A stretch of 47,238 bases of DNA from Nitrospirota bacterium (GTDB lineage Bacteria > Nitrospinota_A > UBA7883 > JACRGQ01), in the NCBI GenBank assembly GCA_024275955.1, contig JAJRYD010000025.1, forward strand, positions 1-47,238, in the 5' to 3' direction. The notes under the pieces were generated by a model. The model searched no databases. It worked only from the letters and a program-made list of their open reading frames with translations, and was not told where the DNA came from. Position 1 is the stretch's first letter. Each line of letters opens with the position of its first letter. Shown here piece by piece: positions 1 through 47,238 of the stretch. The translations under genes were made by a program, and so were the position numbers.

Positions 1-8
1 ACAAAGAC

Positions 9-37
9 GACTCTGATTTTCAAGCTGGCACACTACC
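9..37 (+). repeat. Right end of a MITE-like repeat
   Basis: The stretch ending in GGCACACTACC closely resembles the right end of the 236-bp element at 8237-8472 and a lone end at 21402-21420. All three share the core TTYAARCTGRYACAYTRCC. The left part of this copy would lie outside the window. It sits about 50 bases upstream of the first motB start, so it may have separated that gene from an upstream motA; that is inference. Confidence 0.55.
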
Positions 38-87
38 AAAGTTTCATTAAGGTTTGTGCCGATAGATATAGAGAGGTAGACTAAAGT

Positions 88-882
88 ATGGCGGAAAACA
101 ACACCACAGCCGATGCCGGCCTTGACGATGACGACGACCTTGAGGTTGTTGAGGGAGGGTCTAAGCTCCCTCCGATAGTCAAAGGCGCTCCACCGTGGAT
201 TGTAACCTTTGCCGATCTCGCAACCCTTATGCTTACCTTTTTCGTTCTTCTTCTTTCTTTTGCAAATATGGATGTAGTGGTGTTCAGGCAGTTGATGGGT
301 TCCATGGGTGAATCTTTTGAATCTACATTTGAATAGCATGGTAAGTTCCAGCATGTCGGCCCTGTCGGGTCGCTAGCTGAAAAACTGGGGATAAAAAAGG
401 TTCGAAAGCCTATAGACCCATTTAGAAAGGAACAAAACAACCTAGCCGACCTTACAAGCGACGCGGCAAGACGGGCCGGACTCAGAGACGAAGTAAAGAT
501 TTTTTACGGAGCGGACGGGATAAGCGTAAGGATATCGGATTCCGCGGTATTCGATTCTGGAAAAGCCGACCTAAAGCCGGCATCATTTCCATTTTTAAAA
601 GGAATAGCCGAAATCGCCAAATCGTTCCGGTTCAAACTGCTTGTTGAGGGCCATACAGATAATATCCCGATAAGGACAAAAGAGTTCCCCTCCAACTGGG
701 AACTCTCCACCATAAGGGCCACAACAGTCCTGAGGAAACTGCTTGAGTATGGGGCGCCGTCGGATACCTTGGCGGCAGTTGGTTATGCCGACAGAAAACC
801 ACTCAGGGAAAATAGTACCCCAGAACATAGAAAAGAAAACAGACGGGTAGAGTTCAAATTTATAAAGCTGGAAAAAGAATGA
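88..882 (+). pseudogene. motB: Flagellar motor protein MotB with an in-frame amber codon
   Basis: MotB is the peptidoglycan-anchoring stator subunit of the flagellar motor. Codons 1-82 encode the N-terminal plug and membrane helix, with the proton-channel aspartate in TFADLATLMLTFFV. Codon 83 is TAG (334-336). The same frame then stays open to TGA at 880-882 and encodes a complete OmpA-like peptidoglycan-binding domain, with motifs VEGHTDNIPI, NWELSTIRATT and ENRRVEF. Reading through the amber gives about 264 residues, a normal MotB length. Nothing else in the frame is damaged, so the lesion is recent, a sequencing error, or a suppressed stop. The stop overlaps the next gene (starting at 879) by four bases, so the two are probably co-transcribed. 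A second intact motB lies at 1649-2395. The call as MotB is secure; its functionality is not. Confidence 0.85.
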
Positions 883-1643
883 AAAGAACTGCTCTTTTTA
901 TCCTTATTGGAGCGTTGCTTTTTGCCGGTTGTGCCAAAGAGGAAAAAACAACAGGACTTCCGGCCGAAATGGCCGCCAGAGCGCTTGCCAAAAAGGCGGC
1001 AAAACTTGACGCAAACGGTAGCTACCATGAGTCCGCCAAAATATATAAGGAAATCGTAGAAAAATACCCCGAGACCAAATACTACGCGGAGCTGGAAAAA
1101 GAACTGCTGAATAAAGGAATTTCGCTAAAAACACCGCTTGTATCAAGAACCTCCCACATAATGTTCAAGTTTCAGAAAATGGTGCTGAAATATAAAAAAG
1201 AGCGCGGCTTCTACCCAAAGGCCCATGCCTTAAAAGTTCCCAAAGATTTATGGGGAAACCCGCTTGTACACTATGTTCCAGATAGGGACGACGAAGCTAC
1301 TTATGAATTCCTCATATTTTCTAAAGGGCCTGACCGCAGGGCAAAAACCGACGACGACATCGTGCTTGTTTACACCAAGCATACCTCGGATAGTACCAAC
1401 AAATTCGGCGATACCGCCTCAAAGAAGGAATTAGGCGTCGGCCGGCCCGGTAGCCGCGGAAGTAGCGACTCCGTATCGTTAAGCGAACTTAAAAAAATGA
1501 CTCACAAGGAACCGAGTGTGAGGACAAAAGGTGCTAAAGTTTCAGTCGACAAAATAAAAGCAGGCACAACAACAAAAAAGAGAAAAAAACCTCTCGCTAG
1601 AACAGAAACAGTAAAAACCCTCGATCAACTGCTGTCAGAGTAG
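879..1643 (+). CDS. Lipoprotein with GspG-like C-terminal segment
   Basis: This 254-residue protein starts with a lipoprotein signal (MKRTALFILIGALLFAGC), with the lipobox cysteine at residue 18. Residues about 45-75 look like a short helical, TPR-like stretch (ESAKIYKEIVEKYPETKYY). Residues about 100-155 resemble the C-terminal domain of type II secretion pseudopilins (GspG): PKDLWGNPLVHYVPD followed by FLIFSKGPDRRAKTDDDIV, which in GspG forms a calcium-binding loop. The tail is basic and low in complexity. The ATG overlaps the motB stop in an ATGA arrangement, so it is co-expressed with the stator gene. No known motor lipoprotein is recognised; a periplasmic accessory role for the stator is a guess from position. 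The gene converges on the next motB with a five-base gap. Confidence 0.75.
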   Translation: MKRTALFILIGALLFAGCAKEEKTTGLPAEMAARALAKKAAKLDANGSYHESAKIYKEIVEKYPETKYYAELEKELLNKGISLKTPLVSRTSHIMFKFQKMVLKYKKERGFYPKAHALKVPKDLWGNPLVHYVPDRDDEATYEFLIFSKGPDRRAKTDDDIVLVYTKHTSDSTNKFGDTASKKELGVGRPGSRGSSDSVSLSELKKMTHKEPSVRTKGAKVSVDKIKAGTTTKKRKKPLARTETVKTLDQLLSE

Positions 1644-1648
1644 TCGGC

Positions 1649-2395
1649 TTACTCCTTCTTGGCATCTGCATTCGGGCTGAGAATAAACTCTACCCTCCTG
1701 TTTTTCGCCCTTCCTTCTTTACTTTCGTTATCCATAATCGGCCTAGTATCTGCGTAGCCTATGGCGCTTAGCCTATCGACATCGACCTTTTTAAAAACCA
1801 TATAACGCAATACCGTGGTAGCCCTTACTCCCGAAAGCTCCCAGTTTGAAGGATACCTCTTAGATTTAATAGGAACACTGTCTGTATGCCCCTCGATGGT
1901 GAGTGTATAGTCTGTCCGTTTCATTACATCTACAATCCCTTTTAAAAGGACGATAGAGTCTTTCTTAAACTTGGCAGAGCCAGAAGCGAAAAACGACCCG
2001 CCGTCAACACGGATTACGATATTTGGTTTTTTTACGAATATCGTCACATTATCGCCAAGCTTTGTATTGCTCACAGCCTCTTTCATCTGCTCTATCGAGT
2101 CTTCCTGCTTTTTCTTCTCTTGGGGAGAGCTAGAGTCTCCCCCCTTTTTTTCACTCTCTTCTTTTACAGTCTCCTCTTCTTCTACAGAGACAAAAGGAGA
2201 GGGATCTCCCTCCTTTTCAATTACCACCCCAAAAGCGCCTTGAACCGATCCAAGCATCTCACGAAAAGCGACGACATCCATATTTGCGAAAGAAAGAAGA
2301 AGAACGAAAAAAGTAAGCATGAGAGTAGATATATCGGCGAAGGTCATGTACCAGTTCGGTACGCCTGTATTAATTACCTCTCTCTCAGCCGCCAT
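1649..2395 (-). CDS. motB: Flagellar motor protein MotB (intact copy)
   Basis: This 248-residue stator subunit couples ion flow to flagellar rotation and anchors the stator to peptidoglycan. Residues about 12-38 form the plug and transmembrane helix with the channel aspartate in MTFADISTLMLTFFV. Residues about 55-95 are a charged, low-complexity linker rich in Glu, Lys and Ser. Residues about 120-240 are an OmpA-like domain with IEGHTDSVPI, NWELSGVRATT and NRRVEFILS. A GGAGG sequence lies just before the ATG. It follows motA on the same strand with an 18-base gap, so the two form a motAB operon. It shares the membrane-helix sequence with the interrupted copy at 88-882 but differs in linker and tail, so the two are diverged paralogues rather than a fresh duplication. 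Confidence 0.95.
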   Translation of the reverse strand: MAAEREVINTGVPNWYMTFADISTLMLTFFVLLLSFANMDVVAFREMLGSVQGAFGVVIEKEGDPSPFVSVEEEETVKEESEKKGGDSSSPQEKKKQEDSIEQMKEAVSNTKLGDNVTIFVKKPNIVIRVDGGSFFASGSAKFKKDSIVLLKGIVDVMKRTDYTLTIEGHTDSVPIKSKRYPSNWELSGVRATTVLRYMVFKKVDVDRLSAIGYADTRPIMDNESKEGRAKNRRVEFILSPNADAKKE

Positions 2396-2413
2396 TTAAA
2401 AACCTCCGCGGAA

Positions 2414-3163
2414 TTATTTAACCTGTTGGCTTGGAACCAAAAACGCGTTGAGCTTTGACCGCATAAGGGACGGGTTCTCCTTTCGCACGATAGATACCAC
2501 CCCCTCCATTATCAACTCCAATACCACCGACTCCTCGGTCGAACGGATTGAAAGCTTCTTAGCTATAGGAATGCAAAAAAGGTTGGCCAAAAGAGCGCCG
2601 TAAAATGTCGTCAAAAGCGCTACCGCCATAGCAGGGCCGATGGAAGCAGGGTCGGACAACTGCTGGAGCATCTGCACAAGACCTATAAGAGTTCCTATCA
2701 TCCCGAACGCGGGGGCCAAAAGCCCCACCTGATCAAAAAGCTCAGAACCAGAAGCGTGCCTCGCTTTCATCTTGTCTATCTCCGTGCCAAGTACCGCCCG
2801 GATAGAATGGTGGTCCATGCCGTCAACCATCATGCCTATCGCCTTGCTCAAAAACTTGTCGGGAGTTTTATAAGTCTGAAGCGAAAGAGCGCCATCTTTT
2901 CTCACCTTTTTTGAAAGCTCTACCATAATTTTGATGATTTTCTTTGGGTCGTTCGGCTTTACCTTTATGGTATTGATGGCAACTTTGATAGAGCCTATAA
3001 CCTGCCCCATAGGAAACATGATAAGCGTTCCGGAAAATGTGCCGCCAAAGACAACCAGTATACTAGGAATGTTTATGAACCCGCCTATGTCGCCGCCGGT
3101 CATAATGGAAGCGGTGACAAGGCTGATTCCCATAACTACGCCGATTATTGTAGCTAAATCCAT
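2414..3163 (-). CDS. motA: Flagellar motor stator protein MotA
   Basis: MotA is the ion-conducting stator subunit in the inner membrane. The 249-residue protein begins MDLATIIGVVMGISLV and has the family layout: two N-terminal membrane helices, a cytoplasmic loop with the charged residues that contact FliG, and two further helices. The conserved segment LLAPAFGMIGTLIGLVQML followed by GPAMAVALLTTFYG is diagnostic of MotA. It lies directly upstream of motB. AGGAAG precedes the ATG at about the right distance. The 271 bases between this gene and the divergent ubiE must hold promoters for both, but I could not assign a clear sigma-28 or sigma-70 site there. Confidence 0.96.
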   Translation of the reverse strand: MDLATIIGVVMGISLVTASIMTGGDIGGFINIPSILVVFGGTFSGTLIMFPMGQVIGSIKVAINTIKVKPNDPKKIIKIMVELSKKVRKDGALSLQTYKTPDKFLSKAIGMMVDGMDHHSIRAVLGTEIDKMKARHASGSELFDQVGLLAPAFGMIGTLIGLVQMLQQLSDPASIGPAMAVALLTTFYGALLANLFCIPIAKKLSIRSTEESVVLELIMEGVVSIVRKENPSLMRSKLNAFLVPSQQVK

Positions 3164-3434
3164 TTAAAAGCTTCCTGTCTAACTCTTTTTAAAACAAACA
3201 ATTAAAGTAACAATGTTTAAAGGAGGCTTCCCTGCCAAACAGCAGTGAATCGTAACCAAAAATGACACAAAAGTAAATGCCTAACATCTGCCTCGAACTG
3301 CGGAACCTCCGATTGTTATACAGCTCCAAGAACAATGTCAAAAATACTAGACTATCGACGAAATAAAACCTTAACAAACCGACGAACCAAACAAAAATTG
3401 TCGGCACCGGCAGTTTGTGAGACTATATCCTCTG

Positions 3435-4130
3435 ATGATATCAAAAAAAGCTAAAAAGATTGAGCAGATGTTTTCGGAAATAGCGCCGAAGTACGACCTC
3501 CTTAACAGCCTCTTAAGCGCCGGGATAGATAGTAGCTGGAGAAAAGCCTGTATAGCCAAACTAACTCCAGATAACGGAATATTCCTAGACATAGCGACAG
3601 GAACTGGCGACCTTGCCATAGAGTTGAGAAAGCAAAACAAAAATGCCAAAATCATCGCGATCGATTTCAGCCAAAAAATGCTTAAAATAGGCAAGACAAA
3701 AATGTCGGGACACAAAATAAGCATCCAAAGGGGTGACGCGCTTGCGCTTGCCTATAGAGAATCTACTCTCGACGGCATTACATGCGCGTTTGGAATAAGG
3801 AACTTTGAGAACCTTGAAAGCGGATTGAAAGAGATGTTAAAAGTGCTAAAACCGGGAGGACGCGTAGCGATACTGGAGTTCGCTACCCCCTGCAACAGAA
3901 TAATAAAATCGCTATATCTCTTTTACTTCATTTACATACTTCCAGTTATAGGTAGCCTTATATCCGGCCACAAAGAGGCATACAGCTACCTTGCGAAATC
4001 TGCCATTAATTTTCCAGACAGAAAGAAACTTTCCAAAATTTTTTCCGATACAGGTTTTTGCGAAGTAGAGATTACCCCGCTCACCTTCGGTATTTGCGAC
4101 CTTATCTACGCCAAAAAGCCTACAGCCTAA
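3435..4130 (+). CDS. ubiE: Menaquinone/ubiquinone C-methyltransferase
   Basis: UbiE methylates demethylmenaquinone (and the ubiquinone precursor) using S-adenosylmethionine, the late ring-methylation step of respiratory quinone synthesis. The protein has 231 residues from the ATG at 3435; an in-frame start at 3417 would add only MRLYPL and has no ribosome site. The family start MFSEIAPKYDLLNSLLS is present, then the SAM motif FLDIATGTGDLAIELR, the IRNFENLESGLKEMLKVLKPGG segment and the C-terminal GICDLIYAKK. The gene lies two bases from glnD, implying one transcript, although the two functions are unrelated. Whether it serves menaquinone, ubiquinone or both cannot be read from this window. 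Confidence 0.93.
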   Translation: MISKKAKKIEQMFSEIAPKYDLLNSLLSAGIDSSWRKACIAKLTPDNGIFLDIATGTGDLAIELRKQNKNAKIIAIDFSQKMLKIGKTKMSGHKISIQRGDALALAYRESTLDGITCAFGIRNFENLESGLKEMLKVLKPGGRVAILEFATPCNRIIKSLYLFYFIYILPVIGSLISGHKEAYSYLAKSAINFPDRKKLSKIFSDTGFCEVEITPLTFGICDLIYAKKPTA

Positions 4131-4132
4131 CG

Positions 4133-6655
4133 ATGAAAAACAGAGAAAACGTAGAGAGAGAGAGAGCGTTATTTGAAAAAAAACATCTCTCTGGGGCCGG
4201 CGGTTTTGAAATATCACGTTTGTGGTCTCGGTTTGTCGACCAGTTTATCGACAACCTTCTTGATGAATCGATAGAAGGCAAAAATCTGTCCGGCTTCGCC
4301 CTTGTCGCTCTTGGAGGCTACGGAAGAGGCGAGCTGAACCCGCATTCCGACATTGACCTGCTTTTTCTTTTTGAAAAAACGGTTCCGTTACAAAAAGCAG
4401 GCCCCACTACCATCATCCCAAAACTTTGGGACTGCGGTTTCAAGGTCGGACACTCCACCCGTTCCATAGGCGACTGCGTAAAAATAGCGGCAGAAGATTC
4501 AATAAGCAAAACCAGCATGATAGAGGCCCGGTTTCTTTCGGGCGACAGAGAGATATTTAACACTTTCGAGCGGATTTTCCGCAAGAAATCTGTTTCGAAT
4601 AGCCCTCTTGCCTTCATAAAAAACAAAGTGCTGGAAGCGGAACTAAGGCACGAAGAGTTCGGCAAAACCCCGTTACTGACAGAGCCGAACATAAAAGAGT
4701 CGCCCGGCGGACTGCGCGACTATCAGACAGCACTCTGGGTAGCCGCCGCCAGATACGATGTAAAAGATATTGAGAGCCTTGAAAAACGCGGGCTGTTGAG
4801 CAAAAAAGAGATGGACCAAGCGGTAAAAGCACTAGACCTCCTTTACAAAATCCGCAACGACCTGCACTTCCAGGAAAACGGGCCGGTAGATACGCTCTCT
4901 TACTCCCTACAGCCGTCTGTCGCCAGAAGGCTTGGCTATGAAGGCGAAGACGAGCTAATAGTACCGTTGATGATGAACGACTACTACAGAGCGGCAGACT
5001 CCGTTTACCGTTTCAGTAAGTCGATAACGGCGCAAGCTATAAGGTACAGAAGTAAAGCTGGAATGCTTTTTCTAAAACTCCGCCATAAGCAGATAGCTCC
5101 AAATATCTTCGCGGGGCCGGAAGAGATATATACGAAAGATATAACGCCAAAAGATATCGCATCCGAGCCTGAAAAGTTTTTCCTTATTCTAACTCTTATG
5201 GCCGAAGAGGGACTAAAGCCGTCGCCAGCTCTTACAAAAGCGCTTGAGGATGTAGGAGCAATATGGAAAAAGCAGAAACCAGAGATGAAAAAACTGGCCA
5301 AAGGGTTTCGAGAACTGATTAAGCTAGACGAACCAGCGTACCTGCTTCGCCTTATGCGCGACTCGAAAATACTAACCTCCATAATCCCCGAATTTCACGC
5401 GGTAAGATACCTCACTCCTTTCGATCTTTATCACAAGTTCACTGTCGACGACCATACTTTCCTCGCTATAAAAGAGTTTGACAACCTTAAAAGAAACAAC
5501 AACGCAGAATGCGACCTGCTCCGGCAACTTTACGAACGTGAAAAAAGAAAAGACCTTTTAAGGCTCGCAATACTTCTGCACGATGTCGGAAAGGGCGGCG
5601 AAAACGACGGCCCGGAAGAAGATATACCGCCAGAAGCTATTAAAAGACTTGGCTACAGCGATGAAGATACCGTGATGGTAAGAAGGCTCGTACAGCTTCA
5701 CCTGCTGATGAACATGGTCGCGCAAAGACGCGACATACACGACAAAAAGACGATTGCCGACTTTTGCAAAAATGTGGGAGATGCAAAAACGCTGAAAAAA
5801 CTATATCTGCTGACCTTCGCCGACACCAGCGCGGTAGCCCCCGGCGTATGGAACTCGTGGAAAGGCTCTCTATTAAAAGAGCTTTTTGTAAAAGCTCTTA
5901 CCGCCTTTGAAGGCACAAAGGAAAAACCAAGAAGAGAACTCTCGCGCAAAGCGGCAATGTTCGCACAAAAAATGCCGGCGCATTACCTCCCGCTTCGTGA
6001 AGCAGAGCAGGTAGAAAAAGACGCGAAGCTTTTCGAGCAGTTTTCGCAAAATGATGCTTCTCCTCTCCTTTATTACAGAGATGTAGCCGAAAACGAGCCG
6101 GGCGAACTGACGCTGATGGCAAAAGACGAAACAGGGCTTTTGTCGAAAGTTGTCGGCGCGCTTATGGCAAAAAATGTCAACACCCATCATGCCAAAATAT
6201 TTACGAGAAGCGACGGCATAGTGGTAGACTTTCTGCGCCTTACCGGAAGGAACGACACCCCGATAGCCGATATGGAACTCTGGACGCGGACAAAAGCGAA
6301 AGTGGAAAAAGTGCTTAAGGGCGAAATAAGCGTCGAAGATCTCATAAAAAGCAGGGAGAGAAAGTTTCACGGCATGAAAAGCCTTCCCAAGATAGCCCCG
6401 CAGGTAAAAACACTCAACGGAGAATCTTTCGACCATACCGTCATAGAAGTGGAGGCGCGCGACAGGCTCGGCCTTCTCTACGACATAACACGCGCGATAG
6501 CATCGCTTGGAATTGGAATAATGTCGGCACAGATAACCACCGAAGGACAAAAAGCCTTAAATAGTTTTTATATAAACGAACAGAGAGGAGGCAAGGTGAA
6601 AGGCTCGGCAAGAATGACCGAAATAAAAAAAACTATACAAGAGGTAATCGGCTAG
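4133..6655 (+). CDS. glnD: PII uridylyltransferase / uridylyl-removing enzyme
   Basis: GlnD senses glutamine and adds or removes UMP on PII proteins, setting nitrogen control. The 840-residue length is normal. In order: a nucleotidyltransferase domain with GGYGRGELNPHSDIDLLFL at residues 61-79; a helical bundle with ESPGGLRDYQTALW; an HD hydrolase domain with LLHDVGKGG near residue 485; and two ACT domains starting near residues 658 (LTLMAKDETGLLSKVVGAL) and 766 (TVIEVEARDRLGLLYDITRA). The start at 4133 is chosen because it gives the family N-terminus, two bases after ubiE; an upstream in-frame start would overlap ubiE. The likely targets of nitrogen control, a PII gene or glutamine synthetase, are not in the window. 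Sigma-54 signals do occur, at 39319-39564. Confidence 0.97.
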   Translation: MKNRENVERERALFEKKHLSGAGGFEISRLWSRFVDQFIDNLLDESIEGKNLSGFALVALGGYGRGELNPHSDIDLLFLFEKTVPLQKAGPTTIIPKLWDCGFKVGHSTRSIGDCVKIAAEDSISKTSMIEARFLSGDREIFNTFERIFRKKSVSNSPLAFIKNKVLEAELRHEEFGKTPLLTEPNIKESPGGLRDYQTALWVAAARYDVKDIESLEKRGLLSKKEMDQAVKALDLLYKIRNDLHFQENGPVDTLSYSLQPSVARRLGYEGEDELIVPLMMNDYYRAADSVYRFSKSITAQAIRYRSKAGMLFLKLRHKQIAPNIFAGPEEIYTKDITPKDIASEPEKFFLILTLMAEEGLKPSPALTKALEDVGAIWKKQKPEMKKLAKGFRELIKLDEPAYLLRLMRDSKILTSIIPEFHAVRYLTPFDLYHKFTVDDHTFLAIKEFDNLKRNNNAECDLLRQLYEREKRKDLLRLAILLHDVGKGGENDGPEEDIPPEAIKRLGYSDEDTVMVRRLVQLHLLMNMVAQRRDIHDKKTIADFCKNVGDAKTLKKLYLLTFADTSAVAPGVWNSWKGSLLKELFVKALTAFEGTKEKPRRELSRKAAMFAQKMPAHYLPLREAEQVEKDAKLFEQFSQNDASPLLYYRDVAENEPGELTLMAKDETGLLSKVVGALMAKNVNTHHAKIFTRSDGIVVDFLRLTGRNDTPIADMELWTRTKAKVEKVLKGEISVEDLIKSRERKFHGMKSLPKIAPQVKTLNGESFDHTVIEVEARDRLGLLYDITRAIASLGIGIMSAQITTEGQKALNSFYINEQRGGKVKGSARMTEIKKTIQEVIG

Positions 6656-6784
6656 CGGCCTTTAGAATAGATATGGATAACGCGGAGACAGATGCCAAGT
6701 ACCGATGCAAAAAACCATCCTATTAACTATTTTGCAGAATGAAGGCTTAGTGATAGAGTTAAGCCTATTAAAATGGAGGTTTCT

Positions 6785-7351
6785 GTGCGGCTTATAGTTT
6801 CCTGTACACTGACGTTTCTCATCGCCACATTTATCGGCCTGCCAAGAGCAAGGGCTATTACCGACGACGAATCTAAAGAAATGTTAACCAACATGGTTCA
6901 TGCCTATTATGAGAGCAACCCTGACAAACTTCTTAAAATATGCTCTCGGTTCAAAAACCCTCAGTTCACAAACCGCAGAACAGTAAACAAATGGATGAAA
7001 GAGAGAACCGCCACCAGAGAAACCTACATGAAGGTTAGGGGAGTTATGGTTCATGGCATGGCGAAGATTACAGACGAAAAGCTGGGTAATATAGAATTCC
7101 GGTTCGATGGAACGGAGAAATCCCCGTCACGGGTAATAGTCGTTACCGCGTGGCTGGAAAGGATATACGAGTTCGACGAAACTGTCCCGCAAAAACAGAG
7201 GGTAATAGAGCAGATAGCTGTGCTAAAAATATATGTAACGATAATGGAAGAAAAATATTTAAGCTTCAAAAGCGACGAAATAAACTTCGGTTACTACTTC
7301 GCCTCAGCCGGAGGCGCGCCTAAAGTAAGACCGGCTGGAGCGATGCACTAA
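6785..7351 (+). CDS. Secreted protein of unknown function
   Basis: I do not recognise this family. The protein has 188 residues from the GTG at 6785. That start is preferred over the ATG at 6773 because GGAGG lies six bases before it and because it leaves a clean signal peptide (MRLIVSCTLTFLIATFIG, cleavage likely after ARA). The mature part contains only one cysteine, has no membrane helix and is rich in charged alpha/beta sequence (TREETYMKV-like stretches, EKYLSFKSDEINFGYYF near the end). It stands alone between glnD and a convergent sirtuin gene, with a 117-base upstream gap. Periplasmic or outer-membrane-associated location is inferred from the signal alone. Confidence 0.7.
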   Translation: MRLIVSCTLTFLIATFIGLPRARAITDDESKEMLTNMVHAYYESNPDKLLKICSRFKNPQFTNRRTVNKWMKERTATRETYMKVRGVMVHGMAKITDEKLGNIEFRFDGTEKSPSRVIVVTAWLERIYEFDETVPQKQRVIEQIAVLKIYVTIMEEKYLSFKSDEINFGYYFASAGGAPKVRPAGAMH

Positions 7352-7368
7352 CCGCTTGCAACGCTATA

Positions 7369-8088
7369 TCAGACAACCAGCTGAGGCAGAATCTCGCCCG
7401 ACTTTCCTCGGTACGAAACATCGACGATGCTGGATATCGGTGTTTTTTCGATATTTACCTCTATAACAAATGCCCCTGCCTCTTTTGCCATACCGGCAAG
7501 GCTGGCGGCAGGCTGTACCAGAGCAGAAGTACCGGCGACTATAAACAGGTCGCACTCTTGGCTCGTCTTAATAGCCTTTTGGATAACGGCAGGCTCTAGT
7601 GACTCGCCGAACCATACTATATGCGGCCTCAAGATAGCCCCGCATCCGCAAAGAGGCGGCAGTTCTTTAAGCGGGGTTTGGCGGTTCTCCCTCACCGTAT
7701 GCTCATCTACACATCTTGTTTTCCAGATATTGCCATGAAGCTCTAAAAGTTTCCGGCTCCCCGCCTTTTCGTGAAGACCATCAACATTTTGCGTTATCAA
7801 AAGAAAATCGTCGAACCTTTTTTCCATCTCCGCAATCGCAAAATGACCGGCGTTTGGCGATAGCGGAGCTATAAGGCTACGCCGCCAGTCGTACCACTCC
7901 CAGATAAGCTTTGGGTCGCGCCTAAACGCCTCCGGCGTCGCAAGTTCCTCCGCGCGGAAGCTCTTCCAAAGACCGTCCGCGCCTCGAAATGTAGGCACCC
8001 CGCTCTCGGCAGAGACCCCTGCGCCGGTAAGAACCGCAACTTTTTTTGCGGAAGTTATCTTCTCCTTAAGCTCTTTGTCTATTTCCAT
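7369..8088 (-). CDS. cobB: NAD-dependent sirtuin deacylase
   Basis: Sirtuins remove acetyl or acyl groups from protein lysines, consuming NAD. The 239-residue protein starts at 8088 (MEIDKELKEKITSAKKVAVL); the longer frame adds unrelated residues. Motifs present: GAGVSAESGVPTFRG (NAD binding), TQNVDGLHEKAG, the catalytic histidine in ELHGN, and zinc-site cysteines in TRC and CGCG. WYDWRRS carries a Tyr-x-x-Arg pair like the one that binds acidic acyl groups in class III sirtuins, so desuccinylase activity is plausible in addition to deacetylase activity. The second cysteine of the first CxxC pair is missing, as in Escherichia coli CobB. It converges with the secreted-protein gene upstream; nothing in the flanks shows a partner. 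Confidence 0.94.
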   Translation of the reverse strand: MEIDKELKEKITSAKKVAVLTGAGVSAESGVPTFRGADGLWKSFRAEELATPEAFRRDPKLIWEWYDWRRSLIAPLSPNAGHFAIAEMEKRFDDFLLITQNVDGLHEKAGSRKLLELHGNIWKTRCVDEHTVRENRQTPLKELPPLCGCGAILRPHIVWFGESLEPAVIQKAIKTSQECDLFIVAGTSALVQPAASLAGMAKEAGAFVIEVNIEKTPISSIVDVSYRGKSGEILPQLVV

Positions 8089-8236
8089 CGCCCCAATTCT
8101 ACCAAAGTAGCAGATAAAACCTGCCACAGTTATTCATTACTCAAAACCTCTCACAGCGGTCATCGCGGGGAGCGAAAGCAACAGCCTGCACGGGCGCATC
8201 GTGGTGGCGGTAATCTTTAAAGCCTGCTGATTTGTA
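8089..8236. other. Non-coding region left of the MITE
   Basis: No supported gene. The 148 bases separate the sirtuin start from the MITE at 8237. The last eight bases, GATTTGTA, are the left copy of the element's target duplication. Confidence 0.6.
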
Positions 8237-8472
8237 GGCAGTGTGTCAGTTTGAATTCCGGTGGGTTCCTCTCCTTTGAGAAGGGAGGAGACTGAGGGGT
8301 GCTACCCCTTAAGGTAGCCCCTCCGTCCCGCACTCGCGGGGGACAGCCGGCTTTGAATACTTCCTCCACCATCTTGTTAGCCTCCGTCCCGCACTCGCGG
8401 GGGGACAGCCTCACCTTTAGCTTCGCAAGGGGAGGAGAAAAATGACTGTAATTTTCAAACTGATACATTGCC
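8237..8472. mobile_element. MITE-like element, 236 bp, 8-bp target duplication
   Basis: The ends are inverted repeats: GGCAGTGTGTCAGTTTGAA at 8237-8255 and TTCAAACTGATACATTGCC at 8454-8472, matching at 17 of 19 positions. The flanks are GATTTGTA (8229-8236) and GATTTGCA (8473-8480), an 8-bp target duplication with one difference. Eight-base duplications are typical of the IS256 family among others, so a transposase of that kind elsewhere in the genome may mobilise it. The inside has no open transposase gene and carries a 29/30-bp tandem motif. Similar right ends occur at 9-37 and 21402-21420. Confidence 0.75.
8320..8410. repeat. Pair of 29/30-bp direct repeats within the MITE
   Basis: The motif beginning CCTCCGTCCCGCACTCGCGG and ending GGACAGCC occurs at 8320-8348 and 8381-8410; the second copy has one extra G. 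The repeats are separated by 32 bases. They are C/G-rich, unlike the surrounding DNA, and their CCCGC/GCGGG core is self-complementary, so each could form a small hairpin. Confidence 0.8.
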
Positions 8473-8504
8473 GATTTGCAAAGATGTGAGATTGCGTTAG
8501 CTAC

Positions 8505-8777
8505 GATTGGCAGACTTTCCTTAAACAGCATAACCTTGTTGCCAGTCATAGCCGTAGAGGCAACTGCTACGACAATGCGGTGGCTGAAAGCTTCTTCCAA
8601 CTGCTCAAGCGGGAGAGAATCAAGCGTAAGGCCTATAAGACTAGAGATGATGCAAAAGCAGATATCTTTGACTACATCGAAATGTTCTACAATCCAAAAA
8701 GGAGGCATGGTAACAATAAAAATCTCTCGCCAATGGACTATGAAAAGAGTTACATTATGAAAGTAAAAAGTGTCTAG
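8505..8777 (+). pseudogene. IS3-family transposase, C-terminal remnant
   Basis: The frame encodes about 90 residues of the end of an IS3-type DDE transposase (OrfB): DWQTFLKQHNLVASHSRRGN, then CYDNAVAESFFQLLKRERIK and the characteristic end YIEMFYNPKRRHGNNKNLSP. The catalytic glutamate lies in AVAES. The frame is closed upstream by TGA at 8487-8489 and nothing of the N-terminal half is seen, so the element is dead. The stop codon (TAG, 8775-8777) lies inside the terminal inverted repeat, a usual IS3 arrangement. The left truncation point lies close to the MITE at 8237-8472. Confidence 0.9.
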
Positions 8778-8795
8778 GAAACCGGGGGCGATTCA
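8771..8795. repeat. Right inverted repeat of the IS3-family remnant
   Basis: TGTCTAGGAAACCGGGGGCG followed by ATTCA has the look of an IS3-family right end: a G/C-rich block and a terminal TCA, with the transposase stop codon inside. No matching left end (TGAATCGCCCCC) is visible in the window, consistent with a 5'-truncated copy. Confidence 0.7.
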
Positions 8796-8855
8796 TATCT
8801 ATTTTGGAGAAGTTAAAAGATGAGTCTTCTCTTCTAATACTTCAAAGCCTATTTC

Positions 8856-8867
8856 GGCAACAGCCCC
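8856..8867 (-). repeat. Solitary terminus of the 5-bp-duplicating MITE
   Basis: GGCAACAGCCCC is the exact reverse complement of the left terminus GGGGCTGTTGCC of the MITE copies at 20301 and 21487. Its partner end is not found to the left, where the IS3 remnant lies, so it may be the surviving end of a third copy. A 12-base match could also arise by chance, but it sits in an already mobile-element-rich patch. Confidence 0.45.
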
Positions 8868-8940
8868 TTTAAATTAGATTGTCAGCATGCCGGAAAGCTG
8901 ATAGACTCTCTCCCCAATGTAGCTGGGTAGCCGGTTACAG

Positions 8941-8974
8941 CCTTTTTAAAAGGGTCCAGCGAGGCCACAAAAGG
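8941..8974 (+). promoter_or_regulatory. PyrR-binding RNA hairpin in the pyr leader
   Basis: The RNA would pair CCUUUU (8941-8946) with AAAAGG (8969-8974). After an internal bulge on the 5' side, GGUC (8953-8956) pairs with GGCC (8963-8966) around the hexaloop CAGCGA. This is the layout of known PyrR sites, whose loop is usually CAGAGA within UCCAGAGAGGC; one loop base differs. The 3' arm overlaps the Shine-Dalgarno AAGGAG (8971-8976) of the leader peptide. UMP-bound PyrR should therefore block initiation. No intrinsic terminator is seen after it, which argues for translational rather than transcriptional control. Confidence 0.72.
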
Positions 8975-8981
8975 AGAAAGA

Positions 8982-9026
8982 ATGAAAACATACCAAGAGA
9001 GCTTCGGCCACGAGACAGCCGTATGA
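8982..9026 (+). CDS. 14-residue leader peptide of the pyr operon
   Basis: The peptide MKTYQESFGHETAV has a strong ribosome site, AAGGAG, five bases before its ATG. Its TGA stop (9024-9026) overlaps the pyrR ATG (9023-9025) as ATGA. pyrR itself has no Shine-Dalgarno in front of its start, so pyrR translation probably depends on ribosomes finishing this peptide. The peptide sequence need not matter; the act of translation would. It is not an N-terminal part of PyrR, because pyrR begins with the normal family sequence in another frame. Confidence 0.65.
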   Translation: MKTYQESFGHETAV

Positions 9027-9574
9027 GCGATCAAAATATCCCACCGATAATGGATTCCGACGACATGGAACGAAGCATAATGCGGATATCCCACGAAATT
9101 ATAGAAAAAAACCGCAATCTTTCATCAATAGTTCTCGTCGGCATACATACCCGTGGGGTGCCTATCGCGAAGCGCATTGCAAACAATATCAACAAGTTAA
9201 AAGGCTTAGAAGTCCCATTCGGCGAACTTGATATAACATTTTACAGGGACGATTTCTCTACTAAGGGAGCGATTCTAAACGCCGCCAAAACCGACATCCC
9301 ATCGGACCTGCCGGGCAAAACAATCATCCTAGTCGATGACGTACTCTACACAGGGCGCTCCATACGGGCCGCTGTAGACCACCTGCTCGACTACGGCAGG
9401 CCGGCAAGGGTACAACTGGCAGTTCTCCTCGACCGTGGACACAGAGAACTGCCGATACGGCCCGATTACGTCGGCAAAAACATACCTACATCCAAAGAAC
9501 AGCGGATACAGGTAAAGCTAAACGAGATTGACGGAAAGGACTGCGTACTGCTTACAGATGCCGACAGCGACTGA
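9023..9574 (+). CDS. pyrR: Pyr operon regulator / uracil phosphoribosyltransferase
   Basis: PyrR binds pyr mRNA when charged with UMP and represses pyrimidine synthesis; many members also convert uracil and PRPP to UMP. The 183-residue length fits. Motifs: SIMRISHEIIEKN near the start, LVGIHTRGVPIAKRI, ITFYRDD, the PRPP loop TIILVDDVLYTGRSIRAAVD, and LLDRGHRELPIRPDYVGKN at the end. The start at 9023 follows the family; a longer in-frame reading begins in the untranslated leader and would run through the PyrR hairpin. pyrR overlaps the leader-peptide stop upstream and the pyrB start by 17 bases downstream, so expression is tightly coupled. The leader hairpin at 8941-8974 is its probable own target. 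Confidence 0.96.
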   Translation: MSDQNIPPIMDSDDMERSIMRISHEIIEKNRNLSSIVLVGIHTRGVPIAKRIANNINKLKGLEVPFGELDITFYRDDFSTKGAILNAAKTDIPSDLPGKTIILVDDVLYTGRSIRAAVDHLLDYGRPARVQLAVLLDRGHRELPIRPDYVGKNIPTSKEQRIQVKLNEIDGKDCVLLTDADSD

Positions 9575-10508
9575 AGAACTAAATTTTACAGGCAAAAATC
9601 TTATACGGATGGCCGACCTGACAGCCGACGAAATAAGAGGCCTTATAAACACCGGCCTTCGCTTTAAAGAGGTTTCGGAAAGGGAAATAAAAAAGGTGCC
9701 GGCCCTTCGCGGCAAAACGATAGTAAACCTTTTCTTCGAGCCGTCTACCAGAACAAGAACCTCATTCGAGATAGCCGGCAAACGGCTCTCTGCCGATGTG
9801 ATAAATATCTCCGCCTCGGCTTCATCCATATCCAAGGGCGAAACTTTTAAAGACACCATATTAAACATCTCTGCGATGAAGCCAAACGCGATAGTAATAC
9901 GCCACTCATCGCCGGGCGCGGCGCTTATCGCTTCGCAGATTACCGACTGCTCTATAATCAACGGCGGTGACGGAGCGCACGCCCACCCGACGCAGGCTCT
10001 TCTAGACCTTATGACGATAGCGGAAAAAAAGAAGAACTTTGAAAATCTTAACGTAACGATAGTCGGCGACATTCTCCATTCACGGGTGGCACGCTCCAAC
10101 ATAAACGCTCTTAGAAGCCTTAATGCCAACATAACCCTCTGCGCGCCGCCTACCCTTATGCCTCCTCGAAGCGATGTTTTTGGAGCAAAAATAACCACAG
10201 ACATTAAGAAGGCCGTAAAAGGGGCAGACGTGGTGATGATGCTACGTATACAGCAGGAAAGGATGGGACAGGGGCTATTCCCGTCTCTCAGAGAGTACGC
10301 GCGTTATTTTTGCCTTACGCCTGAAGTGATGAAAGAGACAAAAGACGACGTAATAATTATGCACCCAGGCCCGATAAACAGGGGAGTCGAGATATCATCA
10401 GAGGTGGCGGACGGCAACAAGGCGGTAATTCTTTATCAAGTCACGCACGGCGTCGCTATGCGGATGGCAGTGCTGTACCTGATATGCGGAGGCACAAAAG
10501 ATGAGTAG
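9558..10508 (+). CDS. pyrB: Aspartate carbamoyltransferase catalytic subunit
   Basis: PyrB joins carbamoyl phosphate and aspartate, the committed step of pyrimidine synthesis. The 316-residue protein has the carbamoyl-phosphate loop FFEPSTRTRTSFEIAGKRL, the HSSPGAA segment, DGAHAHPTQALLDL and the C-terminal HPGPINRGVEI. The start at 9558 (MPTATEELNFTGKNLIRM) lies within the end of pyrR; an in-frame ATG at 9528 would overlap more and fits the family less well. The stop overlaps pyrC by eight bases. No pyrI regulatory subunit is present in the operon, which is usual for the PyrB-PyrC type of complex; physical association with PyrC is inference. Confidence 0.97.
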   Translation: MPTATEELNFTGKNLIRMADLTADEIRGLINTGLRFKEVSEREIKKVPALRGKTIVNLFFEPSTRTRTSFEIAGKRLSADVINISASASSISKGETFKDTILNISAMKPNAIVIRHSSPGAALIASQITDCSIINGGDGAHAHPTQALLDLMTIAEKKKNFENLNVTIVGDILHSRVARSNINALRSLNANITLCAPPTLMPPRSDVFGAKITTDIKKAVKGADVVMMLRIQQERMGQGLFPSLREYARYFCLTPEVMKETKDDVIIMHPGPINRGVEISSEVADGNKAVILYQVTHGVAMRMAVLYLICGGTKDE

Positions 10509-11784
10509 CTCTATATTAATAAAAAACGGCCATGTTATAGACCCTGCGTCCGGCCTAGACGAAAAAACAGACCTGCTGATAACCAACGGCAAAGTAGCTT
10601 CGATAGGCGACAACCAAGAGGGCAATGGCGCGAAAGTAATAGACGCAAGCGGGCTTATAGTTTCGCCCGGGTTTGTAGACCTGCATGTGCATTTCCGCGA
10701 GCCGGGCTACGAATACAAAGAGACAATAAAGAGCGGTGCTATGTCGGCGGTGGCCGGCGGTTTTAGCTCTGTTTGCTGTATGGCAAACACCAGCCCTGTA
10801 AACGACAACGGCACCGTTACAAGCGAAATCGTAAAAAAAGGCCTAGAGGCTAAAGCGGCCCGTGTATATCCGATAGGAGCGGTAAGCAAAAACCTAGACG
10901 GCAAAGAGCTAGCCGAGATAGGCGAGATGAAAGAGGCCGGCGCGGTAGCTATCTCCGACGACGGCAAATGCGTGCTTAACCCAAAGATGATAAGAAGCGC
11001 TATGGAGTATGCTTCGATGTTCGGGCTTACCGTTATAGAACATTGCGAAGACGAATCGGCCAAAGACGGTGTAATAAACGAGGGCGAGGTATCGGCACGT
11101 TTTGGCATCAAAGGTATTCCGCCGACAGCCGAAGACTCTATCGCTTCCAGAAATATCGTAATATCGGCCTATACCGGCCTGCCTACGCATCTCGCGCATA
11201 TATCTACAAAAGGAACGGTAGATGCCGTGCGTTTGGCAAAAGCAAAAGGCCTAAAAGTTACCTGCGAGGTTACGCCTCACCATTTCACAATTACCGAAGA
11301 TGAGCTGGAAAGCTTCGACACGAATTTCAAAATGAACCCGCCTTTAAGAACTAAAGAAGATTTAAAAGCGATAAAAGAAGGGCTGAAAGACGGCACTATA
11401 GACTGCATAGCAACAGACCACGCCCCGCACGCGAGCTGGGAAAAAGAGGTAGAGCTGGACAAAGCACCTTTTGGCATAGTCGGGCTTGAGACAGCTCTGC
11501 CGCTATCGCTAAAACTGGTCGAAGAAGGGGTAATATCACTCACCCAAATGATAGCCCTGCTCACCTGCCGTCCCTCGGCGATATTCAATCTTCCGGGTGG
11601 CAGTCTCAAAAAAGGCTCGCCAGCCGATATATGCATTTTCGACAGCCAAAAGAAATGGATAGTAGAACCGGAAAAGTTTTTAAGCAAGGGACGCAACAGC
11701 CCGTTCAATGGAAAGACTTTAAAAGGAAAAAATATAGTCACGATAGTTGATGGCAACATCGTGTATAATCCGGCAAATTTATGA
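10501..11784 (+). CDS. pyrC: Dihydroorotase (class I)
   Basis: This metal-dependent amidohydrolase closes carbamoyl aspartate to dihydroorotate. It has 427 residues, the length of the larger class I enzymes. The metal site HxH is in VDLHVHFREPG near residue 60; further metal ligands appear in VIEHCEDES and THLAHIST, and the catalytic aspartate in CIATDHAPH. The position of the usual carboxylated lysine is occupied by another residue, as in many class I enzymes that use aspartate. The ATG overlaps pyrB and the TGA overlaps the carA ATG by four bases, so the three genes are translationally coupled. Confidence 0.97.
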   Translation: MSSSILIKNGHVIDPASGLDEKTDLLITNGKVASIGDNQEGNGAKVIDASGLIVSPGFVDLHVHFREPGYEYKETIKSGAMSAVAGGFSSVCCMANTSPVNDNGTVTSEIVKKGLEAKAARVYPIGAVSKNLDGKELAEIGEMKEAGAVAISDDGKCVLNPKMIRSAMEYASMFGLTVIEHCEDESAKDGVINEGEVSARFGIKGIPPTAEDSIASRNIVISAYTGLPTHLAHISTKGTVDAVRLAKAKGLKVTCEVTPHHFTITEDELESFDTNFKMNPPLRTKEDLKAIKEGLKDGTIDCIATDHAPHASWEKEVELDKAPFGIVGLETALPLSLKLVEEGVISLTQMIALLTCRPSAIFNLPGGSLKKGSPADICIFDSQKKWIVEPEKFLSKGRNSPFNGKTLKGKNIVTIVDGNIVYNPANL

Positions 11785-12908
11785 AAGCAACACTAGCGCT
11801 GGAAGACGGCAAAATATTTACCGGAGAGGCGTTTGGGGCGCAAGGGGAAGCTGGCGGAGAGGTGGTTTTTAATACTTCGCTAAGCGGTTATCAGGAAGTT
11901 CTTACCGACCCGTCATATGCCGGCCAGATAGTCGTAATGACATCTCCGCTAATCGGCAACTACGGCATCAACGACGAAGACAACGAATCGGAAAAAATAC
12001 ACCTCAAAGGTTTCATAATGAAGGAAGCAAGCAGGATTACCAGCAACTTCCGGTCGCAAAAAGAGCTGGAACTCTTTTTGCTTGAAAACGGAATAATAGC
12101 TATGACAGGCATAGACACCCGCGCCCTTACCCGTCACATAAGAAGCAAGGGAGCTATGCGTGGAGTGATATCTACCCGTTGCGGCGGAGAAACGATGGTG
12201 GAAAAGGCGAAAGGCATCAAGCCGATGGCAGGCTCCGACATGGTAAAAAAAGTTACCTGCAGTAGCGTAAAAGAATATAGCAAAGGCCTCTGGCGGTTGA
12301 ACAAAGGCTTTAACCAGCCCGAAAAACAGGAACTGCATATAGCCGCGCTTGACCTCGGAATAAAGCGAAATATCATAAGACACCTCTGCGAGAGAGGGTG
12401 CAAGGTTACTCTGTTCCCAGCCTCTACGCCAGCGTCAGAAATACTCGCGGCAAAACCAGACGGTCTCTTTCTTTCAAACGGCCCCGGCGACCCTGGCGCG
12501 GTGGAAGGCGTGGCAGATACCATAAACGAAATACTCGGCAAACTGCCGATATTCGGCATCTGCCTCGGCCATCAGATATTCTGCCTTTCGCAAGGGGCAA
12601 AAACTTTCAAACTAAAATTTGGTCACAGAGGAATAAACCACCCTGTAATGGACGTAAATGCCGGAAACGTGGTTCGCATAACATCGCAGAACCACGGCTT
12701 TGCCGTAGACGGGGAGAACCTGCCGGAAAGCATGGAGATTACCCACTATTCCCTTTATGACAACACCGTGGAAGGGGTACGGCACAAAAAGCATCCTGCG
12801 TTTTCCGTCCAGTATCACCCCGAAGCGTCACCCGGCCCGCACGATGCCGCGCCGCACTTCGACCATTTTATCGAGATGATAAAAGCGCATAAAGGCGGTA
12901 GCAGGTAA
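11781..12908 (+). CDS. carA: Carbamoyl phosphate synthase small subunit
   Basis: CarA is the glutaminase subunit that releases ammonia for carbamoyl phosphate synthesis. The 375-residue protein has the N-terminal swivel domain (KATLALEDGKIFTGEAFGA, GYQEVLTDPSYAGQIV) and a C-terminal class I amidotransferase domain with the nucleophile in IFGICLGHQIF near residue 258 and the His/Glu pair in FSVQYHPEASPGPHD. SNGPGDPGAVE forms the oxyanion strand. It overlaps pyrC upstream by four bases and touches the next gene by one base. Its partner carB lies 660 bases further on, after an unrelated gene. Confidence 0.97.
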   Translation: MKATLALEDGKIFTGEAFGAQGEAGGEVVFNTSLSGYQEVLTDPSYAGQIVVMTSPLIGNYGINDEDNESEKIHLKGFIMKEASRITSNFRSQKELELFLLENGIIAMTGIDTRALTRHIRSKGAMRGVISTRCGGETMVEKAKGIKPMAGSDMVKKVTCSSVKEYSKGLWRLNKGFNQPEKQELHIAALDLGIKRNIIRHLCERGCKVTLFPASTPASEILAAKPDGLFLSNGPGDPGAVEGVADTINEILGKLPIFGICLGHQIFCLSQGAKTFKLKFGHRGINHPVMDVNAGNVVRITSQNHGFAVDGENLPESMEITHYSLYDNTVEGVRHKKHPAFSVQYHPEASPGPHDAAPHFDHFIEMIKAHKGGSR

Positions 12909-13462
12909 TGTTCAATGCCTTTAGGGACAGGTGGAAACCGAAAGAAGAAACCAGAAACCGTATCGAATACGTTTTAAACCATGTTATAGAGTACGCCACC
13001 AAAGATGCCAGTGGTGAGCTGGAGAAGGCAAGGTCGTACTACCTCGCGAAGGTGGGCAAAACCTTCGAAGATGACGCCGATTTTGAACAGAGAATGAACA
13101 CCTTCCTTGAATGGTTCATCTTCGGCTACCAGCCCGAAAACGGCCGGCAGGGCGATATATACCTAAAAATTTTTGCCGGCAAAATATCATCAGAGGAGCC
13201 GCTCGACAGCGACATTAAAAAAGCGATAGAAAGACACAGCCATTCCGTGTTCCATATAAAGGAATGCCGTGAAAGAGTTATAAAAGTAAAAGACCTCATC
13301 TACCGCAAAACATACTATGTCACCAGCGACGACACCTTAGAACGGGGCGACCTTTTAGAAAGCAGGGTAATAGCGCTTGGTGATGGAAGCTTCTTTTCCT
13401 CAACGCACTGTCTCCACCCGAAAACGGCATACCCTTACATAAAGAAAGCTATAAAAAAATAG
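12908..13462 (+). CDS. Uncharacterised protein between carA and carB
   Basis: The 184-residue protein begins MFNAFRDRWKPKEETRNRIE. It is soluble, with no signal or membrane helix. Visible features are an aromatic core (NTFLEWFIFGY), a basic amphipathic helix (SVFHIKECRERVIKVKDLIY), and two cysteines. The second, in SSTHCLHPKTAYPYIKKA near the end, is followed by a histidine. I cannot assign a family with confidence; I have the impression of similar proteins in other delta-type genomes, but this should be checked by search. The start overlaps the carA stop by one base, so it belongs to the pyr operon. A link to pyrimidine metabolism is inferred from position only. Confidence 0.85.
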   Translation: MFNAFRDRWKPKEETRNRIEYVLNHVIEYATKDASGELEKARSYYLAKVGKTFEDDADFEQRMNTFLEWFIFGYQPENGRQGDIYLKIFAGKISSEEPLDSDIKKAIERHSHSVFHIKECRERVIKVKDLIYRKTYYVTSDDTLERGDLLESRVIALGDGSFFSSTHCLHPKTAYPYIKKAIKK

Positions 13463-13568
13463 GAAAGGAGAATATAGACGCGAACTTTTTTCTAAAGCTG
13501 GAAACGATGCAACTGCGGTGGCGGCGTTCTCGGCAGATAGATATAAGCCATATATATAAATTTTAAAA

Positions 13569-16500
13569 ATGCCTAAAAAAGAAAATATAAAAAGCGTACT
13601 GATAATCGGAGCAGGGCCTATCGTAATCGGTCAGGCATGCGAGTTCGACTACTCGGGAACACAAGCGGCAAAAGCGTTAAAAGAGGAAGGTATAAAGGTA
13701 ATACTAGCCAACTCCAACCCAGCCACGATAATGACCGACCCGGAGTTTGCCGACAGGACATATATAGAACCTCTCACGGTAGAGATACTGGAAAAAATAA
13801 TAGAAAAAGAAAAACCAGACGCTCTCCTTCCCACGGTCGGTGGGCAGACGGCGCTGAACCTAGCTCTTGAGCTGGCAGAAAAGGGCCTCTTAAAAAAACA
13901 TAACGTAGAGATGATAGGAGCCGACCCGAAAGCGATAAAAAAAGCGGAAGACAGAGAGCTGTTCAAAAAAGCGATGGAAGAGATAGACCTTAGCACCCCC
14001 AAAAGCGGGTTTGCCAACAGCTACGAAGAGGCTAAAGGGGTGCTGAAAGATATCGGCCTGCCGGTAATAATCCGCCCTTCCTTTACGCTTGGCGGCACAG
14101 GCGGAGGTATCGCCACTACTAAAGCAGAGTTCGAAGATATAGCAAAGTGGGGGCTTTCGCAAAGCCCTGTTAAGCAGATAATGGTAGAGCAGTCGCTCGT
14201 CGGCTGGAAAGAATTTGAGCTGGAAGTAATGCGCGACAACAAAGACAATGTCGTTATCATCTGCTCTATAGAAAACCTAGACCCTATGGGAGTGCATACC
14301 GGCGACAGCATCACTATAGCTCCGGCACAGACGCTTACCGATAGAGAGTTTCAGATAATGCGCAACGCCGCGCTGGCAATAATAAGAAAAATAGGGGTAG
14401 ATACCGGCGGCTCCAACATACAGTTCGCAACAAACCCTAAAAACGGCGAGATGATAATTATAGAGATGAACCCCCGTGTTTCAAGGTCGTCCGCTCTCGC
14501 CTCAAAAGCTACCGGCTTCCCTATAGCAAGAATAGCGGCGAAGCTGGCGATAGGCTACACGCTGGACGAAATACCAAACGACATCACGAAAAAAACACCG
14601 GCATCTTTCGAGCCGACTATAGATTACTGCGTGGTAAAAATCCCGCGTTTCGCCTTTGAAAAGTTTCCCGGTACCGACATGACGCTCACCTCCCAGATGA
14701 AATCTGTAGGCGAAGTAATGTCTATAGGCAGAACCTTTAAAGAATCGTTCCAAAAAGCTATACGCTCGCTGGAAATAGGACGCGACGGGCTTAACGAAAC
14801 CGGCTTTACCGAAAAAGAGATTGAGGAAAAGCTCGAAAAACCGTTACCGGAAAGAATATGGCTTGTAGCCGATGCGTTCCGCTTCGGCTGGAGCATCGAA
14901 AAACTGCATGCTATTACAGGGATAGACAACTGGTTCCTCGACCAGATACTCCAGATAATAGAAGCAGAAGACGGAATAAAGGCAGACAGCCTGCCTGATG
15001 AAAAGATACCTCTTTTAAAACTAAAGCAACTCGGGTTTTCCGACAGACGGCTGGCAGAACTTTGCGAAAAGACCGAAACAGAGGTAAGAGAAAAAAGAAT
15101 AGCTCTTGGAGTAAGGCCTGTTTTTAAACGTATCGACACCTGCGCGGCGGAATTTGAAGCGTTAACGCCGTATATGTACTCCACCTACGAAGAGGAGTGC
15201 GAATCGAACCCTACAGACAAAAAGAAAATCATAATCCTCGGAGGCGGTCCAAACAGAATAGGACAGGGGATAGAATTCGACTACTGCTGTGTACATGGTC
15301 TTTTTGCCCTAAAGGAAGCCGGCTACGAAACAATTATGGTCAACTGCAACCCAGAAACAGTAAGCACCGATTTCGACTCTTCCGACAGGCTCTACTTCGA
15401 GCCTCTCACGTTCGAAGATGTTATGGAGATAGTCGAGAAAGAAAAACCTGCCGGCGTGATAGTCCAGTTCGGCGGCCAGACGCCCTTAAAGCTTTGCCGC
15501 GCGCTTGAAAAAGCCGGTGTTCCTATAATAGGCACATCGCTGGATGCTATAGATATGGCGGAAGACAGAAAGAGGTTTCAGGAGGTTCTTCACAAGCTGA
15601 ACCTTAAACAGCCGGTAAACGACACCGCCTTATCTGTTCCGCAAGCGGTAGAGATATGCAAAGAGATAGGCTACCCTGCCGTCGTGCGCCCTTCCTATGT
15701 GCTTGGCGGGCGGGCTATGGAAATCGTTTACGACGAAAACTCTCTACTCCATTATATGGAACATGCGGTGAAAGCTTCGGAAGACCACCCTATACTAATA
15801 GACAGCTTTCTTCAAAACAGCACCGAAGTAGATGTCGACGCGATAAGCGACGGCAAACAAACAGTTATAGCCGGCATAATGCAGCATATCGAGGAAGCAG
15901 GAGTACACTCCGGCGACAGCGCCTGCTCTCTGCCTCCTCGCGACATTTCTAAAGAACTGATAGATGAAATCAGCAATCAAACGATAAAACTGGCAGAAGC
16001 GCTTAACGTAGTAGGGCTTATGAACATACAGTTCGCTATAAAAGATTCCGAGATATATGTTCTGGAAGTAAACCCACGCGCCTCTCGAACTGTTCCGTTC
16101 GTTTCAAAAACTATCGGCAAGCCGCTTGCAAAAATCGCCGCGAGGGTGATGGCAGGCGAAAGCATGAAAGACCTAAACTTTACCGAGCAGATAATACCTT
16201 CGCATATAGCGGTGAAGGAATCTGTATTTCCATTTATCAAGTTCCCCAAGGTAGACCTTTTGTTGGGGCCGGAAATGAAATCGACCGGAGAGGTGATGGG
16301 AATAGACCGCGATTTTGGAAGCGCGTTCGCAAGGGCGACTATCGGTTCTGGTACCGATATTCCCGCTTGTGGGACAGCGTTCCTCTCTGTCGCCGGCAAT
16401 GATAAGCAACACGCTGTAGAGATAGCAAAAAGACTTCTTAAAGCCGGCTTCAGGCTTGTAGCCACAAAAGGCACCGCAAACGCAATTACCAAAGCTGGCC

Positions 16501-16766
16501 TGAAAGCAACGACAGTAAACAAGGTAAAGGAAGGCTCTCCGCATATAGTAAACCTTATGCAAAAAGCAGGCGTCGACCTTGTGATAAACACAACGTTCGG
16601 CAAGCAGGCGATAACCGACTCGTATTCAATAAGGCGAACCGCGCTCCAGCTCGGCATCCCGTACACCACCACCATAGCAGGCGGCAACGCTTTCGTAGAT
16701 GCCATAGAATCTACAAAAAAAATGGATATGAAAGTAACCGCCATACAGGAGTACCATGCCAGATAA
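13569..16766 (+). CDS. carB: Carbamoyl phosphate synthase large subunit
   Basis: CarB phosphorylates bicarbonate and carbamate in two ATP-grasp halves and feeds both pyrimidine and arginine synthesis. The 1065-residue length is complete. The N-half starts [20 protein letters not shown] with an ATP-grasp site around [17 protein letters not shown]; the C-half starts [20 protein letters not shown] with [15 protein letters not shown]. The last ~130 residues are the allosteric MGS-like domain, with [11 protein letters not shown] and a [20 protein letters not shown] segment fitting UMP or ornithine control. The 106 bases before the ATG contain no recognisable Shine-Dalgarno near the start, unlike the rest of the operon. 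The stop overlaps the next gene by 11 bases. Confidence 0.98.
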
Positions 16767-18216
16767 CCGCTTACGCCGGTTTGTCCTTTGTCTATTTCTT
16801 ATTTTTCCAGCATCGGCATCATACGCCCAAACTCTTTCCGAAGAGTGGATGGAAGTACGGATGCTCGGCTCTAAAATCGGCTTTTCCTATCAGAAGGTAG
16901 AAAAAACAGAAGATGGATACAAGCTTAACTCCAAATCGGTAATGAAACTGCAGATGGGAGATGTGACGCAAGATATTTCCTACAGCCAGACATATTTTCT
17001 GGATAACGAGATGAAGCCTAAAAGATTTTCGTACATACAAAAGATGCTTAACCACCGGCAGTTCTTCGACGGGGTGGTAAAGGGAAACCGGCTTAACATC
17101 ACTATCCGTTCCGGCGGAAGCGTGACAGAAAAAACTATCCCTTTTGAAAATGACACCTACCTTGGAGACGCAATAAACATTTTACTCGGAAAGCGAAAGC
17201 TTAAAACCGGAGACGAGTTCTCTTTTAAAATCTTTATCGTGCCTCTGCTTAGCAACGGAACGATAAAGATAAAAGTGGGAAAGACAATACCGTACAGGTA
17301 TATGGGCAAAGAGGAAGATACCTTCATCGTCACTTCTGTCTACGAAAGCTTCTCCGTTACTTCATATATAACAAAAGACGGCAGAACGCTAAAAGAGGAA
17401 TCGCCGATGGGGTTTACAACCTTGGCGGTTGACAAGGAGAAAGCTCTCTCCTTCGAGGAAGGGATAATGCCTTTTACGAATCTGCTCACATTCAGCCTTA
17501 TACCTATAGCAAAACCGATAGAAGAGCAGGAGAAAATAAATAAAATCTCATTAACAATTTCCGGCCTCTCAAAGGCGGATGCCTTGCCGAAAAGCGAAAG
17601 ACAAAAAATAGTCAAAACCGAAGAACGGCTAAAAGACGGGAAAGCTGCATACAGCGTCAAGCTTGAGATGAAGAAAAAAGATAAAATGTCTATAAAGCCT
17701 CTCTCAAGGCCGTTACCGGCAGTAGGGATGGAAAAACATCTTCGTCCCACTTTTGAGGCGCAGTCCAACGACCCTGCTATAATAAAGCAGGCTAAAAAGA
17801 TAGTCGGCGACGAGCCGGACGCTTTTAAATCGGCGTCGCTTATAAACAGCTGGGTATATAAAAATGTGGAGAAAAAGTTTGTCGACACCTTTTCGGCGGT
17901 GGAAACGCTAAGAACACTCGAAGGGGAATGCCAGTCGCACACCAACCTGTTTACGGCGCTGGCAAGAAGCGCCGGCATACCGACGAGAACGGTATCGGGC
18001 ATAGTCTATTCGAAAGATTTTAACGGGTTTCTTTATCACGCGTGGCCGGAGGTTTTCGTGGGAGAATGGGTAGCGATGGACCCGACGCTTGGGCAGAAGA
18101 TAGCCGACCCTACGCATATAAAGCTTATAGACGGCGATTTAAGCAAACAGATTCAGCTCTTCGAGTTTTTGGGCAAGATAGATATCGATGTGGAATCTAT
18201 AACAAGAGACAGGTAA
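16756..18216 (+). CDS. Secreted transglutaminase-like protein
   Basis: The 486-residue protein has a signal peptide ([18 protein letters not shown], cleavage near residue 25). It carries a long beta-rich N-terminal part and, near residues 370-460, a transglutaminase-like cysteine peptidase fold. The catalytic triad is visible: cysteine in [11 protein letters not shown], histidine in [11 protein letters not shown] and aspartate in VAMDPTLGQ. Proteins with this layout occur in periplasm and envelope, often as peptidases or amidases; the substrate here is unknown. It overlaps carB by 11 bases and lies five bases before pyrK, so it is co-translated with pyrimidine genes although it acts outside the cytoplasm. 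The position may be an accident of operon growth. Confidence 0.88.
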
Positions 18217-18221
18217 AAAAA

Positions 18222-18968
18222 ATGAAGGTCAAAATAATAAGCAACAAAAAGATAGCAAGAGACGCTCTCAGGCTGACGGTCGAGGCTCCGTTTCTATCTT
18301 CAAAGGCTGGGCAGTTCGTCATGGTAAAGGTAAGCGACAGCCTTGTTCCTCTTTTAAGACGGCCTATGAGCATAGCGGGGCATGAAGGCAGAGAGCTTTC
18401 GATAATATACAAAACCGTAGGAGAGGGAACAAAGATACTGGCAACAAAAAAAGCGGGAGACGAAATAGATATCGACGGCCCTTACGGAAACTGGTTCGAC
18501 CCTCCCGAAGGCAAAAAAATAATAATGGTCGGCGGCGGAGCCGGCATACCTCCCCTGCTTTACTTCGCAAAGCAGAATAAGAACCACGGCCTTAACATAA
18601 CCGCGATAGTCGGCGGAGCGTCTAAAGATGATATATTCGGACTTGAAGAATTAAACAACGCTTGCAGAAAAACAATCATCACTACCAACGACGGCAGTGA
18701 CGGAATTAAAGGGTTTACCATCGACGCGCTCAAAGATATTGAGAATGTGAATAACTGCCACATCATATCGTGCGGCCCGCTGGGAATGCTCGAAGCTATC
18801 GAAGCTTTTTGCGAAAGTAACGGCGTAAGCGCAGAGGTATCGACGGAAGAAAAGATGGGTTGCGGGTTCGGCGTATGCCTTGGATGCATGGTGGAAACAG
18901 TAGAAGGTAAAAAACGTGTCTGCGTTAGCGGGCCGGTTTTCAAAACGGGTGTTATACAATGGAGCTGA
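18222..18968 (+). CDS. pyrK: Dihydroorotate dehydrogenase electron transfer subunit
   Basis: PyrK carries FAD and a [2Fe-2S] cluster and passes electrons from class 1B dihydroorotate dehydrogenase to NAD. The 248-residue protein starts at 18222 (MKVKIISNKKIARDALRLTV); the longer frame overlaps the transglutaminase gene. It has the FAD motif LLRRPMSI, the NAD-binding GGGAGIPPLLYFAK, and the cluster cysteines in CGFGVCLGCMV plus a fourth in KRVCVSGP, spaced C-x4-C-x2-C-x12-C. It lies five bases after the transglutaminase gene. Its partner pyrD follows after two small genes, so the holoenzyme is encoded within this operon. Confidence 0.96.
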   Translation: MKVKIISNKKIARDALRLTVEAPFLSSKAGQFVMVKVSDSLVPLLRRPMSIAGHEGRELSIIYKTVGEGTKILATKKAGDEIDIDGPYGNWFDPPEGKKIIMVGGGAGIPPLLYFAKQNKNHGLNITAIVGGASKDDIFGLEELNNACRKTIITTNDGSDGIKGFTIDALKDIENVNNCHIISCGPLGMLEAIEAFCESNGVSAEVSTEEKMGCGFGVCLGCMVETVEGKKRVCVSGPVFKTGVIQWS

Positions 18969-18998
18969 TTAACAATTTAAAATGATGGAGCGATAAAG

Positions 18999-19133
18999 AT
19001 GTTTGACGATCTTCCGGCGTTATGCCCTTTTAATGGTAAATCGTGCACCAAAAAGCGGTGCGAATGGTGGATTGACAATTCCGGCAAATGCGCCGTGGTT
19101 CTTATAGCAGAATCTACACAAAAGAAAGATTGA
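18999..19133 (+). CDS. Small cysteine-containing protein (44 residues)
   Basis: The frame encodes 44 residues starting MFDDLPALCPFNGKSCTKKR and containing four cysteines in the pattern C-x6-C-x4-C-x9-C, with tryptophans next to the third. Such spacing suggests a metal or cluster site. It lies 30 bases after pyrK and five before the next gene, in the operon orientation. No clean AGGAGG precedes the ATG (GGAGCGATAAAG is the best candidate, GGAG ten bases before). I do not recognise a named family. A role near PyrK/PyrD, for example in cluster handling, is speculation. Confidence 0.6.
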   Translation: MFDDLPALCPFNGKSCTKKRCEWWIDNSGKCAVVLIAESTQKKD

Positions 19134-19137
19134 CGCT

Positions 19138-19374
19138 GTGACAGAGCTACAGGCAGTAACATGGGTACTTTTCGCGCTTAGCTTTGCCGGCGTGGTTTTA
19201 AACATAAAAAAGCGTAAAGAGTGCTTTATCTTTTGGGGCGTGGCAAACATCGGGTGGATTGCCGTAGACTGGTCGCAGAACCTCCCTGCGCAGGCGGCTA
19301 TGTTTGTTGTTTACCTTGCTACCTGTTTTTGGGGATGGCGCGAATGGCAAAGAGAGGAAAAGGGAGCGCGTTAA
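19138..19374 (+). CDS. Small PnuC-like membrane protein
   Basis: The 78-residue protein starts with GTG at 19138, five bases after the preceding stop. It has two to three hydrophobic helices: AVTWVLFALSFAGVVLNI, FIFWGVANIGWIAVDW and AAMFVVYLATCFWGWREW. The conserved look NIKKRKECFIFWGVANIGWI resembles part of PnuC-type nicotinamide riboside transporters, but the length is about one third of PnuC. It may be a half-size relative that oligomerises, or only share the fold. It sits between the small cysteine protein and pyrD in the pyr operon. Transport of a nucleoside-like compound would make sense there but is not shown. Confidence 0.75.
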   Translation: MTELQAVTWVLFALSFAGVVLNIKKRKECFIFWGVANIGWIAVDWSQNLPAQAAMFVVYLATCFWGWREWQREEKGAR

Positions 19375-19375
19375 A

Positions 19376-20284
19376 ATGAACAGCAGGTTTTCAATAGGCT
19401 CTTTAAAATTTAAGAACCGTATTATGACAGCCTCCGGTACCTTCGGCTATGGGCTGAAGTTTAAAGACAAAATGGATATCGCCAAAATAGGGGCGATAAT
19501 CACCAAAGGGCTATCGCTAAAACCAAAAGAAGGTAACCCGATGCCGCGCATAGCCGAGACAACCGCCGGAATGCTAAACTCTATAGGACTGCAAAACGTA
19601 GGCGTAGATGCGTTCGGCAAAAATATGCTCCCAAAGCTGATAAAAACAGGCGCGATGGTGATAGCAAACTTTTTTGGCGATTCGGAAGGTGAGTATGTAG
19701 AGACAGCAAAAAAACTTGACGCAATGGACGGCCTGCACGCGCTGGAGATGAATGTATCTTGCCCCAATGTAAAAAAAGGCGGTATACAGTTCGGCACAGA
19801 CCCAGAAGTGCTGGAAAAGCTTACAGCCCGCGTAAAAGCGGTAACGCAAAAACCGTTAATAGTAAAACTTTCTCCTAATGTTGCCGACATAAAACAGTTC
19901 GCGCGCGCGGTGGAAAACGGCGGGGCAGACGCAATAAGCGCAATCAACACACTTATAGGAATGGCGATTGACATAAAAACAAAAAAACCAAAACTGCATA
20001 GAGTGACCGGCGGTCTCTCCGGCCCTGCCATAAAACCTGTGGCGTTGCGTATGGTTTACGAATGTGCGAGAACGGTAAAGATTCCTATTATCGGCATAGG
20101 CGGCATCGCCAGCGTGGAGGATGTGGTGGAGTTTTTAATCGCTGGAGCAAGTGCTGTGCAGATAGGCACGATGAACTTTGTCGAGCCGGCGATATCGCAA
20201 CGGCTTGTAAGTGAGCTTGAAACCTACTGCAAAGAAAACGACATAGAAGATGTCAGCGAACTGGTAGGGGCTATAGAAATCTAA
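19376..20284 (+). CDS. pyrD: Dihydroorotate dehydrogenase, class 1B
   Basis: PyrD oxidises dihydroorotate to orotate with FMN. The 302-residue protein begins MNSRFSIGSLKFKNRIMTAS and has the class 1 catalytic cysteine in EMNVSCPNVK, which serves as the base. FMN-binding segments are seen in VKLSPNV, IGIGGIASVEDVVEFL and GASAVQIGT. The presence of pyrK in the same operon marks it as the NAD-linked heterotetrameric 1B type. The ATG is one base after the preceding stop. It is the last gene of the operon; a MITE starts 17 bases after the stop. pyrE and pyrF are not in the window. Confidence 0.96.
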   Translation: MNSRFSIGSLKFKNRIMTASGTFGYGLKFKDKMDIAKIGAIITKGLSLKPKEGNPMPRIAETTAGMLNSIGLQNVGVDAFGKNMLPKLIKTGAMVIANFFGDSEGEYVETAKKLDAMDGLHALEMNVSCPNVKKGGIQFGTDPEVLEKLTARVKAVTQKPLIVKLSPNVADIKQFARAVENGGADAISAINTLIGMAIDIKTKKPKLHRVTGGLSGPAIKPVALRMVYECARTVKIPIIGIGGIASVEDVVEFLIAGASAVQIGTMNFVEPAISQRLVSELETYCKENDIEDVSELVGAIEI

Positions 20285-20300
20285 CCGTCACCGACATAAT

Positions 20301-20421
20301 GGGGCTGTTGCCGAATGGCATAGATTTGGTTTTGCTGTAAATCCCTAAAGGCTCTATTTTTACGAAGTTAGAAAATTAACCTCTCCTTAAAATGCTCAAA
20401 AACTCTTTTGGAAACAGTCCC
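20301..20421 (+). mobile_element. MITE copy 1 (121 bp) with ATAAT duplication
   Basis: The ends GGGGCTGTTGCC (20301-20312) and GGAAACAGTCCC (20410-20421) are imperfect inverted repeats (10 of 12). The element is flanked on both sides by ATAAT (20296-20300 and 20422-20426), a clean 5-bp target duplication. It has no coding capacity and shares most of its length with copy 2 at 21487-21615. Lying 17 bases after the pyrD stop, it may affect operon termination. Confidence 0.85.
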
Positions 20422-20446
20422 ATAATCAGGCTACAATGCAAGCAAC

Positions 20447-20914
20447 ATGATGCTAGAAACACTACTTTCAGGATTAGGCGAGTAATACTTGGGACCTTCA
20501 TAACTTTGGTACTCCGGTACATTTTAGATAAAAGAAAAGAACTCTACTCAAATCAATACCTCAAAAAAAGAGAGAGCTACGAAAAACTGGTTTTAAGATT
20601 AAGGGGGGTTTTAAGCGGAACGACAGGCTTAAAAGAAAAAATTTTCCGAAGAACTCAATTTTGCATAGCTCTACGCTTCAGAAGATGTTTTGAATAACTG
20701 CTATGCGTTTCAAAAAGAGATGCTTGGCAAAAAAGAACTTGACTATAAGAGAATGATGGAGCTAGCTGAAAAAACATTAAAATCAATGCGGAAAGATTTA
20801 GGTTTAAGTAATAGCACACTAAACGGCTTATTTAATAATGTCATAGTTTTCGACAGGCAAGAAAAGAGTACCGAATATTTTACATATTTAAAAAAAAGGA
20901 GGATATCGCCATGA
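20447..20914 (+). pseudogene. Decayed gene for a small membrane-anchored protein
   Basis: Reading across frames gives one coherent ancestral protein: MMLETLLSGLG, a shift near 20475-20480, then VILGTFITLVLRYILDKRKE (membrane helix) and YSNQYLKKRESYEKLVLRLR. A second shift falls near 20640 in an A-rich run, giving SEELNFA, and is followed by TAG at about 20667 where tryptophan would fit. The frame resumes as LYASEDVLNNCYAFQKEM and continues to 20914. The layout (N-terminal helix, then a charged helical domain) matches a common class of small phage- or island-associated hypothetical proteins. At least three lesions make it non-functional. It lies between the two MITE copies and its end overlaps the next gene. 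Confidence 0.7.
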
Positions 20915-21156
20915 AAGCAGATAACTTGGAAAAAGGGAAAATATTTCTAATGGGGGTGCTTTTTTCGGCTTTCACAATCGTTCTTCTTGGCGCGAAAGCA
21001 AACAGCAGTATCGTTGATAGATACCAGATAGTTTCGAATCGCGGTCTGACGCTTGTCATCGATTCAACAACGGGAATGGTAAAAGAAGTTGCTAACGGTA
21101 ATAGCAAAGAGCAGTATGGTATACCTTTTCCTGAAATGTCGACATGGTCTAAGTGA
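20911..21156 (+). CDS. Small membrane-anchored or secreted protein
   Basis: The 81-residue protein has a strong ribosome site (AAAGGAGG eight bases before the ATG). It has one hydrophobic segment near residues 10-28 (KIFLMGVLFSAFTIVLLGAK), acting as a signal or anchor. The mature part, RYQIVSNRGLTLVIDSTTGM followed by VKEVANG, looks like a short beta-rich segment of a kind seen in small periplasmic proteins of unknown function, in which RYQ...VLDT.TG.V recurs. It lies between the MITEs and remains intact next to a dead gene. Function unknown. Confidence 0.65.
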   Translation: MKADNLEKGKIFLMGVLFSAFTIVLLGAKANSSIVDRYQIVSNRGLTLVIDSTTGMVKEVANGNSKEQYGIPFPEMSTWSK

Positions 21157-21486
21157 TAAATAGTTCCGTCATGCCGCACATATCCCATAGCCAAAAGATG
21201 CCTGAATAAGCACCCCGCTAGGCAAGCGACAGCGGTGAACTGTGTCTTGCGAGTGAGCTTAAGGGAGCGCGGCAATCTCTCGCCGCAGAGAAAGTAAAGT
21301 TGGTGCTTAAAGTTAGGCTGGTTCCTTCGCTACGCTCAGAGATTGCCACGTCGTGCTTACGCGTTCTTCGCAATGACAACTTTGCGAGTAAAAGCGACTT
21401 TTTTAAACTGACACACTACCCAAAACCGAACTTGCACAGGAAAAGAGGGTACAAGAAACCAGAAGTTTTTGGCGAGGGAGCGTACT
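21157..21486. repeat. Non-coding block of dispersed repeat fragments
   Basis: No gene is supported here. GGCAATCTCT (21271-21280) and AGAGATTGCC (21338-21347) form a perfect 10-bp inverted repeat. The following stretch (GCTTACGCGTTCTTCGCAAT and onward to 21380) resembles dispersed intergenic repeats seen in many environmental genomes. A lone MITE end, TTTAAACTGACACACTACC, lies at 21402-21420 and matches the ends at 9-37 and 8454-8472. The block looks like layered repeat debris. Confidence 0.6.
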
Positions 21487-21615
21487 GGGGCTGTTGCCAA
21501 GTGAGATAAATTCGATTTTTCTGCAAATTACCAATCCCTAAAGATTCTATTTTAAGAAGTTAGAAAATGAACTTCCCCTTAAAATGCTCAAAAAAACTCT
21601 TTTGGAAACAGTCCC
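21487..21615 (+). mobile_element. MITE copy 2 (129 bp)
   Basis: This copy has the same termini, GGGGCTGTTGCC (21487-21498) and GGAAACAGTCCC (21604-21615), and the same orientation as copy 1 at 20301. The inside matches over most of its length with small indels, for example in TTAAAATGCTCAAAAA before the right end. The flanks GTACT and TTACT agree at four of five positions, a slightly eroded 5-bp target duplication. It lies 65 bases beyond the end of the radical SAM gene, which converges from the right. Confidence 0.82.
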
Positions 21616-21680
21616 TTACTAGTACATGACCGAGCAAAGGGCAAGGGCGACGATGCAGGACGATGCTTATCCGAAGCAAG

Positions 21681-22583
21681 CTAGGCGGGGGTGATTTTTA
21701 CTTCCTGAAAATCGCACGGGTTGCATTTGGTGCCGCATTCAAGCGTCCAATGTTTCGACCACCTGCTCCATTTGAACCGGAACTTTTCCTTATCCGCATC
21801 CTGTAACATACCGCAGGCGTAGTCTCTGTCCTGCATATACAGATGACGATGGCATGGGTACACCATATTGTCGGGGCCTATAAGGTATCTCGGCGTTTTA
21901 CAGGTAACCATCCTCTCCCGTCCGTCGTTTCCGTCGAAGCTGGCATCTTCGCACTCACGGCAATACTCGTCGTAATTTTCTATATACTTCGTCGGGTCGA
22001 AAGCGAACTGGTATCCCTTGCGGATATCGTCCCAGCTTCTCGGCCTCATAACCCCCTCTTCGTCACGCCCCGTGAACGGCTGAATCTTCCAGCCTACGCT
22101 AGCGTTTATAAGTTTTTGCGCCGTCTCTTCGGTAAGGTCTGCCGTATCTGGTGTCGCTACCTGCTCTACCTTTATCCCTTCGGCTTTCATCTGTCTTATT
22201 CTATCTATATACTCTTCCGTTTTCTGCCATGCTGGGTGGTAGGTGGTGTTCCATTTCACTTTTCTGCCCCACTTTTTCATCTTCCCAAGCGCCGTGCCGA
22301 AATCTTCGTACCACTTTCCGTTTAGGTTTGTCGTTAAAACCACTTTGCGGTAAAGAAGCAGTAGCCCTTCCATAAGCCTATCGAAATCCGGATGGAGCGT
22401 CGCCTCGCCGCCAAGCACCGATACGGAACGGGCTATCCTATTTTTCTTCAGGTATGGCAAAAGAAGGTCTACGTCTATTTTTTTGGAATTTGTACGAACA
22501 TCAAGCGACGACTTCTGCTGTATGCAGTACGAACATTTATAGTTGCAATAAAGGTTTGGAACTACGAGAAGATACGCTTTCAT
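21681..22583 (-). CDS. Radical SAM protein with C-terminal cysteine cluster
   Basis: The 300-residue protein has the radical SAM cluster C-x3-C-x2-C at residues 13-20 (CNYKCSYC), followed by LGGEATLHPDFDRLM, the SAM-contacting GGE region. The C-terminal third has further cysteines (CRECED, CKTPRYL, CHRHLY, CGMLQ and CGTKCNPCDF), a SPASM/twitch-like arrangement that would hold auxiliary iron-sulphur clusters. SPASM proteins often modify peptides or complete maturases, but no precursor peptide is obvious nearby. The transaldolase gene lies 66 bases upstream on the same strand. The substrate is not predictable from sequence. Confidence 0.88.
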   Translation of the reverse strand: MKAYLLVVPNLYCNYKCSYCIQQKSSLDVRTNSKKIDVDLLLPYLKKNRIARSVSVLGGEATLHPDFDRLMEGLLLLYRKVVLTTNLNGKWYEDFGTALGKMKKWGRKVKWNTTYHPAWQKTEEYIDRIRQMKAEGIKVEQVATPDTADLTEETAQKLINASVGWKIQPFTGRDEEGVMRPRSWDDIRKGYQFAFDPTKYIENYDEYCRECEDASFDGNDGRERMVTCKTPRYLIGPDNMVYPCHRHLYMQDRDYACGMLQDADKEKFRFKWSRWSKHWTLECGTKCNPCDFQEVKITPA

Positions 22584-22649
22584 TATTTTACGATTCTAGA
22601 AAAACCTTTCCCTTTTCCTTTAATGCCGGAGGAAAAGAAAAACCGCTAT

Positions 22650-23294
22650 CTACTTTGGAACCTTTTCCCAGTCTTTCAGGAAGCTCTCTATTCCCTTGTC
22701 GGTAAGCGGATGCTTAGAAATCTGCTGTATAACTTTAAACGGAATAGTGCAGACATCCGCGCCGATAAGAGCCGACTGCACTATATGCTGTGGGTGCCTT
22801 ATGGACGCGACTATTACCTCCGACTCGTAACCGTAATTATCGTAAATCGCGATTATATCTTCTACCAACTGCATACCGTCCTGCGAGATATCATCTAGCC
22901 TTCCTACAAACGGCGAAACAAAAGTAGCCCCCGCTTTTGCGGCTAGCAGAGCCTGAGTGGAAGAGAAAATAAGCGTTACGTTGGTTTTGATACCTTCCGC
23001 TGTCAACTCTTTGGTAGCTTTTAGGCCGTCCACGGTCATCGGGACCTTTACGACGATATTTTCGTCTATCTCCGAGATCTCTTTGCCTTCCTTTACCATT
23101 CCATCGGCATCGAGCGCTATTACCTCGGCACTTATAGGGCCATCTACCTCCGCGACTATCTCTTTTATAACGGTTTTAAAATCTTTGCCGGTTCTCGAAA
23201 TAAGCGAGGGGTTGGTGGTAACGCCGTCGAGGATACCTATCCTATTCGCTTCCTTTATCTCTTCAATATCCGCTGTATCAATAAATATTTTCAT
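22650..23294 (-). CDS. tal: Transaldolase / fructose-6-phosphate aldolase family
   Basis: The 214-residue length matches the short TalC/MipB-type transaldolases that act in the pentose phosphate pathway or as fructose-6-phosphate aldolases. The start at 23294 gives the family N-terminus [20 protein letters not shown]; the longer frame adds residues without similarity. Motifs: [15 protein letters not shown], the Schiff-base lysine in [41 protein letters not shown], and [10 protein letters not shown]. Distinguishing transaldolase from aldolase needs fine residue analysis. It is the upstream gene of a probable pair with the radical SAM gene. Confidence 0.93.
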
Positions 23295-23472
23295 CTTCCA
23301 CTGCCTCTCAAATTTTATTTTTTTAGAAAAGGTATTATAGGTTAAGAAGGTAAAACAAAACAGTCTTTTTTCCACACCTGCCTTGAGGTGCTTTAGATAT
23401 GTTATATTTGTCCTGTTTATAGAAGCCTACCGGCTTTATAGTTCAAACCCTTAAAGACAGCGAAATTGTTAT

Positions 23473-24510
23473 ATGACAAGTAAAAAAATAATGATTACCG
23501 GCGGCGCCGGATTTATAGGAACGAATTTCGTTAAGCATTTCCATAAAAGCAACTCTATCATAGTTGTCGACGATTTATCCCGCCGAGGCACCGATATAAA
23601 CTTACGTTTTCTTGAGGAAAACTGTAATATTGACTTCCTAAAAGCCGACATAACCGACAGAGATATTAAAAACAGTCTGCTTGAAAAATACCCCGATACC
23701 GACATTATCATCCATCTCGCCGGACAGGTAGCTGTAACGACATCTATTACCGACCCTAAGGCCGATTTCGATTCAAACCTTACCGGCACCATAAACATGC
23801 TGGAATACGCGAGAGCCATCAAGCAAAAACCTATATTTCTATTCGCCTCCACTAACAAGGTGTACGGCAATCTTGAAAACATCGAAACAACTGAAAAAGA
23901 TACAAGGCACGAATTTAAAAAACTCGAAAAAGGTATCGACGAAAATATGCCGCTAAACTTCCATTCCCCTTACGGATGCTCCAAAGGCGGGGCCGACCAG
24001 TATGTAAGAGAGTACAACCGAACCTACGGCATACCGAGCGTCGTCTTTCGGCAATCGTGTATTTACGGAGAGCATCAATACGGAATAGAGGATCAGGGGT
24101 GGATAGCGTGGGGGCTTATCGCGCTAATATCCGGTAGGCAGTTTACGATATTCGGTAATGGAAAGCAGGTAAGAGATGTTCTCCATGTGTCAGACCTCGC
24201 AGACGCTTATGAAAAGGCTATCGAAAAAATCGACGAGGTAAAAGGCTTAGTTTTTAATATAGGCGGCGGCAGATGTAACTCTCTTTCCATTATCGAGTTT
24301 TTACAGATAATTAAAAGCGACATCGACACGGAAAACAGCTACCCCCACGGCGAAAAAAGAAACGGCGACCAGAAGATTTTTATCTCCGACAACTCAAAGG
24401 TAGAAAACGCTTTGGGATGGAGACCGAAAGTAGGGCATCTTGAAGGGATAAAAAAGCTTCAAAAATGGATAAAGGCGAATATCGGCACCATAACAAAGGT
24501 TTTAGGCTGA
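23473..24510 (+). CDS. CDP-paratose 2-epimerase-like NAD-dependent epimerase
   Basis: This 345-residue short-chain dehydrogenase-type sugar epimerase has the NAD motif GGAGFIG at residues 9-15 and the catalytic Tyr-Lys in HSPYGCSKGGADQY. Several segments match tyvelose (CDP-paratose 2-) epimerases closely: AGQVAVTTSITDPKADFDSN, SSTNKVYG-like ASTNKVYG, DQGWIAWG and FTIFGNGKQVRDVLHVSDL. That enzyme makes CDP-tyvelose, a 3,6-dideoxyhexose of O-antigens. Neighbouring glycosyltransferases support a role in surface polysaccharide. The rest of a CDP-dideoxyhexose pathway is not in the window, so the real substrate could be another nucleotide sugar. Its 3' end overlaps the convergent glycosyltransferase by nine bases. 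Confidence 0.88.
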   Translation: MTSKKIMITGGAGFIGTNFVKHFHKSNSIIVVDDLSRRGTDINLRFLEENCNIDFLKADITDRDIKNSLLEKYPDTDIIIHLAGQVAVTTSITDPKADFDSNLTGTINMLEYARAIKQKPIFLFASTNKVYGNLENIETTEKDTRHEFKKLEKGIDENMPLNFHSPYGCSKGGADQYVREYNRTYGIPSVVFRQSCIYGEHQYGIEDQGWIAWGLIALISGRQFTIFGNGKQVRDVLHVSDLADAYEKAIEKIDEVKGLVFNIGGGRCNSLSIIEFLQIIKSDIDTENSYPHGEKRNGDQKIFISDNSKVENALGWRPKVGHLEGIKKLQKWIKANIGTITKVLG

Positions 24511-25593
24511 CAGCTTTTTATAAACCTCTAAAACTCCTTTTGCCGTCTTTTCCCAGCTAAACTCTTTTGCCCTCTCAATCCCTTTCCCGCGATAGTAGTT
24601 TCTGTTCCCCTCTTCCGAAAAGAAAAGCATGCCGTTTGTTATATCTTCCACGCTATACGGGTCTACCATATAGGCGGCATCGCCGGCTACTTCTGGTAGC
24701 GACGTTACGTTGGACGAAATTACCGGACAGCCGCAAGCGAACGCCTCTAGAAGCGGAAGCCCAAACCCCTCGAAAAGCGATGGAAAGCAAAACATCATGG
24801 CGCCGGAATAAAGGGCAACCAGTTCTTCATGCGGAACATGGCCAACCTCTATTATCAATCGTTCAAGCCCGAGCGAATCTATTTCGCTTTTGATCCGTTC
24901 ATACCCGTAAGCCTGCTTGCCGCAAAAGACGAGCGAACAGTCTCCGCCTTTTTCACGGTACCGTTTGAAAGCCTGCGCTATACGCACTACGTTCTTCCTT
25001 TCCTGCAGAGCGCCGACATTGAGTATGTAGTTTCCATTTATGCCGTGCCGTTTTTTGGTTTTTTCTACTATCTCTCCGTGTGACGGCACAAAAGAGCTAT
25101 CAACCCCCTCATACACTACGTCGATAAGCAAAGGGTCTATCTGGAAATGCTCCACTATATCGTTCTTAGAGTTTTTGGATACGGTGATAACAGAATCTAC
25201 CGCACCGGAGAGAAGCTCTTTGTACCTGTTTATAGTCATCTCCCTGAAATCGTCGGTCCAAAACCCCTCCCCTTTCACCACTGCCATATCGTGGATGGTG
25301 ACTATTTTTTTAGGATGGCTGTAAGAGGGAAGCCTTTCGGCTGGGCCGTGAAAAATGTCGAGTTCACGCCCGAAAAGGAAATTAAAAGGCTCCTGAATTA
25401 TTTTGAGACGAAAGTTTTCCTGACTTACAGCGATTTTGGGCCATCCATACTTAAGGCGCGAAAGCCGGTAGCAAAGGGTGTACTCGTTTTCATTGTCGAT
25501 TTTTGCCAGATTTTTAACCAGATTCTCGACGTAAACCCCCACGCCTGTATAGTTTGGTTCTCCAAGAGCGGAAATATCTATGCCGATTTTCAT
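24502..25593 (-). CDS. Glycosyltransferase family 4
   Basis: The 363-residue GT-B enzyme starts [20 protein letters not shown], with the glycine-rich acceptor-side loop. It has the family 4 signature near residues 260-290: [26 protein letters not shown] in overlapping pieces, with the donor-binding EGFGLPLLE motif. [12 protein letters not shown] and [10 protein letters not shown] are also typical of mannosyl/rhamnosyl transferases of O-antigen synthesis. It probably acts on the cytoplasmic face of the inner membrane using a nucleotide sugar. It converges with the epimerase gene and lies 40 bases after the family 9 gene on the same strand, suggesting one transcript with it. Confidence 0.92.
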
Positions 25594-25633
25594 TCTTTAA
25601 TTCCTCGGGTAGCGCAGTTTAGGAAAAAACAAT

Positions 25634-26707
25634 TTATCGAGGTGTTACCACCGGCTCAGCTTTTTTTCTAAGCATAACGGAGAACGCTGTTTTTATATCT
25701 TCGGTTCTTATTTTGGCCATACAGTGGTTGGGAACTTTTCCGCAGTTTTTCTGGTCGCACGGCATACAGTCCATCTTGGGAGCTCTTACGATTCTTCCTT
25801 TAGCCTTCCACGGCGCCCAGATTTTCGGATCGCTAGGCCCGAAAAAGGCGATAATCGGGGTTCCGAGAGCAGATGCCATATGCATAGGACCGCTGTCGTT
25901 GCATATAAAAAGCTTCGCGGAATCTATAAGCGCGGAAAGCTGGCCAAGCGTAAGATTTGAAGCTATCAGGCATGTTTGCCCCGAAGCCGACGCAATATCC
26001 GAAATCGCCGGCAGGTCGCTATCGGCACCAGCCAGCACTACCTTCACACCAAACTGCGCCGTAAGCCAGCTTACTATTTCGCCCATCTTTTTGGGCGGAA
26101 GCCTCTTAAAATCGACCCTCGCTCCGGGGTGAATAACCACCAGTTTTTCCTTATCGGTAATTTCGTAGCGTAAAAGAAAGCTTGCTATGTAATCCCTATC
26201 CTCATCGCTGTATTTAAGGAAAAGTGATTTGCTTTTAGGCATTACAGGGTTCAAAGGCTTAATGATGCTAAGCATAGCCTCTACCGAATGCGGGTGCTTT
26301 GCCGGCGGCGGCTGGATATTGTAAAAAATCCGGTTGCGGGTTCTTAGCATGCTACCGACCCTGTAAGATGCGCCAGAAAGAAACGCGAGCATAGCGGAAC
26401 GTGGCCCGCAGTGCAGGTCTATAACCAGATCGTACTTTTGCTTTCTTATTTTCCATATAAATTTCAGCTCGTCTACAAACGATTTTAGTCCGCTTTCTTT
26501 CTGTTTTTTTTTGTTAAGTATTAGATAATTGATATGCGGATTGTTGTAGCAGATATCGGCAAAAATATCGTCCACCACAAAGTCTAGGCGGGCTTTGGGA
26601 AAGGTGAGCCTTAACGCCTCAACCGTTGGGTAGCTCAGCACTATATCCCCAATCGACCTATACCTCAGAACGAGGATTTTTTGTATTCTCCGGTGGTCAA
26701 CAAACAT
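25634..26707 (-). CDS. Glycosyltransferase family 9 (LPS heptosyltransferase-like)
   Basis: The 357-residue protein belongs to the ADP-heptose:LPS heptosyltransferase family, which builds the LPS inner core. It begins with KILVLRYRSIGDIVLSYPTV, the family's N-terminal signature. It contains DLVIDLHCGPRSAM, VIHPGARVDFKRLPPKKMGE, and the C-terminal donor site FICNDSGPMHMASALGTPII followed by FFGPSDP. A cysteine-rich stretch follows (CMPCDQKNCGKVPNHC), as is common in this family. It lies upstream of the family 4 gene and diverges from the next glycosyltransferase with 57 bases between starts. The exact sugar is not predictable. Confidence 0.92.
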   Translation of the reverse strand: MFVDHRRIQKILVLRYRSIGDIVLSYPTVEALRLTFPKARLDFVVDDIFADICYNNPHINYLILNKKKQKESGLKSFVDELKFIWKIRKQKYDLVIDLHCGPRSAMLAFLSGASYRVGSMLRTRNRIFYNIQPPPAKHPHSVEAMLSIIKPLNPVMPKSKSLFLKYSDEDRDYIASFLLRYEITDKEKLVVIHPGARVDFKRLPPKKMGEIVSWLTAQFGVKVVLAGADSDLPAISDIASASGQTCLIASNLTLGQLSALIDSAKLFICNDSGPMHMASALGTPIIAFFGPSDPKIWAPWKAKGRIVRAPKMDCMPCDQKNCGKVPNHCMAKIRTEDIKTAFSVMLRKKAEPVVTPR

Positions 26708-26764
26708 TTACGGTATTTTACCCGAAAAATGACCCGGCAACGACCCCAATGTATACTACCCCTG

Positions 26765-27862
26765 ATGAAAATTTTACATATATGCTTTTCCAGCGCATGG
26801 GGCGGATTGGAGAAGTACTCCGTAAATCTGGCTCTAGAGCTTAAAAAACGTGGAAACAACGTACATTATATCTGCCGGAAAAACAGCAGGATGGAAAAGG
26901 AGCTTGGCCTTGCCGAGGTTGCGAGCAGTTCGTTTTCATACATCAAATATATCGACATACCGCTTATGTTCCGGCTACACAGGTTTATCTCGGCAGGCGG
27001 GTGGGAAGTTCTGCATGCGCACGAATCGAAAGACCTCGGCACCATAATCCCCGCTCTTTGGGGACTGCCAGAGGTAAAACTTTTCTTTTCGCTTCATATG
27101 ATAGTTCCCGCCCCAAAAAAAGATATCTACCACCGCCTGCAATACAGCTGTGTTAAAAAAATCTTCGCGCTCGGCGCCGAGGGAGAGAGGTCGGCAAAAG
27201 AAAACCTGCCGATAACCAAAGAGCAGGTGATGGAGCTTCCATACGGGATGGAAATAGAACGATACCATTCAGACCGCTCTACAGATTTACGGAAAAAACT
27301 CGGCTTTGACGAGAGTACGAAACTCCTCGGCATTCTCTCTCGTATAGAACCGCTTAAAGGACAGATGGAGGCGGTAATGGCATTGCCGAAAGTCCTTAGA
27401 AAATATCCCACAGCTCACCTGCTTATCGTCGGAGAGGAGACGGAACATCTCGTCGGCAAAATAATACCAGAGCTAAAAAGGAAAGCGGAAGAGCTTGGAG
27501 TTAGCGATAAAGTTACCTTCCTCGGGTATCAGGAGAACGTACCGGAAGTTTTAAACGCGTTTGATATTTTTCTTTTACCGTCGCATTTCGAGTCGTACTC
27601 CATCAGCGTTATAGAGGCAAAGCTATGCGGCATACCTGTCGTCGGGGCGGAGTCTGGCGGAGTTTTGCAAAACCTCGGCTACGGAGAATACGGCATACTG
27701 GTAAGACCAAAGAATGCCGGCTCGCTGGCGGACGGAATAATAAAAACATTAAACGACCCGAAAGCGGCGAGTATGCGCTCCAAAAAGGCTAAAGAAAATG
27801 CTATAACAAGGTACAACAAGGAAAAAATCCTCGATATAATAGAAGAAGAATACAAAAGCTAA
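26765..27862 (+). CDS. Glycosyltransferase family 4
   Basis: The 365-residue enzyme starts at 26765 (MKILHICFSSAWGGLEKYSV), which gives the normal GT4 N-terminus; the frame is open further upstream but the extra residues overlap the promoter region of the divergent gene. It has the donor-binding motif FLLPSHFESYSISVIEAKLC followed by GIPVVGAESGG, and the linker ILSRIEPLKGQ. It probably extends LPS core or O-antigen chains. The next gene, a cytochrome, follows after ten bases on the same strand. The short 57-base divergent region to the family 9 gene must contain promoters for both directions. Confidence 0.92.
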   Translation: MKILHICFSSAWGGLEKYSVNLALELKKRGNNVHYICRKNSRMEKELGLAEVASSSFSYIKYIDIPLMFRLHRFISAGGWEVLHAHESKDLGTIIPALWGLPEVKLFFSLHMIVPAPKKDIYHRLQYSCVKKIFALGAEGERSAKENLPITKEQVMELPYGMEIERYHSDRSTDLRKKLGFDESTKLLGILSRIEPLKGQMEAVMALPKVLRKYPTAHLLIVGEETEHLVGKIIPELKRKAEELGVSDKVTFLGYQENVPEVLNAFDIFLLPSHFESYSISVIEAKLCGIPVVGAESGGVLQNLGYGEYGILVRPKNAGSLADGIIKTLNDPKAASMRSKKAKENAITRYNKEKILDIIEEEYKS

Positions 27863-27872
27863 AAACAAAAAA

Positions 27873-28835
27873 ATGGACAACAGCAAAAACTCCAAACGAA
27901 AAATCATCATCGGCGCCGGCATCCTTGCTCTGGTTTTTATAAGCTCGCTCGGTTTTCTTATGTTCAAAAGCATGGGCGGTTCTTACGGCCTTGGCAAAAT
28001 GAAAAAATGGGCAAACGGCGAGACTCTTCTTCTCGACATCGAAACAAAGAGAGTTACCGAAAATAAAGCAGGCGTTAAAGCCGGTAAAGCTATCTACAAA
28101 ACAAGGTGCGTTGTATGTCACGGCATTAAAGGAGACGGCAACGGACCAAAGGCGGGAAGGCTTAAAATACCGCCGACAGATTTTACTTCCGACAACTTCA
28201 AGTTCCGCTCCACTCTTGGGTTACTGCCGAACAACCTCGATATATTCAAAAGCATCTCGCGCGGACTGCATGGAACCGGCATGCTGCCGTGGCCCGGCCT
28301 TACAACCACTGAAAAGTGGCAGTTAGTCTATTACCTCAAAACCTTTTCCAATATCTTTGAAGACGGCGATATCCCGAAAAGCGTATCGATACCGGCTCCG
28401 CAGATGAGCAGGCCACAATACCTTGCCGCCGCGAAAAAAATATACAAAAAAGCTAGTTGCCATGAGTGTCATGGGTTTGACGGCAAAGGCGACGGCACGA
28501 AGGCAGGGAAACTAAAAGATTACAAACAAAGAAAAATCTCCCCAAGAAACTTTCGGGATGAGATGTTAAAACGTGGGATAAATATTGAAGATATCTACCT
28601 CACTATAGCGACAGGGTTAAACGGCACCCCGATGGAAGGCTATTCCAAAACGCTAAGCCGAGATGAAATGCTGGCGCTCGCCCACTACATACAGTCGTGG
28701 GCGGTAAAGCCTAGCGGCAAACGGCTGATTAACGGTCTCTTAGAAATGACCGACGAAGAGAAAACCGGAATTATGATAGACCATATTATGATGCCTACGG
28801 TTTTTCGGACCAAATATTTCGCTTGGATGTTCTAA
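27873..28835 (+). CDS. Membrane-anchored diheme cytochrome c
   Basis: The 320-residue protein has an N-terminal membrane anchor (residues 11-33) and two class I cytochrome c domains. Heme sites are CVVCH at residues 79-83 and CHECH at 196-200. Probable methionine ligands lie in GTGMLPWPGL and GTPMEGYSK, and both domains have the KGDGN/KGDGT loop after the heme site. The C-terminal ~40 residues extend beyond the second domain. It would face the periplasm and shuttle electrons between a quinol-oxidising complex and a terminal acceptor; no oxidase or reductase genes adjoin it. Its place ten bases after a glycosyltransferase gene is functionally odd. Confidence 0.92.
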   Translation: MDNSKNSKRKIIIGAGILALVFISSLGFLMFKSMGGSYGLGKMKKWANGETLLLDIETKRVTENKAGVKAGKAIYKTRCVVCHGIKGDGNGPKAGRLKIPPTDFTSDNFKFRSTLGLLPNNLDIFKSISRGLHGTGMLPWPGLTTTEKWQLVYYLKTFSNIFEDGDIPKSVSIPAPQMSRPQYLAAAKKIYKKASCHECHGFDGKGDGTKAGKLKDYKQRKISPRNFRDEMLKRGINIEDIYLTIATGLNGTPMEGYSKTLSRDEMLALAHYIQSWAVKPSGKRLINGLLEMTDEEKTGIMIDHIMMPTVFRTKYFAWMF

Positions 28836-28979
28836 ATATCTATCCCACAAAAAAGGATATCCAGTTATCATTGGAGCATCAGTAAAGCAATCTATCTCGA
28901 TTGACTTACAACTAAATTGCTTCGTCAACTTAACTCCCACGCGGTAGATTTTTGTTGACGCTATTTACGGAATACAGCA

Positions 28980-29462
28980 CTAAACATCTATAACATCATC
29001 ATCGTCTTTACCAATTCTTTTTTCCTTGCGTAAATCTCCGCTGTACGTTTTAGAGTAAAACCAGCTACCGCCCGACTGTCCGGCGCTGTAAAACCCTTTG
29101 GCTATTTTTTCGGCAAAGTATGCTTTTAAAAAGTCGCGTATAACCTTTCTGCTGAGAGGCATCACAAGGGCAAAACCGCAGATATCTGTCAACACCCCGG
29201 GGGTGAGCAAAAACGCGGAGGCAACCAATATAAGCGCCCCTTCTATCAGCGGGTCTGCCGGCACTCTGCCTTTCGCGAGAGTTGTCTGGATTTCATTTAT
29301 AACCCGTAGCCCTTGATCTCTGGCAAGGTACGCGCCTATGATGCCGGTCAAAATGACGACAGCTATGGTATGAAAAACGCCGAACATGCTCCCAAGCTTC
29401 ATAAGTATCGCAAGCTCTACAAGCGGAATAATCGTAAAAAGAAGAAACAGCCGGATAAACAT
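28980..29462 (-). CDS. fxsA: FxsA family membrane protein
   Basis: The 160-residue protein has the FxsA layout: hydrophobic N-terminal segments (LFLLFTIIPLVELAILMKLG, then VFHTIAVVILTGIIGAYLAR), the LARDQGLRVINEIQ segment, and LLTPGVLTDICGFALVMPLS before a charged tail ending DDDDVIDV. FxsA in E. coli relieves phage exclusion by the F plasmid, but the general role is unknown. Its ATG shares one base with the larC stop, so it is the last gene of a larB-larC-fxsA unit that begins with gpsA. The 144 bases to the convergent cytochrome gene hold no clear gene. Confidence 0.92.
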   Translation of the reverse strand: MFIRLFLLFTIIPLVELAILMKLGSMFGVFHTIAVVILTGIIGAYLARDQGLRVINEIQTTLAKGRVPADPLIEGALILVASAFLLTPGVLTDICGFALVMPLSRKVIRDFLKAYFAEKIAKGFYSAGQSGGSWFYSKTYSGDLRKEKRIGKDDDDVIDV

Positions 29463-30625
29463 TATCGTTTCTCTACCTCGGCTAACGCCTCGTCGTAAAC
29501 TGTTCGGTATGGAACGCTGTTTTTCTTAGCAAGACGGCTCACGTCGTCAAACTCCGGCTTGAACCGTTTATCGCCGGACGGCGTAGCGACCTCCTTTGCC
29601 CTTACTACACCATAGATAGTCTTTACCTTAACCACTTTTCTCGACAGTTCAAAACGGTCTACCTCGTACTGACGCACGCCTATCGTGCTGGTCTCGCTGA
29701 GGATAAGCTCTCTTAAAAACCGGCACCTATCCGGCTCGCAGAGGATTGAAAAAGTAAACCCCGCCCGCCCCTTTTTCATAATTATCGGAGTTACAAAAGC
29801 GTCAAGCGCGCCAGCCTTCATCGCCGTCGCAAGCGCGTGTGAAAGCTCTTCCGGTGTCGCGTCGTCTATATTCGCTTCTATAACAAAGAGCCGCTTGCCT
29901 CTTTCAGCTGTTTTGCCTATCACTATTCTCAGCAGGTTCGGCACTCCGTCGCTACGCCCTTTACTCCCCGCACCGTAACCTACATCGCACACCTCTATAG
30001 ACGGCATAGCCCCAAAACCGGATGAAACAGCAGATACGATAGCCGCGCCTGTGGGAGTGACAAGCTCCATTTCTGTTTTATCTTTTTTAAGGGGAACTCC
30101 CTTTAATATAAGAAGCGTAGCGGGAGCAGGTAGCGGCATCATGCCGTGAGAAGTTTTTACCATGCCGCTCCCCGTGGGAATATGAGAGCTGTAAAACTTT
30201 TTCAGCCCAAGCTTTTTAAAACCTATGGCGGAGCCGACAACATCTACTATCGAATCTACCGCGCCGACTTCGTGAAAGTGAACCTTTTCTACAGATGTCC
30301 CGTGAACCTTAGCTTCCGCGCTTGCTATCTTTTCAAAAATTTTAAGCGAAAGCTTCTTTACATCTTCCCCTAGAGCTGAAGCTTTAATCATCTTTTTAAT
30401 TTCGGCGTAGTCGCGGTTCTTTTGTTTGCCTGTCAGCTTTACCTTGAATGAACTAGCTGTTATAGATTGTCTCTTTACCTTAGCTACGGATATGGAGTAG
30501 CTGTCCAGTTTCAGCTTTTTTAGCTCCCTTTTCAAAAAGGCGAGCGAAAGCCCTGCGTCAAGAAGCGCGCCTATCGTCATATCGCCGGAGATGCCGGAGA
30601 AGGTATCGAAGTAAAGCGTTTTCAT
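29462..30625 (-). CDS. larC: Nickel-pincer cofactor nickel insertase LarC
   Basis: LarC inserts nickel into pyridinium-3,5-bisthiocarboxylic acid mononucleotide, the last step of the nickel-pincer cofactor used by lactate racemase and relatives. The 387-residue protein is one unbroken frame, unlike the frameshifted larC of Lactiplantibacillus. It starts KTLYFDTFSGISGDMTIGAL, contains VHFHEVGAVDSIVDVVGSAI and VTPTGAAIVSAVSSGFG, and has the C-terminal ANIDDATPEELSHALATAM segment typical of the family. Its ATG overlaps the larB stop (ATGA). The sulphur transferase larE and a racemase-type enzyme are not in the window. Confidence 0.94.
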   Translation of the reverse strand: MKTLYFDTFSGISGDMTIGALLDAGLSLAFLKRELKKLKLDSYSISVAKVKRQSITASSFKVKLTGKQKNRDYAEIKKMIKASALGEDVKKLSLKIFEKIASAEAKVHGTSVEKVHFHEVGAVDSIVDVVGSAIGFKKLGLKKFYSSHIPTGSGMVKTSHGMMPLPAPATLLILKGVPLKKDKTEMELVTPTGAAIVSAVSSGFGAMPSIEVCDVGYGAGSKGRSDGVPNLLRIVIGKTAERGKRLFVIEANIDDATPEELSHALATAMKAGALDAFVTPIIMKKGRAGFTFSILCEPDRCRFLRELILSETSTIGVRQYEVDRFELSRKVVKVKTIYGVVRAKEVATPSGDKRFKPEFDDVSRLAKKNSVPYRTVYDEALAEVEKR

Positions 30626-31380
30626 TTTTCACCATGTTTAAGCGATATTATTTTAGCCGCGTGACTGCCGGCCCCGAATCCGTTGTCTATATTTACCACC
30701 GCCACGCCTGAAGCGCATGAGTTCAGCATAGCTAGCAAAGCCGATATGCCGCCAAACGACGTGCCGTAGCCGACAGATGTAGGAACGGCGATTACCGGCA
30801 CCGCCACCATACCGCCGACGACAGAAGCAAGCGCGCCGTCCATCCCTGCGGCTACTATTATGCAGTCGGCCTTACTCAATGGCTCTTGCTGGTCTAAAAG
30901 CCTATGTATGCCTGCCACTCCTATGTCGTAAATTGTTTCCACGTTCGCGCCCATAATGCCGGCGGTAACAGCCGCTTCTTGTGCCACGGGGATATCTGTC
31001 GTCCCAGCGGTAACTACAAGCAGTCTTCCTTTTCTTTCCTTCTTCTTTTTCTCAACGGTAATAGCTCCGCTTGCTTTATGGAACTTTGCCTTTGCCGATA
31101 TTTTTTTAATGACATTGAATATTTTTTTGTCGCCCCTTGTCGCCAAAAGAGAGCCGGAACGGGCAAGAAGTTTTTTAGCTATGCCGGATATCTGCGCCGC
31201 CGTTTTGCCGGGGCAGTAAATCACCTCGCAAAAACCTTGCCGTTTGCCTCTGTGGTGGTCTACTTTCGCGTAAAGTATATCTTCGTAGCTTGCGTTTTCC
31301 AATTTCTCCATAGCCTCTGCAATAGGCAGTTTTCCAGACCGCACTTTCTCAAGAACTTTTTTAAGGCTACCCTTATCCAT
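30622..31380 (-). CDS. larB: Pyridinium-3,5-biscarboxylic acid mononucleotide synthase LarB
   Basis: LarB carboxylates and hydrolyses nicotinic acid adenine dinucleotide, the first step of nickel-pincer cofactor synthesis. The C-terminal half is PurE-like: VTAGTTDIPVAQEAAVTAGI, AAGMDGALASVVGGMVAVPV and VPTSVGYGTSFGG. The start at 31380 gives MDKGSLKKVLEKVRSGKLP and a protein of 252 residues, the usual length. A longer reading would extend into gpsA in a non-homologous way. An ATG three codons earlier is possible. The ATG lies just before the gpsA stop, so it is coupled to gpsA and then to larC. Confidence 0.94.
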   Translation of the reverse strand: MDKGSLKKVLEKVRSGKLPIAEAMEKLENASYEDILYAKVDHHRGKRQGFCEVIYCPGKTAAQISGIAKKLLARSGSLLATRGDKKIFNVIKKISAKAKFHKASGAITVEKKKKERKGRLLVVTAGTTDIPVAQEAAVTAGIMGANVETIYDIGVAGIHRLLDQQEPLSKADCIIVAAGMDGALASVVGGMVAVPVIAVPTSVGYGTSFGGISALLAMLNSCASGVAVVNIDNGFGAGSHAAKIISLKHGEK

Positions 31381-32383
31381 CGAACTCATTTTTAAGGCTT
31401 CTGCTGAAAAGTTCGCCGACAGCCCCCTTCGCAGGCTTGCCTTTGTGGCAGATATCGTAGACCATCGAGCAGAGCGGCATCTCGACATTATGCTTTTTTG
31501 ATAAAAGATGAATCGACTTGCTGGTTCTCACGCCTTCGGCAACCATTCTCATGCTCGACACAATATCGTCGAGTTTTTCCCCGCTACCAAGCCTTAAACC
31601 TACGGTTCTGTTCCGGCTAAGGTCTCCGCTTGCTGTAAGAACAAGGTCGCCTATACCGGAAAGCCCGCGGAATGTTTTTTCGTCGGCACCGATAGCTCTG
31701 CCGAGCCGTACCGCCTCCTCCAGCCCGCGCGTGATTATCGCCGCTCTTGTATTGTGTCCATTTTTTAAGCCGTCCGATATCCCAGCCGCGATCGCCACGA
31801 CATTCTTAACGACACCGCCAAGTTCCACCCCTATCACGTCATCATGGGTGTACACCCTTATATTGTCGCCGCTTGCCACCTTTTGCACTACGCGGGCGCT
31901 CTCGCTGTCTCTCGACGCGGCGGTGATTGCAGTTGGAAGCCCTTTGGCAACTTCGATGGCGAACGAAGGGCCGGAAAAACAGACAAGCCTTTTGGAAAAT
32001 TTTTCTGGAAGAAGCTCGTCAAAAACCTGCGACGGAAGACGAAGCTTTTTGTTCTCTATTCCTTTAGTGCAGGAAACGATTATCGTATCGTCACCGAGGT
32101 GCGGAACCATCTGGCCAACTATCCCTTCCATCACATGAGACGGAGAAACAAAAAAGATAATAGGCGCGCCGCAGACCGAGGCGATATCGGTTGTCGCTGT
32201 TACTTTCGGCTCTAGGTCGACACCTTCCAGAAATGTTGAGTTTCTGCGGGAGCTGTTGATATCATCTACTACCTCTTTTTCATACGCCCATATTCTGGCA
32301 TTGAGGCCTAGCCTTGCTATATGGTTGGCTATAGCGGTTCCCCACGCGCCAGCCCCGACTACCGATATCTTTTCATATTTCAT
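31373..32383 (-). CDS. gpsA: Glycerol-3-phosphate dehydrogenase [NAD(P)+]
   Basis: GpsA reduces dihydroxyacetone phosphate to sn-glycerol 3-phosphate for phospholipid synthesis. The 336-residue length is normal. The N-terminal Rossmann motif is VVGAGAWGTAIANHIA; further family motifs are SCTKGIENKKLRLPSQVFDE, FSGPSFAIEVAKGLPTAI, ELGGVVKNVVAIAAGISDGL with the catalytic lysine, NTRAAIITRGLEE and GLSGIGDLVLTASGDLSRN. It begins 56 bases after the zinc-ribbon gene on the same strand and overlaps larB. Its physiological link with LarBC is not obvious; the arrangement may reflect shared housekeeping promoters. Confidence 0.97.
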   Translation of the reverse strand: MKYEKISVVGAGAWGTAIANHIARLGLNARIWAYEKEVVDDINSSRRNSTFLEGVDLEPKVTATTDIASVCGAPIIFFVSPSHVMEGIVGQMVPHLGDDTIIVSCTKGIENKKLRLPSQVFDELLPEKFSKRLVCFSGPSFAIEVAKGLPTAITAASRDSESARVVQKVASGDNIRVYTHDDVIGVELGGVVKNVVAIAAGISDGLKNGHNTRAAIITRGLEEAVRLGRAIGADEKTFRGLSGIGDLVLTASGDLSRNRTVGLRLGSGEKLDDIVSSMRMVAEGVRTSKSIHLLSKKHNVEMPLCSMVYDICHKGKPAKGAVGELFSRSLKNEFDG

Positions 32384-32439
32384 GGAGCATATTAGATACG
32401 GTGCGCGGGGAGCGCGTCAAGCTTTTACAATGCCTCCGG

Positions 32440-32628
32440 CTAAGCGGTATTGTACAAAATACCAGCGTCTGACCTGCAGTTCTGGCACTCGTGGTCAACA
32501 TCCCGCCCACACATAAGACATGTCAAAGAGCCGCGGTACTGCCTAAGCAGTCCCCCACAGTGATGACAGACCCTTACCATCGCTTTCATGTTATGCTCTT
32601 TTCTCTGAAGTTTTTCCTGTTCCAGCAT
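32440..32628 (-). CDS. Small zinc-ribbon protein
   Basis: The 62-residue protein has a strong ribosome site (AAAGGAGG, five bases before the ATG at 32628). It contains three CxxC pairs, CHHC, CLMC and CQNC, arranged as one or two zinc-ribbon knuckles: VCHHCGGLLRQYRGSLTCLM followed by CGRDVDHECQNC. There is no DNA-binding helix beyond the ribbon. It precedes gpsA by 56 bases on the same strand. Family and partner are unknown; small ribbons of this kind often act in RNA or protein contacts. Confidence 0.78.
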   Translation of the reverse strand: MLEQEKLQRKEHNMKAMVRVCHHCGGLLRQYRGSLTCLMCGRDVDHECQNCRSDAGILYNTA

Positions 32629-32708
32629 TTAACCTCCTTTATGTGTAAAATTGGTATTAACTCTCAACTCAAAACTTTTATTAATGGCGGGGTTCAACCG
32701 CCTAAAAA

Positions 32709-34460
32709 TCAAAACCCTCCCATATCATCCTCATCCATAGGTATTATCTCTCTAGAGTTTGGTTCGGCCTTTTTCGATGCTTGGGGTAGCGCTTTTGACG
32801 CTTGACGAGCAGGTATCTGCGGCTTTGAAAACGATTTGCCAGCAGAGATAGCTTTGCGATAGCCATTACCGCCACCATTCTCGCCGTTTTGTCCTACGAT
32901 TATCATGCTAAGGTCTGTGATGGTGCTGTTAAGCGTTTCCGACTGCGCCGCAAGCTCCTCGCTCGCGGAAGCAGACTCCTCCGCCACCGAAGCATTCTGC
33001 TGGGTTACGGAATCCATCTGGCTTACGGCGCGGTTGACCTGCTCTACGCCTTGAGCCTGTTCCCCGCTTGCGGCAGATATTTCGCTCACCAGATCTCCTA
33101 CCTTGTTCACGCTTTCCGAAATGGAGTTTAGCTCCTCGGATGCTTTTTTGACGATATTCACGCCGCGGTCCGACTTATCTACAGCCCCCTCGATAAGTGT
33201 CGCGGTATCTTTAGCGGCTGTAGCGCTTCGCTGGGCTAGGTTTCTCACCTCTTCGGCGACGACGGCAAAGCCTTTACCAGCGTCACCCGCCCTTGCCGCC
33301 TCAACAGCGGCGTTTAGCGCGAGCAGGTTGGTCTGGAAAGCTATCTCCTCGATAACCTTTATTATTTTGCTCATCTCAGCGGAAGAATCTTTTATCGAAT
33401 CCATCGCGCCAACCATCTCTGTCATCGACTCTACTCCGTCTTCCACCTTCCGCTTGCTCTCTGCCATAAGGCTGTTGGCTACATTGGCGCTTTCGGCATT
33501 CTTTTTTATCATCGACGATATCTCTTCCAGAGATGACGATGTCTCTTCGAGCGAGGATGCCTGCTGGGTGGAGCCTTCGGCAAGCGTCTGGCTTGCGCTT
33601 GATACCTGCCCCGCCGCCGTCGAAACCTGATCCGACCCTTCGTTCATTTCATAAACGAGCGATTGTATAGGCGCTACAATAGACCTTCTCAACACCGATA
33701 CCGCCACTAAGCCGGAGATAAGGATTACCACCGCCGCTACCCCTACTACCTGCAACCATACACTCGTTACGGCAGCATCAATAGCGTCCAAGCTCATAAT
33801 TACCTGAAAAGCTCCATGCTTGTCGCCAACCTTTTTATTGTCTTTGGTAAATCCTATAGGATCGACAGTCGTATTGGGCCTCCTTAAATCATCCATCGGC
33901 CCGCCGTGACAGACGAGACACTCCTGCGTAAGCTTGACTATGCGGAAATAGCGCATATTGTTAGTCTCTCTATCCATTCCGCTGATCTCGATTTCGTTAG
34001 ATGCCTGAAGCTCCCTCAAGAGATCTTTTTCCATTTTTGATACCGGCAGATAGTTGGGGTTGCGCGCGTCAAACCTTGTAGGCTTAAACTTGAAATGGCT
34101 CTCCTCCGCTCCGTTTTCCGCCGCAAGAAAAGCAGAGACTACCGGAATTGTTTTGTAATAGGTGGTGTTTCTAAGAGTAGTGAAAAACTGAGGCGAACCT
34201 ACCTCCAGCCCCTCAAGGGCGATGCCGGCTTCTTCTAGAAGCTTGTCTACCTTAAAGGAGTCTCTCTGCACCAGCTCGCCTGTATTCACGCGCGCGTTCT
34301 CGGCCATCTGCCCTATGGCACGGGCCTTCAAAAGCATCTCCGTTTCCATCCTCTCCCTGTAGTTCTTCACAAATATTAGGCTGACCGCCAGCGATGAAAT
34401 TATCAGCGATATGCAAAGCGCCACCACTGTTTTACCCAATAAACCAAGATTAGAAAACAT
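32709..34460 (-). CDS. Methyl-accepting chemoreceptor with c-type heme motif
   Basis: The 583-residue receptor has a first membrane helix at residues 8-30, a periplasmic region to about 233, a second helix at 234-257, a HAMP-like stretch, and a chemoreceptor signalling domain with the tip [20 protein letters not shown] and [19 protein letters not shown]. The periplasmic part resembles the Tll0287-like (DUF3365) sensor fold and carries a heme site CLVCH at residues 181-185 ([14 protein letters not shown]), plus [11 protein letters not shown] and RYFRIVKL segments typical of it. It should therefore sense redox state or a gas ligand through a covalently bound heme. It ends in a basic tail without the usual CheR pentapeptide. 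It is the last gene after the kinase and cheW, five bases from cheW. Confidence 0.93.
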
Positions 34461-34465
34461 AACTA

Positions 34466-35016
34466 CTACTCCTCTCCCTCTTTTTCAGTGTTGTCAATCT
34501 CCTCAGCTTCAAGTGACGCGACTTCATCAAGCTGTGATCCGGATAAAATCATCTCCACATCCAAAAGGAGTTTTACTTTGCCGCTTACCTTACCGATACC
34601 TTTAATGACATTCGATTTAACGCCGGCGCCGAAATTTGGCGGAGGCTCTACCTCTTTGGCGGTGATATCGAGAACTTCCGATACAGTATCTACAGCGATA
34701 CCTACAAAACTATCGCCCCGATTGACAACGATAATGCATGTCTCCTTGTCATATTTTCTGAATTCCATTTCAAACTTTAGCCGTAAATCTATTATCGGGA
34801 TTACCCTGCCCCTAAGATTTATCACCCCTTTAACGAAAACAGGCGCGGCCGGAAGCGTGTGAATGTCGGTAACGCCTATAATTTCTCTTACTCTGAGAAT
34901 GTCGAGACCGTACTCCTCTTCCCCTAAAAAAAGGTAAGATACTTCTCATAAGCATTACCCGGGGCTTCTTGCGAAAATTCGGATTTCAAATCTTCTTCTA
35001 TTGCCTGAACGCTCAT
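34466..35016 (-). pseudogene. cheW: CheW with one-base deletion in a poly-T tract
   Basis: CheW couples chemoreceptors to the kinase CheA. The gene starts at 35016 with a good ribosome site (AGGAGGA) and encodes MSVQAIEEDLKSEFSQEAPG, then NAYEKYLTFF. There the frame meets a run of seven T on the coding strand (7 A at 34926-34932 on the plus strand) and reads TAG. With eight T the frame continues FLGEEEYGLDILRVREIIGV, then the intact rest of CheW (VINLRGRVIPIIDLRLKFEM, IIVVNRGDSFVGIAVDTVSE, LLLDVEMIL) to 34466. The repaired length is about 183 residues. All other parts are intact. A sequencing slip, phase variation, or transcriptional slippage could each explain it. Confidence 0.9.
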
Positions 35017-35145
35017 ATATTTCCTCCTGACCGCGTATACTTTTAAACCGCTTCTTCCAAAGCAAGCGGTGATGCCCGAAAGTTCTATTTTGTTTCCATT
35101 TTCATCCAGCTCAGCTTCTTAAAAACAGGAAGCCAGCATCACGCC

Positions 35146-36348
35146 TCAACAGACATTTCTCTCTGTTTTGTACTCCAGCTTTGTGCCGTTTACCGGAAAG
35201 TTAAAACTAAACGTACTGCCGACACCCTCTTCACTATTGACCGAGATTCTGCCTCCATGCAGTTCCACAAATTTCTTTACTATCGCCAAGCCAAGCCCTG
35301 TTCCTTCTCGCTCATCTTTTTTTCTGTCGACTTGATAAAACTCGTCAAACACCTTCCCCAAGCAATCCTCAGGAATGCCTCTTCCTGTGTCTGACGCGGT
35401 AAAAACAAACTCGCCTGCCTCGGACTTACTGCAACGCATCTCGACGAAACCTTCCGTGGTAAACTTGATAGCGTTGCTGACAAGGTTGACGACTATATGC
35501 CTCAGTTTTTCCTTATCCGCTATTATTTCGGTGTATGGAAAATAGAAACTTGATTTAAGGTTGCGCCCGATAAAAAGCGCTTCCAGCTCTTCTCTGTATA
35601 TGGTTTCAAAATATTCTCCAAGATTAAACTTTTCCATATTCAACGAAACGCTTCGCGTTTCTAACTGGGAAAAAGCGAGCAGTTCCGAAACCATGCTGTT
35701 TAGCCTGTTGGCGGCATACTCTATAAACCCGATGAACTTTTCTTTATCAAAATTTTTGCTTTCGCTTGCCGGCTCTCTGAGCGTCTGGGCGGAGCCGATT
35801 ATCACGGAAAGAGGCGTTCTAAAATCGTGCGTTACCATCGAATAAAAATCCAGCTTGCTCTTCCTTGCGTTATCGGCATTTTTAAGAGCGTTCCTCAGGT
35901 CATATTCTATCTGCCAGCTTTGCGTAAGCTTTGCGGCAAGCTGACGGATTTCGTCTGGATAAAACGGTTTTTTAAGAAATATAAGTTTCTCTGAAAGGCC
36001 GTTTTCACGCGCGACATCATCCAGCTTGGAATTAGAGTAGGCTGTTACCAGAACCATTTCTGTCGCGGGGTACCACTTCCTTATCTTCGCGCATGTTTCA
36101 AGGCCGTTCATGCCTCCCGCCATTTTCATATCGCAAAAAACTATGGCAAACGGTTTGCCTTTATCGTCGGCATTTTTGAATGCCTCTATTCCTATCTCTC
36201 CGCTTTCGCACAACACGAGGTCGTACCTTCCTTTCGTCGCTCCGGTCCCCAGAACTCTGGCATAATCGTCTCTTATACTGGGACAGTCATCTATCACAAG
36301 AACCCTGCTGTTAAAACTTCGCTGGCTCTCTTTGCTACTTGCTGTCAC
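35146..36348 (-). CDS. Hybrid receiver-histidine kinase
   Basis: This soluble signalling protein of about 400 residues has an N-terminal receiver domain (phosphoacceptor aspartate in VFCDMKMAGG, residue 73 from this start). A histidine kinase core follows: H-box FYSMVTHDFRTPLSVIIG (His near 174), N-box VVNLVSNAIKF, DTGRGIPEDCLG and GTGLGLAIVKKFVELHGG. There is no membrane segment or other sensor domain, so it is probably driven by phosphorylation of its receiver. The GTG at 36348 is preferred because AAAAAGG lies about ten bases before it; a TTG at 36357 would add three residues. Downstream on the strand come cheW and the heme receptor, separated by 129 and then 5 bases. Confidence 0.92.
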   Translation of the reverse strand: MTASSKESQRSFNSRVLVIDDCPSIRDDYARVLGTGATKGRYDLVLCESGEIGIEAFKNADDKGKPFAIVFCDMKMAGGMNGLETCAKIRKWYPATEMVLVTAYSNSKLDDVARENGLSEKLIFLKKPFYPDEIRQLAAKLTQSWQIEYDLRNALKNADNARKSKLDFYSMVTHDFRTPLSVIIGSAQTLREPASESKNFDKEKFIGFIEYAANRLNSMVSELLAFSQLETRSVSLNMEKFNLGEYFETIYREELEALFIGRNLKSSFYFPYTEIIADKEKLRHIVVNLVSNAIKFTTEGFVEMRCSKSEAGEFVFTASDTGRGIPEDCLGKVFDEFYQVDRKKDEREGTGLGLAIVKKFVELHGGRISVNSEEGVGSTFSFNFPVNGTKLEYKTERNVC

Positions 36349-36555
36349 GAAGCACAAACCTTTTTATGCGTAGCTGTCCGTCTTTCTTTTTTGGAGGCAG
36401 ACAGATAGCCGGCGGATGCCGCTTTTAGTAAAACCTGTTTATGTTTGCAAACCTCTGTCAAAAAAAAACGACGTGATAAATCTTTTTTCTTTTGCTTTTC
36501 CTGCTTTAAGATCATGATTTCTCCACCTACAAGCCCTTTTTGGGGGAAGCTCTAG

Positions 36556-36634
36556 AAGCCGAGACACTCTAAAAGAACCGGCTCGCCCGGCAAGGGGGGA
36601 AGAGGGAGCTGCCGGACGAACCGAGAGTGGGCTT
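36556..36634. ncRNA. Candidate structured RNA or large palindrome
   Basis: Nested helices can be traced: AAGCC (36556-36560) with GGCTT (36630-36634); CACTCT (36565-36570) with AGAGTG (36624-36629); CGGCTCG with CGAACCG (one mismatch); CCGGCA with TGCCGG. The asymmetric bulges are GAGA and AAAAGAA, and the terminal loop is purine-rich (AGGGGGGAAGAGGGAG). The strand is undetermined. No known riboswitch consensus is met. It could also be a repeat element of the REP/MITE kind. Confidence 0.4.
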
Positions 36635-36669
36635 ACTAAAACTCCTAACATCACCTAGAACAACTTTTG

Positions 36670-36757
36670 ATCGGACATCTAACGAAAACGGCTTGGCGCT
36701 AATCACTCGACGCTAGTGATTACCTGCCGTTTTGTTATCTTATCAATCGAACATCTA
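36670..36757. repeat. Palindrome flanked by 12-bp direct repeats
   Basis: ATCGGACATCTA (36670-36681) and ATCGAACATCTA (36746-36757) are direct repeats differing at one base. Between them AAAACGGC (36685-36692) pairs with GCCGTTTT (36726-36733), and AATCACT (36701-36707) with AGTGATT (36715-36721). The outer arms end in A and T runs, so it could serve as a bidirectional terminator; the direct repeats suggest an insertion instead. Confidence 0.5.
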
Positions 36758-37121
36758 CTGGTTTGCTACTAGGAGGAAGCACCTTCTATGCCAAAAGCAA
36801 AAACTCTTTAATCTACTGCGTTTGTGCATATCGGAAAGAGTTCTAAAGCAAGCTCACCGGCTGGAAAAATGCGCACCAGCTTATATATTTAAATTAAAAA
36901 TTGGAAGAAAGTTTATAAAATACGGGAGTATAGCTATCCTCATTCCACATTTTTAGAAGGCGCATCTTTTTTCGCAGATGTGCAAAGTTTTGAGGGTATA
37001 GCTGACTGCATTTAAAATCTTTTGAAACAATCTCAAAAAAAGTGTATTCATATGGCGAGGGAGCCTGACATCTCTTTGCTGAGATTAAAAATATGCTTAA
37101 GGTAATTAAGGAGTTTGAAAT

Positions 37122-37478
37122 ATGTCTGATTTAGATTTGGCCGTTGAGAACAATAACCTCTTTAGGTCGATAGCCGCCCGGAAGGCTATTGAGATGCTTA
37201 CAAACGGTTCTAAAATTCAGGTACTCGATGTCAGAACCGAGGAAGAGTTCAACGGCCCGCTTGGTCATATTGACGGCGCTCTGCTAATACCGCTAAACGA
37301 GCTGGAGAGCAGGCTCAAAGAGCTGGAAAAGTTTAGAGAAAAAAAAATTCTTGTGGTCTGCAGGGCGGGACACAGAAGCAAAACCGCCTGCCGTTTGCTA
37401 TCACAAAACGGGTTTAACGACATCCTTGAAGCTGATACCGGCATGGAAGGTATAAGAGAAGCAGAAAAAGGCTCTTAG
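37122..37478 (+). CDS. Cytoplasmic single-domain rhodanese
   Basis: The 118-residue protein is one rhodanese domain, a sulphur-transfer fold. It has LDVRTEEEFNGPLGHIDGAL and the active-site loop CRAGHRSKTA with the catalytic cysteine near residue 85, followed by LLSQNGFNDILEADTGMEGI. There is no signal peptide, so it acts in the cytoplasm. A second rhodanese with a signal peptide follows 97 bases later. The two share the unusual wording EEF(N/D)GPLGH, so they are paralogues. Donor and acceptor of sulphur are unknown. Confidence 0.9.
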   Translation: MSDLDLAVENNNLFRSIAARKAIEMLTNGSKIQVLDVRTEEEFNGPLGHIDGALLIPLNELESRLKELEKFREKKILVVCRAGHRSKTACRLLSQNGFNDILEADTGMEGIREAEKGS

Positions 37479-37575
37479 GATAAGGATAAGGCTATGACAA
37501 TCGAAATGGAAAATCTGCTCTTTTCGTGTTCTACTGGGAGCGGTAGCTGGTTGACAAGCTACGCTGGAGGTAGAA

Positions 37576-37992
37576 ATGAGAAGTAAGCTTACAGCCTCAA
37601 CCGTTTTCGCGGTGGCGGTACTGCTGGCAGGCATCGGCGCTCTGGAAGCGGCAGACAGGTCGTTCGGGTCTGTATCGCCCCAAAAGGCGATTGAAATATT
37701 ATCTATCGACAAAACCGCAATAGTTCTGGATGTCAGAACTGCTGAGGAGTTCGACGGCCCGCTTGGACACCTTAAAGACGCGAAGCTTATCCCTGTTCAG
37801 GTTCTAGGGCAGAGGATGGACGAGCTGGGCAAATACAAAGATAAAACCATTCTTGTAATATGCCTATCCGGCGGACGGAGTTTAAAGGCGGCCGGTATGC
37901 TGTCCCGGAGAGGGTTTAGCAAGGTGCTGAATGTGGAACAGGGAATGAGGGGAATGAACAATATCCCGAACGCCCCTATCGAACGAAAATAA
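37576..37992 (+). CDS. Periplasmic single-domain rhodanese
   Basis: The 138-residue protein has a signal peptide (MRSKLTASTVFAVAVLLAGI, cleavage near ALEAA) followed by one rhodanese domain. The domain has LDVRTAEEFDGPLGHLKDAK and the active-site loop CLSGGRSLKAA, with the cysteine near residue 96. GGAGG lies six bases before the ATG. It is the exported paralogue of the preceding gene, forming a cytoplasm-periplasm pair. Together they may handle sulphane sulphur across the membrane, which is inference. It converges with the methyltransferase gene 18 bases later. Confidence 0.9.
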   Translation: MRSKLTASTVFAVAVLLAGIGALEAADRSFGSVSPQKAIEILSIDKTAIVLDVRTAEEFDGPLGHLKDAKLIPVQVLGQRMDELGKYKDKTILVICLSGGRSLKAAGMLSRRGFSKVLNVEQGMRGMNNIPNAPIERK

Positions 37993-38010
37993 AAAAACGT
38001 AAGCAAAGCG

Positions 38011-39165
38011 TTATCTGCCCAAAAGCCACCAGTCGAGATATTTTCCTTCTGGAAATTTTTTGATAGTGCTGTGGTCTGCTGGAAGAGAGCCATGCTTCAA
38101 AACTTTTAGCCTTTTGCCATCTTCTACAAAAGCTTTTTCGCAAAGCTCCCTTTTCATAAAACCGGAGCAGTTAGCTATCAACAGTTTGCCTCCTTTCTTT
38201 GAGACAAGCGGCAGAGCGAGATTTACAAGTTTTCTAAAGCCTTTCATCGCCGGCTCCAGCGAAGATTTTCTCCGGCAGATGTTGGGCGGGTCGAGGATTA
38301 CAATGTCGAAACTGCCGGTAGCGTTCGAGAGAAAATCCCATACATCGGCGGTGATCCATTCATCGTTTCCAAGAGAGTAGCGGTTGGCCGTAAGGGTTGA
38401 CAAATACTGCTCCCTGCAACGTTCGTCCTCATCGACAGAAAAGACAGATTTGGCACCGTGATGCCGAGCTATCAATGAAAAAGCGCCGGAATTAGCAAAG
38501 CAGTTTAATACAGACTTTCCCTTCACCATAGATGGAAGAAGCTCTCTTATCATCCGCAAATCGAGAAAAAAACCAGTTTTCTGGCCAGTAACAGGGAAGG
38601 AGCTAAACTTCAGCCCACCCTCATCGAAAATAAGAGGCTCATCAGGGATAGAGCCGATTAACGGATAAACTCGCAAATCGCCTTTCCGGCCGCCTGGAAG
38701 TTTGCAGATATGGCTAGAAATGCCGGTAAGCGTTTCGACTGTTTCCGCGAAAGCCGGCAGAAACTTATCCCAAAACTGGAGATACGGTTGCCATACAGAG
38801 ACAGAGGAATAAATATCGCAGGTAAGCCCGGGGAAGAAATCGCCCTCGCCGTTAAGCAGGCGGTACGCCGAACCATCCTTTGCAAATGCCGACTTTTTTC
38901 TAACCACACTTTTAAGCTTGCCCAGAATATGGGAAAGGCTAAAAGGATCTGGAGTTCTTAAAAGCCTCATCGCAATTATCCCGACCGGCTCGTAAATGGC
39001 GTAAGTTACAAAATGGTTTTCGCCATCGACTACCCTTAGAAGGCTGGACGGAGGAAGAGCATCCATAGCCGAACTAGAGATGCCGCGGTATATCCAAGGA
39101 TGCCCGGAACGCACTATTCCAAGCAGTTTCTTAGAAGCCTGATATCGGTAGGTTTTAAGCTCCAC
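38011..39165 (-). CDS. RlmI-like rRNA large-subunit methyltransferase
   Basis: The 384-residue protein fits the RlmI/YccW family of SAM-dependent 23S rRNA cytosine-5 methyltransferases. The N-terminal PUA-like domain includes SGHPWIYRGISSSAMDALPP, followed by DIYSSVSVWQPY and the middle GQKTGFFLDLRMIRELLPS segment. The methyltransferase domain has VLNCFANSGAFSLIARHHGA, SVDEDERC and the catalytic motif FDIVILDPPNICRRKSSL. RlmI of E. coli uses the cysteine of a downstream motif; here NCSGFMKRELCEKAF may provide it. Base specificity is not certain. It is transcribed away from the sigma-54 region at its 5' side. Confidence 0.9.
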   Translation of the reverse strand: MELKTYRYQASKKLLGIVRSGHPWIYRGISSSAMDALPPSSLLRVVDGENHFVTYAIYEPVGIIAMRLLRTPDPFSLSHILGKLKSVVRKKSAFAKDGSAYRLLNGEGDFFPGLTCDIYSSVSVWQPYLQFWDKFLPAFAETVETLTGISSHICKLPGGRKGDLRVYPLIGSIPDEPLIFDEGGLKFSSFPVTGQKTGFFLDLRMIRELLPSMVKGKSVLNCFANSGAFSLIARHHGAKSVFSVDEDERCREQYLSTLTANRYSLGNDEWITADVWDFLSNATGSFDIVILDPPNICRRKSSLEPAMKGFRKLVNLALPLVSKKGGKLLIANCSGFMKRELCEKAFVEDGKRLKVLKHGSLPADHSTIKKFPEGKYLDWWLLGR

Positions 39166-39255
39166 TAGCTAATCTCCATAGGTAAAACAAAAAAATAATA
39201 ATAGCATCTTAGCATTAAGATACGAAAACACCGCACCGTTTAACAGATTCTGTGG

Positions 39256-39269
39256 CAGTAAGGTTACTG
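39256..39269. promoter_or_regulatory. Candidate activator-binding palindrome upstream of sRNA 1
   Basis: CAGTAAGGTTACTG is a perfect six-base inverted repeat with a two-base spacer, about 52 bases before the first sigma-54-type promoter. The half-site GTTACTGTA recurs at 39479-39487 upstream of the second promoter. This is the distance and symmetry expected for a site bound by a sigma-54 activator. Confidence 0.5.
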
Positions 39270-39318
39270 TATCAATTAGACTCAATATTTATCTTATTGT
39301 TTTTAAATGCATTAACCT

Positions 39319-39335
39319 TTGGCATAAGATATGCA
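39319..39335 (+). promoter_or_regulatory. Sigma-54-type promoter 1
   Basis: TTGGCATAAGATATGCA has GG (39321-39322) and GC (39333-39334) exactly ten bases apart. It matches the TGGCACG-N4-TTGCW consensus at most positions (TGGCAT...ATGCA). Expected start of transcription is about 39346. No gene follows on this strand. Confidence 0.65.
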
Positions 39336-39345
39336 CTTATGGAGG

Positions 39346-39430
39346 GCAACATTAAAGAACTGACCTAAACACCCCCCTAATGCGGGCAGGCTAATTCCCC
39401 ACTTAGTCTGCCCGCAACCCCTAAAATTTA
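39346..39430 (+). ncRNA. Candidate sigma-54-dependent sRNA 1
   Basis: From the predicted start the RNA has a single-stranded ACACCCCCCUAA. A 14-bp helix follows, TGCGGGCAGGCTAA (39381-39394) with TTAGTCTGCCCGCA (39403-39416), one pair being G-U. The loop is UUCCCCAC, and an ACCCC segment follows. There is no U-run, so the 3' end is uncertain. C-rich loops of this kind can pair with G-rich ribosome sites. A nine-codon frame at 39338 begins upstream of the expected start and is not credible. Confidence 0.55.
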
Positions 39431-39499
39431 AAATTCTCATGGTAATATATTTCACCAAACATAATGTTTTAACGTTTTGTTACTGTAGCCATTTCGAAA

Positions 39500-39527
39500 C
39501 ATACAGCCATAAAAGTGCAACTGTATG
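39500..39527. promoter_or_regulatory. Inverted repeat upstream of sRNA 2
   Basis: CATACAG (39500-39506) and CTGTATG (39521-39527) are perfect inverted repeats 14 bases apart, ending 23 bases before the second sigma-54-type promoter's GG. Together with the half-site TTACTG at 39480-39485 it may be an activator site; the ACTGTA core is shared with the first upstream region. Confidence 0.4.
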
Positions 39528-39547
39528 ATTTTTCAGGATGTTATCGT

Positions 39548-39564
39548 TTGGCACGATAGATGCT
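39548..39564 (+). promoter_or_regulatory. Sigma-54-type promoter 2
   Basis: TTGGCACGATAGATGCT contains the full TGGCACG block, GG (39550-39551) and GC (39562-39563) ten bases apart, and ATGCT for the -12 element. It is the best sigma-54 match I found in the window. Expected start of transcription is near 39575. Confidence 0.75.
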
Positions 39565-39574
39565 ACTTTAAATG

Positions 39575-39652
39575 ATTACCTTAAAGCTAGCGTTGATGCT
39601 TGCATATATAGTGGGCAGGTCGGCTCCCCCCGGTCTGCCCACGCCTTTTTCT
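39575..39652 (+). ncRNA. Candidate sigma-54-dependent sRNA 2
   Basis: About 78 bases ending in an intrinsic terminator. The helix GTGGGCAGGTCGG (39611-39623) with CCGGTCTGCCCAC (39630-39642) closes the loop CUCCCC and is followed by GCC and five U. It is a paralogue of the hairpin in sRNA 1: the GGGCAG stem, G-U wobble and UCCCC loop are kept, while four pairs differ at both or one side without loss of pairing. A 36-codon frame at 39572 has no ribosome site. Alternative: a terminator for the convergent ATP-grasp gene, though the U-run is on this strand. Confidence 0.6.
39611..39650 (+). terminator. Intrinsic terminator of sRNA 2
   Basis: A 13-bp G/C-rich hairpin (39611-39642) is followed by GCC and TTTTT (39646-39650). 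Transcription on this strand would stop 12 bases before the end of the convergent ATP-grasp gene. On the other strand the hairpin is followed by TATATATGC, a weak signal, so it may act in both directions. Confidence 0.7.
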
Positions 39653-39661
39653 CCTGAGGTT

Positions 39662-40894
39662 CTAGGAAAAACTTTCTTCTAAAGTTACAACAAGCTGTTT
39701 CAGCTCATCCACACTTTCGGCATATATCGCTACATCCAGCTTTCCGGTCATTCTACTTGCGGAAAAATGAAACGGCAAGTACCCAGAACATAATTTTTCA
39801 CTAAACATCTGCTCCCTGCCTGCTTTGCCAACGAAGCTGTCAAAGGATATGCCGCCCGGAACTTCCACACTTAACGATTGAAAAAATATATCTCTATCTA
39901 GGTTTTTCTCCTTTAGCCGGTTAAAAACCGTAAGGAGCGGTGTGGAGCTATTTTTGCGGGCGTTTATTTCGACTGGATAGACCTCTTCCCCATCCCCGTT
40001 TTTCATCAGATCTATTCCTATAAATCCTCTTGCCCCAAATTCGTGCAGACAGTCGGCCACTTTTCCCGCAATTAATGCAACGTTATCCGGCAAAGTTTCG
40101 CTGGTTCCCCCGACGTTGCCTTTATGCTCCGTGCCGTTTGCTAAAACCTGCCTGCTAAAACCAAAAAGAGAATATCCATTATCGTCAAAAAAATACTGCA
40201 GGTTCCAGCTACCGCCATTTTTAATAAATGGAAAAACAAAGTAACGGGTTATGCGTGAATTGCGGCTTATCTTCCTTTTGACATCTTCTATATCGCTTCT
40301 GCTTTCTATAACAAAAGTCTGTATACCTCCTATCGACTCGTTGCCCCTTACGAACAGTTTTCCTCCGAACTTCTCAAGCAGTTTGCCGGTTTTATCCGCA
40401 AACCTTCCTGAACGAACCTGCACAGATTTGATAGCCGGAATATTTGCATCTTCCGACATCCGCTGAAGAAAATAGAGTTTGTTAAACATGCGGGTAATGT
40501 CCGGGTGCATCGTTGCGTTTACTCCAAGCTTTTGGGCTATATCCCTCTCTTCCTCCAGATGCATGTAAAACGAAACTTCCTTCATGCCGGATACAGCTTC
40601 TTTCAACTGCTTCATTACATTTTCGTTTTCGACTATATCCATGGCAAAGTTGCCTTCGCGCCCGCCGCACTCCACTACCTGCTCAGTACCTATGCCGTTT
40701 TCCAACAGGAAACGTAAATAGCTCTCGTCAGGCCTTTCGGGGAGGGCTATGCAGTCTTCCGGCAGGCATTCGAGCAACGACCGCTCCGCGTAACTTTTTA
40801 AAATTTTTTTAAATTCCGCCGGCCGAAACGGCAGAGGCCGAAAAAGGTCGCGGCCGTTCGGCAGATGTATCGCCGGAATATGTAGCCTACTCAC
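39662..40894 (-). CDS. ATP-grasp ligase of unknown substrate
   Basis: The 410-residue protein has a pre-ATP-grasp N-terminal region of about 110 residues and an ATP-grasp fold. The adenine/phosphate part includes [20 protein letters not shown]. The magnesium site near residues 290-312 reads [20 protein letters not shown] followed by [11 protein letters not shown], with the EIN of carboxylate-amine ligases. The overall look recalls PGM1-type peptide ligases, which add an amino group to a carboxylate, but I would not name the product. It overlaps the activator gene by four bases, being the third gene of tolC-activator-ligase. It converges on the sRNA region. Confidence 0.82.
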
Positions 40895-42234
40895 CTAAAA
40901 TCCTTTTTGTCCAGTCTGTACTGTTTCATTTTTCTGTAAAGTGTTTTTCTGTCGATCCCGCACCTTTTCGCGACGTTTTGCAGAGCGCCACCCTCTAAAG
41001 AGAGAAGTGCGTCCAGATACTCTTTTTCATAATGCGAAAGCACCTCTTCCTTCATCGAAATAAAATCTAGCTCTACAAGCCTGTTCATATCCGGCAGGCT
41101 ACCTTTGCCGTCTATCGCAGGTTTGCCCGCTTTTAAATCGTCTACGGTATCACCTTTGCACTGAACCACCGAACGCTCGACCACATTTTCAAGCTCGCGT
41201 ATGTTTCCGGGCCAGCGGTGCCTTTTGAGGCTTTGCGTTGCCGGAACAGAAAAACCTTTTACTTTTTTATTGTATTTCTCCGCGAACCGCTTTAAGAAAA
41301 TATCGGCAAGGATTTCTATATCCCCGCCTCTCTCTCTGAGTGGCGGCAGGCTGATAGCTATCACGTTTATGCGGTATAAGAGGTCACGCCTAAATGAAGA
41401 GTCAGAAGCCATTCTAAAAATATCTCTGTTAGTGGCCGAGACAAGACGGAAGTCGGTTTTTTTTTCTACCTCACTGCCGACCGGATGAAAGAGGCCGGTT
41501 TCCAGCACTCTTAAAAGCTTAACCTGCAAAGAGCGCGGCATATCTCCCACTTCGTCAAGAAAAAGAGTTCCCCCGTCCGCCGCCTCCAGCTTTCCGGCAT
41601 GCGTATTAACCGCGCCGGTAAACGCTCCGCGCTGGTGGCCAAAAAGCTCCGATTCCAGCAAGCTCTCCGCCAGCGACCCGCAGTTAAGAGCGATAAAAGG
41701 GCCTTTGGCTCTACAGCTTAAACGGTGCAAGGCACGCGCCACTAGCTCCTTCCCTGTTCCTGTCTCGCCCAGTATCAGTACCGAACTCTCTACCTTCGCC
41801 GCTGTCGCTACAATTTCCCTCATATCGTTAATAGCCTTTGAAGAGCCTGCCATCTCCGGCATACCGGCTTCCTTTGCTTTAGTCTCTTTTTCTGCCGCAC
41901 CCGAAACGGTAAGCTCTATACGTTTTATAACCGCCTCCGCGTCATACGGCTCTGTTATACATGCCGCCCCATACTGCGCCAAAGTGGCTCCTACCTCGGC
42001 AAACCTTCCGGCAGGAGCCGACACTATAAGTTTTTTTTCTTTAAAGCAGGCCGGCAGTGGAAAAAGATCGAAAGAGGCTATAAGCAGGCCGCAATTAAAT
42101 TCTTTTTCTCTGGCAGACGCCTCTTCGGCGTAGAAAGCGGCAGAAACATCGTAGCCGGCATTTTTTATAATGTCGCACAGTGAAGAGGCTTTATGAAAAT
42201 TTCTGTCGTATACAAGTACCTTGAGCGCACTCAC
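40891..42234 (-). CDS. Sigma-54 enhancer-binding protein with degenerate receiver
   Basis: The 447-residue NtrC-family activator opens sigma-54 promoters by ATP hydrolysis. The AAA+ domain has Walker A GETGTGKE (156-163), the sigma-54-contacting GAFTGA loop (203-208), Walker B GGTLFLDE (221-228) and the sensor [21 protein letters not shown] Fis-type helix-turn-helix ends the protein ([20 protein letters not shown]). The N-terminal receiver fold is abnormal: the acidic pair reads YDRN, the phosphoacceptor strand reads [12 protein letters not shown], and the conserved lysine of the KP motif is glutamate (ITEPYD, E95). It is probably not controlled by normal phosphorylation. It overlaps tolC and the ATP-grasp gene by four bases each. 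The sigma-54-type promoters at 39319 and 39548 are its nearest candidate targets. Confidence 0.94.
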
Positions 42235-43808
42235 TGACCTGTAAACTCTAAAACAATATCATTGTTTTTGAGTACTGTTCCTGTCGCAAGCTCAAGGTTG
42301 GCCCTTGCTTTTAGAAAATCTATCAACGCTTTTATCTCACTGCTTTTAGCTACCGCGAGCGCGTTTTGATATTCGAGAACCGTAAAACCTGTTGAAGACC
42401 CTACTTCGTATTTTTTTATTTCTGCTTCAAGCGTTCTTTCGGCAAGCAAACGCGACGCTCTTGATGCCTTTATTCTTTCGTCCGCCGTTTTTATATCCCT
42501 CACCGACCTGAATATGTCGATTTCGATATCCTGCTTTCTTTTTTTCAGGCCTATCTGCGCCATACTGCTTTCAAGCTCCGCTTTTCCAGCTCTGTTCTTG
42601 GCCAACCTGTTGAACAAAGGATACTCGGCGACTATACCGACACTGTAATCGTAATACCTTCCGCTTCCGACATCACTGAAAGAATCCGACCTTGTGCCGG
42701 TAAACTGCGACGACGACGAGCCTGAGCCAAACTGTACCAGCGACGGGTTCCCTCTACCACGCATTCCTTTGTATGTCACCGAGCCTCGCAGGTTCAGGCT
42801 CGGCAAGGTTTGGTTCCTATAGTAGCTTGAAAGCCTTTTTTTGCTTGCAAGGTCAAGCTCCGCTTGCGTGAAGTCCGGCCTGTTTTTAATCGCAATATCG
42901 ACAAGTTCGTCTGTGTCGAGTTCAAGCGGTTGGTGCATCGGCTCTTCAACTGTCTTTATCGAAACGGTACTACCGGGCCTTGCCGATTCGATATTCAAAA
43001 GAGCCTTCAGCCAGTCCTGATTGTTGTCTATCTGCTGTCTTATGCCTATCAACGCTTCCTCTCTTACCGCTACCGTAGCCTCGGCGGAAACTATCTCTAT
43101 AGGAGCCAATACCCCTACATCGACCTGAAGCATCACCCTTTTAAGAAAATCTTTAGCCCTTTCAAGCGATTCTTTTTGCACCTCCATCTCTTTGTTGAGA
43201 TAAACCATATCCCAATATGCCTGACTGGTTTGCGTAAGCAACTGCATTACGCTCATTCTGTAGGCCTGACGCGATATTTCACGCCCAATGGTTGCGACAA
43301 AAATATTGGTGGTGTTAAAAGTTATCCCCATACCTTTCATCAACGGCTGGGTAAGCGAAAGGGTAATACCTGTATCGTACTGTGGGTTAAGGTTTGCGTA
43401 AATCGAATTGGTCTCCGCTTTGAGCGTCTCCAGCGAAAGCTGGTAGGAAGTTCCAGGCTTTAGCTTTTGCTTAACTCCCACCGAAGCGGAGTTGACACTG
43501 TTTTCCCCGATTGACGGATCCGCAAACGCCGACGCGCTTGGGGTTCTGCTTTTCAGATAGCCCATTTCACCAAAAAGGGTCAGGTCAAACTCCGACTTTG
43601 CTATATTCATATCTTTATCGGCAATTTCCGGAACTTTTTTTAGTATCTGTATATCAAAATTATTCTTAATCGCCGTAAGCAGGCTTTCCCTAACAGAAAG
43701 GCTTATTCCATTTTTAGATGATTCCTCCGCAAAGAGTATCGACGGGAAGGCGGCAAAAGACAAAAGGAGCGCGATTAACGAAACCTGTAGAAACAATTTT
43801 TCAGTCAT
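42231..43808 (-). CDS. TolC family outer-membrane channel protein
   Basis: The 525-residue protein has a signal peptide ([20 protein letters not shown], cleavage near residue 27) and two repeats of the outer-membrane efflux domain, rich in coiled helices ([19 protein letters not shown] and [20 protein letters not shown]). TolC trimers span the outer membrane and periplasm and export drugs, proteins or metabolites with an inner-membrane pump. No pump or adaptor gene adjoins it. Instead it heads an operon with a sigma-54 activator and an ATP-grasp ligase, so it might export the ligase product; that is inference. A low-complexity Ser/Gly segment near residues 355-375 is unusual. Confidence 0.9.
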
Positions 43809-43839
43809 AACTTATGTTGAGCCAGTTTTTAGGAAAAGG

Positions 43840-46050
43840 TTACCTGCTGGCCTTGCTAAGCATACTAGAAAGCAGTTTATCCGCTTCTGTCAATCTGGTT
43901 ATCATAGATCTTATAATTTTTAATGAGATATCGGGATAGTTTTCAATGGTTTCTTCCAGCTTCTCGCCCGGGAAAACTTTTACCACGCTTTTGCCTTTCG
44001 ATTTGATAGTAGCAACACGCGGCTGGTTCAAAAGCGCCGACATCTCGCCGAAATATTCGTTAGGCTGTGTTATTTCGCCCACCACCCGTCCGTTCTTTAT
44101 TATGACAAGGCTTCCCTGCAAAAGCTGATAGAAGTTTTTATCGGTATTACCTTCGCGGATAAGAAGGTCCCCATCTTCAAACACAAGCTCGTTAGGGTTT
44201 AGGAGGTAGGCCGGCAAAGCCTCTTTTTGGAGGATGGTACTGCCAAGCACTTCGTCTAGAGTGGTAATACCTTCTAGCACTTTGTCAAGCCCGTCACGCC
44301 TTAGGGTTACCATTCCGTCTTTGATAGCAATTTTTCTTAATTGATCTTCTGGAACCCTCGCCGTTATGGCGGGCGCCGTCGCTTCGGTATTTTCCATAAG
44401 CTCAAAACAGCCAAGACGGCCTTTATAGCCGCCGTTGCATTTTGGACAGCCTTTGCCTTTTATCACCTTGAGGTCGGAAAGCTCCTCTTTGTTAAAGCCC
44501 ATCTCTATAAGCTCTTTTGGAGAATATTTGCTGGTAACATCCTCGCCGCAGTGCGCGCATCCTCTTCTTAGGAGCCTTTGGGCCAAAACAAGGTTTAGCG
44601 AACCGGCAAGCATATACGAAGGTATTCCGATATCAAGCAGACGGCCGATAGTGGAGGGACAGTCGTTCGTATGAAGCGTACTGCATACAAGATGCCCCGT
44701 CATCGCCGCCTTAACCGCTATCTCGGCTGTTTCCATATCGCGAATTTCGCCGACAAGTATTATCTCTGGATCTTGTCTCAAAAACGCCTTTAGCGCGGCG
44801 GCAAAAGTCATCCCTACCTCGTTACGCACAGGCACCTGATTAATCCCCTCGAAGTTGAACTCGACAGGATCCTCTGCGGTAAGTATCTTTACATCCTCTG
44901 TATTAAGAGCGTTTATAGCGGAGTAAAGAGTGTTTGTTTTGCCGGAACCTGTAGGGCCGGTAACAAGCACCATCCCTTGAGGCTTTTCTATCTGTTTGTT
45001 AAACAGTTCGTAAGTTTTAGCGGAAAAGCCAAGCTTAGTCATATCTACCTGAAGCTTCGACTGATCCAGAGGACGCATAACGGTAGACTCTCCAAAAAGG
45101 GTAGGAAGAACGGAGACACGAAAGTCGACCACTTTTGTTTTGCTTATTTTTATTTTTATACGCCCATCCTGCGGCACGCGCTTTTCGGCGATATTGAGGC
45201 TCGCCATAATTTTGATGCGGGAAGTAAGCGCGTTTTTCATCGCGAGAGGAAGTATCATTCCTACCGAAAGCTTACCGTCGGCACGGTACCGCACACGGAA
45301 AGATTTTTCATAAGGCTCTATATGGATGTCGGACGCTCCGTCCTTAACCGACTTGATAAGGATTCCGTTGACAAGTTTTACTATGGCGGCATCGGCGGCG
45401 CCGATTTCGTCCGGCCCGTCATCGTCCAAATCTTCTTCTATTTCAAGTTCGTCTTCCGTCGCGGTTATTATTTCGCCAAGATCTATACCCTCGCCGGGGG
45501 CAGGCTCGTCGACGACTTGAACACCTTTGGCTTCGTCATCTTTTGGGAAAAATGCTTCGCAATCGTCGTCGCAAATTTTATAATGCTCTTTAAACGCATC
45601 TACTAGGTCTTTGAGTTTCGCCACTCTCGGCTTGACTACAAGCTTGGTCATTCCGGTAACCATCTCGATACCTTTAAAGTTGCTTGGGTCCCTCATCGCG
45701 AGCCGCATGGTGGTGCCGTCTGCCGTAATAGGACAGAGCATATGCTCCTTGGCGGTTTCGTAGTCTACAAGCTTTACCGCCTCTTCGGATATCTTGTCTG
45801 TCTTTGGATCAAAAACCGATACAGACATTTTGCGGGACATAAAGGTAATAAGAGCATCCTCGGTTATATAACCAAGCTTTATGAGAATCGTTCCGATCCA
45901 TAGAGGCTTTCTTTTTTGTATTTCTTCGGCGGTCTTTAATTGGCGGCCTGTTATACGGCCGTCTTTGCGAAGCATATCACCAAGCTTCTCCCGCTTGGTG
46001 TCGTCTTGGATGGTCTTTTTAAAGCTTGACTTTTTGTCAGTTACCGCCAT
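43840..46050 (-). CDS. PilB/GspE-type ATPase fused to a cyclic-nucleotide-binding domain
   Basis: The 736-residue protein is about 170 residues longer than PilB. The N-terminal MshEN-type region (KLGDMLRKDGRITGRQLKTA, ILIKLGYITEDALITFMSRK) may bind cyclic di-GMP. The ATPase core has SDIHIEPYEKSFRVRYRADG, Walker A GPTGSGKT near residue 365, ILVGEIRDMETAEIAVKAAM, and the zinc site CAHCG with CPKCNGGYKGRLGC. From about residue 605 a CAP-like domain follows, with LIREGNTDKNFYQLLQGSLV and the phosphate-binding cassette FGEMSALLNQPRVAT, which has the canonical Gly-Glu and Pro-Arg-x-Ala-Thr. It powers pilus extension or type II secretion; the fusion suggests nucleotide control. No pilin genes adjoin it. 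Confidence 0.94.
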   Translation of the reverse strand: MAVTDKKSSFKKTIQDDTKREKLGDMLRKDGRITGRQLKTAEEIQKRKPLWIGTILIKLGYITEDALITFMSRKMSVSVFDPKTDKISEEAVKLVDYETAKEHMLCPITADGTTMRLAMRDPSNFKGIEMVTGMTKLVVKPRVAKLKDLVDAFKEHYKICDDDCEAFFPKDDEAKGVQVVDEPAPGEGIDLGEIITATEDELEIEEDLDDDGPDEIGAADAAIVKLVNGILIKSVKDGASDIHIEPYEKSFRVRYRADGKLSVGMILPLAMKNALTSRIKIMASLNIAEKRVPQDGRIKIKISKTKVVDFRVSVLPTLFGESTVMRPLDQSKLQVDMTKLGFSAKTYELFNKQIEKPQGMVLVTGPTGSGKTNTLYSAINALNTEDVKILTAEDPVEFNFEGINQVPVRNEVGMTFAAALKAFLRQDPEIILVGEIRDMETAEIAVKAAMTGHLVCSTLHTNDCPSTIGRLLDIGIPSYMLAGSLNLVLAQRLLRRGCAHCGEDVTSKYSPKELIEMGFNKEELSDLKVIKGKGCPKCNGGYKGRLGCFELMENTEATAPAITARVPEDQLRKIAIKDGMVTLRRDGLDKVLEGITTLDEVLGSTILQKEALPAYLLNPNELVFEDGDLLIREGNTDKNFYQLLQGSLVIIKNGRVVGEITQPNEYFGEMSALLNQPRVATIKSKGKSVVKVFPGEKLEETIENYPDISLKIIRSMITRLTEADKLLSSMLSKASR

Positions 46051-46224
46051 AAACCTCTGTAATCCTTTTACTTCCCAATCATCCTTGATTCCTAGTTAAT
46101 CGGTTGATTTTATCTCAAGGAAGGGGTAATAACAATCTAAATGATGATAACTACTTTAGATTCGTATAGTTATCTACTCGGATTAAACCATTTTGCACGG
46201 CAGGGCTACAGGTAAGGCGGTAGG

Positions 46225-46863
46225 TTAGGGGAGCGAGGCGAATCTTATTTTTCTTTCTTCGATAACATTTTCGAGACTAACGATAGCCTGATGAATACTG
46301 TTCATCGAATTTTTCATCTTGCCTACTATTTCGGTATGGTAATCGTCTGAGTACTTTTCATCCAGTATCGAAACGGCAGTAAAAATAGTATTAAGCGGGT
46401 TATTTATTTCGTGGACAATTTCTCCGGTCATTTCTATAAGAGCGTTAAGCGCCACCTTTTCGTCCTCAAGTTGTCTCATAGAGCAGTTTGCTTGGGAAAT
46501 TTTTATAATATTATTCAGCTTTACCGCCAGCACATCTACTTCCACAGGTTTTTCCATAAAATCAGCTCCGCCCATACGCAAAAAGGCAACAGCCAGGCTA
46601 AGCGAACCAAACGCGGTAAGCATTACTACAGGAGCTTTGCAGGCAGACTCCTTAATTTTGTCAAATGTCGTCATTCCATCCATACCCGGCATCATCTGAT
46701 CGAGCAATATCACATCGAAGTTGTCTTTCTCCGACTTCAAGGTTTCCAGCCCAGCTTCCCCGCCTACCACCGTTTCAACATAAAAACCGGCAGGGGTGAG
46801 CTTTCTTTTAAGAAGAGTTAGAATATCTTCGTTGTCATCAATCACCAGAATACGGGGGTTCAT
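46225..46863 (-). CDS. Receiver-HisKA protein lacking a catalytic ATPase domain
   Basis: The 212-residue protein starts at 46863 (GGAGG eight bases before the ATG). Residues 4-118 form a receiver domain with phosphoacceptor D55 in DVILLDQMMPGMDG and the KP motif in FMEKPVEV. Residues 130-205 form a HisKA-like helical hairpin with H-box EIVHEINNPLNTI (H151). The protein then ends; there is no HATPase domain, and the following sequence closes the frame with normal spacing. It could accept phosphate from a separate kinase and pass it on, like a phosphotransfer protein, or bind and modulate a kinase. It lies downstream of the end-of-window ribbon-helix-helix gene and upstream of the PilB-type gene. 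Confidence 0.88.
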   Translation of the reverse strand: MNPRILVIDDNEDILTLLKRKLTPAGFYVETVVGGEAGLETLKSEKDNFDVILLDQMMPGMDGMTTFDKIKESACKAPVVMLTAFGSLSLAVAFLRMGGADFMEKPVEVDVLAVKLNNIIKISQANCSMRQLEDEKVALNALIEMTGEIVHEINNPLNTIFTAVSILDEKYSDDYHTEIVGKMKNSMNSIHQAIVSLENVIEERKIRFASLP

Positions 46864-47116
46864 CGTGTATACCTCCAAGTTAGTCCGCAATCTATCTCAT
46901 AAACATTAGAACAGCGCGCGCCGGCTCGACGAAAAACCGACAGCTTATGACTAGATTTTAGGCTTCAAAATATGCAAAGTCAATTTGACAAACAAAAAAT
47001 GATCGTTCCAAAATCGGCAAATCTTTTTAACAACAGCAAGACAGCTTAATCCTGCTAAAAGTTTTTACCAGTTGGTAGAGATTTCAGATAGAATTTCCTG
47101 CGGTTTTTAGAAGCGT

Positions 47117-47238
47117 TTACTTTTTAGAAGGTAAGCTTTTGGAGCTGTTCTTTGAATGTTTGTCAAACTCTTCGATAAATAATGATATGGAGCGTCTTAC
47201 AACTTCGGATTGAGATAACCCCATAGTTTTTGAGAGCT
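47117..47238 (-). CDS. Ribbon-helix-helix protein, C-terminal part (runs off the window)
   Basis: The visible 40 codons read LSKTMGLSQSEVVRRSISLF followed by IEEFDKHSKN and a basic tail ending PSKK. The spacing LSKTMGLSQSEVVRRSI is that of the second helix pair of CopG/MetJ-type ribbon-helix-helix DNA-binding proteins. The N-terminal strand lies beyond the window. Such proteins often regulate their own operon or act as antitoxins; no toxin is visible. The 253 bases between its stop and the receiver-HisKA gene show no coding signal. Confidence 0.7.
   Translation of the reverse strand, partial: LSKTMGLSQSEVVRRSISLFIEEFDKHSKNSSKSLPSKK

Follow-up and report, generated by a model that had tools for sequence, protein, structure and literature searches.

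The most familiar sets of small RNAs under sigma-54 control are those of Vibrio and Pseudomonas. NrsZ of Pseudomonas is a nitrogen-regulated sigma-54 sRNA with stem-loop modules that expose a C/U-rich motif; CrcZ and CrcY have A-rich Hfq motifs, and their length far exceeds the approximately 80 nt of the RNAs treated here. The latter two form an RpoN-dependent sRNA pair in Pseudomonas and Azotobacter (PMC6292655). Vibrio genomes encode several short Qrr sRNAs, every one of which has a separate sigma-54 promoter and distant activator sites (PMC2680268). The alpha-r14 sRNAs, among them NfeR1 of Sinorhizobium, keep ultraconserved C-rich anti-Shine-Dalgarno motifs unpaired while their stems vary in sequence, and these seeds silence mRNAs at the ribosome-binding site; for NfeR1, which has three repeated CCUCCUCCC motifs, LsrB is the activator and NtrC the repressor (PMC10746234). 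The literature searched contained no account of sigma-54 sRNAs in Nitrospirae.

The locus described here lies in a stretch of 47,238 nucleotides of a Nitrospirota bacterium, the whole of which is called the window. Two tandem sRNAs, RNA 1 and RNA 2 (type A), are predicted in it (Table 1), each with the general mark of a sigma-54 sRNA, a -24/-12 promoter immediately ahead of an RNA gene that stands alone. As with Qrr, several sigma-54 sRNAs are predicted per genome, with candidate distant activator sites, and one copy may be close to the activator gene. Unlike Qrr, the window RNAs have C-rich seeds and no Rfam match, belong to an unrelated phylum and show no link to quorum sensing; the LuxO model scores 254 bits on the neighbouring activator, against a cut-off of 800, and other activator models score higher. 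The arrangement as a pair of RpoN-type sRNAs is shared with CrcZ/CrcY, whose A-rich Hfq-binding repeats are absent from both predicted RNAs, as is GGA, which is repeated in hairpin loops of the CsrB/RsmY type. The window RNAs match neither the GlmY/GlmZ family nor any other in Rfam, and they differ from NrsZ also in phylum and activator. The conserved, unpaired C-rich motif with varying stems of alpha-r14 is exactly the pattern of type C, a further RNA of the same genome (see below), but the promoters here are of the sigma-54 type, the C-rich motifs are different ones and an Rfam match is absent. The repeated CCUCCUCCC is absent: the window RNAs have CACCCCCC, UUCCCC and CUCCCC, type B has CCUCCUCUCC, and type C has CCUCCCC once. 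The window RNAs would work like Qrr or alpha-r14 but belong to neither, and they are best regarded as a new RNA family in which control and seed are combined in an unusual way.

Table 1. Features of the tandem RNA locus (positions in the window) and further RNAs of the same genome (G000)
Feature	Location	Strand	Evidence or remarks
RlmI-like methyltransferase	38011-39165	-	neighbour of the RNA pair
Candidate enhancer GATACGAAAACACCGCA for activator binding, ~100 bp upstream of promoter 1	39219-39235	+	14.2 bits, shuffles 4.2, p 0.02
Direct repeat copy 1, GTTACTGTATCAATT, 15 bp	39263-39277	+	upstream of promoter 1
Sigma-54 promoter 1, TTGGCATAAGATATGCA	39319-39335	+	predicted start 39346; consensus scoring, chance expectation, genome count
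RNA 1 (type A), ~80 nt	39346-39425	+	predicted start and fold; kept in G002 and G006
C-rich unpaired linker of RNA 1, CACCCCCCTAA, candidate seed	39370-39380	+	unpaired in fold
Hairpin 1	39381-39416	+	loop TTCCCCAC at 39395-39402; fold, covariation
Direct repeat copy 2, GTTACTGTAGCCATT	39479-39493	+	upstream of promoter 2
Sigma-54 promoter 2, TTGGCACGATAGATGCT	39548-39564	+	predicted start 39575; consensus scoring, chance expectation, genome count
RNA 2 (type A), ~77 nt	39575-39651	+	predicted start and fold; covariance models R1, R2
Hairpin 2, intrinsic terminator	39611-39642	+	loop CTCCCC at 39624-39629; T5 at 39646-39650
ATP-grasp protein	39662-40894	-	ATP-grasp_3 7e-7; converges on the RNA pair; forms a gene pair with the activator in 11/11 family genomes
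Sigma-54 activator (enhancer-binding protein), candidate activator of the pair	40891-42234	-	Sigma54_activat 4e-65; GAFTGA loop, Fis-type HTH
Type C RNA, own copy, ~95 nt	G000:C1:24117-24240 (L097 4118-4240)	+	orthologues L099-L109
Candidate RNA D	G000:C5:41017 (L136)	+	sigma-54-headed hairpin, U7 terminator, 16-bit enhancer match
Candidate RNA E	G000:C33:84254 (L146)	+	sigma-54-headed hairpin, loop CUCCCCCCUAAUCCC

An earlier, sequence-only reading of this DNA had pointed to two sigma-54 sites in the same direction, 229 bp apart, and this was confirmed. Both sites have GG-N10-GC and match the consensus at 12 of 13 scored positions each; first-order randomisation of the 496-bp gap gives an expectation of 0.0015 such sites on the same strand, against the two seen. 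The starts predicted from the promoters are the positions that had been proposed, near 39346 and 39575. The strict form TGGCAYN5WTGCW is found at 16 places in the 2.45-Mb genome, and the reversed-pattern control gave 0+1 = 1 match. Judged by gene context, the strict intergenic sites that remain once those of the predicted RNAs of this genome are set aside lie upstream of genes of flagellar type, of a pilin-like gene and of one for a secreted protein. The 15-bp direct repeat before the two promoters has just these two copies and may be of chance origin. A third strong sigma-54-like site, TTGGCATAGAAGGTGCT (12/13), was seen at 36794 on the minus strand, upstream of a response regulator/histidine kinase gene (35146-36357), where a match to the enhancer motif described below is absent.

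Site 1 leads to a hairpin of -25 kcal/mol (z -6.5 versus shuffles) and site 2 to one of -22.6 kcal/mol (z -4.0) with U5 downstream, and the next gene is convergent; this order of hairpin, hairpin with U-run and convergent gene is the one first described. No U-run follows hairpin 1, where the sequence is ACCCCUAAAAUUU; the 3' end of RNA 1 is therefore uncertain, and RNA 1 may terminate poorly or read through into RNA 2. The C-rich linker of RNA 1 is lost in RNA 2, and part of it, CCCCCCTAAT, is found again in the loop of candidate RNA E. The two copies have 50% identity to each other and are equally distant from the copies of other genera, which suggests an old, diverged tandem. Coding RNAs were considered and rejected, as the leader ORFs (MEGNIKELT at RNA 1 and a 36-codon ORF at RNA 2, with its ATG upstream of the predicted RNA 2 start) are not conserved in a second genus of the family.

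The lineage is represented in the comparison by draft genomes only, among them a second (G002) and a third genus (G006) of the same bacterial family. A DNA similarity search with the whole gap in 40 genomes matched only the own genome, and relatives of type A were reached by promoter-guided scans and covariance models. When the loci of ATP-grasp orthologues were scanned for sigma-54 sites, one clear relative was found, in G002. It reads TTTGGCATGATTCATGCT, then ACCUCCCC, the hairpin GUGUGGGCAGAUUCCCCCUUCUGCCCACAC and then CCCCCUUUUU, and is syntenic, between the RlmI-like gene and the activator/ATP-grasp operon, which there has an extra UbiA-like gene (named from sequence). A fourth member was detected in G006 (E 0.007) with covariance model R1, built on three sequences; it is convergent with a glnD-like gene and does not lie beside the activator/ATP-grasp operon. 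The promoter-hairpin unit, which the sequence-only reading had suggested looking for in related genomes, thus occurs in both genera. Four pairs of the stem are altered on both sides among the four sequences, with a covariation of 0.397 versus 0.224 in shuffles (0/500) and at most 0.115 in slid controls, figures to be read with the bias towards structure of an alignment fitted to the model. As the downstream gene is convergent in all three genomes, type A units have no role as 5' UTRs. Rfam gave no match at gathering, chance matches to other families appearing only at E 5. The occurrence in two other genera, the paired stem changes, the syntenic position in G002, the Rfam result and the further sigma-54-headed C-rich RNAs of the same genome support the idea of an undescribed sigma-54 sRNA pair comparable to Qrr or CrcZ. 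Several other candidates were rejected as homologues: the hairpin-only pattern GGGCAG..CTGCCC gave repeat or coding matches in other families, without sigma-54 sites; L044 (G003:C7) is antisense at the start of a mobile-element gene and has no sigma-54 site; G008:C34 has no C-rich loop and lies in or at coding sequence.

Types B and C were found by pattern and model searches for a sigma-54 site followed by a C-rich hairpin. Type B, in which a linker such as UUACCUCUCUCCGGUUAG joins a 5' stem-loop to a terminator, is present in 10 of the 11 family genomes; the copy of the own genome at G000:C4:18200 (+) scores 37.6 bits and that of G002 25.5 bits, lower than the others. The own copy is convergent with, and partly overlaps the end of, a gene resembling type II secretion gspK, and type B of G003 is likewise convergent with a gspK-like gene. 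G003 has a second type B copy (G003:C392:2872-2977, L112) with an RNA identical to that of genus g6, which may reflect contamination of this draft genome.

Type C is present in all 11 family genomes. Its 28-nt core, UUAGAUCACCCUCUAACCUCCCCUUAGA, is identical in nine of them, while the remaining two show one and three mismatches respectively; it is absent from 13 other genomes of the phylum (up to three mismatches) and has no match in viral contigs. A sigma-54 site scoring 10-13 of 13 lies upstream in every family genome. In the outer stems, 13 pairs are altered on both sides versus 6.8 in shuffles, and the covariation is 0.307 versus 0.187. UCUAA could pair with either flanking UUAGA, which would give two exclusive hairpins with the loops UCACCC or CCUCCCC and thus a possible switch. 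Model R3, trained on type B alone, also detects types A and C; a shared promoter and layout may be the reason, and common descent is not proved by this alone. Candidate E and the RNA 1 linker have CCCCCCUAAU in common, and C-rich runs are exposed in every member save candidate D. A pattern of a sigma-54 site plus a U-run, applied across the phylum, gave mostly ordinary leaders and coding DNA and was set aside. The window pair is part of a family-wide set of predicted sigma-54-headed C-rich RNAs. Such a set is undescribed in this uncultured family, and it, like the C-rich seeds, goes beyond what the sequence-only reading had observed.

That reading had also placed a dedicated activator beside the pair. 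A sigma-54 activator is indeed encoded close by, but not adjacent, the ATP-grasp gene lying in between; a TolC-like protein is also encoded on the minus strand in the same neighbourhood. By alignment, the receiver-like N-terminus of the activator is degenerate, without the usual lysine and one acidic residue, so that phosphorylation in the usual manner may not take place. The protein scores below the cut-off of every named NCBIfam family. Beyond the family, at least three genomes of the class also have the activator/ATP-grasp gene pair; in three such genomes the type C core is absent. Regions upstream of 26 promoters were searched for motifs. Type C gave GCGGTAAAAACGTTACA, and types A and C jointly a dyad close to GATACG-AAAA-CGTATC, with log-likelihoods of 92-109 versus 46-57 in shuffles. 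A matrix made from the type C sites of other genomes, with the own genome left out, scored candidate D (16.1 bits) and promoter 1 best among the own sigma-54 promoters, and type C at 10.8 bits; a chance intragenic site reached 11.0, flgB 9.8 and promoter 2 only 9.3 bits. The upstream regions of types B and E did not score above shuffles, and type B has a separate upstream motif, TTGTATACAAAAGTATC. A putative activator common to RNA 1, C and D is thus moderately supported by the motif; one activator common to all RNA types is not supported.

The RNAs could also be real and sigma-54-dependent but driven by another activator, a flagellar one for example, the neighbourhood of the 40891-42234 gene being incidental. 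The motif match of flgB, the flagellar-type and pilin-like genes behind the remaining strict intergenic sites, and the distance of types B, C and the G006 type A copy from the activator/ATP-grasp operon fit this explanation. We consider it rather unlikely, as type A is syntenic with the operon in two genera, the activator is found in all 11 genomes with type C, and its recognition helix is nearly invariant across the family.

The promoters, hairpins, conservation, covariation and family-wide set can be read in the sequence itself; transcription of the window RNAs, their activator, their pairing mechanism and their targets are inferred. The best reading of the whole, with a probability of roughly 0.6, is that of trans-acting sRNAs, made by sigma-54 RNA polymerase, whose C-rich anti-Shine-Dalgarno-like seeds would silence mRNAs. 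The activator, most likely the 40891-42234 product, would bind the upstream sites and open both promoters in response to some signal, and sigma-54 RNA polymerase would transcribe both short RNAs, each ending in a GC-rich hairpin. The exposed C-runs (loops UUCCCC and CUCCCC, plus the linker CACCCCCCUAA in RNA 1) would pair with ribosome-binding regions that are rich in G and thereby stop translation of the target mRNAs. Type A at this locus, together with types B and C at other loci of the genome, could form a circuit resembling a multi-RNA switch.

Target preference was calculated for 291 genes, drawn from the window and from 20 further stretches of 20 kb each (447-kb sample), with six shuffled seeds for each seed. 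The linker and the loop of RNA 1 each prefer ribosome-binding regions above all six shuffled seeds; the seeds of RNA 2 and type C are not above theirs, and type B is marginal. The best target match of the RNA 1 linker (-27.8 kcal/mol) was discarded, as by frame reading it lies inside a transporter coding sequence. Trans-acting pairing is the most likely mechanism; its main rival is that the RNAs act as decoys similar to CrcZ or CsrB, their C-rich runs and hairpins sequestering an RNA-binding protein instead of pairing with mRNA. A titrating role would agree with the several C-rich runs in each RNA and the several parallel RNAs in each genome, and the type C core is conserved along 28 nt, longer than a short seed requires. 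Both window RNAs lack, however, the GGA motif of CsrA and the A-rich repeats of Hfq, and the sequence outside the C-runs differs greatly between types, which makes decoys improbable here. Neither Hfq nor CsrA was found in the approximately one fifth of the genome searched.

That the hairpins are mere terminators of the flanking genes, with the sigma-54 sites due to chance or to readthrough antisense to the ATP-grasp gene, is very improbable: hairpin 2, only 20 bp away from the convergent stop codon, might also shield the 3' end of the ATP-grasp gene, and hairpin 1 has no U-run, but promoter, leader and hairpin are kept together even at the quite different G006 location, two sites of such quality are hardly expected by chance, and the minus strand has no T-run after hairpin 2.

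A wider proposal can be put forward tentatively, with more doubt than confidence. Sigma-54 of this family might be largely RNA-making, with about six of about ten credible strict promoters driving sRNAs, mostly C-rich and anti-Shine-Dalgarno-like. One ATP-grasp-linked activator might co-activate most of them, in an independently evolved Qrr-like switch centred on type C. The sequence evidence points to a separately evolved sigma-54 sRNA set, absent from Rfam, in an uncultured lineage, one member being kept in every genome of the family. Two known ideas are combined in it: the control of several parallel sRNAs by sigma-54 and an activator, and C-rich anti-Shine-Dalgarno seeds that are ultraconserved. 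For tests in a laboratory host there are now seeds, a concrete activator and a candidate enhancer motif. Two tandem rhodanese-domain genes lie at 37122-37992 (+) of the window, and a rhodanese-like gene is also found near the syntenic locus of G002.
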